Notes under the pieces: generated by a model | Databases searched by the model: none | Told to the model about the DNA's origin: nothing | Seen by the model: only the letters and a program-made list of their open reading frames with translations | Assembly: GCA_030538235.1 (NCBI GenBank) | Contig: JAUNUJ010000010.1 | Location: forward strand, 1 to 64,000 | Direction: 5' to 3' | Source of the DNA: Alcaligenaceae bacterium | GTDB lineage: Bacteria; Pseudomonadota; Gammaproteobacteria; Burkholderiales; Burkholderiaceae_B | Length of the DNA: 64,000 nucleotides | Translations under genes and position numbers: made by a program | Shown: positions 1 to 64,000 of the stretch, in pieces | Position numbering within the stretch: the stretch's first letter is position 1 | How the letters are laid out: each line of letters opens with the position of its first letter

Positions 1-305
1 CTTATTTGAAAAAAACTTTAAATTAAATTTGAATTTATCAATTTGTGTTGTTTTTTGCACCGAAACATTTAATCGCTTCTTTATGCCTCTAGGGAAATCC
101 CTAGACCCCTGAACTGGGAAAGATATGAATTATGGGCTATTTATTTTCCGCTGTCAAGCCTATAGTCTTTTTCTTGCAAATTCTTGTTGCACAAATGCAC
201 ACAGATAATTCCTACTGAACTTTTATTATAGTCCTATCCCCAATTAAAACAAGCGCTTTTAGCCATTTCTCCAAACTCTCCCAAGCCTATCTCTTTAATT
301 CCTTA
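1..305. other. AT-rich region upstream of nrdG
   Basis: No convincing gene is seen here. The stretch is AT-rich with short runs of A and T. The one clear structure is a tight inverted repeat at 89-104 (CTAGGGA, two bases, TCCCTAG). It may belong to the end of a gene lying outside the window, but no T-run follows it. Confidence 0.5.
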
Positions 306-319
306 TTGATTTATATCAA
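306..319. promoter_or_regulatory. FNR-type binding site
   Basis: TTGATTTATATCAA is a perfect match to the FNR/ANR consensus TTGAT-N4-ATCAA. It lies about 110 bp upstream of the preferred nrdG start. An activator at the common -41.5 position would place transcription start near 354, with a TATTAT-like -10 around 348-353 only roughly fitting. Class III ribonucleotide reductase is used without oxygen, so FNR activation makes sense. The match is seen directly; the role is inferred. Confidence 0.75.
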
Positions 320-373
320 ATACATCATTTAAACCTCTTGTCTTAACTATTATTCTTGGCAATAATCACCAAA

Positions 374-389
374 ACACAATATATAGTGT
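374..389. promoter_or_regulatory. NrdR box 1
   Basis: ACACAATATATAGTGT is a perfect match to the NrdR consensus (ACACWATATATWGTGT). With the second box, whose start is 31 bp downstream (about three helical turns), it forms the paired arrangement typical of NrdR-repressed ribonucleotide reductase genes. It lies between the probable FNR-driven start site and the nrdG ATG. Confidence 0.8.
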
Positions 390-404
390 TAATATTTTCT
401 AAAA

Positions 405-420
405 CCACAAGATATAGTGA
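405..420. promoter_or_regulatory. NrdR box 2
   Basis: CCACAAGATATAGTGA differs from the NrdR consensus at the two end positions and one central base. It starts 31 bp after box 1 and ends one base before the ATG at 422, so NrdR bound to both boxes would block the start of the gene. The pairing and phasing are the main support. Confidence 0.65.
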
Positions 421-421
421 T

Positions 422-886
422 ATGCAGAATTTAAGATATCGTCATGAAGAGGTCGTTTGGATTGAAGTGCCGGGTGAGGTATCACTGGCTTATCAATTCA
501 CAGGCTGCCCTTTACGTTGTAAAGGCTGTCATAGCGCCGATACATGGAAAGTAAATTCAGGCCAATTACTTAGTCTCGATTACTTTAGCCAACGCCTACA
601 ACAATATAAGCATTTAATTTCTTGCGTTCTATTTATGGGTGGCGAATGGCTATCTGAGCAATTAGTCCCCTATCTACAACTAGCAAAAGATAATAATTTA
701 AAAACTTGTTTATATACAGGCTTAGAAAAAGAGCAAGTCCCGACTCAATTACTACCTCTACTGGACTATTTAAAAACCGGACCCTGGATACCTGAATTAG
801 GTGGCCTAGACAATCCAAATAGCAATCAACGCTTTATAGATATGCAAAGCGGTAATTTACTTAACCACTTATTCCACAAAAACTAA
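422..886 (+). CDS. nrdG: Anaerobic ribonucleotide reductase activating protein (radical SAM)
   Basis: This is the activase of class III ribonucleotide reductase. Radical SAM chemistry at a 4Fe-4S cluster puts the glycyl radical on NrdD. The cluster motif CX3CX2C is at residues 29, 33 and 36 (CPLRCKGC), followed by a GGEW motif near residue 75, as in NrdG. The frame is open upstream to a TTG at 356, but that would place both NrdR boxes inside the coding sequence, so I choose ATG at 422 (154 aa, the usual NrdG size). It precedes nrdD by 35 bp and they are probably co-transcribed. The order nrdG-nrdD is the reverse of E. coli. There is no strong ribosome-binding site before 422. Confidence 0.85.
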   Translation: MQNLRYRHEEVVWIEVPGEVSLAYQFTGCPLRCKGCHSADTWKVNSGQLLSLDYFSQRLQQYKHLISCVLFMGGEWLSEQLVPYLQLAKDNNLKTCLYTGLEKEQVPTQLLPLLDYLKTGPWIPELGGLDNPNSNQRFIDMQSGNLLNHLFHKN

Positions 887-921
887 GTCACTTAACACGT
901 TATTTATTAAGGAATCTCACA

Positions 922-2703
922 ATGATACGGCTCACTCCCACTCAAATCAGTGCCAAACTCGGCTTTATGCGGAACTATATGGCTGCTCACAATGCTGCCG
1001 ACGGTTCCACCATGGATGCCAATGCCAATGTTACTCATAAAAACATTGCCACAATGGAGAGCGAATTACTTAAAGACTTTCTTATCCAAATTAATCGCTC
1101 ACAAGTTAGCGAGAAAATTACTGAAATCTTTGGTCAGGAGCTCGCTGATGAGTATATTCGTCAGATCGAGAATCACGAAATCTATGTTCACGATGAGACT
1201 AGCTTAAAGCCTTATTGTGTTTCAGTGACCCTGTATCCCTTTTTACATGACGGTCTTACTAAGTTGGGCGGTGAATCCAAAGCGCCTAAGCATCTAGACT
1301 CCTTTTGCGGCTCCTTTGTTAATCTAGTCTTTGCTATTAGCGCTCAGTTTGCTGGTGCGGTCGCTACTGTCGAGTTTCTTAACTACTTCGATTATTTTGC
1401 GCGTCAAGACTACGGTGATAATTACTTAGAAACTCACCCTTATGAAATCGCTAATCATTTACAGCATGTGGTTTATAGCATTAACCAGCCAGCAGCTGCA
1501 CGTGGTTATCAGAGCGTTTTCTGGAATATTTCTGTTTACGATAAATTTTATTTTGATGCGATGTTCGGTAACTTTGTGTTCCCGGATTTTAGCAAACCGG
1601 TTTGGGAAAGTGTCTCGCGCTTGCAGGACTTTTTCCTAACTTGGTTTAATCAGGAGCGCACAAAATCAATTCTTACCTTCCCTGTGGTGACTGCCGCCAT
1701 GCTCACTGAAGATGGCCAGTGTAAAGACAAAGTATTTGCCAATCAACTGGCTAAAGAATTATCAGAGGGCAACTCCTTTTTTATTTACTTGTCGGATAAT
1801 CCTGACTCTCTAGCCTCTTGCTGCCGTTTACGCAATGAAATTGATGACCACACTTTCTCCTATACATTAGGGGCAGGTGGTGTGGCTACCGGTTCAATTA
1901 ATGTCATTACGATTAATATGAATAGACTGGAGCAAGACGGTCGTGATTTAGCAACGGAAGTCGATAAAATCCATCGCTATCAATTTGCCTATCGCAAACT
2001 GATGGAAGACTATTTAAATGCCGGTATGCTGTCAGTTTATGATGCGGGCTTTATTAGTATGGATAAGCAATTCCTAACTATTGGTATTAATGGCATGGTT
2101 GAAGCCGCAGAATCCCAAGGAATTAAAGCGAGCTACAATACCGAATATATTGATTTTGTACAAAGTCGTTTAAAAACCATCTTTGATGCCAATAAAAAAG
2201 CTTCAGCTCATTACGGTGTTCGTTTTAATACAGAATTTGTACCGGCAGAAAACCTCGGTGTTAAAAATGCTAAGTGGGACAGCGATGATGGCTATCAAGT
2301 CTCTCGCGAATGCTACAACTCCTATTTCTACCCGGTTGAAGACGAAAACGTTAATGCACTGGATAAACTCTTATTGCACGGTAGCGAGTTAGTTGATTGG
2401 TTGGATGGCGGTTCCGCCCTGCATCTAAACTTGGATGAGACCCTAACCCAACAAGGTTATAAGTCACTCTTTGATATTGCCGCACGCACCGGTTGTAATT
2501 ACTTCTGCATTAACGTCAAAATCACGATTTGTAATGCTTGCGACCATATTGATAAACGCACATTACAAGCTTGCAGCAGTTGTGGCTCAACAGATATTGA
2601 TTATGGCTCACGAGTGATCGGTTATTTGAAACGAATTTCTGCTTATAGTGAAGGTCGCCGACGTGAACACGCCTTGCGTCACTATCATAAAGATGCGGCA
2701 TAA
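922..2703 (+). CDS. nrdD: Anaerobic ribonucleoside-triphosphate reductase
   Basis: This is class III ribonucleotide reductase, which makes dNTPs without oxygen using a glycyl radical. The C-terminus carries a zinc site with paired cysteines at about 537/540 and 551/554, then the glycyl-radical region SRVIGYL with Gly near 567. At 593 aa it is shorter than E. coli NrdD (712 aa). The N-terminus enters the catalytic region almost at once and shows no ATP-cone, so dATP regulation through that domain appears to be missing. An AAGGA sits 8 bases before the ATG. It shares the FNR/NrdR-controlled promoter of nrdG and is followed by an intrinsic terminator. Confidence 0.93.
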   Translation: MIRLTPTQISAKLGFMRNYMAAHNAADGSTMDANANVTHKNIATMESELLKDFLIQINRSQVSEKITEIFGQELADEYIRQIENHEIYVHDETSLKPYCVSVTLYPFLHDGLTKLGGESKAPKHLDSFCGSFVNLVFAISAQFAGAVATVEFLNYFDYFARQDYGDNYLETHPYEIANHLQHVVYSINQPAAARGYQSVFWNISVYDKFYFDAMFGNFVFPDFSKPVWESVSRLQDFFLTWFNQERTKSILTFPVVTAAMLTEDGQCKDKVFANQLAKELSEGNSFFIYLSDNPDSLASCCRLRNEIDDHTFSYTLGAGGVATGSINVITINMNRLEQDGRDLATEVDKIHRYQFAYRKLMEDYLNAGMLSVYDAGFISMDKQFLTIGINGMVEAAESQGIKASYNTEYIDFVQSRLKTIFDANKKASAHYGVRFNTEFVPAENLGVKNAKWDSDDGYQVSRECYNSYFYPVEDENVNALDKLLLHGSELVDWLDGGSALHLNLDETLTQQGYKSLFDIAARTGCNYFCINVKITICNACDHIDKRTLQACSSCGSTDIDYGSRVIGYLKRISAYSEGRRREHALRHYHKDAA

Positions 2704-2737
2704 CAGATTAGCTGTTACTCAGTAGCTAACAACAGCA

Positions 2738-2768
2738 CGGCACACTCTTAATAGAGGGTGCCGTTTTT
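2738..2768 (+). terminator. Intrinsic terminator of nrdGD
   Basis: A CGGCAC-ACTCT stem pairs with AGAG-GGTGCCG around a short TTAAT loop and is followed by five T residues. It lies 34 bp after the nrdD stop and faces the end of the convergent methylase gene. Confidence 0.85.
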
Positions 2769-2777
2769 CTGTGCAAA

Positions 2778-3668
2778 TCAATCACCAATCACCAAAATCT
2801 CAGAGACTCGCCCCCGCCCACCTGCCCTAGCGGATATTAAACGAGTCGCTTCGATTCTCATTATTTTATAGTCCTGATAAAGATCATCAAAAAAACCATC
2901 TGTTTTATCCGTATTCTTAGGGTCGGAATTACTTAAAACAAAGGTCGCCTCTTGCCCATAAATACGCTCACAGAACTGCGCTAATCTACGTTGCTCCTGA
3001 TCATTAAAATCGCCCTTGGCATAAGCGGTAAAAGCCGCTGTGTCAGATATTGGTCTATAAGGGCTGTCAAAATAAAATAAAGTCTTCGAATCCGCATAGC
3101 GCAAAGTTTCCTCAAAATCACCTAATAAGATCTCGGTATTTTGCAACACATCACGCACTCGTTGAAAATTTTGCACATCCACCAACTTGATGTGTGATTT
3201 TTTACCAAAGGGCACATTAAAGAGACCCTGACTGTTCACCCGATAAAGTCCATTAAATCCCAGTCTATTAAGAGCAACAAAAAAGGCGGCATGCTCAAGT
3301 CCCATTTGCCCCGTCAATATCCCCCGATTAAACTTCTCTCTAAGGGTGTAATAGAATAGCTCCTTTTCTTCATCACTTGACTGTGAATTAAAGTCCGCCT
3401 CTAAAGACTGTAATAGTGACAATAAAGCCACACTATCATCTCTAAGTTTCAAATACAAATTAACTAAATCTGCGTTGATATCAGAAATGACTTTTTCTTT
3501 GAAACTGAAACGATTAGAAATAGCAAAGAACATTCCACCGCCACCGACAAATGGCTCTACGTACCTATCAAAACTACCCCAATCAATAAACCTTTGGGAC
3601 ATCTCAATAATGGTTTCAGACAGTCTGTATTTTCCCCCTGCCCATTTAATCATCGGTTTAGTCATCAT
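2778..3668 (-). CDS. D12-class DNA adenine methylase (Dam/DpnM type) with DSPY motif
   Basis: The predicted activity is methylation of the adenine N6 position in a short site, probably GATC. Domains: KWAGGK at residues 8-13, the SAM-binding motif EPFVGGGGMF at 38-47, and the catalytic motif near the end at 201-204. That motif reads DSPY instead of the canonical DPPY, in the context FYFDSPYRP, so the first proline is replaced by serine. The length (296 aa) is normal. No restriction endonuclease is visible beside it, so it is an orphan methylase here. Two adjacent ATGs (3668 and 3665) could start it. Target specificity cannot be read from the sequence. Confidence 0.85.
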   Translation of the reverse strand: MMTKPMIKWAGGKYRLSETIIEMSQRFIDWGSFDRYVEPFVGGGGMFFAISNRFSFKEKVISDINADLVNLYLKLRDDSVALLSLLQSLEADFNSQSSDEEKELFYYTLREKFNRGILTGQMGLEHAAFFVALNRLGFNGLYRVNSQGLFNVPFGKKSHIKLVDVQNFQRVRDVLQNTEILLGDFEETLRYADSKTLFYFDSPYRPISDTAAFTAYAKGDFNDQEQRRLAQFCERIYGQEATFVLSNSDPKNTDKTDGFFDDLYQDYKIMRIEATRLISARAGGRGRVSEILVIGD

Positions 3669-3900
3669 CTTATTTTAAATATAAATCTTTTATCTACTTA
3701 TCAATCTAGGATTGTAACCCAGGCGCGATCTCTACTTATCTAAGCCTCAAGATTTACCATCTATTTGTTAATTAAAGGATTTTTCAAAATTCGACCGCGA
3801 AATAAAAGGCAATCTTTCTATTCATGAAACTGAAATAATTCATTGTTAAGATTCATGTCACAAACAAATTCATATTGACAACTTCCTACAAGGACAAGAG
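3669..3900. promoter_or_regulatory. Divergent intergenic region between methylase and phnD
   Basis: These 232 bp must hold the promoters of the methylase (left) and the phn operon (right). TTCAT recurs at 3821, 3839, 3852 and 3869. The spacing is irregular and does not fit the 11-bp repeats of a PhoB box, so I make no regulator call. AAGGACAAGAG just before the phnD ATG contains the ribosome-binding site. Confidence 0.4.
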
Positions 3901-4879
3901 ATGTTTAAATTAAAAAATCTTGCTTTAGCGGCTTTATTAGCAGCTCTACCACTAAGCAGCCAAGCCATGGACCCTCGCTTTACTGACGCTGATGGCGATT
4001 TAGTTGCTGATGCTCCGACCGATCCTAAAGATTGGATTGATCCAGCTACTCTGGTTTTCTCTTATACCCCAGTTGAAGACCCTGCAGTTTACGCTGAAGT
4101 ATGGAAAGAGTTTATTGATCACTTAGCTGCAGAGACCGGTAAAAAAGTTCAGTTCTTCCCAGTTCAAAGCAACGCCGCTCAGCTAGAAGCAATGCGTGCC
4201 GGTCGTTTACACGTTGCTGGTTTTAACACAGGTTCAAACCCATTAGCTGTTAACTGTGCCGGTTTTGTGCCTTTCGCTATGATGGCTGCAAATGACGACG
4301 CTTACGGCTACGAGATGGAAATCCTTACCTACCCGGGTAGCGGCATCGAAAAAGTAGAAGATATTCGTGGCAAAAAATTAGCCTTTACTTATTCGTGGCA
4401 AAAAATTAGCCTTTACTTCTGAAACGTCCAACTCTGGTTACAAAGCGCCTTCTGCTTTATTAAAGCAAGAGTTCAAGATGGAAGCCGGCAAAGACTTTGA
4501 ACCTGTATTCAGCGGTAAGCACGATAACTCTATCCTTGGTGTTGCTAACAAAGATTACCCTGCAGCCGCTATCGCTAACTCAGTACTTTCTCGTATGCTT
4601 GAGCGTGATGTAGTTAAGAGCGAGCAATTAGTTTCTATCTACAAATCTCAGTCTTTCCCTACGACTGGTTACGGCTACGTTTATAACTTAAAGCCTGAAT
4701 TAGCTGAAAAAGTTAAAGCGGCATTCTTTAACTTCAACTGGGAAGGTACCGGTTTAGCCAAAGAGTTTAACCACGTAAACCCTCCACAAGAAAAATTCAT
4801 GCCTATCACTTTCAAAGAGCACTGGCAAGTTGTACGCGATATCGATGCTGCTATGGAAGTTAGCTACGACTGTAAGTAA
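3901..4879 (+). pseudogene. phnD: Phosphonate/phosphite-type ABC transporter binding protein, frameshifted
   Basis: This is the periplasmic binding protein of a PhnD-family importer. Residues 1-22 form a signal peptide ending SSQA, followed by the YTPVEDPAVY region and the ligand-pocket region around FPVQSNAAQ. The frame is broken by a perfect 28-bp tandem duplication (4363-4390 and 4391-4418). As it stands, translation ends at 4422 after 173 aa. An ATG at 4478 opens the rest of the protein to 4879. Removing one copy restores a continuous 316-aa protein reading through TSETSNSGYKAP, a hallmark of the family. All other parts look intact, so the event is recent, reversible, or a sequence error. 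It heads the phn operon. Confidence 0.9.
4363..4418. repeat. Perfect 28-bp tandem duplication inside phnD
   Basis: Unit 1 is 4363-4390 and unit 2 is 4391-4418. They are identical base for base, including a run of six A in each. Since 28 is not a multiple of three, the second copy shifts the frame and brings in a stop at 4420-4422. Confidence 0.97.
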
Positions 4880-4903
4880 TTTAAGTAAATAAAGGTATTT
4901 CTA

Positions 4904-5767
4904 ATGCTTAAACTTGTTGACCTTGAAAAGCGTTATAGCAGCAATGAGATAGCGCTTAAGGGGATCAACCTTGAAATCCAATCAGGCGAAGTTATTGGCC
5001 TGATTGGGCCTTCAGGTGCCGGTAAATCAACTCTTATCCGTTGTGTAAACCGCTTAGTTGAACCCACCAAAGGCTCTATTCTGCTTCAAGATAAAGATCT
5101 TAATAAACTATCCAAAAGTGGTTTAAGACAAGAGCGTCGCCGTATCGGCATGATTTTCCAAGAATACGCTCTAGTTGAACGCTTAACTGTGATGGAAAAC
5201 GTACTGTCAGGCCGTTTAGGTAATATGGGTTTCTGGAACAGCTGGTTTCGCCGTTTTAGTCCGGAAGACATTGCCCAAGCCTACGAACTCTTAGATCGAG
5301 TAGGCCTCAAAGGCAAAGAAAACAATCGCGCCGATGAATTATCGGGTGGTCAACGTCAACGCGTCGGGATCGCCCGCGCGCTGATTCAACGTCCTGACCT
5401 CATGCTGATTGATGAGCCTACAGCTAGCCTGGATCCTAAGACGTCACGTCAGATTATGCGCCTAATTATTGAGCTTTGTCGCGAACGCGGCCTTGCTGCA
5501 ATTGTCAATATTCACGACGTTGTCTTGGCTACCGAATTCCTCCCTAGAATCGTCGGTTTACGTGCCGGCTCGATTGTTTTTGACGGTCCATCAAAAGATG
5601 TGAACACTGCAGTACTCACTGAAATTTATGGTGATGAGGATTGGACTTCAATCAGCAAAAAGCTTGCTTCTCAACATAGCGAAGATGATGATGATCCTGA
5701 AGAACAACTCAATTCTGTTAAAGAACCTATCCAAACTCTGAGAACTGCCGCTGTCGGTGCTGCTTAA
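4904..5767 (+). CDS. phnC: Phosphonate-type ABC transporter ATPase
   Basis: This is the ATP-hydrolysing subunit of the PhnCDE importer on the cytoplasmic face of the inner membrane. Walker [10 protein letters not shown] is at 35-43, the ABC signature [15 protein letters not shown] near 146-160 and Walker [14 protein letters not shown] near 166-178. An H-loop histidine follows in NIHDVVLA. The last 35 residues form an acidic tail (EDDDDPEEQ) beyond the usual end of the family. It starts 24 bp after phnD with AAAGG as ribosome-binding site. It is intact even though the binding protein upstream is frameshifted. Confidence 0.92.
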
Positions 5768-5784
5768 CTAAGGAAGTTGATGTA

Positions 5785-6609
5785 ATGAACAATCCTGCAA
5801 CTTCCTTGATGCCCCCTGCCTATCCAACTCAGTGGAAAAAGCCTCCCTTTATCAGCAACCCACTAATTCGTTACAGCCTAATCTTAGGCGCCATTATTTA
5901 TTTAATTTTAAGTATTGGCTCCTTGGAAATTAACTGGGTTCGTTTAAGCCAAGGTTGGGAGCGTGCTTGGGTATTTGTCAAAGGCTTTTTATCGCCTGAC
6001 TTTACGACTCGAGGCACTGATATATTGCAAGGCATGATCGAGAGTCTGACCATGGCGTTAACCTCTACCGCTGCCGGGATTATTATTTCCATCCCAATCG
6101 CGGTGGGCGCTGCTAAAAACTTGAGCCCTAGCTGGTTGTATTTAATTTGTCGCGGCATTATTGCCATTTCCAGAACGCTCAATGAAATCATTGTGGCGAT
6201 TTTTATGGTGTCTTTGTTCGGTTTTGGTGCCTTTGCCGGCTTCTTGACTTTGACCTTTGCCACCATCGGCTTCCTTGCTAAGTTATTAGCCGAAGATATC
6301 GAAGAAATTCAAGCTTCCCAACTTGAAGCCATGGAAGCAACCGGTGCCGGCTTTATGCAGACTCTTGACTTTGCAGTTCTCACGCAATGTCTTCCGCGCT
6401 TAGTGGGCTTATCACTATATCGCCTAGATATTAACTTCCGTGAGTCTGCCGTTATCGGAATTATCGGCGCCGGTGGTATTGGCGGTACCTTAGGAACTGC
6501 CATGGATCGTTACGAATATAGTTCTGCAGCAGCTATTTTGCTCTTAATTATTGCAGTCGTCATGCTAGCTGAATACGGATCAAGCTGGGTTCGTCGGAAA
6601 ATGTTATGA
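5785..6609 (+). CDS. phnE: Phosphonate-type ABC transporter permease 1
   Basis: This is an inner-membrane permease of the PhnE family, 274 aa with about six predicted membrane segments. The cytoplasmic EAA-like loop is seen around EAMEATGAGFMQTL, followed by the family motif INFRESAVIGIIGAGGIGG. It starts 17 bp after phnC and overlaps the next permease gene by ATGA, a sign of translational coupling. Two PhnE-like permeases presumably form a heterodimer with PhnC. No C-P lyase or phosphonatase gene follows, so the window does not show what happens to the substrate. Confidence 0.9.
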   Translation: MNNPATSLMPPAYPTQWKKPPFISNPLIRYSLILGAIIYLILSIGSLEINWVRLSQGWERAWVFVKGFLSPDFTTRGTDILQGMIESLTMALTSTAAGIIISIPIAVGAAKNLSPSWLYLICRGIIAISRTLNEIIVAIFMVSLFGFGAFAGFLTLTFATIGFLAKLLAEDIEEIQASQLEAMEATGAGFMQTLDFAVLTQCLPRLVGLSLYRLDINFRESAVIGIIGAGGIGGTLGTAMDRYEYSSAAAILLLIIAVVMLAEYGSSWVRRKML

Positions 6610-7430
6610 GTAGTACATTAAATTTAAATTCGCCGAATACGGCCAAATGGAGTAAACGCACTCCCCTACAAAACGCCACGGTGTTCATGATTTGGTTAAT
6701 CGCCATTGCCTTTGTGGTGTGGTCTTTCCAAGTCATGACTAAAGACACCATCTGGGCCTTTGTGATGGATGCGCCTCGCCAGGCACAAGATATTGGCTCC
6801 CGTATGATGCCACCCAACTGGCTCTCTATGAACGAGCTATGGTGGCCGCTTTGGGAGACCTTAAATATTGCCACTCTAGGCACTTTGTTAGGAACTGCAT
6901 TGGCTGTGCCGGTAGCCTTTATGGCTGCTCGCAACACCACACCTAGTGCCATGTTCCTGCGTCCTCTGGCCTTATTTATTATTGTTTCCTCGCGTTCGAT
7001 TAACTCGTTAATCTGGGCTTTACTACTGGTGTCGATTTTAGGCCCTGGTGTATTGGCCGGTATTATCGCTATCGCTCTTCGTTCTATTGGTTTCGTTGGT
7101 AAATTGCTCTATGAATCCATTGAAGAGATTAGTCCTACTCCGGTAGAAGCGATTGTTTCGACCGGTGCGAGTCGTTCACAGGTAATTGCTTGGAGTGTCT
7201 TTCCACAAGTCGCCCCCACTTTAGCCGGAATTACTGTGTTTCGTTGGGATATTAATATCCGCGAATCCACTGTACTGGGTTTAGTTGGCGCCGGTGGTAT
7301 GGGCTTAAAACTCAATGCAGCACTAAACACGCTAGCTTGGCCTAAAGTCACCATGATTTTGATTGTGATTTTTGCAACAGTGATTGTCAGTGAATGGATC
7401 ACGATGAAGGTTAGACAAAAGCTTATCTAA
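6606..7430 (+). CDS. phnE: Phosphonate-type ABC transporter permease 2
   Basis: This is the second PhnE-family permease, also 274 aa. It carries the coupling loop EAIVSTGASRSQVI and the motif INIRESTVLGLVGAGGMG, aligned with the same region of the first permease. Its start codon overlaps the stop of the upstream gene (ATGA at 6606-6609). It is the last gene of the phnDCEE operon and a terminator-like hairpin follows. The two permeases are clearly related but diverged, so this is an old duplication typical of the family. Confidence 0.9.
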   Translation: MSSTLNLNSPNTAKWSKRTPLQNATVFMIWLIAIAFVVWSFQVMTKDTIWAFVMDAPRQAQDIGSRMMPPNWLSMNELWWPLWETLNIATLGTLLGTALAVPVAFMAARNTTPSAMFLRPLALFIIVSSRSINSLIWALLLVSILGPGVLAGIIAIALRSIGFVGKLLYESIEEISPTPVEAIVSTGASRSQVIAWSVFPQVAPTLAGITVFRWDINIRESTVLGLVGAGGMGLKLNAALNTLAWPKVTMILIVIFATVIVSEWITMKVRQKLI

Positions 7431-7526
7431 TTACGATGACTTTGCTTAACAGCGAATCTCGTCAGTCACAGGTCTGTTACCTCACTAAGTGAACTACCGT
7501 TTAAAGTTGGACGCTTAGTTTCAAGC

Positions 7527-7570
7527 AAAGGACTGATTTCTGTATCAAACAGGACTCAGTCCTTTTGTTT
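7527..7570 (+). terminator. Intrinsic terminator of the phn operon
   Basis: AAAGGACTGA (7527-7536) pairs perfectly with TCAGTCCTTT (7556-7565) across a 19-nt loop. TTTTGTTTTG follows. It lies about 100 bp after the phnE stop. Confidence 0.75.
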
Positions 7571-8028
7571 TGCCACTTAGTATTTCAGTTTATGACACTA
7601 TTTTCTTTCTTCATACCCATGAAAGTGGTGCCAACCTGAGGATTCCGAAGCTGTCACAACGAATCGTTCAGCTCAGAATCAAAATACTCGTTTGCTGATT
7701 TGATAGTAGCGCCGAGGGTAGTGGAACTTTAAAACAACTTTTTCTGTATTCTAAGACCTCAAGTAGTAATACCTTGTTAATTAATTTGAAAATGATATAT
7801 TTATAAAGTACCAAAAGATAACATCAAACAAAGAATTTCTAGCTGTTAAACATGTATTTAACATGCTTGAGCATATATCAAGCTTTACAATTTGAATCGT
7901 CTAGACCACCGATTAAATTTTTTAATTTGTGGCACAAACAGTATAATTTAACTTTAGGCATATAAATTACCATATTTGTTCTTGATTTTTAGATTAGATT
8001 ATGCTAAATTAGGAAAAACTTAGTCGCT
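7571..8028. other. Gene-free region with a possible 5S rRNA-like remnant
   Basis: No open frame of note is seen. A stretch near 7705-7724 (GTAGCGCCGAGGGTAGTGGA) resembles the distal part of bacterial 5S rRNA (GTAGCGCCGATGGTAGTGTG). Shorter pieces upstream (CCAACCTGAGGATTCCGAA near 7630-7650, CTCAGAA near 7672) resemble its central part in the right order. The whole cannot be a working 5S gene because it contains insertions. The rest (7730-8028) is very AT-rich and holds the promoter of the following regulator. Confidence 0.25.
7976..8005 (+). promoter_or_regulatory. Probable promoter of the ArsR-family regulator
   Basis: TTGTTC (7976-7981), an 18-bp spacer and TATGCT (8000-8005) fit a sigma-70 promoter. 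An imperfect AT-rich inverted repeat (TTAG...CTAA, 7989-8007) overlaps the -10, where an ArsR-type repressor could bind its own gene. Both calls rest on sequence pattern only. Confidence 0.35.
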
Positions 8029-8331
8029 ATGAACACACAACTTTTAACATTAGAAACGCTAGCCGAAGAGGCTGCGGACTTTATCAAAACTCTAGGTAAC
8101 CCGCATCGGCTTTTAGTCCTATGCCTATTGGTCGAGATGGGTGAGCTCAATGTTGGACAGATTCACCAGCATTCGAGCCTGAGTCAATCAGCCTTATCAC
8201 AGCATATTGCAATTATGCGTGAAGAGGGTCTGATTAGCTATCGTAGAGAGGCTCAAACCCTTTACTACCGCATAGCTGATGATAGAGTCTTTAAAATCGT
8301 TTCTGTTCTAAAACAAATCTTCTGTCCTTAA
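8029..8331 (+). CDS. ArsR-family regulator, BigR/SqrR-like
   Basis: This is a 100-aa winged-helix repressor. The recognition helix lies in SLSQSALSQHIAIMREEGLI (about residues 48-68), followed by a wing with RREAQTLYYRI. It has cysteines in VLCLL (about residue 33) and at the C-terminal end (IFCP), the positions of the paired thiols that sense persulfide in BigR/SqrR proteins. The LSQSALSQH and RREAQT sequences also match that subgroup better than metal-sensing ArsR proteins. The next two genes encode a rhodanese and a DUF2892 protein, which supports a role in sulfide or persulfide response. The sensing function is inferred. Confidence 0.8.
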   Translation: MNTQLLTLETLAEEAADFIKTLGNPHRLLVLCLLVEMGELNVGQIHQHSSLSQSALSQHIAIMREEGLISYRREAQTLYYRIADDRVFKIVSVLKQIFCP

Positions 8332-8368
8332 TTCGACATTTTAATTTTTTATCAGAGAACAATTTAAT

Positions 8369-8884
8369 ATGACTTTGCCACTCATTTCCCCCGACAAAGC
8401 CGCTGCCCTAGTCAAGGACGGCGCTACCCTGATTGATATCCGTTCTGCCGGTGAGTATAGCCATCGCCACATCACTGATTCTCAAAATCAGTCAATCGAT
8501 CAGATGTCTAAAGACTCCCTACCAGCTGAAGGCGTGGTGATTTTTACCTGTCAATCCGGCATGCGTACTCGCACCAATGCCAACAAATTAGCTGCAGCAG
8601 CTCAGAACTGCAAGCAGTTCTATATTCTTGAGGGCGGGGTTGATGGTTGGCAAAAACAAGGTCTGCCGGTAGAGATTGCTGCTAACGCACCTCTAGAGTT
8701 GCAGCGTCAAGTTCAGATTGCGGTTGGTATCTTAGTGATTCTCGGCGTTGTCCTGGGCACTTGGGTCAATCCGGGTTGGTATATCTTAAGCGCCTTTGTC
8801 GGTGCCGGTTTATTGATGGCCGGTGTCACCGGCTTCTGTGGCTTGGCACGTGTACTGATGTTGGCTCCTTGGAATAAGGTATAA
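8369..8884 (+). CDS. Membrane-anchored rhodanese (YgaP-like sulfurtransferase)
   Basis: Residues 1-110 form a rhodanese domain with the active-site loop CQSGMRT (about residues 65-71), in which the cysteine carries the persulfide. Residues from about 115 form a two-helix membrane domain ending GFCGLARVLMLAPWNK, closely like the C-terminus of E. coli YgaP. The predicted role is transfer or detoxification of sulfane sulfur at the inner membrane. It starts 37 bp after the BigR-like regulator and is probably under its control. Length 171 aa, as in the family. Confidence 0.9.
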   Translation: MTLPLISPDKAAALVKDGATLIDIRSAGEYSHRHITDSQNQSIDQMSKDSLPAEGVVIFTCQSGMRTRTNANKLAAAAQNCKQFYILEGGVDGWQKQGLPVEIAANAPLELQRQVQIAVGILVILGVVLGTWVNPGWYILSAFVGAGLLMAGVTGFCGLARVLMLAPWNKV

Positions 8885-8982
8885 GCTCAAGGATTACTGC
8901 TTAGTCGCAAGCTACTACGCAATAGCTTATACTGATGATAAGTAATTACTAAATTGTTCTTCAACCACAAAGAGGATATGTT

Positions 8983-9165
8983 ATGAACAAAAATATTGGT
9001 AGTACAGACCGTTGGATTCGTATATTTGTCGGTGTTGTTTTAATCGCCTTAACCCTAACCGGCACCATTGGTGTTTGGGGTTGGATTGGTATTATCCCAT
9101 TGGCAACTGCATTAATTAACTTCTGCCCTCTTTATCGCATCCTAGGTTTCAGAACTAATAAATAG
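8983..9165 (+). CDS. DUF2892 family small membrane protein
   Basis: This 60-aa protein has a start like many DUF2892 proteins (NIGSTDRWIRIFVGV), two hydrophobic helices and the ending INFCPLYRILGFRTNK with its conserved cysteine. The same fold forms the membrane domain of the upstream YgaP-like rhodanese. GAGG lies 8 bases before the ATG. Its function is not known; the conserved cysteine and the neighbours suggest a part in sulfur handling. A strong terminator follows, closing the three-gene unit. Confidence 0.85.
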   Translation: MNKNIGSTDRWIRIFVGVVLIALTLTGTIGVWGWIGIIPLATALINFCPLYRILGFRTNK

Positions 9166-9187
9166 TCTAACGCTTATTGCTTTACAA

Positions 9188-9222
9188 GCCCGAGTATGAT
9201 CTTTATCGTACTCGGGTTTTTG
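9188..9222 (+). terminator. Intrinsic terminator of the sulfur cassette
   Basis: CCCGAGTATGAT pairs with ATCGTACTCGGG (one G-U pair) around a CTTT loop and is followed by five T. Confidence 0.9.
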
Positions 9223-9364
9223 CATTTTAATGGGCGAATCTTTGCTTATGCTACGTTTTGGAACAACAAAATTCCCTCCGTGGGGCGAGTTTAAAACACA
9301 GCTTTCTTAGCTTACGCTATGATTCAAGCTTTACAAATTGAATTAGATTCCTGCGGAGAATTTC

Positions 9365-10708
9365 ATGAATGCTGTTGTCATCGCCGTTCTTATTATGCTG
9401 GTCTTATCGCTTGCGCGAGTCCACGTTGTATTAAGTTTATTAGTTGGCGCCCTCTCCGGTGGTTTACTTGCCGGACTTGGGCTCAAAGAAACCCTGGAGG
9501 CCTTTCAAACGGGTCTTGCCAACGGCGCCCAAATTGCTCTGTCTTATGTGATGCTCGGCGCCTTTGCCATGGCTATTGCCTACTCCGGTCTACCCCGCAC
9601 AATTGCTAACAGCATCATCAAGCGCCTAGACGGTGCCCAAAACAAAGGCACTCGCATCAAATGGATTTTAATCGGCGTCTTGGTTGTGATGGGCATTATG
9701 AGCCAAAACCTGGTACCTATTCATATTGCCTTTATTCCGTTGATTATTCCACCACTTATCGTGGTTTTTAATCGCTTAAACATTGATCGTCGTGCCATTG
9801 CTTGTGTCCTGACCTTTGGCCTTGTAACCACCTATATGTACCTACCCTACGGTTTTGGGGATATCTTCTTAAATCAAATACTTTTGGGCAACATCAACAA
9901 AGCGGGGATGGATACCGGCGAACTTGACGTCATGGGAGTCATGACAATCCCCGCAATTGGTATGGTGATTGGTTTATTAATCGCTTTATTTATCAGCTAC
10001 CGCAAGCCCAGACACTATGAAAACAAAGCGATCAGCAGTGCCGATACGACTCATGACGCTGAGAGTAATAGCAACGGCAATGGCAAAAGTCAGAACTATA
10101 ACAATCTGGTAGCGTTAATTGCTATTGTCGGTTCCTTTGCCATTCAGCTAAGCACCGGTTCTTTATTACTTGGTGCCATGATTGGTTTTACGCTTTTTAT
10201 GGCTTTTGGCGTGATTCGTTGGCGCGAGGCCGATGCGGTGTTCAATGACGGGCTACGCATGATGGCGATGATTGGTTTTATTATGATTTCAGCCCAAGGT
10301 TTTGCTGAGGTGATGAAATCCACCGGTGAGATTGATACCTTGGTTAATGCCTCGGCCGAGTTATTTGCCGGCAGTAAAGGCATGGCGGCAATGGCAATGC
10401 TGATGGTCGGTTTACTAGTGACCATGGGTATCGGGAGCTCTTTCTCCACCCTACCGATCATCGCTTCAATCTATGTACCTATTTGCATGACCATGGGCTT
10501 CTCAACGGCTGCGACAGTGGCTCTAATCGGTACTGCCGGTGCCTTGGGTGATGCCGGTTCACCGGCCTCAGACTCTACTCTTGGACCTACCATGGGTTTA
10601 AATGTGGACGGTCAACATAACCATATTTACGATTCGGTGATCCCTACCTTCATCCACTACAATATCCCCTTATTAGTATTTGGTTGGATTGCAGCCATGG
10701 TACTTTAA
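9365..10708 (+). CDS. Na+/H+ antiporter family transporter
   Basis: This is a 447-aa inner-membrane protein with about eleven hydrophobic segments. The N-terminus (residues 20-45, with the motif GGLLAGLGLKETLEAF) matches the N-terminal domain of the Na+/H+ antiporter family that includes YuiF. The C-terminal half has the family sequence GDAGSPASDSTLGPT. A hydrophilic linker rich in Ser and Asn (about residues 222-243) separates the halves. GGAGA lies 7 bases before the ATG. The gene appears to be transcribed alone. The transported ion is inferred from family; a carboxylate or amino acid substrate cannot be excluded. Confidence 0.8.
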   Translation: MNAVVIAVLIMLVLSLARVHVVLSLLVGALSGGLLAGLGLKETLEAFQTGLANGAQIALSYVMLGAFAMAIAYSGLPRTIANSIIKRLDGAQNKGTRIKWILIGVLVVMGIMSQNLVPIHIAFIPLIIPPLIVVFNRLNIDRRAIACVLTFGLVTTYMYLPYGFGDIFLNQILLGNINKAGMDTGELDVMGVMTIPAIGMVIGLLIALFISYRKPRHYENKAISSADTTHDAESNSNGNGKSQNYNNLVALIAIVGSFAIQLSTGSLLLGAMIGFTLFMAFGVIRWREADAVFNDGLRMMAMIGFIMISAQGFAEVMKSTGEIDTLVNASAELFAGSKGMAAMAMLMVGLLVTMGIGSSFSTLPIIASIYVPICMTMGFSTAATVALIGTAGALGDAGSPASDSTLGPTMGLNVDGQHNHIYDSVIPTFIHYNIPLLVFGWIAAMVL

Positions 10709-10792
10709 GCTTTACAATAAGCTTATTGCGTTATGACCGCTTAAATAACAACTGCAAGCGGTCATTATTTAGCTACTAATCGGAGAGTATCG

Positions 10793-11101
10793 ATGAGTTA
10801 TATTTTGCAAGTTGACTTCCCTTTTGATGGGCCGTGGGAGTCTGCGATGGTGACCGCCATGCAGGAATTAGCCGCCTCAATAAATCAAGAGCCAGGTTTT
10901 GTCTGGAAAATCTGGACCGAAAATCAACAAGATAAGCAGGCTGGTGGTGTCTATCTTTTTGATAGTCGCCATAATGCTCAGAAATATCTGGAAAAGCATG
11001 CCGCTCGCCTTGAAGCCGCCGGAATCAAGGCGATACGTGGTCGAATTTTCGCAATTAATGATGAGTTATCCGCCTTAAATAAAGCTCCTTTATCATTATA
11101 A
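10793..11101 (+). CDS. YdhR-like putative monooxygenase
   Basis: This is a 102-aa protein of the dimeric alpha-beta barrel superfamily. The pattern EPGFVWKIWTEN near residue 35, then GGVYLFDSRHNAQKYLEKH and the closing segment GRIFAINDELS follow the E. coli YdhR family. These proteins are annotated as monooxygenases, but their substrates are unknown. A GGAGAG ribosome-binding site precedes the ATG. It lies 85 bp after the antiporter gene and is followed by a terminator. Confidence 0.8.
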   Translation: MSYILQVDFPFDGPWESAMVTAMQELAASINQEPGFVWKIWTENQQDKQAGGVYLFDSRHNAQKYLEKHAARLEAAGIKAIRGRIFAINDELSALNKAPLSL

Positions 11102-11128
11102 AAATAGCGCAATCGGTGACAACTACAA

Positions 11129-11165
11129 ACAAGCCCCTAAATTAATTTTTAGGGGCTTGTTTTAT
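11129..11165 (+). terminator. Intrinsic terminator between the ydhR-like gene and metF
   Basis: ACAAGCCCCTAA (11129-11140) pairs perfectly with TTAGGGGCTTGT (11149-11160), followed by TTTT. It serves the plus-strand gene. The reverse direction has a weaker T-run but may also stop metF transcripts. Confidence 0.85.
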
Positions 11166-11193
11166 TATTTAAGCTTAAATTAATTCAATGGAA

Positions 11194-12048
11194 CTATTTA
11201 GCTTCAAGTTCGCGCCAGATTTTTAACACCGGCTCCGCCTGATTTAAGGTATAGAAATGAATACCGGGCGCACCACCGCTACGTAGTTCGTCACATAGCT
11301 TAGTAACCACCTCATGACCAAAGGCTCGGATCGATTGAAGATCATCACCATAGCTCTCGAGTCGCATAGCAATCCAGCGGGGGATTTCGGCACCACACAT
11401 TTTTGAAAAGCGAGCGAGCTGGGTGTAATTAGTAATTGGCATAATACCCGCCACAATTGGAATTGTGACACCTTTACTCTGCACTCGATCCAGAAAATCC
11501 CAATAAGCATCGGCATTATAAAAGTACTGAGTAATCGCTAGATCAGCGCCGGCCTTTACTTTGTCCACAAAGTGGTCAATATCCTCGTCAAAGCTAGCGG
11601 CCTGAGGATGCATCTCGGGATAAGCGGCCACTTTGATAGTAAACCAGTCACCCGAATGCTCTCTAATCAAACGTACAAGATCAACGGCATAGCGCAAAGG
11701 CGAATCAGACAAACCCATGCCGGAAGGTAAATCACCGCGGAGAGCGACGATTTTACGAACCCCCTTGTCTTTGTAGTAGTCCAGGATATCGACAATCTCT
11801 GCTGGTTGACTGCCTACACAAGCCAAGTGTGGCACAGCCTCACAACCCAATGAAGAGACCATTTGTATGGTCTCTTCAGTGCCGCTGCGAGTCGAACCAC
11901 CGGCGCCATAAGTGACACTAATATAGGCCGGATCAATCTCTAGCAACTGCTTGGTCGTCCCCACCAGTCGCTCACGCCCTGCTTGCTCTCTAGGAGGAAA
12001 GTACTCCAGACTGAAAAAGCGTGTATCTGCTCTCTCCAAGTTACTCAT
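11194..12048 (-). CDS. metF: Methylenetetrahydrofolate reductase
   Basis: This FAD enzyme reduces 5,10-methylene-THF to 5-methyl-THF, the methyl donor for methionine synthesis. It begins FFSLEYFPPRE, with the catalytic Glu of the family, and carries the SVTYGAGGSTRSGT motif near residue 45 and ITQYFYNADAYWDF near 180. The frame is open upstream to 12129 inside the next gene. The ATG at 12048 (284 aa) gives the normal family length and lies just after the stop of that gene, so it is preferred. It is the last gene of the metK-ahcY-metF methyl-cycle block. Confidence 0.93.
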   Translation of the reverse strand: MSNLERADTRFFSLEYFPPREQAGRERLVGTTKQLLEIDPAYISVTYGAGGSTRSGTEETIQMVSSLGCEAVPHLACVGSQPAEIVDILDYYKDKGVRKIVALRGDLPSGMGLSDSPLRYAVDLVRLIREHSGDWFTIKVAAYPEMHPQAASFDEDIDHFVDKVKAGADLAITQYFYNADAYWDFLDRVQSKGVTIPIVAGIMPITNYTQLARFSKMCGAEIPRWIAMRLESYGDDLQSIRAFGHEVVTKLCDELRSGGAPGIHFYTLNQAEPVLKIWRELEAK

Positions 12049-12053
12049 ATTAT

Positions 12054-12392
12054 TTATCTCATGAAAACATAACTGAGGATAGAAGAAAAAATGGAATACA
12101 AAATAGGTGCTAAGAAAAAGGCTACCCAACCTTTGACATCAAAGCCTCTTAAGAGCTTACTGACCAACCAGAATAAAAAAGCATTAATTACCAGCAAGAA
12201 TAGACCCAGAGTCAAAATCGTGACCGGAATCGTCAAAATCACCAGAATCGGTTTGATCACTGTATTAACCAAAGCCAATACTGCTGCAGCAATAAAGGCA
12301 GAGAGATAATTCTCGACGTGTACGCCCTTTAGTAAGTAGGCGACCGCCATCAAAGCAAAGCCATTTAACAACCAAACAATTAAGAAATCCAT
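12054..12392 (-). CDS. Phage holin family IV-like small membrane protein (copy 2)
   Basis: This is a 112-aa protein made almost wholly of four hydrophobic helices, with the family pattern ALVNTVIKPILVILTIPVTILTLGLFLLVINA. Despite the family name such proteins are common on chromosomes outside prophages. It is a tandem paralogue of the next gene upstream, sharing most of the core segment. The stop codon lies 5 bp before the metF start, so it is probably in one transcript with ahcY and metF. Its role is unknown. Confidence 0.85.
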   Translation of the reverse strand: MDFLIVWLLNGFALMAVAYLLKGVHVENYLSAFIAAAVLALVNTVIKPILVILTIPVTILTLGLFLLVINAFLFWLVSKLLRGFDVKGWVAFFLAPILYSIFSSILSYVFMR

Positions 12393-12406
12393 AACTTTCT
12401 CCTATC

Positions 12407-12748
12407 CTATAATCTAATCAAGACACTTGTCATGATGTAGGTAATAACTGAATAAATCACTGCTCCAATTAAGGCCCAGCCAAAACCATCCACCTGAAAG
12501 TCTTTTAAAATACTGCCAACAAACCAAAACAATAACGCATTAATCACCAGGAGGAATAAACCCAAAGTCAAAACAGTCACGGGAATGGTCAAGACGACCA
12601 AGATAGGCTTCACAAGGGTATTAACCAGACCAAGCACTAAGGCTGCAATCAGAGCAGAACCAAAGCCGGCTACATGCACACCCGATAGTAAATAGCCCAC
12701 CAAAATCAATGCCAGAGCGTTAATAATCCAAGCAATGATAATTCCCAT
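12407..12748 (-). CDS. Phage holin family IV-like small membrane protein (copy 1)
   Basis: This 113-aa protein has four predicted membrane helices and is closely similar to the gene that follows 14 bp downstream. Both contain NTxxKPILVxLTIPVT and the GLFLLVINA helix, so they arose by tandem duplication. It lies 66 bp after ahcY. A single such gene between ahcY and metF is a recurring betaproteobacterial arrangement (my recollection); the doubling is the distinctive feature here. No lysis genes are near. Confidence 0.85.
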   Translation of the reverse strand: MGIIIAWIINALALILVGYLLSGVHVAGFGSALIAALVLGLVNTLVKPILVVLTIPVTVLTLGLFLLVINALLFWFVGSILKDFQVDGFGWALIGAVIYSVITYIMTSVLIRL

Positions 12749-12814
12749 GGCGTTCTCCTACGATGATTTAATTGTCATTAGTATGGACAGTTTAGACAAA
12801 TATTTCTTATACGA

Positions 12815-14245
12815 TTAGTAACGATAGTGATTAGGCTTATAAGGACCGTCAACCTGTACACCAATGTAATCCGCTTGTGCTTGGCTTAAAGTGGTTAAGT
12901 TAACGCCGAGTTTTTGTAAGTGTAGACGAGCCACTTTTTCATCTAAATGCTTAGGCAACACATAGACTTGGCCATTTTCATACTTATCACCATGGCAGAA
13001 CAGCTCGATTTGCGCGATAGTCTGATTGGTAAATGAAGCCGACATCACAAAGGATGGGTGACCGGTCGCACAACCTAAGTTCACTAAGCGGCCCTGTGCT
13101 AATAAGATGATGCGCTTACCGTCAGGGAAAATAATATGATCAACTTGTGGTTTAATTTCTTCCCACTCAAGTGACTCTAAGCTGGCAACATCAATTTCAT
13201 TGTCGAAGTGTCCGATGTTACAAACAATGGCTTCGTTTTTCATCTGATCCATGTGGTCACGAGTAATCACATGGTAGTTGCCGGTGGCGGTAACAAAGAT
13301 ATCGGCTTGAGAAGCAGCCTCTTCCATAGTCACGACCTTATAGCCTTCCATCGAGGCTTGTAGGGCACAAATCGGATCGATCTCGGTGACCCAAACTTGA
13401 GCACGTAGCGCTTGTAAGGCTTGAGCACAACCCTTGCCCACATCACCAAAACCGACAACAACAGCGATCTTGCCGGCAATCATCACGTCAGTTGCACGCT
13501 TGATACCGTCAACTAAAGACTCGCGGCATCCGTAGAGGTTGTCGAATTTAGATTTGGTAACTGAGTCATTAACGTTAATTGCAGGGAATTGCAACTCGCC
13601 TTTTTTAGACATTTGATAGAGACGATTAACGCCGGTGGTGGTTTCTTCGGTGACACCCTTGATTTGGGCTAAACGGACTGAATACCAAGTGCTGTCTTCG
13701 GCAAGTTTCTTTTTAATTGAAGCAAACAGTGCTTTTTCTTCCTCGCTACCCGGATTAGCAAGGACGGAAGGATCTTTTTCAGCGTTGGCACCCAAGTGTA
13801 ATAACAAGGTTGCATCGCCACCATCGTCCAGAATCATATTGGCTTGCTCATCGGCGCTACCGGGCCAGTCAAAGATTTCGTGACAATACTCCCAATACTC
13901 ATCTAGGGTTTCACCCTTAACTGCAAACACAGGGATATTTTCGGCAGCAATGGCAGCAGCTGCATGGTCCTGTGTTGAGAAAATATTACATGAAGCCCAA
14001 CGCACTTCAGCACCTAAGGCAACTAGGGTTTCGATTAAAACGCCGGTCTGAATGGTCATGTGTAGACTACCGGCGATACGCGCGCCTTTTAAAGGTTGGC
14101 TTGCGGCATACTCTTCACGCGTAGCCATCAGGCCAGGCATTTCGGTTTCAGCGATAGATAATTCACGACGACCCCAATCAGCTAAAGAGATGTCTTTAAT
14201 CACGTAATCTTGGGTTTTGATATCTTTACTAAGATTATCGGCCAT
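12815..14245 (-). CDS. ahcY: S-adenosylhomocysteinase
   Basis: This NAD-dependent enzyme splits S-adenosylhomocysteine (SAH) into homocysteine and adenosine, removing the inhibitory product of methyltransferases. The N-terminal substrate domain shows [16 protein letters not shown] (about residues 59-74) and [14 protein letters not shown]. The cofactor domain has [13 protein letters not shown]. The C-terminus ends [11 protein letters not shown], the conserved tail contacting the neighbouring subunit. 476 aa matches the long bacterial form. The SAH riboswitch upstream shows that it is switched on when its substrate builds up. Confidence 0.96.
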
Positions 14246-14301
14246 TTAATACTCCTAAGTATTTTTTAAAATTACTATAAACTTTGGGAGTTAGTAGACA
14301 C

Positions 14302-14341
14302 AAAAAAGCCCACCAACTCAGAATTTAGAGATATGGTGAGC
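14302..14341 (-). terminator. Riboswitch-controlled terminator before ahcY
   Basis: On the minus strand GCTCACC (14341-14335) pairs with GGTGGGC (14314-14308), followed by six T. GCTCACC overlaps the 3' part of the SAH riboswitch that enters its pseudoknot, so folding of the aptamer and formation of this terminator exclude each other. This gives an SAH-on switch. Confidence 0.85.
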
Positions 14342-14411
14342 GCCGTTATAAATAACATGAACACTTAACGAGCCTGGCAGATATAGAAATCTGTCGCAAC
14401 GCCCCTCGTTA
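14335..14411 (-). ncRNA. SAH riboswitch
   Basis: The minus strand carries the SAH aptamer consensus: GAGGGGCGTTGCGAC (14407-14393), a short hairpin CAGAT/ATCTG, CCAGGCTCGTT (14377-14367) and AACGGCGCTCACC at the 3' end. TAACGAG pairs with CTCGTTA to close the main helix. GGGCG of the first block can pair with CGCTC at the 3' end as the pseudoknot. It lies 90 bp upstream of ahcY, its classic target. Binding of SAH would hold the 3' segment and stop the terminator from forming. Confidence 0.93.
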
Positions 14412-14427
14412 GCGGAAGATGTTGATA

Positions 14428-14433
14428 AGTATA
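14428..14433 (-). promoter_or_regulatory. Probable -10 of the ahcY promoter
   Basis: On the minus strand TATACT lies about 17 bases before the first base of the SAH aptamer, which fits a start site near 14421. No good -35 is seen: TTGTCT lies only 14 bases upstream, inside the palindrome. Confidence 0.35.
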
Positions 14434-14466
14434 GCATAAGGCTTTTTAGACAAAAAGCCTTATGCT
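14433..14466 (-). terminator. Perfect 15-bp hairpin after metK
   Basis: AGCATAAGGCTTTTT pairs perfectly with AAAAAGCCTTATGCT around four bases. It starts 38 bases after the metK stop. No T-run follows the full hairpin, but the T-run within it could act with a shorter stem. It separates metK transcription from the riboswitch-controlled ahcY unit. Confidence 0.5.
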
Positions 14467-14504
14467 AAAAATCAAGCTTAGAACCTCTCGATACTAATTA
14501 AAAC

Positions 14505-15668
14505 CTAAAGCTCTGCCTTGAGTGCAGGCACTCGGTCCAGAGCTTCCCAAGTGAACTCGGGCTCATTGCGACCGAAGTGACCGTAGGCAGCAGTTTTGAA
14601 GTAAATCGGTCTTAAGAGATCAAGCATTTCGACTATACCACGCGGTCTTAAGTCAAAGTGCTTACGTACTAAATTAGCAATCTCATCGTCGGGCATCACA
14701 CCGGTACCCTTGGTGTACACCGTGATATTGATGGGTTCAGCAATACCGATAGCGTAACTGACTTGCACTTCACATTGTCGTGCCAGACCGGCAGCCACAA
14801 TATTTTTAGCAACGTAGCGTGCGGCATAGGCTGCAGAACGATCTACTTTTGATGGGTCCTTGCCGGAGAAAGCGCCCCCACCGTGAGGACAAGCACCGCC
14901 ATAGGTATCGACAATAATTTTACGACCAGTCAGACCAGCATCACCTTGGGGACCACCAATAACAAACTTACCGGTTGGGTTCACAATGTATTTGGTGTTG
15001 TCAGAAATTAGCTCAGCCGGGATGCTCGGTAAAATAATATCACTTTTTACTAACTCTTTAAGCTCAGCTTGGCTGATATCTGGATGGTGCTGAGTAGACA
15101 CCAATACTGTATCAACCTCGACAGGCTTACCGTCAACATAACGGAATGTAACCTGAGCCTTGGCATCAGGACGCAACCATGGCAGACGACCGTCTTTGCG
15201 AAGTTCGCTTTGACGCTGCATGATACGATGAGCATACCAAATTGGTGCCGGTAATAAATCAGCCGTTTCATCGCAGGCATAACCGAACATCAAACCCTGG
15301 TCACCTGCACCTTGGTCGAGGATGTTTTCCTGTGTACGATCAACTCCCTGAGCAATATCAGGAGACTGTTTGTCGTAGGCCACTAAAACGGCGCATGTTT
15401 TGTAATCGATGCCGTATTCGGGGTTGTCGTAACCGATACGCTTTAGGGTGTCACGAGCAACTGCTTGATAATCAACATTGGCCGTGGTGGTAATCTCACC
15501 CGCCAGAACAACTAAACCGGTGCTGCAAAGCGTTTCTGCCGCCACACGTGCATTTGGATCCTGTTCAAGAATGGCATCAAGCACTGCATCAGAAATTTGG
15601 TCGGCAACTTTGTCCGGATGACCTTCAGAAACTGACTCTGAAGTAAATAAGAAATCGTTATGCGCCAT
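14505..15668 (-). CDS. metK: S-adenosylmethionine synthetase
   Basis: The enzyme makes SAM from methionine and ATP. Visible motifs are [20 protein letters not shown] at the N-terminus with the ATP-binding His, [12 protein letters not shown] near 118-129, [21 protein letters not shown] and the P-loop-like [19 protein letters not shown]. The frame stays open a further 79 codons upstream, but that stretch has no family similarity. ATG at 15668 gives 387 aa, the usual size. With ahcY and metF it forms the methyl-cycle block. Its promoter region is shared back-to-back with nirK. Confidence 0.95.
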
Positions 15669-15843
15669 TTTAACTAGCGTCCTATCTATTTTTATGAAAT
15701 TAAGGAAATTTAATTCAGTATTGTATACCAATTGCTCAAGTTTTAGCGCCCGGAACACCGGTAATGCTCTTTTCTTGAATTCATTAAAGAACTTGACTGA
15801 ATAAAAATCACAATTAAAAAGTTCACCTAAAAAATGACTAACA

Positions 15844-15857
15844 TTGACCTGAATCAA
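15844..15857. promoter_or_regulatory. FNR-like site upstream of nirK
   Basis: TTGACCTGAATCAA matches the FNR consensus TTGAT-N4-ATCAA at nine of ten defined positions. If CATAAT at 15903-15908 is the nirK -10, the site is centred about 64 bp before the start, near a known class I position. Activation of nitrite reductase by FNR under low oxygen is well established in related bacteria. Confidence 0.55.
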
Positions 15858-15912
15858 ACAAATAGTAATATTCAGCTTGCAGTCAGTAGGGTTTTTCCCT
15901 ACCATAATACAA

Positions 15913-15935
15913 AAGATGTATATTCAATATATCTT
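15913..15935. promoter_or_regulatory. NsrR-like operator upstream of nirK
   Basis: AAGATGTATAT-T-CAATATATCTT fits the 11-1-11 NsrR palindrome (half-site AAGATGYATTT), with one mismatch in the left half and two in the right. It overlaps the likely transcription start of nirK, so the NO-sensing repressor NsrR would block nirK until NO is present, as known for Neisseria aniA. No nsrR gene is in the window. Confidence 0.55.
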
Positions 15936-16076
15936 TGATATGCGATATATTTATTAAATACATAGTTAACAACAGTTTAAATATGTATAAATCATAGCAA
16001 GGCAGATTTTACTCACCGCAGTTTAGGTGAAAACATAGTAGTACACAACAATAACTCCCTTATTGAGGAACACGTT

Positions 16077-17252
16077 ATGCAAAAAAAACTATTATTAGTC
16101 GCACTAGCTAGTGCCATGAGTTTAAGCCCTTTAGCCATAGCACAAGATGCTACAACACCGGTTAACAAAGGAGGTTTGCCCGGCTATGAAGTCATAGCAG
16201 CACCTGACGTTGCCAAGTTGCCACGCGTCAAACAGGAACTAGTCACTCCACCCTTCACCCCTGAGCATAGCTTAAAAAAACCTGACGGTCCTCGCATCGT
16301 TGAGATTGAAATGTATATCGATGAGCGTGAGATTGAAGTTGAGCCCGGCGTGTTTATGTGGGCCTTTACTTTCCAAGGCTCTGTACCGGGTCCACTAATC
16401 GTCGTGCACGAAGGCGACTATGTCGAATTGAAACTGATCAATCTATCTAAAAACGAGCTCGTACACAATATTGACTTTCACGCAGCCACCGGCGCTTTAG
16501 GTGGTGGTGACTTGACTTTTGTTGCACCCGGACAAGAAACCACACTTCGCTTCTTGGCTGATAAACCCGGCGTTCATATTTATCACTGCGCACCGGGTGG
16601 AGCAATGATCCCTTGGCACGTCACCCACGGCATGAATGGTGCGATCATGGTGATTCCAAAAGATGGTCTACAAGACAAAGATGGCAATCAAATTACTTAT
16701 GACAAAGCTTATTACATCGGTGAACAGGACTTCTATATTCCTAAAGATGAAAACGGTGAATACATGCGTTTCGCGACAGCCGGTGAATCTTACCCCTATG
16801 ACCGCACAGCAATGAACTCTCTAGTGCCATCGCATATCACCTTTGGTGATCGCAAAGGCGCCTATACCGGTGATAATGCGCTTACCTCATCCGTTGGCGA
16901 AACCGTCATGTTTATTCACTCTCAAGCTAACCGTTACACCTATCCTCACTTAATCGGTGGCCATGGTAATTACGTATGGGAAAGAGGTAATCTACACGAG
17001 ACACCCGCTACTGGTTTGGAGACATGGGCTATTGCAGCCGGTTCAGCTGGTGCCGCGATTTATACCTTTAAACAGCCCGGTGTGTATGTCTATTTGAACC
17101 ATAACTTGATTGAATCCATCAACTTAGGGGCAGCCGCTGAAATTAAAGTTGACGGCGTTTGGGACAACAAGTACATGGAGCAAATAACCGCGCCTTACAG
17201 TTTCGAAGCCGGTACCCACAAAAAGTGGGACGATATAGCTGGACCAAAGTAA
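16077..17252 (+). CDS. nirK: Copper-containing nitrite reductase (AniA/NirK type)
   Basis: This periplasmic enzyme reduces nitrite to nitric oxide in denitrification. It has a signal peptide (residues 1-22, ending LAIAQ) without a lipobox cysteine, so unlike Neisseria AniA it is probably soluble. Copper ligands are visible in HNIDFHAATG, in HIYHCAPGG with the type 1 Cys, in PWHVTHGMNGA with the type 1 His and Met, and in the second cupredoxin domain (YPHLIGGHG). 391 aa is normal. It heads a cluster with a SCO-type copper protein. FNR-like and NsrR-like sites lie upstream. Confidence 0.95.
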   Translation: MQKKLLLVALASAMSLSPLAIAQDATTPVNKGGLPGYEVIAAPDVAKLPRVKQELVTPPFTPEHSLKKPDGPRIVEIEMYIDEREIEVEPGVFMWAFTFQGSVPGPLIVVHEGDYVELKLINLSKNELVHNIDFHAATGALGGGDLTFVAPGQETTLRFLADKPGVHIYHCAPGGAMIPWHVTHGMNGAIMVIPKDGLQDKDGNQITYDKAYYIGEQDFYIPKDENGEYMRFATAGESYPYDRTAMNSLVPSHITFGDRKGAYTGDNALTSSVGETVMFIHSQANRYTYPHLIGGHGNYVWERGNLHETPATGLETWAIAAGSAGAAIYTFKQPGVYVYLNHNLIESINLGAAAEIKVDGVWDNKYMEQITAPYSFEAGTHKKWDDIAGPK

Positions 17253-17265
17253 TTTCACTAACCCT

Positions 17266-17313
17266 AAGCTCGCCGACAGCAAACAACTTGTTTTAAGTAA
17301 GCTCGGCGAGCTT
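17266..17313 (+). terminator. Hairpin after nirK
   Basis: AAGCTCGCCGA (17266-17276) pairs perfectly with TCGGCGAGCTT (17303-17313). It is stable but no T-run follows. It may partly stop or stabilise the nirK transcript before the SCO gene. Confidence 0.5.
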
Positions 17314-17330
17314 GGCTAAATCATGATTCA

Positions 17331-17363
17331 AGTCGTTTGACTTATAAACCAAGACAAACGACT
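17331..17363 (+). promoter_or_regulatory. Leader hairpin before the SCO gene
   Basis: AGTCGTTTG (17331-17339) pairs perfectly with CAAACGACT (17355-17363). It ends 6 bases before the AGGAG ribosome-binding site, followed by CTTTATA. It could be a weak terminator or an element that sets translation. Confidence 0.35.
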
Positions 17364-17380
17364 CTTTATAGGAGATGGAC

Positions 17381-17995
17381 ATGGCCTGTGTACAACGTAT
17401 TCAAAAAGCGTCTTTATCCCTTGTCAAATTATTTTTCTTATCTATATTACTCATCTTTTCCTTTAGCAGCCTCACCGCAAAAGCCGAGACAATTAACTTC
17501 GAATTATTCGATCCCAACGGTCCGGTTACCCAAGAAAGTTATCCCGGCAAGTTTTTACTTTTAGCTATCGGCTATACCTCGTGTCCTGACATTTGCCCTA
17601 CGACCCTGTATGAGTATGGATACACGATGAAACACTTAAAACATGCAGATATGTTGCAACCCATCTTTATCACCATTGATCCCGTTAATGATGAGGTAAA
17701 TCGTCTCAATGCCTATACGCAATACTTTGATGACCGTATCATTGGCCTGAGTGGGGAGATGGACAATATCGAAACTTTAGCTCAGCAACTGGGTGCTACC
17801 TTTGGTTACCGTCTTGACGGTCAACGCATTAGCAATCCCGAACCTGGTATGGGATACACGGTTTATCATAGCGCCATGATCTACTTGATTAATCCGGAGC
17901 GCGAACTGGTAGATGTATTTGATTACCAAATTGGCGGTGATGATTTAGTCGAAAGTGTTGATGCTCATTTAGAAGCAGCGCTCAAAAAAAGCTAA
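17381..17995 (+). CDS. SCO1/SenC family copper chaperone
   Basis: This is a thioredoxin-fold protein of the SCO family with the copper/thiol motif CPDIC (CX3C, near residues 68-72) and the distant ligand histidine in TVYHSAMIYL. An N-terminal hydrophobic segment (about residues 14-30) anchors it or acts as a signal peptide. An ATG at 17375 directly abuts the AGGAG and cannot use it, so ATG at 17381 (204 aa) is preferred. Lying between nirK and the propeller gene, it probably delivers copper to NirK rather than to cytochrome oxidase. This is inferred from position. Confidence 0.88.
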   Translation: MACVQRIQKASLSLVKLFFLSILLIFSFSSLTAKAETINFELFDPNGPVTQESYPGKFLLLAIGYTSCPDICPTTLYEYGYTMKHLKHADMLQPIFITIDPVNDEVNRLNAYTQYFDDRIIGLSGEMDNIETLAQQLGATFGYRLDGQRISNPEPGMGYTVYHSAMIYLINPERELVDVFDYQIGGDDLVESVDAHLEAALKKS

Positions 17996-18143
17996 ATCTG
18001 TATGAGCGCAGGCATTTTGCCAAAACGTTTGAATGACGCTAAGACCTGCCAGCTGAAATTGGCAACTCTTAAGCTCTAATTATCAGACGGTTAATTAGTT
18101 AAGTCACGATAGTATTTCTTAGCTCTGAGTAGGGAGAAAACTT

Positions 18144-19397
18144 ATGGATCGTCGGTTATTTATACAATGGCTAGCTAGTCTAGGTGTCGGCCTCGGCGCC
18201 AATGGCATCGCCGGCACAGCGGCCGCCCAATTACTGAAACCGGGCGCTTCAGAACTAAGCAAACTTGGTGTTGGCAACTCACTTTATCACCCTACGCGCT
18301 ACCTATTTGTGGCCTGTTCCAGCTCTTACTTTATCACCGTCTACGATATAAATACCGGTGAAAATCTGGCCTTGCTAAACTTCGGCATACGCCCTCGCAC
18401 CATAGAAATGGCGCGCGATGACTCCATGTTGGTGGTTGGTGATTATGAGGTACCACGTCTTGTGCTTTATGAGTTGGAAACCCGTACCCGTCGTGATATT
18501 GATCTGCCTTCTCCACTCTATCAGGCCTTTTTTGTACCGCAAAGCAAATTGCTTGCTATCGCCTTACGCGATCAAGTGGGGATGGTTAACTACGAAACCG
18601 GTGAGGTTCACATTTACCCTGAACGCTTTGATTCATCACAACGTGATACGCATATCTATGCTTATTACAATCTATTGTTTAGCTCCTATAGTCAGAACTA
18701 CTGGGTACTTGACGAAGAAAAACCACTGATCTACCGTCACTCTTACTTAGACCCCCACGATGAGCCATGGGAAACCATTGATTTATCAGCCCATATTCCT
18801 TCGGGTTCAGGTCTTGATGACGGCATTGCTAGTCCTGAAGACTTTATGGTTGCTCTAACAACCAAAGACGGTTCGCGCGGCTTGATTTATTTCCCCGAAA
18901 ATGGCAAGGTGCTATCCACCGGCCCGATGCATACAGCAGGCTCGACCTATAGGCCACAGATCGTTCCCTATATTGACTTCTACTCGAAACGAATCCTTTT
19001 CTCCGATTCATCGGCTCATGTTGTTATGTTTGATCTGGACCAAGGCGATGAGCCCGAGCACTATTATCTCCAGGAAAAGCATCACAGAAACTTTTCTCCA
19101 CGCCTCTTTCGAAGCGGTTGGTTGGAGCGCACCTGGATTTTAGGCGGTGACAAGGGAATCATATTTCAATCTTACGATAATCCAGAGGACTCTACCTATA
19201 TCAAATCACCTTGGGAAATCGTCGATATGTGGGTCACCGGCGATAGTAAAACCCTCTTTTACACCTTAGACGAAGGATTGCCGATGGTCTATCGTCATGA
19301 TATACGGACCCGCGAAGCCTTAGAGCCGATTCGAGTCAAAGGCGTGGTCATGGCCGCTTTATTGCGCATGGGCTCTAACAATAGTATTTGCTACTAA
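18144..19397 (+). CDS. Unrecognised Tat-exported beta-propeller protein in the nirK cluster
   Basis: I do not recognise this 417-aa protein. It begins DRRLFIQWLASLGVG, a twin-arginine signal followed by a hydrophobic stretch and an AAA cleavage region, so it is probably exported folded. The rest shows repeated beta-strand blocks with patterns such as YLFVACSSSYFITVYDINTGE and SMLVVGDYEVPRLVLYELET, like a WD40/YVTN-type propeller of six or seven blades. Cysteines are few. NirF, a cytochrome d1-family propeller of cd1 nitrite reductase systems, is a distant analogy only. GGGAG precedes the ATG. A role with NirK or copper is inferred from position. Confidence 0.6.
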   Translation: MDRRLFIQWLASLGVGLGANGIAGTAAAQLLKPGASELSKLGVGNSLYHPTRYLFVACSSSYFITVYDINTGENLALLNFGIRPRTIEMARDDSMLVVGDYEVPRLVLYELETRTRRDIDLPSPLYQAFFVPQSKLLAIALRDQVGMVNYETGEVHIYPERFDSSQRDTHIYAYYNLLFSSYSQNYWVLDEEKPLIYRHSYLDPHDEPWETIDLSAHIPSGSGLDDGIASPEDFMVALTTKDGSRGLIYFPENGKVLSTGPMHTAGSTYRPQIVPYIDFYSKRILFSDSSAHVVMFDLDQGDEPEHYYLQEKHHRNFSPRLFRSGWLERTWILGGDKGIIFQSYDNPEDSTYIKSPWEIVDMWVTGDSKTLFYTLDEGLPMVYRHDIRTREALEPIRVKGVVMAALLRMGSNNSICY

Positions 19398-19567
19398 CAT
19401 CAGTAACAATAACCACACATCTGCGTTCAATACATTCTTAACGCTCTGCTGACCAAGACTAATTTCAACAGCAGGGCTTTATGACTAATTAAAGAATGCC
19501 CTTACCATGTTGTATACTGCTAGTTTCTGTATAGCGAGCACAACATTGTTTGGCGTTTCGGGCATTC

Positions 19568-20464
19568 ATGACAAAATCCTTTACATATAAAGCACTCGAC
19601 CGATTATTCAATCTCTTAGGTAATCTCTCCCTAAAGAATCGTTTACGTGTGGGTGCTCTATTAAGCGTTGTAGCACCCGTTTTGATGAAGCGACGAGTAT
19701 CTATTGTCAAAACCAATTTACAGCTTAGTTTTCCTGATGCAAGTCAAGAACAACGCGACAGATGGTGTAAACAACATATCCGTGCCCTTTGTCAAAGTAT
19801 CGTTGATAGGGGTTTTATCTGGTATGGCCCAAAAGAAAAAATCAAAGAGCAGGTTTCTGTTACTGGTTTTGAGCATTTAGCTGAGGCTCTAGAAAAGCGG
19901 CAATCGATTATTCTTTTAGCACCTCATTTTATTGGTCTAGATGTGGCGGCTTCACGTCTATGCATGCATGCTCCTGAGAGCGCCACTATTTATACCGCTC
20001 AACGCAACCCAGACATTGACGCTATTGTTCGCAAGGGGCGGGGCCGTTTTAATAAGGCCCACCTGATTGAGCGCAAAGAGGGGGTACGCGGTATGCTAAG
20101 GTATTTAAAACAGGGAGTACCGGTTTACTATTTACCCGATATGGACTTTGGTCGAAAAGGCAGTATTTTTGTGCCCTTTTTTGGTATTCAAGCGGCTACC
20201 CTACCGACGACGGCAGTTTTAGCTGACAAATGGCAGGCCAAAATTTTCCCGGTTTATAGTCGTTGGGACCCGGAATCCGGGCATTATACGGTAGAGGTTT
20301 TACCCGCCCTAGAGAACTTTCCCGGCGATCAAACAGTCGAACAAGCAACCGCCTCTATCAATCAACTAATTGAAACGCTGATTTTGCGTGACCCTAGTCA
20401 ATACTATTGGGTACATAGACGCTTTAAAACTCGCCCCGATCCGGACGAGCCGAAATATTACTAA
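19568..20464 (+). CDS. Lipid A acyltransferase (LpxL/HtrB family)
   Basis: This is a membrane-associated acyltransferase that adds a secondary fatty acid to lipid A. The catalytic HX4D motif is in APHFIGLDVAASRL (near residue 120), followed by the family segments NPDIDAIVRKGRGRF and PDMDFGRKGSIFVPFFG. The open frame extends six codons to a TTG at 19550, but the ATG at 19568 (298 aa) fits the family. Whether it adds laurate or myristate cannot be told. An lpxL-type gene next to metK is common in related bacteria; here the nirK cluster lies between them. Confidence 0.88.
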   Translation: MTKSFTYKALDRLFNLLGNLSLKNRLRVGALLSVVAPVLMKRRVSIVKTNLQLSFPDASQEQRDRWCKQHIRALCQSIVDRGFIWYGPKEKIKEQVSVTGFEHLAEALEKRQSIILLAPHFIGLDVAASRLCMHAPESATIYTAQRNPDIDAIVRKGRGRFNKAHLIERKEGVRGMLRYLKQGVPVYYLPDMDFGRKGSIFVPFFGIQAATLPTTAVLADKWQAKIFPVYSRWDPESGHYTVEVLPALENFPGDQTVEQATASINQLIETLILRDPSQYYWVHRRFKTRPDPDEPKYY

Positions 20465-20500
20465 TAAGTGTGTCGCTGCACTTCTGCTCGGAGATTCATA

Positions 20501-22138
20501 GTGCAAAAACTATATCGTATTTTTTTAAGTCTATTATTTCTTGTGCTGAGTGCCTTTAGTTTGTCGGCCCAAAGCTTTAGCTTGGGGGGCAAAGAACACG
20601 TCGGTCCACGAATTGAAAAACTCGAGGATTTTCAAGGCAACAAAGCGAGTAAGCATCTACAACAAGGTCGCCCCACCTTGGTTAAATTCTGGGCTAGTTG
20701 GTGTCCACTCTGTTTAGCGACCTTAGAAGAAACTCGTGACTGGCGCCTCGATCCAGATTTTAACGGGACTAATATCATCACTCTCGCCTCACCGGGTTAT
20801 TTAAATGAACAAGCTCCCAAAGACTTTAGACAATGGTATAGCGGGGTTAATTTTGACAATTTACCGGTGATTGTTAATGATGGTGGAGAGTTGACTCGTG
20901 AAATCGGCGTCTCGGCGTACCCTAGTTGGGGCTTAATTGACGCGCAGGGTCGCTTACAACGAGTGGTTAAAGGTCATATCAGCAAAGAACAAGCCCTCGG
21001 TTTGATTGCTGATAAGGACTTTGTGATTGAACGCGCGGCCCCCTCTTTCTATCGACCGACTCAGACAACAGCAGAGCAACAAAAGGACAAGGCAAATCTT
21101 ATGGATACCAAGGAAATTTATTTAGCAGGTGGCTGCTTTTGGGGTGTAGAAGCTTATTTTGAGCGCATCCCCGGCATCGTTGATGCGGTTTCAGGTTATG
21201 CCAACGGCAAGACCCGTAACCCCACCTACGAACAAGTTATTTATATGAATACCGGCCATGCAGAAACAGTCAAAGTGGTTTATGACCCTCAACGCATTGA
21301 TTTGGAAACCATACTGCGTCATTTCTTCCGCATCATTGACCCTACCAGCTTAAACCGTCAGGGCAACGATCGCGGCACCCAATATCGCTCCGGCATTTAC
21401 TATACCGACCCGGCTGAAGCACCTTTAATTGCAGCAGCCCTAGAGCGTGAGCAAAGCAAATGGAGCCGACCGATTGTGGTTGAAAATACGCTCTTAACTG
21501 CCTTTGACGACGCGGAGGAGTACCACCAGGACTATCTGGCCAAGAACCCTAATGGCTATTGTCATGTGGACTTAAACTTAGTCGATAAGCCATTAGCCGA
21601 GGAAAAATTAGAATTAAATATTCAACGTGGGGACAATACTAAAGCCATGCAAGATGCCACAACAAACAAAGATGTCCTTATTAATCCTCAGGACTACCAC
21701 GTACCTACCGAGGAGGAATTACGTCAGACTTTAAGCCCTTTATCCTATCAGGTTACACGTCAAGACGCCACTGAGAGAGCCTACACTCACGCCTACGACA
21801 GTTTGTATGAGCCGGGCATTTACGTGGATATTGTTAGCGGCGAACCCCTTTTTAGCTCAGATGATAAGTACGACGCCGGTTGTGGTTGGCCATCGTTTAC
21901 TAAACCGATTGTGCCGGAGGTAGTGACTGAACATTTAGACACTGCCTTTAATATGCAGCGCATAGAGACTCGCAGTCGTGTCTCTGATTCTCACTTAGGT
22001 CATGTCTTCCCTGATGGCCCACGCGATCGCGGCGGTTTACGTTATTGCATCAATGGCGCAGCCTTAAAATTTATACCTAAAGCGGAAATGACCGCAGCGG
22101 GCTATGGTCATTTATTGCACTTGGTAAGCGACCAGTAA
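20501..22138 (+). CDS. msrAB: Thioredoxin-MsrA-MsrB fusion (PilB-type methionine sulfoxide reductase)
   Basis: This three-domain protein repairs oxidised methionines in exported proteins. A signal peptide (residues 1-24, ending FSLSAQ) is followed by a thioredoxin-like domain with CPLC at 68-71. Then comes MsrA with GGCFWG (near 210-215, catalytic Cys) and MsrB ending with [11 protein letters not shown] (catalytic Cys near 516). The order and sequence match Neisseria PilB/MsrAB. A GTG at 20468 also opens the frame, but GTG at 20501, with CGGAG 7 bases upstream, gives a clean signal peptide (545 aa). It is probably periplasmic, electrons reaching it from a DsbD-like protein. Confidence 0.94.
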
Positions 22139-22139
22139 A

Positions 22140-23108
22140 ATGACTCAAAAACTCAGCCTTGAACAACTCAATCAATGGTTGGATTATCTGCATAGCCAGA
22201 GACGCTGCTCTGAACACACCATCGCTGCTTATCGGCGCGATCTTAAGCTACTGATTGAGCTCTTTCCTGAGAAAAATCTAGAAGAGCTCAGTCATGACTT
22301 ATTACGCAGTGCAGTGGCTCGTCTACATGCGCGCGACTATAGCCCGCGCTCACTCGCCCGAATTGTCGCTGCTTGGCGTTCTTTTTATCAATGGTTAAGC
22401 GGAAAAGTGGCACTCAAAAGCAATCCGGCGAGCCATCTTAAAACGCCTAAAGTTGGCCGTCCTTTGCCCAAAGCGATGACGGTTGAGCAGACCATGGTTT
22501 TTCTGGATCGCAGTCAACAACTGAGTAGTTCAACTGAACCTAAAGACCGTTGCGATATCGCCATGTTTGAATTGCTCTATAGCAGTGGTTTACGTTTATC
22601 GGAATTAGTGCAACTTGACTATCAATACCGTAAAACAGACAATTACGAATCCCAAGGCTGGCTCGATCTTGAAGAGAAAGAAATCAAAGTCATTGGTAAG
22701 GGCAATAAAACACGTCTTGTCCCCTTGGGTGGCAAAGCCGCCGAAGCAATTCGCCATTGGTTAGAAAAACGTGACTTTTGCTTAGCTTACGACGCCACTG
22801 ATAGCGACAAAGCTGCCTTGTTTTTAGGGGTCAGGGGCCGTCGTATCAACCCACGCGCCGTGCAACTTAGATTAAAAGAAATGGCCTTAAAAACCGGTGC
22901 AGACAGTTCAATTCACCCGCATATGATGCGTCATAGTTTTGCCAGTCATATGCTGCAATCAGCGCAAGATTTACGGGCGGTGCAAGAGTTACTCGGGCAT
23001 AGCAATATTTCTACTACACAGATTTATACTCGCTTGGATTTCCAACATTTAGCCAAGGCCTATGATGCGGCCCACCCTAGGGCACAAAGGAAAGACAAGA
23101 AGTCTTAG
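22140..23108 (+). CDS. xerC: Site-specific tyrosine recombinase XerC
   Basis: With XerD this enzyme resolves chromosome dimers at dif. The N-terminal SAM-like domain spans about residues 8-95. The catalytic residues are Arg in SSGLRLSEL, Lys in VIGKGNKTR, HMMRHSFASHML with the H-x-x-R pair, His in LGHSNISTT and the nucleophile Tyr in QIYTRLDF. The ending FQHLAKAYDAAHPRAQRK is typical of XerC rather than XerD. It starts one base after the msrAB stop. 322 aa is a little longer than usual, through a short insertion around YRKTDNYESQGW. Confidence 0.93.
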   Translation: MTQKLSLEQLNQWLDYLHSQRRCSEHTIAAYRRDLKLLIELFPEKNLEELSHDLLRSAVARLHARDYSPRSLARIVAAWRSFYQWLSGKVALKSNPASHLKTPKVGRPLPKAMTVEQTMVFLDRSQQLSSSTEPKDRCDIAMFELLYSSGLRLSELVQLDYQYRKTDNYESQGWLDLEEKEIKVIGKGNKTRLVPLGGKAAEAIRHWLEKRDFCLAYDATDSDKAALFLGVRGRRINPRAVQLRLKEMALKTGADSSIHPHMMRHSFASHMLQSAQDLRAVQELLGHSNISTTQIYTRLDFQHLAKAYDAAHPRAQRKDKKS

Positions 23109-23134
23109 TATTTAGGGTTATTTCATTTAAATGA

Positions 23135-23167
23135 TTAAGGGCTTGCTCAAATAGAGCAAGCCCTTAA
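23135..23167. terminator. Bidirectional terminator between xerC and the metQ-like gene
   Basis: TTAAGGGCTTGCTC pairs perfectly with GAGCAAGCCCTTAA around five bases. AT-rich sequence flanks both sides, so it can serve the two convergent genes. Confidence 0.8.
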
Positions 23168-23187
23168 TAAATAGAGTTGATATAGGT

Positions 23188-23991
23188 TTAGGGTGCCTTA
23201 ACCGGAATCACTGTCCCCTGATACTTATCTTCGATAAATTTCAAGGTCTCAGCACTCTGCCAAACCGCATTAAGCTTTTTTATGGCTTCACTATCCTGAT
23301 TATCTTCACGGCTAGCACAAAGATTCGCGTAGGGAGAATCTGTATCTTCCATAAATAGGCTGTCACGCTTTGGATTTAAATTTGCATCCAGTGCATAGTT
23401 AGTATTAATAACCGCCAAGTCAACATCACTCATAACACGGGGGATGGTTGCCGCTTCCAACTCAACAAACTTCAACTTTTGAGGGTTTTCGGCCACGTCA
23501 CGTGACGTGGCAAATAAATCGTCAGGATCTTTTAAAGTAATCAAGCCGGCCTTTTGCAATAGCAACAAAGCACGTGCGCCATTTGTGGTGTCAGAGGGAA
23601 TGGCGACTGAAGCGCCCTTTTTCAGCTCATCCATGGATTTGATTTTAGTAGAATAAGCACCTAGCGGCAGAATATACATATAGCCCTGCGGCACGAGATT
23701 CTGGCCTTCATTTTTATTAAAAGAATCCAAATGCGGCATGTGTTGAAAGCAATTCATATCAATCTGCTTTTCCACAACCTGCTGATTGGGCTGAATAAAA
23801 TCGGTAAATACGTGTACCTTTAAGTCCACGCCCTGTTCCGCCATTTGTGCCGTCATAAACTCTAAAATCTCCGCAGCCGGTACCGGTGTTGCGGCGACGC
23901 TCAATGTCTGATTCGCTGAGGCTACACTAAAACCCAATAAGGCACTTAGACCGAAAGCGCTCAGAGTGAAAGTCACATATTTTTTCATCAT
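23188..23991 (-). CDS. MetQ/NlpA-family substrate-binding protein (orphan)
   Basis: This is the periplasmic binding protein type of methionine ABC importers. Residues 1-26 are a signal peptide ending SVASA. No lipobox cysteine follows, so it is likely soluble, unlike classic MetQ lipoproteins. Family features are NCFQHMPHLDSFN, IPSDTTNGARALLLL and LAVINTNYALDA. No metN ATPase or metI permease lies beside it, so the rest of the transporter must be encoded elsewhere or be shared. The ligand (methionine or another amino acid) is not certain. AGGAAT precedes the ATG. Confidence 0.85.
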   Translation of the reverse strand: MMKKYVTFTLSAFGLSALLGFSVASANQTLSVAATPVPAAEILEFMTAQMAEQGVDLKVHVFTDFIQPNQQVVEKQIDMNCFQHMPHLDSFNKNEGQNLVPQGYMYILPLGAYSTKIKSMDELKKGASVAIPSDTTNGARALLLLQKAGLITLKDPDDLFATSRDVAENPQKLKFVELEAATIPRVMSDVDLAVINTNYALDANLNPKRDSLFMEDTDSPYANLCASREDNQDSEAIKKLNAVWQSAETLKFIEDKYQGTVIPVKAP

Positions 23992-24006
23992 ATTCCTAAG
24001 GTAATT

Positions 24007-24288
24007 TTATTTTTCTTCTGCTTTCAGCTGAGCAGTGGTTTCTGCAGCAATCGACTGAGCGGCCTCTTCGGCTTCATCAGCGGCCATTTTGACAGCACCT
24101 GCGGTACCGACGATAGCCGCACCGTCTTGAGCCTTTCTGAGCTTCCCGTCAGAACTAAAGGCCTCAGGGTACTTTTTGCGAAAATGATTCGCCAACATCT
24201 TCATAGCGACCAAGTGAATAACCACTAAAAAGATCACTAAAACTAAGGCGACCCAAAGAATATTTGGATAAGACAACAATGAACTCAT
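24007..24288 (-). CDS. Small single-pass membrane protein
   Basis: I do not recognise this 93-aa protein. Residues 10-32 form one hydrophobic helix (WVALVLVIFLVVIHLVAMK), followed by a basic stretch (FRKKYPEAF) and a C-terminal half rich in Ala and Glu (ADEAEEAAQSIAAETT) that probably forms a helix in the cytoplasm. It lies between panC and the metQ-like gene with short gaps (14 and 15 bp), so it is probably co-transcribed. It has no cysteines or catalytic motif. Confidence 0.6.
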   Translation of the reverse strand: MSSLLSYPNILWVALVLVIFLVVIHLVAMKMLANHFRKKYPEAFSSDGKLRKAQDGAAIVGTAGAVKMAADEAEEAAQSIAAETTAQLKAEEK

Positions 24289-24302
24289 GGATAGTAATCC
24301 TC

Positions 24303-26034
<1,732 letters not shown>

Positions 26035-26061
26035 TTAGGTGGTGCGATAAGAAATCAGGAC

Positions 26062-26250
26062 TTATTTGTTGTGATAAACATAAGGCTTTTGAGGCACTCG
26101 AGCTGCTTTGTATTGCTCCTGCATCTCTAAATCGATTTTCTTGTCCCACAAGCGGTGACGACCCTCACGCTGACGCTGTTCGGTCTCAGGATGATCTTTT
26201 TTGTATTGTTTGATGAACTGAGTCACCTCAGAAACGTAACTTCCCATCAT
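26062..26250 (-). CDS. DUF3460 family protein
   Basis: This 62-aa protein has the pattern YVSEVTQFIKQ near the N-terminus, GRHRLWDK in the middle and the ending ARVPQKPYVYHN, which matches the betaproteobacterial DUF3460 family. It is soluble and highly charged. Its function is unknown. The family is often found next to scpA-panC, as here, which supports the lineage call. Two ATGs at the start are in frame; AAAGGAAAT upstream serves either. Confidence 0.85.
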   Translation of the reverse strand: MMGSYVSEVTQFIKQYKKDHPETEQRQREGRHRLWDKKIDLEMQEQYKAARVPQKPYVYHNK

Positions 26251-26385
26251 ATTTCCTTTTAGAAAAGTAACAACAAATATTACTAAAGTTTACCAGAAAG
26301 CTAAGCCTGAGCTAAGATAAAAGGTTGCTATTACTGTTAAAATCATCTAGTAAATAGTTTATTTATCGCTTTTTATCGGGCAACA

Positions 26386-27057
26386 ATGATTGAATTCCAA
26401 CATGTCTTCAAATCCTACGGCCAGGGACCAAATATTCTCGCCGATCTTAATTTTAAAATTAACCCCGGCGAGTTTATCTTTGTCTCCGGCCCATCAGGTG
26501 CAGGTAAGTCCACTCTTTTAAAATTGATTGGCGGCCTAGAAAAACCCAGTCGTGGCATGATCGCGATTAAAGGCCAGCGTCTCGACAAGATGCAAGCACG
26601 CGAACGGCCGTTTTTACGTCGTCGAGTTGGGATTATCCTACAAGATACCCACTTACTCTACGATCGTAGCGCCTTAGCCAATGTTATGCTACCCATGGCA
26701 GTGATGGGTCACAGCACCAAAAGCGCCGAAGCCCGTGCCCGTGCGGCCATCTATAAAGTCGGCTTGGGTGGCAAGGAGCGAATGAATCCGATCGAGCTTT
26801 CAGGTGGCGAGCAACAGCGCTTAGCCATTGCTCGTGCGATTGTCAATCGACCGGCCATTTTACTTGCCGATGAGCCCACGGCTAACCTAGACCAAGAAAA
26901 CGCGCGTCTGATTTTAGATGTCTTTAAGGACTTTAATCAGGTCGGCGTCACCACGCTGATTGCCTCACACGATAAGCCTCTGTTACAGCGACATGCAAAT
27001 CGTACTCTCTTAGTCGAGCCGGGTAAATTTTTAGATTTAGGAGTTAACTATGCGTAG
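26386..27057 (+). CDS. ftsE: Cell division ATP-binding protein FtsE
   Basis: This is the ATPase of the FtsEX complex, which switches on peptidoglycan hydrolases at the septum. Walker [10 protein letters not shown] (about residues 35-43), signature [16 protein letters not shown] (near 137) and Walker [13 protein letters not shown] (near 160). 223 aa is the usual size. It overlaps ftsX by 8 bp. No ftsY is upstream, unlike in E. coli; the neighbour is the divergent DUF3460 gene. Confidence 0.93.
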
Positions 27058-27970
27058 TTGGTTAAGACAGCACGCATACGCTTTAAAAGTGGCCTTGCGT
27101 CGCATTACCCAAACCCCTTTTTCCTCATTGGCAAATATCCTTGTGATTGCCTTTGTTTTATCCCTACCTTTGATGGCCGCCTCCTTACTGGTTTCATTGG
27201 AACCGGTGACGCGCACGGTCTCGGTAAACCCTGCTATTACTCTATTTATGAAAGATACAGTGAGTTTTGAGGAGACAGAGGGTTTGGCCTTGGAAATTCG
27301 TAAGGAAAACTCTGAACTCATCCAAATGCTTGAAGTGGTTGATAAAAACAAGGCTTTAGAGGATCTGAAAAACACACCGGCCTGGTCTGAATCGCTTAGC
27401 GTTTTATCTAAAAATCCGCTCCCTCATGCCATTATTGTGACGCTTAGCAGCTCAGGACAGGAGTTTGTTAATTCGGATCGTGTCCTAACCTTAGCCGATC
27501 AGTTTGCGACTTATGAACAAGTTGATTTAGTACAATTTGATAGCGAATGGGTTCAAAAACTACAAGCTATTATGACCTTCATCAAAGTGGTGTTGGCACT
27601 GTTGGCCGCTGGAGTCTCTGTGGTCGTGGTGGCAACTGTCTTTAACACCGTACGGATGCAGGCTCTGGTTCAACGCGACGAGATTTCAGTTGCGCGCTTA
27701 GTCGGTGCCACTGAGACTTTTGTTCGCAGACCCTTTTTATACTTTGGAGCTGTGGTAGGCTTCGTAGCCGGAGTCTTGGCCATCGCACTCACCTGGTTCT
27801 CTTTAATTATGGTGAACAGCTCAATCCAAGAAGTGGTCGCACAGAGTTACGACCAACCCTTTATGGTACATTTGCCCGAGCTGTTCTGGTTAATTTTCAG
27901 CATTGCTCTGGCCATGATCGTTGCTGCTACTGCTGCCCGATGGTCAGTCACCCGTCACAGTAAGTTTTAA
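27050..27970 (+). CDS. ftsX: Cell division protein FtsX
   Basis: This is the membrane partner of FtsE. Four predicted membrane helices are seen: one after the basic N-terminus (LANILVIAFVLSLPLMAASLLV), then a periplasmic domain (about residues 50-165) and three helices in the C-terminal half (VVLALLAAGVSVVVVATVF, FGAVVGFVAGVLAIAL, FWLIFSIALAMIVAAT). 306 aa is normal. Its start lies inside the 3' end of ftsE, so the two are translated together. Confidence 0.92.
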   Translation: MRSWLRQHAYALKVALRRITQTPFSSLANILVIAFVLSLPLMAASLLVSLEPVTRTVSVNPAITLFMKDTVSFEETEGLALEIRKENSELIQMLEVVDKNKALEDLKNTPAWSESLSVLSKNPLPHAIIVTLSSSGQEFVNSDRVLTLADQFATYEQVDLVQFDSEWVQKLQAIMTFIKVVLALLAAGVSVVVVATVFNTVRMQALVQRDEISVARLVGATETFVRRPFLYFGAVVGFVAGVLAIALTWFSLIMVNSSIQEVVAQSYDQPFMVHLPELFWLIFSIALAMIVAATAARWSVTRHSKF

Positions 27971-27976
27971 TTTTAA

Positions 27977-29059
27977 ATGAGTAATTTTGTACAACGCCTA
28001 TGTGCCTGGCAACGGACACATGGGCGTCATGATTTGCCTTGGCAGTCTAAGGATCCTTATAAAGTCTGGCTCTCCGAAATTATGCTCCAACAAACCCAAG
28101 TGGTTACGGTCATCAATTACTATGAGCGTTTTCTGGCGCGTTTTCCGACAATTTTTGCACTGGCTAAAGCCGATCAAACAGAAGTGATGAGCTATTGGGC
28201 AGGCTTGGGTTATTACGCTCGCGCTCGCAATTTGCATCGCTGCGCACAAATTGTTGTAGAGCAATATCAGGGTGTATTTCCAAAACATTTTGAAGACATT
28301 GTGGCCCTACCCGGTATTGGCCGCTCTACCGCTCATGCAATAATGGCTTTTTGCTATGGTGCACATACCCCGATTATGGATGGCAATGTCAAAAGACTCT
28401 TTTGTAGATACTTCGGCATTGAGGGTGTTACGAACACCGCAGCGGTCGATCGAAAATTATGGGAACAAGCTGAACAGACCTTAGCCGAGGCAATCGCCGA
28501 AGATGAGCAAGCAGTCGACATGGCCTGCTACACTCAAGCACTAATGGACTTTGGTTCTTTGATTTGTACTCGCTCCAAACCCCAGTGTGACAACTGCCCT
28601 GTTAAAGAAAATTGTTATGCTCAGCAACATGGTTTACAGCAGGATTTACCGACTCGTAACACTAGAAAATCCATCCCGACTCGCCACACAGTGATGCTGC
28701 TATTAGTACGTGATGGAGAAATTCTACTGGAACAACGTCCACAAGAGGGTATTTGGGGCGGTTTATTATCCCTACCGGAATTTAGTGATCAAGACGATTT
28801 ATTGCATGACTTACAAAACCGTGGTTTGAGCATTTCACCTAAAAAAGTGCTGATTAAAATGGCTGCTTTTGAGCATGTTTTTAGCCACTTTAAACTGCAT
28901 ATACAAGCGATTTTGTTTAAACTTAAAACCAATCAATCTTTGCAAGATATCAACCCAAAGCAAAGCTACTATCCGCTCAAAGACTGGCACAAGCTGCCTA
29001 TCCCAAAACCGGTCAGCACGCTATTGGATACCTTGACGAGCATCCAAATCGGCGAGTAA
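27977..29059 (+). CDS. mutY: A/G-specific adenine DNA glycosylase
   Basis: The enzyme removes adenine mispaired with 8-oxoguanine. Motifs are EIMLQQTQVVTV with the catalytic Glu (near residue 35), the helix-hairpin-helix LPGIGRSTAHAIMAF (near 112), the catalytic Asp in PIMDGNVKRL and the iron-sulfur ligands CTRSKPQCDNCPVKENC (CX6CX2CX5C, near 197-213). The C-terminal third is the NUDIX-like domain that reads 8-oxoG (VRDGEILLEQRPQEGIWGGL). It starts 6 bp after ftsX. A short AGCAAGCT/AGCTTGCT hairpin follows without a T-run. Confidence 0.94.
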   Translation: MSNFVQRLCAWQRTHGRHDLPWQSKDPYKVWLSEIMLQQTQVVTVINYYERFLARFPTIFALAKADQTEVMSYWAGLGYYARARNLHRCAQIVVEQYQGVFPKHFEDIVALPGIGRSTAHAIMAFCYGAHTPIMDGNVKRLFCRYFGIEGVTNTAAVDRKLWEQAEQTLAEAIAEDEQAVDMACYTQALMDFGSLICTRSKPQCDNCPVKENCYAQQHGLQQDLPTRNTRKSIPTRHTVMLLLVRDGEILLEQRPQEGIWGGLLSLPEFSDQDDLLHDLQNRGLSISPKKVLIKMAAFEHVFSHFKLHIQAILFKLKTNQSLQDINPKQSYYPLKDWHKLPIPKPVSTLLDTLTSIQIGE

Positions 29060-29107
29060 AAGCAAGCTTAAGCAGAATTAGCTTGCTCTCAAGGACTGCA
29101 GCCCTAC

Positions 29108-30271
29108 TTAACGTTCTAAATACTCTCTCTGGTCAGCCGTACTCGGCACATAATTTGAGATACTCATCAGCATGCCGCAAGCTAGCCCTAAGGTTACCAA
29201 GGCTGTTCCACCATAGCTCATAAAGGGCAAAGGCACGCCAACCACCGGTAAGATACCCATCACCATGCCGATATTGACAAAAACATAGACAAAAAAGGTC
29301 ATGGTAATTGCCCCGGCCAAGATTCGTCCAAATTGAGTCTTGGCTTTTAACGCAATCATAAAACCACGAGCCAAGAAAATTGCGTATAGAGCCAATAAGA
29401 AAATACAGCCGTACAAGCCGAATTCCTCAGCATAAACAGCAAAAATAAAGTCTGTCGTGCGCTCCGGAATAAAGTCTAAATGCGTTTGCGTACCCTGCAT
29501 ATAGCCTTTACCGTAAATACCCCCGGAACCGATGGCAATCATCCCTTGGATCGTATGGAAACCCTTGCCTAGCGGGTCCTTGCTAGGATCCATCAAAGTG
29601 CAGACCCGGCTTTTTTGATAATCACGCAACACTACCCAATCAAAATCGGGCTGACAAAGCACCTCTTGATAAGTAATAACCAATGTCAAGGCAGTCACGC
29701 CAATCACAAAGACCGGCAAAATCAACTTAAATGATAAGCCGGCGAAATAAATCACAAAAAAACCACTAGCCAAAACCAACAACGCCGTACCTAAATCCGG
29801 CTGCTTGATAATTAAGGCGAATGGTACCAGTAACAACACGGTCGCCACGATAAAGTCCATTAGAGACAGGCTATTACGATAGCGGTCAAAGTACCAGGCC
29901 AACATCAACGGCATTGCCAATTTCATCATTTCTGACGGTTGGATAGTAATCAGGCCCAGATCTAACCAGCGCGTCGCCCCCTTTTGGGTGATACCGAAAA
30001 ACATCACCCCAAGCAACAAAAGCAAACCGAATAAATAAACTGGTACGGCCAGTTTCATAAGGAGAGGTGGTTTAATCATTGCCATAAACCACATAGCAAA
30101 AAATGCAATCGTGAAATTTCTCAGTTGACCGGCAAAGCGATAGTCGGTACTGCCCACAGCAGAGTGCATCACCAACATGCTCAAACCGAAAAAAACCAAT
30201 AAAATCAACAACAAAGGCCAGTCAAAACAACGCAAAGAGCGCAGCATCTGGTTCATGAGTTTCGTCATCAT
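29108..30271 (-). CDS. rodA: Rod shape-determining peptidoglycan polymerase RodA
   Basis: This is a SEDS-family glycosyltransferase that polymerises peptidoglycan strands in the side wall together with PBP2. About ten membrane helices are seen. Family motifs are TRWLDLGLITIQPSEMMKL (near residue 95), KQPDLGTALLVLASG with the conserved Asp-Leu-Gly, and LPFMSYGGTALVTLGLACG near the C-terminus. 387 aa is typical. It starts 4 bp after mrdA and closes the mreBCD-mrdA-rodA operon. Confidence 0.94.
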   Translation of the reverse strand: MMTKLMNQMLRSLRCFDWPLLLILLVFFGLSMLVMHSAVGSTDYRFAGQLRNFTIAFFAMWFMAMIKPPLLMKLAVPVYLFGLLLLLGVMFFGITQKGATRWLDLGLITIQPSEMMKLAMPLMLAWYFDRYRNSLSLMDFIVATVLLLVPFALIIKQPDLGTALLVLASGFFVIYFAGLSFKLILPVFVIGVTALTLVITYQEVLCQPDFDWVVLRDYQKSRVCTLMDPSKDPLGKGFHTIQGMIAIGSGGIYGKGYMQGTQTHLDFIPERTTDFIFAVYAEEFGLYGCIFLLALYAIFLARGFMIALKAKTQFGRILAGAITMTFFVYVFVNIGMVMGILPVVGVPLPFMSYGGTALVTLGLACGMLMSISNYVPSTADQREYLER

Positions 30272-30275
30272 AAAG

Positions 30276-32399
30276 CTACACCCCCTCTTCTGGCGTTTCA
30301 GTGGTGAGCTTAGCCTGACTTTGACTTGATTCTGTGTTTGGACGCAGCGGGGATGTCGGGATGCGTCGAGTTTGCTTCGTTGAATTAGGGTGACCTAAAA
30401 TTTCCGGCAATGCCTGCACCTCTTCCTCTTCGTCTAAATTAGTCGGTGCCGCGGGAATTTCAAGATCCGGTGAGACCGTTTCTGAAATATCACCCTCTAC
30501 ATCGAGGAAACTCGGTACATAACTATGTCGATTGCGATTTTGCACATCATCATCGAGCCAATAATCAAATACCTTTCGGGCAATTGGTGCAGCAACCGTA
30601 GAGCCCCAACCGCCATTTTCTACAATGACGGCGACCGCAATACTTGGATTGTCTACCGGCGCATAGCCCATATAGAGCGCGTGGTCATGTAAACGTTTAT
30701 CGAGGTTACGGGCATTATAGGTGGAGCCTCTTAAGCTAAAGACTTGGGCCGTACCGGTTTTACCGGCGGATCGATAACTTGATCTCTGGAACACGCGACG
30801 CGCCGTACCATGGGTCGGCACCTCAGCTAAGGCACCTTTAATGACATTAATATCGGCCTGTCGTAAATCAATCCGGTACTCAGGCGCTGAAACAACCGGT
30901 TCTGCACGGCGTAAAGCTGGGTTTTCCAACCAGTTGACGATATGCGGACGAGTATAGACACCATCGGCCGCCAAAGTCGCTGTGGCCTGTGCCAGCTGCA
31001 TAATGGTAAAGGAATTATAACCCTGTCCGACAGCCACGGAAATGGTCTCGCCGGGAAACCAGGTTTGCTGTTTAGGATCCTTAAAAGCGGATTGTTTCCA
31101 GGCTCTGGAGGGTAAAATGCCCTTTTTCTCGTGCGGCAAATCAATCCCAGTTTGCTTACCGAAACCGAACTGAATCGCAAAATCATGGATGGCATCAACC
31201 CCCATAATCGGTCCAAGACCAAAGAAATAGGTATCGGATGAGACCACCAAAGCGCGATGCATATCAATTGAACCATAGACCGCACTACCAGCATTTCTAA
31301 AACGCTGTCCACCAAACTCAAAATAGCCGGGATCATGAATCCGGGTTTTAGCATCACGTGCGTTTAACGTTAATGCCGCCAAAGCAATAAACGGCTTATA
31401 GGTTGAACCGATAGGGAAGGTACCGTAAATCGGTCGATCAATCAAAGGATGGTCCGGAGAATCTGATAAACGACGCCAGTTTTCTACATCAATGCCATCG
31501 ACGAATAAATTAGGATCAAATGAGGGTGCAGATACATAGGCCAAAACCTGACCATTTCTCGGGTCAATGGCTACTAATGCGCCGCGTTGGGGATTCTTTT
31601 CGTCATTGAAAATCCCCTCAATCATGCGCTGCAAACCGATATCAATCGACAGTCGTAAATTATCTCCAGGTACCGGATCACTACGCTCCAGCACTCGCAC
31701 AGGACGACCGGAGGCGGCTATCTCCACTTGCTCCCAACCGGGTTTACCATGCAAGACTTTTTCATAGCTGAGCTCAAGGCCCTTTTTACCGATCACATCA
31801 GTACCGCGATAATCGCCGACCAAGCCCTCTTCCTCGATACGCTCTCGATCTCGTTCTGAAATACGACCGATATAACCGATTAAATGCGCACCCGACTCGC
31901 CTTGGGGGTACTCTCGCACCCAGCGTGCACGAATACTGAGTCCCGGGTATTTGAAGGCACGCACCGCAAAAGCCGCAGCCTCTTCATCAGTTAGGTTACT
32001 GCGTAAAATAATTGAGGCGTACCGTGTATTGGCCCCCATGCGTTGTTTGAAACGACGAATATCCAAAGCCGAGATGGGTATTATCTTTCCAACCTCTTCG
32101 ATCATGGTATCAATATTTTTAATCTGACCGGGCACCACTTCTAGAGTGTAGTCTCTATAACTACGTGCCAAAATTTCGCCGTTGCGGTCGTAAATATTGC
32201 CCCGCTTTGGGGTGATCGGCACCAAAGAAATACGGTTTTGATCGGCGCGCTCAGAAAAGCCCTGATAGCGTTCAACTTGCAGAACCCAAAGACGGTAAAT
32301 CAAAATCGACAGACAAGCAAGCACAAAAATCGCTGCGACAGCCACTCGCAAACGATTTCTTATTTTCTCTATCTTAATTCGTCGTCTTTGCTCAAACAT
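30276..32399 (-). CDS. mrdA: Penicillin-binding protein 2 with extended acidic tail
   Basis: This is the transpeptidase of the elongasome. An N-terminal membrane helix (about residues 18-40) is followed by the dimerisation domain and the transpeptidase domain. Active-site motifs are STYK in PIGSTYKPF (Ser nucleophile, about residue 330), SSD (near 385) and KTGT (near 545). 707 aa exceeds E. coli PBP2 (633 aa). Most of the excess is a C-terminal tail of about 90 residues rich in Glu, Pro, Ser and Thr, which looks disordered. The start lies 14 bp after mreD. Confidence 0.94.
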   Translation of the reverse strand: MFEQRRRIKIEKIRNRLRVAVAAIFVLACLSILIYRLWVLQVERYQGFSERADQNRISLVPITPKRGNIYDRNGEILARSYRDYTLEVVPGQIKNIDTMIEEVGKIIPISALDIRRFKQRMGANTRYASIILRSNLTDEEAAAFAVRAFKYPGLSIRARWVREYPQGESGAHLIGYIGRISERDRERIEEEGLVGDYRGTDVIGKKGLELSYEKVLHGKPGWEQVEIAASGRPVRVLERSDPVPGDNLRLSIDIGLQRMIEGIFNDEKNPQRGALVAIDPRNGQVLAYVSAPSFDPNLFVDGIDVENWRRLSDSPDHPLIDRPIYGTFPIGSTYKPFIALAALTLNARDAKTRIHDPGYFEFGGQRFRNAGSAVYGSIDMHRALVVSSDTYFFGLGPIMGVDAIHDFAIQFGFGKQTGIDLPHEKKGILPSRAWKQSAFKDPKQQTWFPGETISVAVGQGYNSFTIMQLAQATATLAADGVYTRPHIVNWLENPALRRAEPVVSAPEYRIDLRQADINVIKGALAEVPTHGTARRVFQRSSYRSAGKTGTAQVFSLRGSTYNARNLDKRLHDHALYMGYAPVDNPSIAVAVIVENGGWGSTVAAPIARKVFDYWLDDDVQNRNRHSYVPSFLDVEGDISETVSPDLEIPAAPTNLDEEEEVQALPEILGHPNSTKQTRRIPTSPLRPNTESSQSQAKLTTETPEEGV

Positions 32400-32413
32400 A
32401 TATTATTTCAAAT

Positions 32414-32980
32414 TTAAACAACTGCGTCTTCATCATCCATCAGTTGCCATGGCAGCTTCAAGACTAAATGCACACACAGCCAAAGAAAAATATTAATAAA
32501 ACCACCCAACATCCAACCCCAACCACTCCAGGAGCCGGCCAACCAAACATTTAACATATGTTGCGGAATCGGTACCAATAAGAAAATCGGCAACATATAG
32601 ACCATTTGACCAATCACATCAAAATTCAACATGATTTTACGAATTTTGATCACACAATACATGGTAAAAACATAGGTAATCGCATGACTTCCTAAGATAG
32701 TCGTATCGTGCACATCCAACAAATAACCAAAGATAAATGCGGCGACTAAACCCACGCCCGGCGCACTATGGGCACCCCAAAAGGCCAACACAACCAACAA
32801 CAAATCGGGCGAACCGTCCCAATTTCTCCAAGGCAATAAGGACGCCATTGCAGCAAAAAAAATACTAATCCAAACATAATAAGGATTGGCATTAAAGGTG
32901 TGTTGAACAGCGCGCAATGGTCGCAGATTTTCTAGCGTCCGTCTAGTCTGCTCACGACCAGAGTCTCTATTTACCATCAC
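32414..32980 (-). CDS. mreD: Rod shape-determining protein MreD
   Basis: This is a small membrane protein of the elongasome with about five hydrophobic helices, 188 aa. It has an N-terminal hydrophilic extension of about 35 residues before the first helix. GTG at 32980 has GAGG at the best distance (7 bases); an in-frame ATG follows at 32977. It starts 2 bp after the mreC stop. Sequence similarity in this family is low, so the call rests on position between mreC and mrdA and on the helix pattern (LLVVLAFWGAHSAPGVGLVAAFIFGYLLD). Confidence 0.9.
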   Translation of the reverse strand: MMVNRDSGREQTRRTLENLRPLRAVQHTFNANPYYVWISIFFAAMASLLPWRNWDGSPDLLLVVLAFWGAHSAPGVGLVAAFIFGYLLDVHDTTILGSHAITYVFTMYCVIKIRKIMLNFDVIGQMVYMLPIFLLVPIPQHMLNVWLAGSWSGWGWMLGGFINIFLWLCVHLVLKLPWQLMDDEDAVV

Positions 32981-32982
32981 TG

Positions 32983-33855
32983 TTAGTCCTCAAAAAGTGC
33001 GCTTTCATCAGCCTCATCAGGTGGTGTATGCAGTAACACCAGGAAATGGCGATGCCGATCCGGATGCGCACTGGGCTGAGCAATCGCTCGTACAAAACCC
33101 TGAGCGCTATTCGTTTCAATTGACGTAATCTGTCCAATCATCAAGCCCGCCGGGTAATAACCACCAATGCCGCTGCTGACCAATTCATCGCCTACTTTAA
33201 TATCGACTTCCAATGACAAATAGCGCACTTCGATTTGACCGGGACGACCACTACCAAACACCAGTACACGAATACCATTGCGTTTTAATAAGGCGGGAAC
33301 AGAGGTTTTATCATCGGTGACTAGGGCAGCTTCCGACGTCTGAGCTGTCACCCGGCGAATCTGTCCGACAATACCCCCTTCGGCAATCACCGGCATACCG
33401 GGCTCAATACCATCATTAGAGCCTTTATTTAGAATAATAATTTCATCAAAAGGATGAGCCGGCGTATAAAGCACCTCGACCGCAACAGAAGGCACCTCGA
33501 CCGATGCCTTAACACCTAAAAGACGGCGAAGCTGTACATTTTCCGCTTCCATCTGCATGGCGCGCATACTTAAGCGAGCATTTTCGATACTTGCGCTTTC
33601 TGTGGTGCGGATTTGCTCCTCTGTTTGAGTGACAAATTTAGACCAGTCATAAACACTGTTAACCAAGTCTTTAGGCCAAATAGCCGCACGCTGGAAAGGA
33701 TAAATTAAAGTCGAGGAAAGGCGTCGAACCGACTCTAGAACTGGCCAATTCGCATCAACAATAATCAAAACAACGCATAACAAGCCAAGGAAAAAGAGCT
33801 TCACTTCGCTAGCTATGCCTTGTCTAAAAAGATGTGGTGACTTTTTAGTCGACAT
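32983..33855 (-). CDS. mreC: Rod shape-determining protein MreC
   Basis: This is a periplasmic scaffold of the elongasome. It has a short cytoplasmic N-terminus, one membrane helix (about residues 18-36), a coiled-coil region (about 75-110: IENARLSMRAMQMEAENVQLRRLL is the register seen) and the beta-domain with ILNKGSNDGIEPGMPVIAEGGIVG. 290 aa. It follows mreB by 111 bp and is tightly linked to mreD. Confidence 0.93.
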   Translation of the reverse strand: MSTKKSPHLFRQGIASEVKLFFLGLLCVVLIIVDANWPVLESVRRLSSTLIYPFQRAAIWPKDLVNSVYDWSKFVTQTEEQIRTTESASIENARLSMRAMQMEAENVQLRRLLGVKASVEVPSVAVEVLYTPAHPFDEIIILNKGSNDGIEPGMPVIAEGGIVGQIRRVTAQTSEAALVTDDKTSVPALLKRNGIRVLVFGSGRPGQIEVRYLSLEVDIKVGDELVSSGIGGYYPAGLMIGQITSIETNSAQGFVRAIAQPSAHPDRHRHFLVLLHTPPDEADESALFED

Positions 33856-33966
33856 TAAGCAAACCGTACAATTTTGAAGGTGTGCTGAGCTCCGGTATCA
33901 GCAGAGGTTAATTAATACCCTGATGCGATACCGTTGCCTGAAAACAGAAGGCGGATTAAAAGCTCG

Positions 33967-35028
<1,062 letters not shown>

Positions 35029-35297
35029 TTACAAACAATAATGGGTCTTAAATTAATAAGTTAAGGCCCCAAATGCGTAGGAAAACTTGCGACAAACCGG
35101 TATAAAAAACAGGGTCGCATAGACTGAGCTTGCAGTCACACTTGCACAATAATGTGACGCTTCTGCGCACACTACTGTTTGAGATAACATATAATAACGT
35201 ATTATGCTTCTTAATCGACGGGATTGGGCTTCAATTCCAAAGATGTAACACCACATCCGTATTTGGCCCAAGCACCTAATACTTTCTAAAACAATCT

Positions 35298-35606
35298 ATG
35301 TCTTTATCTAATCAAGATGTTAAACACATTGCCAAGCTAGCGGCAATTGAGCTGTCAGCTGAGGAATTGACTCAGTATGAGGCCGACCTTAACTCACTAT
35401 TAACTATCTTCACGAGCTTAAAGAGCATTGACACCGAGGGAGTCGAGCCTTTAACTCACCCTTTGGCCATGCTCGAAGAGGTGCAGTTACGCCTGCGTGA
35501 TGATATTGTCACTGAGGCCGATACCATCGAACAACGTGATGCTCTAATGAGCAACGCACCGGCCAGCACCGAGGGCGTATTTTTAGTACCCAAGGTTATT
35601 GAATAA
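35298..35606 (+). CDS. gatC: Asp/Glu-tRNA amidotransferase subunit C
   Basis: This is the small structural subunit of the GatCAB complex, which converts Asp-tRNA(Asn) and/or Glu-tRNA(Gln) to the amide forms. The family start (LSNQDVKHIAKLAAIELS) and the ending APASTEGVFLVPKVIE are clear. 102 aa. It precedes gatA by 15 bp. Only a weak AAAACAATCT lies before the ATG, so the start call rests on the family N-terminus. Its promoter lies in the region shared with mreB. Confidence 0.94.
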   Translation: MSLSNQDVKHIAKLAAIELSAEELTQYEADLNSLLTIFTSLKSIDTEGVEPLTHPLAMLEEVQLRLRDDIVTEADTIEQRDALMSNAPASTEGVFLVPKVIE

Positions 35607-35621
35607 TTTATTGAGTCAAGC

Positions 35622-37130
35622 ATGTCATTTCCTACTATTGCCGATTTAAACAAAGCACTTACTAACAAAGAAGTGAGCGCAGTGGAATTAGCTCAAGAGG
35701 CCCTTAAGAAAGCTTCAAATTTAAAAGAGCTGAACACTTTTATTGAAATTAACGAACAATCCAGTCTCGCTCAAGCGCGTGCTGCAGATGATTTAATTGC
35801 CCGAGGTCAAGCCAACTATCTCACCGGCATCCCCATAGCTCACAAAGACAACTACGTGACCCATGATTGGAAAACCACCGCCGCCAGCAAAATGCTGGAA
35901 AACTATCAAAGCCCTTTTGAGGCGTCTGTGGTGGAGGATTTACGTCTTGCCGGTACAGTTAATATCGGTAAATTAAATCTAGACGAATTCGCCATGGGTT
36001 CCAGCAATGAAACATCCTATTTCGGTGCTTGCTTAAACCCTTGGGATAAGTCCAAAATCCCCGGAGGATCTTCCGGTGGTTCTGCCGCTGCTGTCGCCGC
36101 AGGCATTGTGCCTTTTGCCACAGCCACAGACTCCGGCGGTTCAATTCGTCAACCGGCGGCGCTGTGCGGGGTTACCGGCATCAAGGCGACTTACGGTTCC
36201 GTATCACGTTGGGGCATCATTGCGTATGCTTCTAGCATGGACCAAGCCGGCATCATCGCACGTAAGGCAGATGATATCGTGCCGGCCCTAGATCTTATCT
36301 GTCACTTCGATGAGCGCGATTCTAACAGCGTCTCCACGTGCTTTGGCGACAAAAACCTAGCCGGCCGAGTCCGGGCACAGTACAACACGCTGCGCACTCA
36401 ATTTGATACCGCCGGCGATAAACCGCTAAGTGGTCTACGTGTTGGTGTCCCGACGGAGTATCAAGGTAATGAGCTAGGGGCCGAGGTTGCTACAGCAGTT
36501 CAAGCCGCCATTAAGCAATTAGAGGATCTGGGGGCGACGATTGTGGAAATCAGCTTAGCGCATACCGCTGAGTGCATCCCGGCTTACTATATTTTGTCAC
36601 CGGCTGAGGCCTCATCCAATCTCTCTCGCTTTGACGGTATCCGCTTCGGCCACCGCACGGCTCAGGCTGATAATATCGAGCAGCTGATTGCTCGCTCACG
36701 AGCCGAAGCCTTTGGTGGTGAGGTTCGTCGTCGTCTCTTACTGGGCACTTATGCTTTAACCGAGGGCTACTACGATGCGCTCTACGTTAAAGCGCAACGC
36801 GTTCGTCGCCTGATTGCTGACGACTTTAAGCGCGCCTTTAACGAACAATGTGATGTTATCGTCGGTCCGGTCACTCCTAATGTTGCTCGCAATATTGGTG
36901 ACAATAAAGACCTTAAAGCCGAGTGGTTGAGTGATATTTTTACGCTGAGCGTGAACCTTGCCGGGCTGCCGGCCATGTCATTACCTTGCGGCTTTAGCAG
37001 TGACCCTAAGCCATTACCGATTGGCTTGCAGTTAATTGGTAATTATTTTAATGAGGGTCAGTTATTAGCGGTCGCCGATCGTTATCAACAAAGCACAGAC
37101 TGGCATACACGTAAACCGACGGAAGTATAA
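35622..37130 (+). CDS. gatA: Asp/Glu-tRNA amidotransferase subunit A
   Basis: This is the amidase subunit that releases ammonia from glutamine. The Ser-cisSer-Lys triad is visible: Lys in PIAHKDNYVT (near residue 74), the Gly/Ser-rich GGSSGGSAAAVAAG and the nucleophile Ser in TDSGGSIRQPAALCG. 502 aa, slightly longer than E. coli-group relatives, with a short insertion around NTLRTQFDTAGDKP. It sits between gatC and gatB in one operon. Confidence 0.96.
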   Translation: MSFPTIADLNKALTNKEVSAVELAQEALKKASNLKELNTFIEINEQSSLAQARAADDLIARGQANYLTGIPIAHKDNYVTHDWKTTAASKMLENYQSPFEASVVEDLRLAGTVNIGKLNLDEFAMGSSNETSYFGACLNPWDKSKIPGGSSGGSAAAVAAGIVPFATATDSGGSIRQPAALCGVTGIKATYGSVSRWGIIAYASSMDQAGIIARKADDIVPALDLICHFDERDSNSVSTCFGDKNLAGRVRAQYNTLRTQFDTAGDKPLSGLRVGVPTEYQGNELGAEVATAVQAAIKQLEDLGATIVEISLAHTAECIPAYYILSPAEASSNLSRFDGIRFGHRTAQADNIEQLIARSRAEAFGGEVRRRLLLGTYALTEGYYDALYVKAQRVRRLIADDFKRAFNEQCDVIVGPVTPNVARNIGDNKDLKAEWLSDIFTLSVNLAGLPAMSLPCGFSSDPKPLPIGLQLIGNYFNEGQLLAVADRYQQSTDWHTRKPTEV

Positions 37131-37133
37131 AAA

Positions 37134-38588
37134 ATGAAATGGGAAATTGTTATCGGTCTGGAAACGCATGTACAGCTCTCGACCGCTTCGAAAATTTTTT
37201 CCGGTAGCAGCACCGCTGTCGGCGCTGAACCAAACACTCAAGCTTGTGCCAATGATATGGCTTTACCCGGCACCTTACCGGTTATGAACCGCTCTGCGGT
37301 GCATAAAGCCATACAGTTCGGTCTGGCGATTAATGCCGATGTGGCTGAGTTCTCTCAGTTTGAACGTAAACATTATTTTTATCCTGATTTACCGAAAAAC
37401 TATCAAACCTCACAACTTGCCCACCCGATTGTGAGTGGTGGTCAAGTCAGTTTTATGGTGGGTGATGAGTTAAAAACACTAAATTTGACTCGCGCTCACT
37501 TAGAAGAAGACGCCGGTAAATCCCTCCACGAAAACTACCATTTAGCAGATGGCACAGCCGCCACCGGTATTGACTTAAACCGTACCGGCACGCCTTTGTT
37601 AGAAGTGGTTACCGAGCCTGATTTACGTTCAGCTGCCGAAGCCGTGGCTTATGCCCGCGCACTACACAGCTTAGTGGTATGGCTAGGTGTGTGTGACGGC
37701 AATATGCAAGAGGGTAATTTCCGTTGTGATGCTAACGTCTCTGTACGCCCTATGGGTCAAAAGGAACTGGGCACTCGTACCGAAATTAAAAACGTTAACT
37801 CATTCCGCTTCCTTGAGCGTGCCATTGCTTATGAAGCAGAGCGTCAAATCGAGGTGCTCGAAGATGGCGGCAAAATCGTTCAAGAAACTCGTCTCTATGA
37901 TGATGTTAATGATGAAACTCGAAGCATGCGCACCAAGGAAGATGCCCAAGACTATCGCTACTTCCCTTGTCCTGATTTACCACCCTTGATTGTCAGCAAA
38001 GCGTGGATTGAAGAAGTACGTCAATCCATGCCTGAATTACCGGCGGCTTGTCGCGAACGTTATGAATCTGAATTAGGTTTATCCGCTTATGATGCGGCAC
38101 AAATGACGGTTAACCGCGAAACGGCTGATTATTTTGAAAGCGTGCTAGCTGAAAGCTCTCCGCAACAAGCGAAAACGGTGGCCAACTGGATTATGGGTGA
38201 TGTTAACGCAACGCTCAATAGCTCCGGTCTTGATATGTGCGAGATCCCGGTTACACCGACAGGTCTGGCTAAACTTGTGACTCGCATTTCTGACGGCACC
38301 ATCTCTCACAAAGCTGCGCGCGATGTCTTCCAAGCCCTTTGGGCCGGTGAAAACAATGCCGATGTGGATCAGATTATTGAAGCCAAGGGTCTTAAGCAAA
38401 TTAGCGATAGCGGTGCCATTGAAGCCATCGTCGAGGCGGTGATGGAAGCAAATGCCGATATCGTTGAAGAGTACCGCTCAGGTAAAGACAAAGCCTTCAA
38501 CTCACTGGTCGGCCGCGTCATGCGCGAAGCCAAGGGCAAGGCCAATCCTGCTCAAGTTAATGAGATTTTAAAACAGAAGCTCGGTTGA
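37134..38588 (+). CDS. gatB: Asp/Glu-tRNA amidotransferase subunit B
   Basis: This is the tRNA-binding and kinase subunit of GatCAB. It begins [13 protein letters not shown] and carries the family segments [30 protein letters not shown] and [13 protein letters not shown]. The C-terminal YqeY-like tail ends [18 protein letters not shown]. 484 aa. It starts 3 bp after gatA. Confidence 0.96.
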
Positions 38589-38612
38589 TCGCTTTAATAT
38601 TGAATTGACTAC

Positions 38613-38646
38613 CTTCCCCATGGGACTCTAGCGGCTCGTGGGGAAG
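38613..38646 (+). terminator. Hairpin after gatB
   Basis: CTTCCCCA pairs with TGGGGAAG across an 18-nt loop, about 25 bp after the gatB stop. No T-run follows, so termination here is only plausible. Confidence 0.4.
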
Positions 38647-39073
38647 ACTAAACCAAGCCTAGCCTCGCCCCATCAGAGCATTCAAATCACTTCGACCTTC
38701 AGCTTAGCGAGACTAAGGCTGATGTCTTTACTCCTCCGATAAACTGTTCAACCTCACGCCGTGGAGCAATAACAGGTCCTTTAATCAGCTCGTCATCTCA
38801 TCCAACTAAACTAGGCTGATATGCAATAGAGCGAGATATTGACTGATTTACTACAAAATAAATTTGCCCTACGCGACCTAACAAGCTTTGTTGAGCCTTA
38901 TAAACTAGTGGAAATTTTGCTGTAAGCCTTTCTTTATTAACATAAAGGCAAAGATAAAAATTGAGGGACAGCGCAGCCAAAATGATTAACCCAGCTTTAC
39001 ATAACTATTGGGACATTGACGCTGCTCGCCACTAGAGTTAATAAGAAAAACAACAGTGACTTAAAAAATCAAA
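38647..39073. other. Gene-free region between gatB and pyrE
   Basis: No convincing reading frame, tRNA or repeat is seen in these 427 bp. Base composition and stop density suggest non-coding or decayed sequence. Both flanking genes end here. Confidence 0.5.
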
Positions 39074-39763
39074 CTAAGCCCCATACTTCTCACGGTAAGC
39101 AGCAACTGAGTTCTTATGCTGAGAGAATTGCTCATCCTCTTCTAACAAGCTCATGATATCAGTTAAAGATGCGATTGAAATCACCGGTAAACCGTATTTT
39201 TGCTCCACTTCCTGTACCGCAGAGCGCTCGGTAATATCCGAGTGATTGCCCCCTCTTTCCATACGATCGAGCGCAATTAAAACGGCCGCAGGCGTTGCCC
39301 CCTGAGACTCAATAATTTCTACTGAGTGACGCACAGAGGTACCAGCAGTTATCACATCATCAATAATCACGACCTTACCGGATAAAGGCGCACCCACTAA
39401 CAGACCTCCTTCACCGTGGTCCTTGGCCTCTTTACGGTCAAAGGCATAAGGTACATCACGCCCCTCTAGGCCTGGATGATTGGCCAAAGCAATAGAGGTT
39501 GCAGCAGCCAAACTAATGCCTTTGTAGGCCGGACCAAAAAGCATATCAAACTCGATCCCGGAACTTACTAGAGTATCGGCGTAAAACTTAGCTAACTCAC
39601 CCAAAGATTTACCGCTATTAAATAAACCGGCATTAAAGAAATAAGGGCTTAGACGACCCGATTTAGTTTCAAACTGACCAAATCGCAAAACGCCCAAATC
39701 AAGGGCAAAACGTACAAACTCACGACGTTGCTGAGCTTGCTGTTGCTGAGTAGTGTTATTCAT
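39074..39763 (-). CDS. pyrE: Orotate phosphoribosyltransferase
   Basis: The enzyme joins orotate and PRPP to give OMP in pyrimidine synthesis. The PRPP motif [14 protein letters not shown] lies near residues 132-145, and [10 protein letters not shown] and [12 protein letters not shown] are family segments. 229 aa. The N-terminus begins with a Gln-rich stretch (TQQQQAQQ) before the fold. It appears to be transcribed alone. Confidence 0.94.
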
Positions 39764-39871
39764 AAAAATGAGCCACAGGCTTTAATTTAAAAACGCTATT
39801 ATACAATTCTTTACAATTTAGAATCTTGCTATTTTATCCTTTGCCATAAAAGCATATACGATTAAAAAGCC

Positions 39872-40519
39872 CTATTCCTCTTGCAAAGTCGCTTCAATTA
39901 ATGGCCAGGCATTGTCCAATAACTTGCTCTGCGCTTCAGCCTTAGGGTGAATGCCATCAGCTTGCATCAATCCATCATCGCCCGCTACGTCTTCCATAAA
40001 AAACGGCAACAAAGGAATATCGTTACTTTCTGCAATACGCTTAAAATTATCCTCAAAGGCTTGGCTATAGGCCGTACCGTAATTCGGCGGAATCTTCATA
40101 CCGAAAAGCAAAGTCTCTGCCCCCGCTTCCAGTCCCATCACGACCAAACGCGTCAAATTGCGCTCTATCAGTGCAGGCGCTTGACCACGTAAACCGTCAT
40201 TACCCCCTAACTCGATAATCAAGATATCAGGCTGATGACTTTCTAGTAGATTTGGCAAGCGACTCAAGGCACCCGCCGCTGTTTCACCACTCATACTACT
40301 ATTGATCACCTCATGTTCACCGGGAAACTTTTGCTCCAAACGTTGCTCTAAAAGACTGACCCACCCTTGCTCTATCTCCATCCCGTAAGCGGCACTAATG
40401 CTGTCTCCCAAGACCAAAATACTTTTTGCTTGTGCACTACTGAAGCTGATAAGCGATAATAGGCTCAATAATAAGCCGCTAAGGAGCCTTTTACTTTTAT
40501 ATAAAGACTGGGTCATCAT
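39872..40519 (-). CDS. tesA: SGNH-family esterase/lysophospholipase (TesA-like)
   Basis: This is a periplasmic hydrolase. A signal peptide (SLISFSSAQA) is followed by the SGNH blocks: GDSISAAYG with the nucleophile Ser, the Gly in SSMSGETAAG, ELGGNDGLRG with the Asn, and the catalytic Asp/His in DGIHPKAEAQ. The frame is open to 40570, but ATG at 40519 (or 40516) gives a standard signal peptide (about 215 aa). It is divergent from the ybbA/ybbP-type pair, the same neighbourhood as E. coli tesA. Confidence 0.9.
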   Translation of the reverse strand: MMTQSLYKSKRLLSGLLLSLLSLISFSSAQAKSILVLGDSISAAYGMEIEQGWVSLLEQRLEQKFPGEHEVINSSMSGETAAGALSRLPNLLESHQPDILIIELGGNDGLRGQAPALIERNLTRLVVMGLEAGAETLLFGMKIPPNYGTAYSQAFEDNFKRIAESNDIPLLPFFMEDVAGDDGLMQADGIHPKAEAQSKLLDNAWPLIEATLQEE

Positions 40520-40602
40520 ATGCTTAATCTCATTTAAATTAATATCGTCGCCTGAAAACGCAACTAACACAAACTAATAGTGTCAGACACTAGGAATACT
40601 TT

Positions 40603-41322
40603 ATGCTACATCAATCACCTGACATCATGGTTAAAACCGAGGGCCTCAATCATCGCATCCAAACCCCGGAGCGAGAACTCCATGTGCTGCGTGATATTAA
40701 TTTAAGCATTAGGGCCGGTGAGCAAGTAGCGATTACCGGTCGCTCAGGCTCAGGTAAATCTACCTTACTGGGTTTATTAGCGGCCTTGGATAGTCCAAGT
40801 GAAGGAGCTATCTACTTATGCGGTCACCCGCTCCATCTATTACCAGAAGAACAGCGAGCAGCTGTGCGATTACAGCATATTGGTTTTGTGTTCCAATCAT
40901 TTCAACTACTGCCGCATTTAAGTGCCTTGGACAATGTGATGCTGCCCATGCGCTTACTCAGTAATTTTGATCTAAAATCAGCTAAACAACGGGCGCTAGA
41001 GATGTTGGAACGTGTTGGTCTAGCTGCTCAAAGTCGTCAAATCCCTAAAGTCTTATCAGGTGGTGAGCAACAACGCGTGGCCATTGCCCGCGCCCTTGTG
41101 CTGCAACCACAAGTGGTGTTTGCTGACGAACCGACCGGCAATCTGGATAGTGAAACAGCAGGCGATATTCAGCAACTCTTTTTCTCCCTTAATCAAGAAC
41201 AAGACACTACCTTAGTGTTGGTGACCCACGATCTGGAACTAGCTTCTAAGTGCCAACGTCGTTTGGACTTGCAAGACGGACAATTAATAGAGCTCAAAGC
41301 AGCGAAGCCAGTGGAGTCGTAG
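40603..41322 (+). CDS. ybbA: ABC transporter ATPase, YbbA type
   Basis: This ATPase belongs to the LolD/YbbA group, whose members work with large FtsX-like membrane proteins in lipid or lipoprotein handling. Walker [10 protein letters not shown] (about residues 46-54), signature [16 protein letters not shown] (near 148) and Walker [13 protein letters not shown] (near 170). 239 aa. The divergent tesA and the following 843-aa permease reproduce the ybbA-ybbP-tesA arrangement. The permease gene starts 4 bp downstream. Confidence 0.9.
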
Positions 41323-41326
41323 CTAA

Positions 41327-43858
41327 ATGAGACGCTATTTCTCCCTATTGGGCGCCTTATTAAAGCAAAGTTCAGGCTCCGGGGCCTTATTATTACTACT
41401 AATTGCCTTATCCCTAGCCATCAGCGCCACCACCGCCCTGCGCTTCAGTCATCAGCAAATTCAATATGCCCTAGCCAAGCAATCCGCTCAATTACTGGCT
41501 GCCGACTTAGTGCTAAGTTCATCGCGTCCTATTGATGAAAAATGGCAAAGCTATGCTCACGAAAAGGGTCTAACAACCTCAAACGCCTTGCTATTCAACA
41601 GCATGGCCATGAGCAATGATGAATTTATTTTAGTCAATGTCAAAGCCATTGAAACGAATTTCCCCCTCCGTGGTGAATTACAAATAGCGGATAAAGCAGC
41701 GTTTACGGACAGTGACGTGCAGCAGGAGATAGACAAAAGCCTACTAAACAAGGCCCAACTACAAAGTGGGCAAATATGGCTTAGCCCTATTCTCTTTGAT
41801 TTACTCAAGGTACAACCAGGCGACGAGGTGCAAATTGCTGATGCTACCTTTATAGTTAGCGGTTTAATTCATAAAGACACCAATCAAGAGACCGGTTTTG
41901 GTGGGTTTTCTCCTACCGTGATGATTCGCGCCGACGAGGTTGAACGCACCGGTGCCATTCAATTAGGCAGTCGCCAAGACTATCGCTTATTAATGAGCGG
42001 TGAGCCCAGCCAAGTCGAAGCCTTCATCAAACAACATAGTGAAGCACTTAAAGCGCTCACACCAAGTGCTTCGTCGGCGACACGGGAAATTGGCTCAGTC
42101 CGTCTTTTACAATCCAATCAAGGCATCTCCCAACTGGTGGAGCCGATGCGGCATCTGCATACCTTTATGCAGCTGGCCAATCTCCTCACCCTCTTATTAT
42201 GTGGCATTGCTATCGCTTTATCTGCTCATCGTTATGTCACTCAAAACCAAGATCATGTGGCCATGATGCGTTGCTTGGGTGCCTCTCGTAGCCAACTACT
42301 CTGCTCATTTATCAGCTTACTGTTAGTGGTTGCGTTAATCAGCACAATTATCGGAATGTTCTTAGGGTTGATTTTCGGTTATGGGTTACTGAATTTAGTT
42401 GCGCTGCTACTGCCACACATCGAATTACAATTTTCTTTGTTGACTATGATCAGCGGCCCTCTCCCGGTCGCTGCACTAACTTGTGCTCTGATGCTGGCGG
42501 GTTTTGTGATGCCTGCGATCTGGCAATTGAGTGCTATGCCGCCGATTAATGTCTTGCGCCCCTCTCATCGTCTAAGCGTTAGTTGGCGTCTCCTGCTGCC
42601 AATGGCTGTTATCAGTCTGTTGGTTTTTGCGATGAATATCAGTCAGGATATTTTTTTAGGCATTGCTGTATTACTCGGTATATTTGCTTTGGCTTTGGGA
42701 TTTTTCTTATTCATATGGCTAGTCCTTTTTATGATAAGAAAATATCTCCACGCAAGCGAACAATGGCTACGACAACCCGCCAAAACAGCTCTCCAAATCA
42801 CTGCCTTGGCACTGGGTTTGAGTCTTTTTACCGTACTCTTTTTGCTGCGCGCAGATCTACTGGATAGATGGCAAGAGCAATTACCGGAAGGCACACCCAA
42901 TCACTTTGTACTGGGTGTGCCATCCTATGAACGTGAAGACTTCGAAACCATGCTAGAAGCCCGTCAATGGCCAGCCGATCCTCTGTACTCCTTTGTCCGT
43001 GGTCGATTAGTGGCTAAAAACGGTCAGGCCTTTAATGAGGAAATCATTGAGCGCAGTAACACGTTAAGACGCGAGCTGAACCTGACTCAAAGCGAGACTT
43101 TTCCGGACAATAATATCTTTATTGCCGGCCCCGCCGAATTTAGTGGTCCTAATCAATTATCGGTGGAACAAAGAAACGCACGCGAACTCGATCTGGAACT
43201 GGGCGATATCCTGCACTTTGAATTGCCTGACGGTCCGATTGAAGCTGAAGTCGTCAGCTTTAGACAAGTGCAGTGGGAAAGCTTTACTCCAAACTTTTTC
43301 TTTGTTTTCTCTCCCGGCACCATGGCACAAGACAGCGCCAGCTATTTAGGCAGTTTTTATCTGCCACCGGCACAAAAAAACCAGTTAAGTGAATTAATTC
43401 GTCTCCATCCGACCACTGTCTTTATTGATGTGGATGCTATCCTCACTCAAGTCATGGACATGGTCTATATGATTAGCCAAGTGATCAGCTATCTGGCGAT
43501 ATTAGTATTAGTCGCTGGTCTGTTAGTGCTTCTAGCTAGCCTAAATCTACTGATGGATGAGCGTCGTACAGAGGTCGCCTTATTGCGCGTTATTGGGCTT
43601 TCTGAACGACGTATTAAGCGTTACTTGACCGTGGAAATGACCTTGATCGGCCTTGCTTCCGGCCTTGTCGCGATGTTTTTTGCGGAGCTTATCAGTGCCA
43701 TAGCTACTCAATACCTCAAGCTACCATGGCAATTTCATGGACTTTATTGGTGGTTATTGCCACCGACAATGGCCTTAGTCTGTGGTCTAATCGGTCGCTA
43801 TCGTCTGCGCCGTCTATGGCTCCAAGCTCCCTTGCGAAGCTTAAAGACCGTGGATTAG
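41327..43858 (+). CDS. ybbP: FtsX-like ABC transporter permease, YbbP type
   Basis: This is an 843-aa inner-membrane protein with an N-terminal helix, a large periplasmic domain (about residues 45-255), a first FtsX-like helix set (about 265-400), a central helix pair, a second periplasmic domain (about 520-695) and a final FtsX-like set with LLASLNLLMDERRTEVALLRVIGLSERRIKRYL. This twofold layout is that of YbbP. It forms a unit with the ATPase directly upstream. Its substrate is not known. Confidence 0.9.
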   Translation: MRRYFSLLGALLKQSSGSGALLLLLIALSLAISATTALRFSHQQIQYALAKQSAQLLAADLVLSSSRPIDEKWQSYAHEKGLTTSNALLFNSMAMSNDEFILVNVKAIETNFPLRGELQIADKAAFTDSDVQQEIDKSLLNKAQLQSGQIWLSPILFDLLKVQPGDEVQIADATFIVSGLIHKDTNQETGFGGFSPTVMIRADEVERTGAIQLGSRQDYRLLMSGEPSQVEAFIKQHSEALKALTPSASSATREIGSVRLLQSNQGISQLVEPMRHLHTFMQLANLLTLLLCGIAIALSAHRYVTQNQDHVAMMRCLGASRSQLLCSFISLLLVVALISTIIGMFLGLIFGYGLLNLVALLLPHIELQFSLLTMISGPLPVAALTCALMLAGFVMPAIWQLSAMPPINVLRPSHRLSVSWRLLLPMAVISLLVFAMNISQDIFLGIAVLLGIFALALGFFLFIWLVLFMIRKYLHASEQWLRQPAKTALQITALALGLSLFTVLFLLRADLLDRWQEQLPEGTPNHFVLGVPSYEREDFETMLEARQWPADPLYSFVRGRLVAKNGQAFNEEIIERSNTLRRELNLTQSETFPDNNIFIAGPAEFSGPNQLSVEQRNARELDLELGDILHFELPDGPIEAEVVSFRQVQWESFTPNFFFVFSPGTMAQDSASYLGSFYLPPAQKNQLSELIRLHPTTVFIDVDAILTQVMDMVYMISQVISYLAILVLVAGLLVLLASLNLLMDERRTEVALLRVIGLSERRIKRYLTVEMTLIGLASGLVAMFFAELISAIATQYLKLPWQFHGLYWWLLPPTMALVCGLIGRYRLRRLWLQAPLRSLKTVD

Positions 43859-44325
43859 AGCTGCGATTTTACTCATCCGAGCAAGATAAATTCGCTGATT
43901 AAATTTGAGTGAGTGCTTCAACAGACGCCTCCTGCCAATTCTGACCCAAAAAACAACATTAGCTAAGAACACACTACCTTAAAGTATTAGAAAAAAAAGC
44001 GTTAAGTACGATGTCGCTCATTGACTACTATAAGCTCAAAAACAGCACCTTTGAGGCCTAGGAAGCAGTTATAAATTGAGTAATAAGTCATCTCCATAGA
44101 ACGTTTCAAGAGCTACCCAGCCACAATGGCACAAAGCAATCATAAATAAACAGTTTAATATCCCCACTACCTTTGAGCCAACACAAACAAGGGTAAACCC
44201 TAGGATGATACAATAATTAATAAGGGCCGTTCAGATAAAAAACAGGAACTTAACACAAGCACTGTACAATTTCGGACCTTAAGACAATTCATAAAAATCA
44301 AAAATTAAGTTAAAAGATTTTAATT
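43859..44325. other. Gene-free region upstream of exonuclease III
   Basis: These 467 bp are AT-rich and have no frame with family-like sequence. Short pieces such as ATGTCGCTCATTGACTAC (near 44010) open a frame that stops quickly. No terminator with a T-run is seen after ybbP. The right end must hold the xth promoter. Confidence 0.45.
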
Positions 44326-45126
44326 ATGCTAAAAGTAACTACCCTGAATGTTAACGGTATCCGCGCCGCAGCCAGAAAAGGTTTTTTCGACTGGATGCAA
44401 CAACAGGATGCAGATATTTTCTGTTTGCAGGAAACCAGGATCAGTGAAGGCGATCTAAAAGACGATATTCGCCATCAACCCGGTTATAAAAGCGTTTATA
44501 ACCATGCAGAGAAAAAAGGTTATAGCGGCGTTGCTCTCTACTACAAAGGCGAGCCGGAGCTCTCTCAAGGCATGGGTTGTGATGAGTTTGATCCCGAGGG
44601 ACGAATTATCAATGCTACGTGGGATGATTTGACTGTTATTAGCGCTTACCTCCCCTCCGGATCCAGCAGCGAAGAACGCCAAGCCGCTAAGTTCCGTTTC
44701 CTGGATAAATTCGGCCCTTGGATTGACGAAATGATGCGACATCATCGCGAAACCGGTCATGAATACATTATTTGTGGCGACTGGAACATAGCTCACAAAG
44801 AAATCGATCTTAAAAACTGGCGTGGCAATCTTAAAAACTCCGGTTTTACGCCCGAAGAGCGGGCGTGGATGACGCATTTATTTGAAGAACGCGGTTTTGT
44901 TGATGTGTTCCGCCAATTAAACCAAGATCCTGAGCAATACACTTGGTGGAGTAATCGTGGACGAGCATGGGATAACAATGTCGGATGGCGTATTGACTAC
45001 CATATCAGCACCCCGGGCATTGCAGCAAAAGCGTTTAGCGCCGAGATCTACAAAGCGGATCGCTTTTCAGACCATGCTCCTTTAACTGTTTTGTATAACG
45101 TTAATAAGGACAAATACATAAGATAA
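44326..45126 (+). CDS. xth: Exodeoxyribonuclease III
   Basis: This is an AP endonuclease and 3'-5' exonuclease of the EEP superfamily, acting in base excision repair. Motifs are LNVNGIRAAARKGFFDWM with Asn, CLQETRI with the metal-binding Glu (near 35), GDWNIAHKEIDLKNW with Asp and Asn (near 151), WWSNRGRAWDNNVGWRIDY with the Asp, and SDHAPL with the His. 266 aa. It appears to be transcribed alone. Confidence 0.94.
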   Translation: MLKVTTLNVNGIRAAARKGFFDWMQQQDADIFCLQETRISEGDLKDDIRHQPGYKSVYNHAEKKGYSGVALYYKGEPELSQGMGCDEFDPEGRIINATWDDLTVISAYLPSGSSSEERQAAKFRFLDKFGPWIDEMMRHHRETGHEYIICGDWNIAHKEIDLKNWRGNLKNSGFTPEERAWMTHLFEERGFVDVFRQLNQDPEQYTWWSNRGRAWDNNVGWRIDYHISTPGIAAKAFSAEIYKADRFSDHAPLTVLYNVNKDKYIR

Positions 45127-45298
45127 ACACTAACTAGCCAAAGCTTGATCCAGATCATACAATAGCAAATTAGTTATAAACTTATAAGTCACGCTTATAT
45201 TGTTTTGCTGAGTCATGGGATTGCAAACTAATCTTGTACGACTCAGCAATAAAACGTGTTTACCCAGCACTTTAAATGCAACAAAATAAATAAACAGT

Positions 45299-46171
45299 AT
45301 GCATGAATTTGAATTTGTCAAAAAAAGTGGCTTTACCGGCCTAGATGGACAATGGTTTGAACCTATTTTAAAAAATGGTTCACCCGTCGGTCTATTTAAC
45401 TTTCAACAACTTGAATATGCGGCCTATTTACCAAAAAATCGACCGCAAGAGAAGTTGCCTCTGATCGTCATGATCCATGGATGTGGTCAAAGCGCTAATA
45501 GCTTTGCCGCCGGCACTCGCATGAACGAATACGCGGAGCAATACGGTTTTGCCGTGCTGTATCCCTACCAGAACAACTTCCGCAATATGAACAATTGTTG
45601 GCACTGGTTTAATGCCTCCGAAAGACAAAGTCTGGAAGAAAAAAACTCGATTATTGAGATTGTTACCGGCCTACTTCATGCCTGTGACAACCTTGATTCT
45701 GAGCGAGTGTATTTGGTTGGTATGTCCTCAGGCGCAGCCTTGGCAGGACTGATTGCCACGGAGTATAGCCAATTATTTGCCGGCTTAGCCTTACACTCCT
45801 GTCCAATGTTCCCGGAAGCCCGTAACGCGGCGGGTTCCATACGTATTATGAAGGACGGATACAGAGGAATCATTAGTGATATTCCTGTGCCGATTAGCTA
45901 TGTAGAAAATCCTTTACCTGTTATGATCATTCATGGCGAAAAGGATGATTACGTCAATCCTATCAATGCCGAACAACTACATAGATGGTTTACGAGCCTT
46001 AACCGCAAAGCCGGGCGCATACGTTATGAGCGCGCTAAGCCTGTTACGCTAAAATTGATTTCCGACCTCTGGCATGGCTGGTCAAATGGTGATCCTGAGT
46101 ACCGTTATAACGAAGAATCTGAGTTTGATGCCTCAAGAGAGATTTTAACGTTTTTTCGTCTTAATAAATAA
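45299..46171 (+). CDS. PHB-depolymerase-family esterase
   Basis: This is an alpha/beta hydrolase of the poly(3-hydroxybutyrate) depolymerase type. The oxyanion region is MIHGCGQSANSFAAGTRMNEYA (near residues 58-79). The lipase box GMSSGA carries the nucleophile (near 143), the Asp is in HGEKDDYVN and the His in DLWHGWSNG. No signal peptide is seen, so it is cytoplasmic. No PHB synthesis genes are near, and the substrate may be another ester. The gene abuts the following methyltransferase with no gap. Confidence 0.8.
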   Translation: MHEFEFVKKSGFTGLDGQWFEPILKNGSPVGLFNFQQLEYAAYLPKNRPQEKLPLIVMIHGCGQSANSFAAGTRMNEYAEQYGFAVLYPYQNNFRNMNNCWHWFNASERQSLEEKNSIIEIVTGLLHACDNLDSERVYLVGMSSGAALAGLIATEYSQLFAGLALHSCPMFPEARNAAGSIRIMKDGYRGIISDIPVPISYVENPLPVMIIHGEKDDYVNPINAEQLHRWFTSLNRKAGRIRYERAKPVTLKLISDLWHGWSNGDPEYRYNEESEFDASREILTFFRLNK

Positions 46172-47506
46172 ATGAACATTAAAAATTTACCTCAGCTGCA
46201 TCCCGCGGAACTTGAGCACACTCAAAAACTGGCGGAGATTCTACAACAAGAAATTGAGACCAATGGCCCTATTTCTTTTGAGCACTATATGACACAGGCT
46301 CTTTATCATCCCGAATACGGCTATTACACTAGCGGTCGCCACAAATTGGCTAGCCACAAAAGTAGTCAGGAATCGATTAAAGCTTCCACGCAGGAACATC
46401 TGGAGCTGGGTGAGGAAATACCTGAGGACGGCAAGGAGCCAGCCATGGGTCTCGTTCGCACTGATGAAACAAGTGAATCCGCCATGACAACTGCAGAAGC
46501 AGTCAGCGGCGACTTTATCACTGCGCCCGAATTGAGTCCTTGGTTTGGCCGTACCTTGGCCCTTGCCGTCACTGAGGTACTCTCTCATTGTGAGGAAAAA
46601 AACATTCTCGAATTCGGTGCCGGTAGCGGGATTTTGGCAAAACAGATTCTAGATAGCATTGACGACGAAAAAATCAAGTACTTCATAATTGAACTATCTA
46701 GTGATCTCAAAGACTTGCAACAAAAAACCTTGGCTGAATACGCTGATCGTGTGGTCTGGTTAGAGGAATTACCGACCGCTTTTATCGGCTGCGTGATTGC
46801 TAATGAGGTGTTAGATGCGATGCCGGTGCGTCTCTTTACCTATGATGACCAATGCACCCTCAAAGAGCGTTATGTTAATATCCGCTTAGCCTCCACAACC
46901 GCAGACGAATCCGAACTTGATGTCAGCGATCGCCTCTTTACCTGGTCAGATCAAGAAATCGACAGTGAAAGTATCCCTGATGATATCAAGAGCATGCCCA
47001 AGGTCGCCGGCTATACTAGCGAATTTAATCAACAAGCCAAAGGCTGGGTCAGCAGCATGGGTGAGTGGTTACAACAAGGCGCAGCGATTATCATTGATTA
47101 CGGTTTTCCAAAGGCCGAATACTACCACCCTCAGCGCAGTCAAGGCACCCTGATGTGTCATTTCCGCCATCATGCGCATGCTGAAGTCCTGTCGCTTCCC
47201 GGCATTCAAGACATTACGGCGCATGTGGACTTCTCTGCGATTGCAGAAAAAGCGGTTGAAGCTGGCTTAGATGTGATCGGTTATACCTCACAAGCCAACT
47301 TCTTAATCAATAGCGGCATACTGGATCTATTGTCTAGCCTAGATCCCGAGAATATAGAGAGTTATGCTCTAAACATCGGTCCGGTTCAAAAACTACTGTC
47401 CGAATCAGAAATGGGTGAATTATTTAAAGTCATGATGCTAAGTAAGAACGTTAAGGAGCTTGACCCCATTGGTTTTAGCCAAGCCGACCGACGCTCACAA
47501 CTATAG
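46172..47506 (+). CDS. SAM-dependent methyltransferase of the MidA/NDUFAF7 family, with insertion
   Basis: Bacterial relatives of NDUFAF7 are class I methyltransferases with protein arginine as likely target. Motifs are ISFEHYMTQALYHPEYGYYT at the start, FGAGSGILAKQI as the SAM loop (near residue 149), IANEVLDAMPV and IIDYGFPKAEYY. Between YYTSGR and SGDFITAPELSP, normally only a few residues apart, there is an insertion of about 50 residues rich in Glu, Ser and Thr (about 54-107). 444 aa is long for the family. It starts directly after the esterase stop. Confidence 0.85.
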   Translation: MNIKNLPQLHPAELEHTQKLAEILQQEIETNGPISFEHYMTQALYHPEYGYYTSGRHKLASHKSSQESIKASTQEHLELGEEIPEDGKEPAMGLVRTDETSESAMTTAEAVSGDFITAPELSPWFGRTLALAVTEVLSHCEEKNILEFGAGSGILAKQILDSIDDEKIKYFIIELSSDLKDLQQKTLAEYADRVVWLEELPTAFIGCVIANEVLDAMPVRLFTYDDQCTLKERYVNIRLASTTADESELDVSDRLFTWSDQEIDSESIPDDIKSMPKVAGYTSEFNQQAKGWVSSMGEWLQQGAAIIIDYGFPKAEYYHPQRSQGTLMCHFRHHAHAEVLSLPGIQDITAHVDFSAIAEKAVEAGLDVIGYTSQANFLINSGILDLLSSLDPENIESYALNIGPVQKLLSESEMGELFKVMMLSKNVKELDPIGFSQADRRSQL

Positions 47507-47555
47507 TTAGTCATCAGCTTAAGGAGATGGCCTGCATTGTGCCGACATAAGAACC

Positions 47556-48026
47556 ATGGTTTTATATTACTTTTTAGCCTTTGCAGCCGCCATGGCTATT
47601 GCTATCCAAGCACCCATCAACTCGCGTCTAGGTCAAGACTTGATGGGTCAACCTCTATTAGCCGCCTTGATTTCCTTTTCGGTGGGCACCATCGCGCTCT
47701 TAATTGTCTGTATTTTTCGCGCTGACTTTAGCCCTCTTGCGTCCACCTTAAACCAACAGCCTCTATGGAAGTTCTCCGGCGGCTTGTTGGGGGCCTTTAT
47801 GGTTTTTTGCAGCGCTTTTTTACCCTTAAAAATCGGCTTGAGCAACTTTCTTTTTGTGATTGTGCTTACGCAAATGGTCGTGGCCCTAATTATTGACCAC
47901 TTCGGACTAATCGGCATGCCTATCAGACAAATTGATATTTGGCGAATCTTTGGTGCCTTAATTATGTCGGTGGGTTTATTTGTGTTTTTCTTTGGTGGCA
48001 AAATTGCCAAACAATTACTCGCCTAA
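47556..48026 (+). CDS. DMT-superfamily YdcZ-type membrane protein
   Basis: This 156-aa protein has five hydrophobic helices and the family pattern AIAIQAPINSRLGQDLMGQPLLAALISFSVGTIAL at the start (residues 12-47 seen in register), then KFSGGLLGAFMVF and a final helix LIMSVGLFVFFFGG. It matches the DMT YdcZ (DUF606) family of small transporters. Substrate unknown. It is convergent with cca with only 7 bp between stops. Confidence 0.85.
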   Translation: MVLYYFLAFAAAMAIAIQAPINSRLGQDLMGQPLLAALISFSVGTIALLIVCIFRADFSPLASTLNQQPLWKFSGGLLGAFMVFCSAFLPLKIGLSNFLFVIVLTQMVVALIIDHFGLIGMPIRQIDIWRIFGALIMSVGLFVFFFGGKIAKQLLA

Positions 48027-48033
48027 AATTTGC

Positions 48034-49296
48034 CTAGAATTTGCTCAAAGCATCTTTTAAAGCGCTGAGACGAGCCTCATAGACGGCTTCTTTGATGTGC
48101 GGGGCACTTGCCCCACAAGACTTGGCAATACATCCGGCATCCACAGCCTTCACGGCCTCAAAAAGCACATGCCATTGCTGTCTTTGTTTGCTAATGAGCT
48201 GAGTGGCCTGACCCCTCACGTCCAAAAGCAAAGCATAGCTCTGCAACAACTCTGCAAAACGCGCTGGCTTTCTGATCGCATCCGTAGCAAGAATGGTATT
48301 AAGCGCTACTGCTGCGTCAAACGACTGCGGTAGAAAACTGTCACTCATCGCCTGATCCCATTGCGCAAGTAATTGTGCCGCTTCTTGACAAATATGTGGC
48401 GCTCTCAAGCGCTGACTAAACCCCTTGATGTCCTCAACCCGATAAAAAACCAAACCATACCTAAAAGCCGGACTGATTGCTTTAATTGCAACCAAGTTAA
48501 GCACCGCAGCAGCTTCTTCAAACCAAGTAAAGCCCGGCAAGATACGCTCTAAAGCACCAATCTGCACTAAAAACTCAAAGCTACGAGTCGGTTTCGTTTG
48601 AACCAGTGCCCGTGACAACTCCTGCCACACACGCTCAGCAACCAAGTGATCAACCTCGCCATTGTCCACCATCGCCCGGCAATAGCTTAGTGTTTCCGGT
48701 GCCACCTGAAAATCTTCAAAACGGGCCAAAAAACGCGCTAAACGCAAGACCCGTACAGGATCCTCGATAAAGGCATCACTGACATGACGAAAAAGCTTTT
48801 GACGCAAATCCTTCAAGCCATTAAAGGGGTCCGTTAATAAAGGCTGATTACCCGACGTTAAGAACTCATCTAAAGCACCACTTAATAATTGCTGTCGCAA
48901 GCCCTCTGGGCCCAGTTTTTCGGCTTGTCCGTCAAGAAACTGTTGACCCTCTTTTCTGAGTGCCATAGCATTAACAGTCAGGTCACGACGCAATAAGTCC
49001 TGCTCTAAACTGACATCGCTGCCGGTATAAAAAGTAAAGCCTTGGTAGCCACGACCGGACTTACGTTCGGTGCGGGCCAAGGCGTATTCCTCGCGCGTAC
49101 ACGGATGCAAAAACACCGGAAAATCACCGCCCACCGGCAGATAGCCATTTGCCACCATTTGTTCTGGCGTCACTCCAATCACCACCCAATCATAATCACC
49201 TGCCGGTAAGCCCAGTAGGAGGTCGCGCACTGCGCCTCCTACGGCATAAACCGATGATTCATTGATGGTGTTTTTTGTTATTGTCGTGTTACTCAT
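48034..49296 (-). CDS. cca: CCA-adding tRNA nucleotidyltransferase
   Basis: The enzyme builds or repairs the 3'-CCA end of tRNAs. The nucleotidyltransferase head is in [23 protein letters not shown] (near residues 17-39) with the catalytic DxD as DYD. Further motifs are [10 protein letters not shown] and [15 protein letters not shown]. 420 aa is near E. coli Cca (412 aa), but I do not see an intact HD motif in the C-terminal half, so extra phosphatase activity is doubtful. It follows slt by 18 bp. Confidence 0.92.
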
Positions 49297-49314
49297 GTAA
49301 TTATCAACATCAAA

Positions 49315-51381
49315 TTAAGGTCGAATAGTCCCTAAGCGCTGAGCCAGCGAAGTAGGTCTACCGTTATTGAATTTGATATCGTACCAGACCGCATTAGAAA
49401 GCACATGCTTTACATATAAACGAGTTTCTGTAAATGGTATAGTCTCAGTGAAAATTGCTCCCTCTACCGGCTCTGATAAGCTATTGCGCCAACGGACTGC
49501 GCGATTAGGGCCAGCATTGTAGCCTACCGTAGCCAACACCTCGGAGCCGTCTTGTTTATCCAAAATATCCTTGAGGTAAGTGGTGCCGAATAAAGTATTG
49601 GTATCAAAGTCATTGATCATTGATTGGTTGTAATTCTGCACACCCAATTTACGCGCCACCAATTGCGCTGTTCCCGGCATCAATTGCATCAGACCTGAAG
49701 CACCCACGCCGGAGCGAGCTACCGGCACAAAACGTGACTCCTGACGAATCAAACCATACACCCAGGCCGGCGAGACCCCGACACGACGCGCTTGAGCCGT
49801 CACTCGACCATCAAATGGTGCAACAAAGCGCTGCTTAAAATTCACACTCTGCTTGGTTAAAAGTGAGGTATTAATCGTACGATCATAAAAACCGACTTGA
49901 TTAGCCCACTCCGCCGCCGCCATCAACTGACGATCACTTAAGCCGCGAATCGCATGATTCCACTCGACCACGGCATATTCACGTGCACCGATACCGAGTA
50001 ATGCCACGGCATTTTGTAATCCGCTATTACGTTTGATTTGATTAAGCTCCGCCGCGGTAACCGGTGTCGCTTGCTCAGGCCAAGTAATTTTTTGATCCAA
50101 GGCTTCCCGCGCTAATTGACCATAAAAATCATAATGATCCAAAAGACTGCGGTAACCATTTTGTGCTGCCGAGGTTTGACCTAAAGCAGCTAAGGCGCGC
50201 GAATGCCAATAAACCCAAGCGGTTTCTTTTTGTTGCTCCTTAGACATCATTTCGATGGTGTCTTTGACTCGTTGCCAATTAATCGTTGGTTGACGTAATG
50301 CCGCCCGCACGCGCCAAGCTGCATTGTAATCACTTAGTGCGATATCTTTGGACTGTTGGTACCAGCTGTCGGAACGGTCCTCCAGATTTAATACAGACAC
50401 TAGACCAAACTGAGCATATGCCCATTGCTTGTCTTTTTCACTTAAAAGATTGGTACCTCTTAAGATTTGAATACCCTGCTCACGATCCTGACGAGCTAAA
50501 CGACTAAAGGCGATAGCGCGTAATTCCGCATCGAGAGGTGAAGTGGCTGCGCCGGATTGTCGACTAATCCAGGCGCGCGGATCATTAATAATCGCATCAT
50601 ATTGTGCTAATTGGGCAGGTGAAAAAACAAGTGCCGCATAGCGTCTCGCTGAGTTTTTGTTGTCATACTCTACAGCATCTCTTAAGCCCGACTGTAGGTG
50701 TTCAAAACTGAGTCGACCCTGACTATTTAGCGTCTGTAACATAGCCCAACAAGAGTTTCCGGGACTAAAACTAGTCAAAGCATCACGAATACCGACGCGC
50801 TGTCCGGTGGCCGCCTGACTTTGTATTAAAGCGCATTGGGCTTGAGGCAAATTGATATTAACTGCGCCCAATGCCGCTGCGCTACGATAATCACCTAAGG
50901 CAGCGGCTTTTATTAGCCACTCGGCCTTTAAACGTTCGGCCATATAGCTGTTGGGATTATCCTCGATAAATTTCTTAAGGGCTGCGCTATCAAAGGCTGC
51001 CGTGCTACTGACCGTATTGATATGGTTGCGTAAAAACCAGTAAGTCGGATAAGCCCCTATCTCATGATCATCTCGGGCGCCGTAGGCAAAGCCCGGCAAG
51101 AGATCCCATTGGCGATTTTGCATGGCGCGGTAAGCACTACCCACTGCCGCCCTAGCTGAGGTATTTACCGGCTTTAAATCGCGTTCAGGAACACGTGAAC
51201 GTAGGTCTTGCCCAACTAATTCCTCGGTACCGAGTTCAGCTGATTCATCACTTGGGGCTGAAGTTAAGGCTGATTGTGACTGCGCTGTTGAACTGCAGCC
51301 GCTCACCACAAACAAGGCCGAGGCTAAAATCCCGCCTAGCAGTGTATACTTCCAATAAGGTGATAGTGATTTTTTAGACAT
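49315..51381 (-). CDS. slt: Soluble lytic transglycosylase, lipoprotein form
   Basis: This enzyme cleaves peptidoglycan to 1,6-anhydro products. It has a signal peptide with a lipobox (LFVVSGCSS, Cys near 29), a long alpha-helical superhelix (about residues 80-500) and a C-terminal catalytic SLT domain with the Glu in GLIRQESRFVPVARSGVGASGLMQLMP and later VGYNAGPNRAVRWRN. 688 aa. The lipobox suggests outer-membrane anchoring, unlike periplasmic E. coli Slt70. It forms a unit with cca and is divergent from the cyclo-ligase gene. Confidence 0.92.
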   Translation of the reverse strand: MSKKSLSPYWKYTLLGGILASALFVVSGCSSTAQSQSALTSAPSDESAELGTEELVGQDLRSRVPERDLKPVNTSARAAVGSAYRAMQNRQWDLLPGFAYGARDDHEIGAYPTYWFLRNHINTVSSTAAFDSAALKKFIEDNPNSYMAERLKAEWLIKAAALGDYRSAAALGAVNINLPQAQCALIQSQAATGQRVGIRDALTSFSPGNSCWAMLQTLNSQGRLSFEHLQSGLRDAVEYDNKNSARRYAALVFSPAQLAQYDAIINDPRAWISRQSGAATSPLDAELRAIAFSRLARQDREQGIQILRGTNLLSEKDKQWAYAQFGLVSVLNLEDRSDSWYQQSKDIALSDYNAAWRVRAALRQPTINWQRVKDTIEMMSKEQQKETAWVYWHSRALAALGQTSAAQNGYRSLLDHYDFYGQLAREALDQKITWPEQATPVTAAELNQIKRNSGLQNAVALLGIGAREYAVVEWNHAIRGLSDRQLMAAAEWANQVGFYDRTINTSLLTKQSVNFKQRFVAPFDGRVTAQARRVGVSPAWVYGLIRQESRFVPVARSGVGASGLMQLMPGTAQLVARKLGVQNYNQSMINDFDTNTLFGTTYLKDILDKQDGSEVLATVGYNAGPNRAVRWRNSLSEPVEGAIFTETIPFTETRLYVKHVLSNAVWYDIKFNNGRPTSLAQRLGTIRP

Positions 51382-51430
51382 TGTCGCTCCGCTAATTTCT
51401 TGACTAATTGGTCAATATACATACCCGTCT

Positions 51431-52087
51431 ATGCAGCAGAATAACACAAACTTATATCAATCCATAAGATCTGACTTGTTAGATAAACGCAAGCAACTAA
51501 GCTCAACTGAACATCAAATGCGCTCAAAGGCCTTAAGTGAGCATTTTTTAGGTTGGCTAAAAAGCCTAGAGTACGAAACGCAACATCACGAGGGTTTTGA
51601 GGCGTTAAAAATCCTCCCAGCTCGTCACAAAATCCGCCGACAGGGTTTAGTTGTTGCCGCTTTTTGGCCTTATCGCAATGAACCTGATATATGTGAGTTA
51701 CTTGAAGCGCTTCATGCCATGGGCCACGAAATTATTTTGCCCAAAGTTATGCAAAAAAATGCACCTTTACAATTCTTTTATTGGGATCCGGGCGCAACGC
51801 TGATCAAAGGTCATTTCGGCCTACTGGAGCCGGAGCCTAATGAAATCGGAGCTTTGCCGGACATTGTACTGATACCGATGTTAGGTTATGGGGAAAATGG
51901 CGAACGCTTAGGCTACGGCGGTGGCTATTATGATCGCACCATTGCCCAATGGGAAGAGCAAGGTCATGAACCGGTTCTTATTGGCGCCCTCTGGTCTGAC
52001 GCACGCTTGCCACAAGATTATGTTGCCCTAGCCCATGACAAACTCATCGATGGCATCGTGACTGAAAAAGGTCTGCTGTTTTTCTAA
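51431..52087 (+). CDS. 5-formyltetrahydrofolate cyclo-ligase
   Basis: The enzyme converts 5-formyl-THF to 5,10-methenyl-THF using ATP. Motifs are VAAFWPYRNEPDICELLEAL (about residues 77-96), ILIPMLGYGENGERLGYGGGYYDRTI in register near 154-180, and the ending ALAHDKLIDGIVTEKG. 218 aa. A stretch of about 15 residues around EYETQHHEGFEALK lengthens the N-terminal part. It is divergent from slt, 49 bp away. Confidence 0.9.
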   Translation: MQQNNTNLYQSIRSDLLDKRKQLSSTEHQMRSKALSEHFLGWLKSLEYETQHHEGFEALKILPARHKIRRQGLVVAAFWPYRNEPDICELLEALHAMGHEIILPKVMQKNAPLQFFYWDPGATLIKGHFGLLEPEPNEIGALPDIVLIPMLGYGENGERLGYGGGYYDRTIAQWEEQGHEPVLIGALWSDARLPQDYVALAHDKLIDGIVTEKGLLFF

Positions 52088-52182
52088 CAAATCGCTATAG
52101 CAAAAAGGTGAGATCCATAGTAAATTATCAGCAGGCATTTGTCCTTTAATTTAGATGGTTTTACACAAGGAAAAACACGCAT

Positions 52183-52803
52183 ATGAAACTATATTATCTG
52201 CAGGGCTCCTGCTCGTTGATACCCCACACGGCTTTGAAGTGGATTGGTGTTGAGCATGAGGTTTTTGAAACACCTCGGGATTACTTAAAGTCAGCGGAAT
52301 ACTTAGCAAAAAATCCTGCCGGTGCCGTGCCGACACTTGAGGATGACGATTTTGTGATTGTTCAAAATATCGGTATTTTGACTTACTTAGACAGCAAATT
52401 CCCGGAAGCTGAACTTTTTGGTGCAAAGGGCAATGCCCATCAGCGCGCCTTGGCTTATCGTTGGTTAGCCTATGCAAACTCTGATGTCCATAAGTTGTTC
52501 CCTCCGTTTTTCAGCACTCCGGTCTTTGTTGGTGACGATCAAGAGCTGCACGAACGTGTAAAAAAAGCTGCCGCTGAGTCGATCCTTAAGACTCTGAAAA
52601 TTGCTGAAGAACACTTAACCGATCGTGAGTATCTTATCGATCAGATTTGTATTGCCGATATTTACTTATTCGCGACTTTGCGTTGGGCTAAACTGGTCAA
52701 AATCCGCTTAGATGAACTACCTAATTTACAGGCTTATTATGAACACCTGGCTACTTTTGAGCCACTTCAAAAAGCCATGGACGTTGAACGGATAAAAGCC
52801 TAG
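52183..52803 (+). CDS. Glutathione S-transferase-like protein
   Basis: The N-terminal thioredoxin-fold domain begins MKLYYLQGSCSLIPHTALKW, with the catalytic-type Ser/Cys region of beta-class GSTs (Ser-Cys-Ser near residues 9-11). NPAGAVPTLEDDD (cis-Pro) and the SNAIL-like VQNIGILTYLD follow. The C-terminal all-helical domain starts near residue 90. 206 aa. AAGGA lies 13-17 bases before the ATG. Its substrate is unknown. Confidence 0.88.
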   Translation: MKLYYLQGSCSLIPHTALKWIGVEHEVFETPRDYLKSAEYLAKNPAGAVPTLEDDDFVIVQNIGILTYLDSKFPEAELFGAKGNAHQRALAYRWLAYANSDVHKLFPPFFSTPVFVGDDQELHERVKKAAAESILKTLKIAEEHLTDREYLIDQICIADIYLFATLRWAKLVKIRLDELPNLQAYYEHLATFEPLQKAMDVERIKA

Positions 52804-52842
52804 GCACCAAGTAAGCGTCCGGTGAGCACCGATTGACTTATT

Positions 52843-52887
52843 CTAAACGATCAATGCCCTGATAGATTCAGGGCATTGATCGTTTAG
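52843..52887. terminator. Perfect 20-bp hairpin between the GST-like and adhesin genes
   Basis: CTAAACGATCAATGCCCTGA (52843-52862) pairs perfectly with 52868-52887 around a 5-nt loop. It lies between two convergent genes and can fold on either strand. No long T-run follows, so it may act as a bidirectional terminator or 3'-end protector. Confidence 0.65.
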
Positions 52888-52961
52888 ATGACAGTTGTTT
52901 AGGTCAATACGTCATACTCCTGCCTGCACCTAAATATCGGCGCAGACAGGATTAGATGGTC

Positions 52962-55900
52962 TTAGATGATTAAGAAATCGGTACTGTCCAACGTTGGTGT
53001 ATTGGTCAACGTCGCAAACTGCACCGCCGCACCACTACCCGAGCCGTCGGCATCATAGGAAAGGGCACCCGTGGTGTTGTTATACAATACGGTGGGTGCC
53101 TCGGTACTAGCTGCAGCCCCAGTTTCAAAGGTCACCGTATCACCGGCATTCAAGCCCGTAAACACTAGGGAGCTCAGCACTAATTTATCTCCATCGGTCT
53201 TGCTGAAGTCAGTCACAGCATCTACGTTCCGGCCATCCGGCATCAAAGGTGCAACAAACACAAACTTATCGGCACCTGTACCACCCGTTAAGGCGTCCTT
53301 ACCCATACCACCAACCAGATAATCATCACCGGCATCACCATTAAGAGTGTCATCACCCTGACCTCCATATAGGTAGTCATTGCCATCGCCACCGTTCAAG
53401 ATATCATTACCCAAACCACCATATAGTTTGTCATGACCGGCGCCACCGTTCAAGGTATCGTTACCTAGACCGCCATCCATGATGTCGTCGCCGGCGGTGC
53501 CGGTCAAGGTATCGTTTGTCACATTACCTTGATGCGTCGCATTGGCAATAGGTAAAGCTGAGACGTCGATCACCATCGTATTAGTCATGGAGTCGCCATC
53601 ATTATCCGTTACCTTGAAACCGAACACGACCGGATCGTGATTAGGGACGCTATCGGCTGGATTAAAGACCACGCCACCGTTAGGACTCTTGCCGGTCATT
53701 TCCACCGTCAATGTACTCCCTCCCGCTAAATTGACTGTCAGAACGCCATCGGCATGAGTCCATCCTCCACCGCTAGGACCGGTTAGTACACCTTCTCTGG
53801 TGCTTGTGAAGGTCTTGTCGCCAACATACACCTCAGAGACAAAACCACCGTCGGCACCAAAGCCTGTGAACATACCGATTAAAGAAGCCTTGATGACACT
53901 GCTCAACACATCCACTGCCTGTGGGACCGTGCCTACCAAAACCGCACCAAGCTGACTCATGTCTGAGACCATAATAGCCATATCGTTATTGTCAAGATTG
54001 TTTAAGCCATCGTAGGCAATTGGATCCAGCTCAGACTTGCTAGAAGCGCCAAAACCGAGTGCGTAGGATTTTATGTCATTAGCTCTAAGAAAAGCTTCCC
54101 AAGTGTTCTGCAGTGTTTGGTTTACATTCCCACCAAAATTCGGTTCCCCATCACTCATGAAATATGAGAGATTATTGACACCCTCTCCTGTAAGTGGAGG
54201 GTTGCCGCCGTACTCGCTCGCATTAAAATTATCTAGCAACTCGTCCAAAGCCTGCCGATAGTTGGTACCGCCCCCAGCATACAGAGAACTCAAATAATTC
54301 TTTGCAGCAGCAATAGAGACCCACCCCGGCGAAACCTGTGTCGCACTACTTGCAAATGTGCTCAGGTTGACCCTGACCTCACCATTCGTTGAACCGACTG
54401 CATCCACTTGGGCTTGGTATGTATCAAGCATGGTTTCGATAGCTTCGATCGCAGCTTGCAGGCGCGTCTTCCCTGGAATATCAGATCTATAACCCATGCT
54501 TCCAGAGACGTCTAAGCTAATCATCACGTTGGCATAGAAGGTATTTGTTACCCCCACCGTTTCGTACACTGTAGAAACCATCGGGCTATCATCTTCCACA
54601 CTCACCGTGAGCGTTAACGGCGTACTGTCTGCGATGCCGTCATTGACCACCAAGCCAAAGGCTAAGTCTAAGGCGTCTTCCGTTGCGCTATCCGGGTGAT
54701 CGATGGGACCACTTAAGGTCACCGTGTAGTCCGCTTTAAAGCCATTGGTCACACCGGCATCTGCCGTCACTGTGCCCACACTCACACGGATCACTTCTTG
54801 ACCACCGGCAGAGCCGATGATCACACCCGCCGTGCTCACATCCCACGTGATGGCTTGGCCACCCGAGGTGAAGGCACCGGTGGGGGCCGTGAAGTTAAAG
54901 CCAAAGTCGCCGGCCGCATTATCCACGTCAGTGAACTTAATGCCGTCCGCCACCGTGACTGTGGCCTCATTGGTCGTGTCCGGATTACCGACGTCATCCA
55001 CGAGACCGCCCGCTAAGCCTTCTTCCGAGACCGACGCGGTCAAGGTGCTGCTGCCCGCATCCACCACCGGCACATCGTTGGTCCCCGTGATCGTGATCGT
55101 TAAGGTCGCAACCTTGCTATCACCGTCTGCGTCCGTGATGGTGTACTCATAACTCTCCGTTAAGGTATCACCCTCGTTGAGCGCATCAACATCTGGGCTA
55201 CTGTTGTTCAAGGTATAGGTGTAGCTACCGTCGGCATTCAGTACCAAGGTGCCATAGCTCAAGTCACCGTTATGCGCCGACACACTGCCCGCCCCATCTG
55301 CACCGAAGCCGTCGTTTGCTAAGACATTACCTGTTACCGTGGCAACACCTTCTGCTATCGTGTTCGTATCGTCCACCGCGACCGGGCTATCATCTTCCAC
55401 ACTCACCGTGAGCGTTAACGGCGTACTGTCTGCGATGCCGTCATTGACCACCAAGCCAAAGGCTAAGTCTAAGGCGTCTTCCGTTGCGCTATCCGGGTGA
55501 TCGATGGGACCACTTAAGGTCACCGTGTAGTCCGCTTTAAAGCCATTGGTCACACCGGCATCTGCCGTCACTGTGCCCACACTCACACGGATCACTTCTT
55601 GACCACCGGCAGAGCCGATGATCACACCCGCCGTGCTCACATCCCACGTGATGGCTTGGCCACCCGAGGTGAAGGCACCGGTGGGGGCCGTGAAGTTAAA
55701 GCCAAAGTCGCCGGCCGCATTATCCACGTCAGTGAACTTAATGCCGTCCGCCACCGTGACTGTGGCCTCATTGGTCGTGTCCGGATTACCGACGTCATCC
55801 ACGAGACCGCCCGCTAAGCCTTCTTCCGAGACCGACGCGGTCAAGGTGCTGCTGCCCGCATCCACCACCGGCACATCGTTGGTCCCCGTGATCGTGATCG

Positions 55901-57968
55901 TTAAGGTCGCAACCTTGCTATCACCGTCTGCGTCCGTGATGGTGTACTCATAACTCTCCGTTAAGGTATCACCCTCGTTGAGCGCATCAACATCTGGGCT
56001 ACTGTTGTTCAAGGTATAGGTGTAGCTACCGTCGGCATTCAGTACCAAGGTGCCATAGCTCAAGTCACCGTTATGCGCCGACACACTGCCCGCCCCATCT
56101 GCACCGAAGCCGTCGTTTGCTAAGACATTACCCATCACCGGATCGCCATTTTCAGCTATCGTATTTACATCGTCCGCGGCAACCGGAACGTCATCCACCA
56201 CCGTCACGGTGACCGTACCACTAGCTGACTCACCATCCAGATCCGTCACCGTCAGCGTCAACACGGGCAAATCTAGCGTATTCGGACCACCACCATCGGC
56301 ATGCGTCACATTATCCTTTAGCACATAACGGTAATGTACCGTGCCTGTGCCGCTAGCGACATCAAAAACATAGTACGCGGTTAGCGTACCTGTCGACGTA
56401 TCCTCCACCACGGTCGGACTAGTCGCGTCCGTGCCTAAGGTCACTCCACCGAGTTGCACCGAGGCCACACCGTCCTTGGAGGTGAACGCAACCACCCCCT
56501 CTGCCAACTCACTCGCATCACTGTTATTGTCACCATCCGCATCAGCCATCTCGCCTGTGCCACCCGGTTTATCCGTGCGCGGGGCCAAACCTGTCTCATT
56601 GACCAACAAAGTCACATGGGCCGACTCAGGATTCTGTGGGTCACCATCACCCACCACCGGTGTCGCATTGGCGATACTGATCGTTAATGTTGCCTCAACG
56701 CTGTCCTGATCCCCATCAATTAAAGTATAGGTAAAGACATCATCCACCCCACCGGCAGTCCCAGCGGTACGTGTGTAGCTGTAGCTACCGTCGGCACTGA
56801 TGGTCAAGACGCCATACTGACCAGTGATAATCGTATCACCCGAACCCACAATCGCTACCGCAGGGCTGCCGGCCGTCGTTGCCACCACCTGGCTCACCAC
56901 TGCACCGTCTGCACCGAGCGCATCGTTCGTCACGACATTGCCTGCCACCGTGGCAGCATTTTCAGCCATCGTATTTACATCGTCCGCAGCAACCGGAACG
57001 TCATCCACAATCCGCACGCTTAAGGTGTTCGTGGCCTTATCGCCATCGTTGTCAGTCAGCACTACTTGCAAGTTTTCAAATAATGCATTAGCACCATCCC
57101 CCGCCGGATGCGCTTTACTGCCGGTCAGTAAATAGCTATAGCTCACCTCACCTGTACTTGCGTTATAGCCTGTCACCGTTAACTCATTACCGTAAGGTGT
57201 CATTAACTTGGCACCGACCACCAACTTGCCGTCGACTAGGAAGGTCGTACCACCAATACTTAAACTCTTAACACCATCAAGGCTCTTAATCACAAAACTA
57301 CCATGACCTCGCTCACCATCACTGGCGGCTTCGGAACCACTACCATCCAAGGCCTTTTCATAGACCGTTACATCACCACCTTGCGCCTGCGGTGTCAGAC
57401 CACTAATCTCCGGCGTATGATTTGGCGGTGGAACTGTGCCACCATTGCCACCACCGCCCCCACCCCCTGCGAGAGCGGCGCCCAAGGCTCCCGCGGCTAG
57501 CAACGGCAACCAAAATAACGGCACCGCAAAGGCGTTAGCACCACCGAGCGCCTGACCTGCCATCACGCCGTCCGCTAACATACTCACGGCATCGGATACC
57601 TCAGCACTCTCCGGCACATAAGGATAAACCTTGCCGTTTTCATGCGTGCCGACCAACATATTGTTGCTGCCCTCGGCATAACCGATGTCGCCGTTGTCTT
57701 TATAATAGTCCTCTATGACTAAATCCGGCTGCTCAACATCACCGCCTTCAAAGGCAATGTGCAAATGTTTACCGGCACGTTTAGTTGCAATGTTCTCGGG
57801 ACCAAAACCTGTGGCCTCATCCGTCAAGTGATAATGCACATTAGCCTGCGCCTGAATATGAATCGCCTGACCTTGGGCGCCAATACCACCTTCGCCCCCT
57901 GCAATCTGTACCGTTTGAACCGTCTCATTCTTATTATTAATACGAAGGGTAATATTTTTCAAACTCAT
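52962..57968 (-). CDS. Large type I-secreted adhesin with VCBS-type, VWA and RTX regions
   Basis: This is a 1668-aa surface or extracellular protein. The N-terminal region (1 to about 150) resembles the BapA prefix domain, followed by a hydrophobic segment and a Gly run (about 150-173). From there to about 1130 it carries Asp-rich VCBS/cadherin-like repeats. A VWA domain with the MIDAS motif DVSGSMG lies near 1150. RTX nonapeptides (GGxGxDxLx, near 1486-1566) and an uncleaved type I secretion signal ending DFLII close it. ATG at 57968 is chosen because AAGGTAG precedes it and family sequence begins there; the frame is open to 58040. Third positions look more GC-rich than in neighbours. It follows an OmpA-domain lipoprotein gene by 99 bp. 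Confidence 0.9.
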   Translation of the reverse strand: MSLKNITLRINNKNETVQTVQIAGGEGGIGAQGQAIHIQAQANVHYHLTDEATGFGPENIATKRAGKHLHIAFEGGDVEQPDLVIEDYYKDNGDIGYAEGSNNMLVGTHENGKVYPYVPESAEVSDAVSMLADGVMAGQALGGANAFAVPLFWLPLLAAGALGAALAGGGGGGGNGGTVPPPNHTPEISGLTPQAQGGDVTVYEKALDGSGSEAASDGERGHGSFVIKSLDGVKSLSIGGTTFLVDGKLVVGAKLMTPYGNELTVTGYNASTGEVSYSYLLTGSKAHPAGDGANALFENLQVVLTDNDGDKATNTLSVRIVDDVPVAADDVNTMAENAATVAGNVVTNDALGADGAVVSQVVATTAGSPAVAIVGSGDTIITGQYGVLTISADGSYSYTRTAGTAGGVDDVFTYTLIDGDQDSVEATLTISIANATPVVGDGDPQNPESAHVTLLVNETGLAPRTDKPGGTGEMADADGDNNSDASELAEGVVAFTSKDGVASVQLGGVTLGTDATSPTVVEDTSTGTLTAYYVFDVASGTGTVHYRYVLKDNVTHADGGGPNTLDLPVLTLTVTDLDGESASGTVTVTVVDDVPVAADDVNTIAENGDPVMGNVLANDGFGADGAGSVSAHNGDLSYGTLVLNADGSYTYTLNNSSPDVDALNEGDTLTESYEYTITDADGDSKVATLTITITGTNDVPVVDAGSSTLTASVSEEGLAGGLVDDVGNPDTTNEATVTVADGIKFTDVDNAAGDFGFNFTAPTGAFTSGGQAITWDVSTAGVIIGSAGGQEVIRVSVGTVTADAGVTNGFKADYTVTLSGPIDHPDSATEDALDLAFGLVVNDGIADSTPLTLTVSVEDDSPVAVDDTNTIAEGVATVTGNVLANDGFGADGAGSVSAHNGDLSYGTLVLNADGSYTYTLNNSSPDVDALNEGDTLTESYEYTITDADGDSKVATLTITITGTNDVPVVDAGSSTLTASVSEEGLAGGLVDDVGNPDTTNEATVTVADGIKFTDVDNAAGDFGFNFTAPTGAFTSGGQAITWDVSTAGVIIGSAGGQEVIRVSVGTVTADAGVTNGFKADYTVTLSGPIDHPDSATEDALDLAFGLVVNDGIADSTPLTLTVSVEDDSPMVSTVYETVGVTNTFYANVMISLDVSGSMGYRSDIPGKTRLQAAIEAIETMLDTYQAQVDAVGSTNGEVRVNLSTFASSATQVSPGWVSIAAAKNYLSSLYAGGGTNYRQALDELLDNFNASEYGGNPPLTGEGVNNLSYFMSDGEPNFGGNVNQTLQNTWEAFLRANDIKSYALGFGASSKSELDPIAYDGLNNLDNNDMAIMVSDMSQLGAVLVGTVPQAVDVLSSVIKASLIGMFTGFGADGGFVSEVYVGDKTFTSTREGVLTGPSGGGWTHADGVLTVNLAGGSTLTVEMTGKSPNGGVVFNPADSVPNHDPVVFGFKVTDNDGDSMTNTMVIDVSALPIANATHQGNVTNDTLTGTAGDDIMDGGLGNDTLNGGAGHDKLYGGLGNDILNGGDGNDYLYGGQGDDTLNGDAGDDYLVGGMGKDALTGGTGADKFVFVAPLMPDGRNVDAVTDFSKTDGDKLVLSSLVFTGLNAGDTVTFETGAAASTEAPTVLYNNTTGALSYDADGSGSGAAVQFATLTNTPTLDSTDFLII
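54582..55331 (-). repeat. 750-bp intragenic repeat, copy B
   Basis: This segment appears identical to 55383-56132, offset exactly 801 bp. It encodes residues about 880-1129 of the adhesin: a VCBS-type module and a following Asp-rich module ending VEDDSP. Because 801 is a multiple of three, gain or loss of a copy keeps the frame. Confidence 0.9.
55383..56132 (-). repeat. 750-bp intragenic repeat, copy A
   Basis: This is the upstream partner of the repeat at 54582-55331, encoding residues about 613-862. The 51 bp between the copies (55332-55382) also resembles the sequence before copy A but has diverged (GVATVT versus GDPVM), so the full unit is 801 bp (267 codons). Confidence 0.9.
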
Positions 57969-58067
57969 GGTGTCTACCTTTTGCTCATTCAAGTATATGC
58001 CTGCCTCAGCAGACACTAAATGCCTACCGAAGCAAATCAAAATTGTGGATTAAAAAATTAAGGTCGA

Positions 58068-59009
58068 TTACTCAACCGGATTAGCCATAGAGCCGAAAAG
58101 CTCAATCTCTACACGACGATTAGGTTGATCGCACACCGTACGTTGGCGCACATCTCGAGGAAAACGCTGACGGCAATCAGGCACCAATAGATTGGTCTCG
58201 CCTCTACCACTTGCCACAATGTTCTGATTAGTCAGACCACCCTCAGTCATTACGCGCTTAACCGTGGCCGCACGGCGCTCAGATAGTCTCTGGTTATACG
58301 CTGCCGTACCCTCAGGGTCGGTATAACCGGTCACCACAATGCGCTCAATATTGGCATGACTAGCCCGGATCTGCTGCACAATATGTTGAATCTCGGACTT
58401 ACCCTCGGGCAGCATATTTGAGAGGTCTGATTTATCGAAATGAAATAAGGCTGAGGCATCCAGCGTAAAGGTTTTGAACGGCTTGACCACCGGTTGTTCA
58501 CACACCGGTGTTTGATCGACGCGCGATAAAGTATGCGCTTGTTCCTTCATGCCATCAACTAACGCCCTAGCGGTCGCGGCTTCTAGTGGCAGCAAGGTAG
58601 ACGCACCGGAAGGATCCGGCACCACCATAAAGTAGGTTATCTGACCAGCAGGCACATCAAAATACTGACCTGAACGCTCTTTTTCTAAGTAGCGTGTACG
58701 CACATCAGTAAATTGTGACGTTAAGCGATTATTACCAACACAAGCAATCGACTGCTTGTAAGCACCTGGCAATAAAGACGTTAAATACTCGCCATTGACG
58801 AAAATATTAACCGACTGACCTGCTAGCGCACCCTCTTCACGCAAAAAAACCACGCTAGCGGCATGTTCCGCCGGCGCAGTGATTTTTGAACTTGAGAAAT
58901 TACGCCAACGCTCGGCGATGCGAGCATCTTGACTACCACCTACAGAACAACCTGCCAATCCCACGGCAACAAGTGCATAGGTACCAAATTTAATAACTGA
59001 ATTTTTCAT
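58068..59009 (-). CDS. OmpA-domain lipoprotein
   Basis: This 313-aa protein starts with a lipobox signal (VGLAGCSVG, Cys at 21). The N-terminal half is not recognised. The C-terminal domain (about residues 190-305) is an OmpA-like peptidoglycan-binding fold with VTGYTDPEGTAAYNQRLSERRAATVKRVM seen near 230 and NRRVEIEL at the end. A four-cysteine pattern occurs (two in the N-half, CRQRF and VCDQ near the end). It precedes the large adhesin gene by 99 bp on the same strand, so it may anchor or help display the adhesin. Confidence 0.85.
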   Translation of the reverse strand: MKNSVIKFGTYALVAVGLAGCSVGGSQDARIAERWRNFSSSKITAPAEHAASVVFLREEGALAGQSVNIFVNGEYLTSLLPGAYKQSIACVGNNRLTSQFTDVRTRYLEKERSGQYFDVPAGQITYFMVVPDPSGASTLLPLEAATARALVDGMKEQAHTLSRVDQTPVCEQPVVKPFKTFTLDASALFHFDKSDLSNMLPEGKSEIQHIVQQIRASHANIERIVVTGYTDPEGTAAYNQRLSERRAATVKRVMTEGGLTNQNIVASGRGETNLLVPDCRQRFPRDVRQRTVCDQPNRRVEIELFGSMANPVE

Positions 59010-60311
59010 TTGACATAACTCCCCCGAATATATATCAATACGCTAGAATAGGACTACACTCACCACACAGACAATACTTTGTAAATTTAATAATTGACCG
59101 TGTGTGGTATTCAGTTAGTGTACATAGAAAATCGTTACAAATGCAATGGCAAATAATATTTAGATAAATAAAAAAACAAAATGTTACAGACAAAATCATC
59201 AAATTATAGTAGAAACACCTACAAATTGCATTAAGCTCATCAAGCTATCTTGCATGGCTAATTACGCTTGTTCATCACTAAAAACACCATTGGCATATCA
59301 AATAAATTTCTTTTAATAACCCAACAAACTCAAAAAGAACAGACTATCAACAATTTACATTTAATTTTCCACTGTTTTAAAACTCACTATCATGAGCTCT
59401 TCAGCTTAATATCACTTATTTATACTTTTGAAGATCGTCAACTTTTTTGTAAAGAAAATATAATAGCACGTCAAAAATCGTATTTTTTAAGCAACATAAA
59501 ACAAACAATAGGATTTTAAATTAACCGTTTCTAAAGTTTTTTTTGTAAGCAAATACCCTATATTGTTAGCATTACTAACAGCCTTAAAGTCAGTACTTTA
59601 AACATCAAAAGCAGAGAATTTAAAAGGTATTTAAAAGTAAAAAAGGCGTGCTGCCAAATCTGCATAAATAACTCAAAAAGCAACTTTGCTCTAGCCGAAA
59701 AATGGCAAAGTTAGAGATTAAAATCGCTGGATTGCACCACAAAATCGCCAATTGTTAGAAAAAATTCCTACTCTAAACCTCAAGCAAAATCCACAATATC
59801 ACCCCAGCATCTGTATCAAATAGGTCAGCCTCGATCAAAAAACAATCGAAAAATCGGGAACAAATATCAAGGTAAAGGCAGATTTGGACCGTGCGATATT
59901 AGATTAATCGCGACTCGAATTTTGACGACAATTAAACCATAAAACCCTATGACTAGACAGATTTAAACCGTTACGGCGCAAAGACGCAGTCGATTTAGAT
60001 CGGGCAGCGTGTGGTTATCAACAAAATGCGGGGCTGAGTAGTGCGTTAAATGACTTGGTGCATGAACGGACAATCGCTCAAGTATAATTCGATATCAGGC
60101 GATGATATTATCTTAACGCTTAGGGAACTAACATGATTTTAAAGCTCAACAGCAAGAAACCACCAAGTGTAGCTCACTGCATACTGTAGTAGCTAGTTAA
60201 AATTTACAACGTGTCTAGTGCTAAAAATGTTTAGCAAAAGCAGATAAATTTCGCCAGTTGAACTCTGGCGACTATCTTGGGTTCGCTTTAATTTTTTGAG
60301 GAGATTTATAT
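59010..60311. other. 1.3-kb AT-rich region without an intact gene
   Basis: The left part (59010-59640) is very AT-rich and probably holds the promoter of the OmpA-lipoprotein gene. An 83-codon frame at 59268-59519 looks random. The right part contains a possible decayed gene (59821-60135). A hairpin TCGCCAG-TTGAACT-CTGGCGA at 60251-60271 lies upstream of the nitroreductase gene. GAGGAG before 60312 is that gene's ribosome-binding site. Confidence 0.5.
59821..60135 (+). pseudogene. Possible remnant of an efflux/secretion (TolC-like) protein
   Basis: One frame (59824 onward) reads through several stops but keeps efflux-protein-like pieces: KADLDRAILD near 59875, then LDRAACGYQQNAGLSSALNDL followed by VHERTIAQV, FDIRR and YYLNA (60000-60120). 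The spacing recalls the last helices of outer-membrane efflux proteins (ARASYQQGLxSxLDVLxAQRTLxQAQ...YLNAL). At least five stops interrupt it. The resemblance is weak and from memory. If right, a secretion or efflux gene has decayed beside the adhesin. Confidence 0.3.
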
Positions 60312-61037
60312 ATGAAAATTTCGGATACGCACATTGATGCAAAAAAAGCAGTGATGATGACAGAATATATGCCGACGTTTCAGGAGGTAGTGCGCGCGCG
60401 TTATTCCTGTCGAGGTTTTAAGCCAGACCCGGTGCCTTCAGAGCTGATGATGCAAGTGCTTGAAGAGGCGCAGCTGGCGCCTTCTAATTGCAATACACAG
60501 CCTTGGTCCGTACATATTGTTTCGGGCGCTAAGCTTGCTGAACTGTCGACGCTGCTGCATCAGAAGAATCAGGAGCAAGTTTACACGCCTGACTTTACCT
60601 TTGATTTAAATGATTATGGCGGTGTTTATCAAGAGCGCCAGAAAGCCCAAGGTAAAGCCTATTATGAAGGACTGGGGATTGCGCGTGACGACGTTGAAGG
60701 ACGTCGACGTGCAGAAGGCTATAATTTCTCCTTCTTTAACGCCCCACATGTTGCTTTGCTCTTTATGCCACCTTTTGGTGATTGTGTGCGTGCCGCTGGA
60801 GATATTGGCATGTATGGACAGACCTTTCTCTTATCGCTTGCCGCCAGAGGATTGGCAGGCATACCACAAACATCACTCGGCTTCTTCGCAGATACAATTC
60901 GTGAGTTTTTAGGAATTACTGGGAATCACAAGATGCTATTCGGTATCTCCTTTGGTTACCCTGATGATCAAGCTGCCGGCTGTCATATTGATATGGGACG
61001 CGTGCCTATTGGAGATAGCGTGACATTCCACGAGTAA
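60312..61037 (+). CDS. Nitroreductase family protein
   Basis: This is an FMN-dependent NAD(P)H oxidoreductase fold. The RYSCRGFKPDPV start with FMN-binding Arg/Ser (near residues 30-34), APSNCNTQPW (near 57-66) and GLAGIPQTSLGFF with the later FGISFGYPD are family features. 241 aa, including about 18 extra residues before the domain; an internal ATG at 60357 or 60369 could also serve, but GAGGAG lies 9 bases before 60312. The substrate (nitroaromatic, quinone or other) is unknown. It appears to be transcribed alone. Confidence 0.87.
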   Translation: MKISDTHIDAKKAVMMTEYMPTFQEVVRARYSCRGFKPDPVPSELMMQVLEEAQLAPSNCNTQPWSVHIVSGAKLAELSTLLHQKNQEQVYTPDFTFDLNDYGGVYQERQKAQGKAYYEGLGIARDDVEGRRRAEGYNFSFFNAPHVALLFMPPFGDCVRAAGDIGMYGQTFLLSLAARGLAGIPQTSLGFFADTIREFLGITGNHKMLFGISFGYPDDQAAGCHIDMGRVPIGDSVTFHE

Positions 61038-61209
61038 CACAGCAACAGTCCGGGACACACAGAAAAAGGCTCTGCACCTATCCCTACAGCTGTGAATTGT
61101 CGATATATCATCACAGTGGTAATTCCCAGTGAGGGGTTTTATCTGCAACTAATGCACTACCCAGTAAGAATTCCCGAACAACCACTTAACATCAATCACC
61201 ATTAACGCA

Positions 61210-61240
61210 AAACCCCGCTAATCATAAATTAGCGGGGTTT
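61210..61240. terminator. Bidirectional terminator of the atp operon
   Basis: AAACCCCGCTAAT pairs with ATTAGCGGGGTTT around five bases. On the minus strand it is followed by TTTTGCG and lies just after atpC. On the plus strand TTTTAAAT follows, serving the nitroreductase transcript. Confidence 0.88.
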
Positions 61241-61257
61241 TAAATATCCTGTCTACC

Positions 61258-61683
61258 TTAGTGATGAGACTTGATATTTTTGTAGCGTTGCACTGCCACC
61301 ACTTGTGCTTGCAATAAAGCCAACTCCGCCTCAATCGCTGCCGCCTCTTGTGGGCTAGCTGCACTTTTCAAGGTTTCCTGAGCCTTTTTGCGGGACTCTT
61401 CGGCTTTGGCTGCATCTAGCTCTTCTAAGCGAATAGCAACATCTGCTAGAACAGTGACTGCGTAAGGTTGTACTTCTAAGATACCACCAGCAACAAAGAC
61501 AACCTCTTGAGCGCCACTTTCTGTGGTGATTCTTACAGTACCTGGACGAATACGAGTAATCAAGGGGGTGTGACCAGGTAGTACACCTAGCTCACCCGAT
61601 TCACCCGGCAACACGACCATCTTGACCGTGCCCGAGTACAATGACTTTTCCGCACTCACCACATCGAGTTTCAGAACTGCCAT
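61258..61683 (-). CDS. atpC: ATP synthase epsilon subunit
   Basis: This subunit of the F1 stalk couples rotation and can inhibit ATP hydrolysis. The N-terminal beta-barrel shows [29 protein letters not shown] (residues 16-44 in register) and the C-terminus the helical hairpin with a short Ala-rich part. 141 aa. It is the last gene of the atp operon, 9 bp after atpD. Confidence 0.95.
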
Positions 61684-61692
61684 AACAATTCC

Positions 61693-63105
<1,413 letters not shown>

Positions 63106-63160
63106 TTACCTTTATAACGATTGAAAGTTACTCCTGCGATTATTACTCGGATAACGAGTA

Positions 63161-64000
63161 TTAAACAGCAGCAGCACCCCCCACAATTTCTGAAATTTCT
63201 TTAGTAATTGCCGCTTGACGTGTCTTGTTGTAGACAAGCTGCAATTCACCAATAACCTTTTTAGCGTTATCCGACGCTGCCTTCATGGCCACCATACGGG
63301 CAGACTGCTCTGACGCCATATTTTCCGCGACAAACTGATAGACTAAGCTCTCAACATAGCGTTGCAGTAAATCATCAATCACGCTATTAACATCGGGTTC
63401 AAATATATAATCCCAACCGTGAGTAGATAAACCGCTATCAGCTTGACCGGCATCGTCACCATAAGAAGTGACATACGGGTCTTCTAAATCTGACGGCAAT
63501 GGCAATAAGCGGATAAATGACGGCTCTTGCTTCATGGTATTAACGAATACCGTGGTGGCAACATAAACCGCATCGATTTTACCCTCTTTGTAGTCATCAA
63601 ATTGAACCTTAAGAGCACCTATTAGAGTTTCCATATTTGGAATATCACCTAATTGGGTTTCCTGAGATACAACGTTAGTGCCTAAACGAGTTAAAAACGA
63701 TAAACCCTTGGAACCGAAAGCCGTCGCCTGAACGCCGATATTTTGAGACTTGAACTCTTGAAGACGACTTAGGACTAAGCGCGTAATATTGGTATTTAAT
63801 CCGCCACAAAGACCCTTGTCGGTTGTAATCAACACCAGACCAACGTTTTTTACCTCTTTTCTTTCTTCGAGATAAGGATTTGAATAATCCGACGTTGTCA
63901 ACATCAAGTGTCTGGCGATATCACGTACTTTTAGCGCATATGGACGACCGGCACGCATACGCTCCTGTGCTTTACGCATTTTGGAGGCAGCTACCATTTC
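63161..64000 (-). CDS. atpG: ATP synthase gamma subunit (5' end outside window)
   Basis: This is the central rotor shaft of F1. The visible part begins in the conserved N-terminal helix ([15 protein letters not shown]) and reads in frame to the window edge, so about 25 residues including the true start are missing. Other features are [20 protein letters not shown] and the C-terminal helix with the ending [15 protein letters not shown]. About 50 residues in the middle ([20 protein letters not shown] region) look lineage-specific. The rest of the atp operon lies beyond the right edge. Confidence 0.95.

Follow-up and report, generated by a model that had tools for sequence, protein, structure and literature searches.

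In an Oligella genome (G000), a 28-bp stretch, perfectly duplicated head to tail, interrupts the gene for the binding protein of a PhnT-family importer. The best reading of this arrangement, with a probability of about 0.6, is a very recent and private loss-of-function duplication. The gene stands ahead of one ATPase gene and two permease genes in the window, by which is meant the whole 64-kb stretch of DNA that was analysed; the coordinates are collected in Table 1.

Table 1. Positions in the window of the duplicated unit, the two pieces of the binding-protein gene and the downstream importer genes.
Feature	Position	Strand	Remarks
28-bp unit, copy 1	4362..4389	+	register 4362 (4363 equivalent); TRF, exact comparison, repeat search
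28-bp unit, copy 2	4390..4417	+	head to tail with copy 1; base 4418 adds 1 to the match
5' piece of binding-protein gene	3901..4422	+	ORF, 173 aa; signal peptide region and family frame
3' piece of binding-protein gene	4382..4879	+	open in +1 frame, 165 aa
ATPase gene, PhnC family	4904..5767	+	open; TIGR02315, 335.1 bits against a cut-off of 266.1
Permease gene 1, PhnE family	5785..6609	+	open; TIGR01097, 263.5 bits against a cut-off of 216.7
Permease gene 2, PhnE family	6606..7430	+	open; TIGR01097, 266.4 bits against a cut-off of 216.7

The two 28-bp units are identical to each other. TRF reports them at 4362-4418 with a period of 28, 2.0 copies and a 100% match, head to tail, and an exact comparison places the unit equally well in two registers, starting at 4362 or 4363, which gives a self-match of 29 bp. 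The identical units that the preliminary description had placed at 4363-4418 are real, 4363 being one of these two equivalent starts. No other perfect tandem pair with a period of 10-300 was found in the 64-kb window, where the second-longest self-match at such distances is 14 bp. In 20 simulated order-2 Markov sequences of the window's length, the longest self-match was 11-14 bp, and two of the 20 contained some short perfect pair with a period of at least 10; very short pairs do arise by chance, and a perfect tandem of 28 bp is far beyond it. Elsewhere in the window, at 53285-53516, TRF reported a 54-bp unit repeated about four times, the copies being roughly 70% alike.

Because 28 is not a multiple of three, translation would run out of the family frame once it enters the second copy and would stop at 4420. 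The 5' piece starts with residues 1-163 in the family frame, continues with 10 out-of-frame residues and ends in a premature TGA at 4420-4422. It shares 94% identity with the O. urethralis protein over residues 1-163 and scores 95.5 bits against PF12974, and the 3' piece is 97% identical to residues 155-316 of the same protein. Removal of one unit had been claimed to restore a full-length protein with the family sequence TSETSNSGYKAP, and this sequence was found in the second (+1) frame and in 7/7 aligned relatives. Since the early stop falls just ahead of where the family frame encodes the SNS phosphate loop, the product would be at most an N-terminal piece of 173 residues, lacking six of the nine ligand residues: those of the loop and, further on, His, Arg and Thr. 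The first ATG, GTG or TTG of the 3' piece is the ATG at 4478, beyond the loop (ORF 4478-4879); a protein restarted there would have neither signal peptide nor SNS loop and would presumably be defective. No second copy of the gene was found in the genome, in which the family model matches the two pieces only, while a Phosphonate-bd family search returned eight matches, comprising the two pieces and six more distant binding proteins. Given a truncated product, a defective restart product and no other gene copy, loss of function of the binding-protein gene would be the expected outcome, and an importer left with no binding protein should not work.

Relatives carry the gene in its uninterrupted form. 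Seven other Oligella genomes, one per species, served as the congener set, and in six of them the gene was found at 80-84% DNA identity over 951 bp, which is 28 bp shorter than in the window. Each of the six has one unit and an open frame of 316 codons; the seventh congener (G005) gave no match to the binding-protein gene. In the alignment, 28 extra columns occur in the window only and are a gap in 7/7 relatives, and the six congener loci (L002-L007), as well as a Pelistega MAG (L008), have open frames of 316 codons. A larger set of 80 relatives, mostly from Burkholderiales and Alphaproteobacteria and including the records of the six congeners, was drawn from public genomes as the best 80 of 300 related loci, ranked by similarity to the 3' piece of the window. 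The gene is open across residues 150-180, with no indel, in 79 of these best 80 of 300. In the exception, a Burkholderiaceae MAG (L057:1-754), the two halves are out of frame with each other and have lost residues in between, as a result of a frame-shifting deletion that may be an assembly edge effect, since the contig begins inside the gene. In everything searched, with one genome per species, the two-unit form is private to this genome.

The preliminary description had also held that the rest of the operon is intact, and this stands: the ATPase gene and the two permease genes have open frames, each scoring above its NCBIfam cut-off. The two permease genes overlap by 4 bp, and dN/dS of the ATPase and permease genes is about 0.02 to 0.09 against the six congeners, where dS is estimable. 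For the broken gene itself, divergence was calculated with the repeat skipped, over 3901-4359 (5' half) and 4421-4876 (3' half), or 151-153 codons. Between the window and the six congeners, the 5' half has 8-18.5 nonsynonymous differences and the 3' half 5-22.8, and among the 15 pairs of congeners the figures are 7-21.8 and 9-24; the highest value of the window in the 3' half, 22.8 against L007, lies inside the 15-pair range of 9-24. Residues found in the window only number 1 in the 5' half and 0 in the 3' half, and the corresponding counts for the other six sequences are 0-3 and 0-3. Neither half shows relaxed selection, and both are as conserved as in the congeners, by a test that has little power against a young break since synonymous divergence is almost saturated (dS of about 1-3, in some comparisons too high to estimate).

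Two observations concern the surroundings of the gene. The stretch before the start codon, at 3740-3903 of the window, is conserved among seven Oligella loci and is possibly a promoter or operator. In Lampropedia puyangensis (L009:5290-7575), two adjacent binding-protein genes stand ahead of the ATPase gene, the second of which is about 53% identical to the 3' piece of the window.

A 28-bp stretch in the binding-protein gene would have been duplicated head to tail, very recently, in this Oligella lineage, probably through a one-off slip in replication or repair that made use of almost no microhomology. Against the single-unit form of the relatives, the junction has a microhomology of 1 bp, shared by the unit's start and the base that follows the unit, and the interval 4300-4480 contains neither an inverted repeat nor a further direct repeat of at least 8 bp; nothing in these features indicates a standing repeat as the source. 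The DNA in the cell would then be the same as in the assembly, import would be lost, and a rare loss of one copy could undo the break.

Perfect tandem pairs were also sought elsewhere in the genus, with periods of 12-400 and low-complexity units dropped, in stretches chosen by contig number and not at random. The window plus 800 kb of the same genome (864 kb) contain three such pairs, of 28, 26 and 16 bp. Four pairs, of 15, 19, 19 and 23 bp, were found in 400 kb of G001 and G002, and three, of 12, 12 and 18 bp, in 400 kb of G005, including 1,328 N, both 12-bp pairs being part of one array. In the loci of the 80 relatives (855 kb; best 80 of 300), scanned with a slightly laxer filter, only L059 has pairs, three of 12 bp. 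Thus the genome under study is not richer in pairs than G001 and G002, yet it is richer than the loci of the 80 relatives. With perfect pairs in several Oligella genomes, small perfect duplications are a normal mutation class in the genus. Reading frames were examined around six of the nine Oligella pairs outside the window; the other three have lengths divisible by 3. For five of the six, whose lengths are not divisible by 3, the surrounding open frame measures no more than 69 codons; the sixth, the 18-bp pair, lies in a frame of 571 codons. The 28-bp pair of the window is the only one found to shift the frame inside a long open frame. The 26-bp pair of the same genome, at L135:10825-10876 (contig C13, about 150825-150876), is intergenic by the ORF list and has no junction microhomology. 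Both it and the 28-bp pair lie near a gene for a D12/Dam-like adenine methyltransferase, which is probably a coincidence; the one near the 26-bp pair, at L135:9849-10658, was recognised by eye.

The case is one of a small tandem duplication silencing a transporter gene, and such cases are already known. The duplication in phnE of E. coli K-12, for which Makino et al. in 1991 are reportedly the reference, is said to have been termed reversible phase variation by Iqbal et al. in 2004. An 8-bp duplication in phnE silences the PhnCDE importer, while the great majority of E. coli strains have a functional gene (PMC6469041, PMC3463581); slippage gives rise to revertants, for which phosphorus limitation selects (PMC6469041, PMC3463581, PMC4759930). 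Both duplications are short, have a length that is not a multiple of three and silence one gene of a PhnT-family importer, but that of E. coli affects a permease gene and measures 8 bp, whereas that of Oligella affects the binding-protein gene and measures 28 bp. Furthermore, revertants of E. coli K-12 have been isolated and C-P lyase is present there, whereas PhnJ was not found in the Oligella genome. In pneumococci, the type 3 capsule locus, cap8E and tts reportedly vary by spontaneous duplications, as described by Waite et al. in 2001 and 2003. Phase variation through sequence duplication is described for the serotype 8 capsule as well (PMC4022640). There too the duplications fall inside an open reading frame, but they concern a surface capsule for which phase variation is reported, whereas in Oligella they concern one allele of a nutrient importer in one genome. 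No paper on this Oligella locus appeared among the literature matches listed.

The preliminary description had left three readings side by side, namely fresh loss, a reversible switch and an assembly error. Fresh loss has gained support from the single unit in 6/7 congeners and from the lack of decay, a dedicated switch is not supported, and an assembly error is less likely than fresh loss but has an appreciable probability. In such an artefact, two ends overlapping by 28 bp would have been joined with the overlap left unmerged, which would create a false tandem copy. A junction almost without microhomology is what an unmerged overlap would be expected to leave, and the gene is otherwise fully conserved. 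The genome is a draft of 14 contigs, the distance from the site to the end of contig C12 is 3.9 kb, and assembly is generally weaker near contig ends. The 26-bp pair, similarly perfect and without junction microhomology, belongs to the same genome, of which 864 kb hold three pairs of at least 16 bp against a maximum of 12 bp in the 855 kb of the relatives' loci. However, the pairs of this genome differ in length (28, 26 and 16 bp), and G001 and G002 have pairs too, so that there is no fixed-length signature; in addition, a 56-bp tandem is normally resolved within one read by short-read assemblers.

A reversible on/off switch, by which cells would alternate between one and two units and uptake would go on and off by phase variation, is unlikely. 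The conservation of both gene halves would suit it, as would the precedents of phnE in E. coli K-12, with its slippage revertants, and of the pneumococcal capsule genes that reportedly switch by spontaneous duplications. The unit has a frame-shifting length (28 bp, not a multiple of three), as at a contingency locus, but repeated switching would also need a repeat at this place in relatives or in the on form, and none is seen: a second unit occurs in 0/7 aligned relatives and in 0/79 open loci (best 80 of 300). The one-unit state seen in relatives therefore has nothing that would drive duplication at a high rate, the 1-bp junction microhomology and the lack of another repeat nearby point the same way, and phase-variation switches do not typically act on nutrient importers. 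A programmed switch was rejected, there being no repeat or hairpin at the site or in relatives besides the duplication itself. Rare spontaneous reversion is likely, by analogy with E. coli K-12 phnE and on general grounds; that the two-unit allele would be a genuine off-state of a glycerol-phosphate importer, reversing spontaneously and with no pre-existing repeat, is an improbable extension of the same analogy. Least credible is that the duplication is tolerated, with ribosomal or transcriptional slippage in 4382-4419 yielding some near-full-length protein. Both frames are open over the entire second unit, which includes a run of six A, but such a run is rather short for slippage to be efficient, the product would gain extra residues right before the SNS ligand loop and beside the binding pocket, and 79/80 relatives (best 80 of 300) have a plain open frame here. 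A fresh, private loss of function is accordingly preferred for this allele.

What would have been lost is another matter, since "phnD", the name first given to the gene, is probably wrong, and gpxB-like is preferable; the loss of phosphonate uptake deduced from that name is then probably wrong too. The solved structure closest to a profile of seven relatives is GpxB (PDB 9LF9, 9LFB), 9LF9 being matched with an E of 5.8e-155 over 1-316. With the same profile, PtxB (phosphite) comes next at 9.2e-26, and E. coli PhnD (PDB 3p7i) is matched at 4.6e-11. The pieces of the window, searched alone, also match GpxB best (1.1e-70 for the 5' piece and 2.9e-71 for the 3' piece). In the GpxB study, this protein binds glycerol-1-phosphate and glycerol-3-phosphate, marine homologues having been assayed, and holds them by Thr111, Gly112, Tyr138, Ser168, Asn169, Ser170, His199, Arg223 and Thr247 (PMC12718374). 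All nine ligand residues are present here, as counted on the profile-structure alignment, the first three of this list lying in the 5' piece and the last six in the 3' piece. Among the relatives (best 80 of 300), Thr111, Gly112 and Tyr138 are kept in 79/79 each, Ser168, Asn169 and Ser170 in 80/80, 79/80 and 80/80, and His199, Arg223 and Thr247 in 79/80, 80/80 and 75/80. Likeness to GpxB thus covers the full-length match, the best match of both pieces and 9/9 ligand residues; unlike GpxB, the Oligella gene is split by a frame shift, and its product is a predicted glycerol-phosphate binder.

PhnD of E. coli, a 2-aminoethylphosphonate binding protein, belongs to the same binding-protein family (PF12974). 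It differs at two sites, since Arg223 and Thr247 of GpxB replace Glu177 and Asp205 of PhnD, as stated in PMC12718374, and by the same correspondence the family of the Oligella gene has Arg and Thr at these positions. On the NCBIfam PhnD equivalog model, the O. urethralis ortholog scores 133.7 bits and misses the cut-off of 261.1; this ortholog supplied the full-length score, the window gene having been scored in pieces only. PhnJ, the sole C-P lyase gene searched, has no match in the genome under study and is present in 2/8 genomes of the genus. The importer is probably one for glycerol-1-phosphate or glycerol-3-phosphate, and not for phosphonate, as predicted from the match to GpxB and the ligand residues.

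The gene content of the genus would count against the GpxB label, given the scarcity in it of GlpT, UgpB, the C-terminal domain of GlpD and GDPD. GlpT and UgpB were each found in 0/8 Oligella genomes, DAO_C of GlpD exceeded its cut-off in 0/8, with one weak match in G006, and GDPD occurs in 1/8, which is not the genome under study. No glycerol-phosphate gene was seen among the ten proteins scanned in window 1-9000. Ten flanking frames from ten relatives, one each, likewise had no common theme and included none that is clearly a glycerol-phosphate gene; two of them encode solute-binding proteins of other families, and one has no family. Should the GpxB label hold, then with neither GlpT nor UgpB found this importer may be the single one for glycerol phosphate in the genus, of the kinds searched for.

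In conclusion, the duplication adds a further PhnT-family importer silenced by one small duplication, beside phnE of E. coli K-12. Were the allele a reversible off-state after all, a lipid-derived phosphorus source would be lost and regained by the making and losing of short duplications. The larger use lies in the correction of the name from phosphonate to GpxB-like. GpxB has already been reported as widespread, Burkholderiales included, in PMC12718374. With its ligand residues kept in at least 75 of 79-80 relatives (best 80 of 300), the "phosphonate" importers of these bacteria may in fact be glycerol-phosphate importers.
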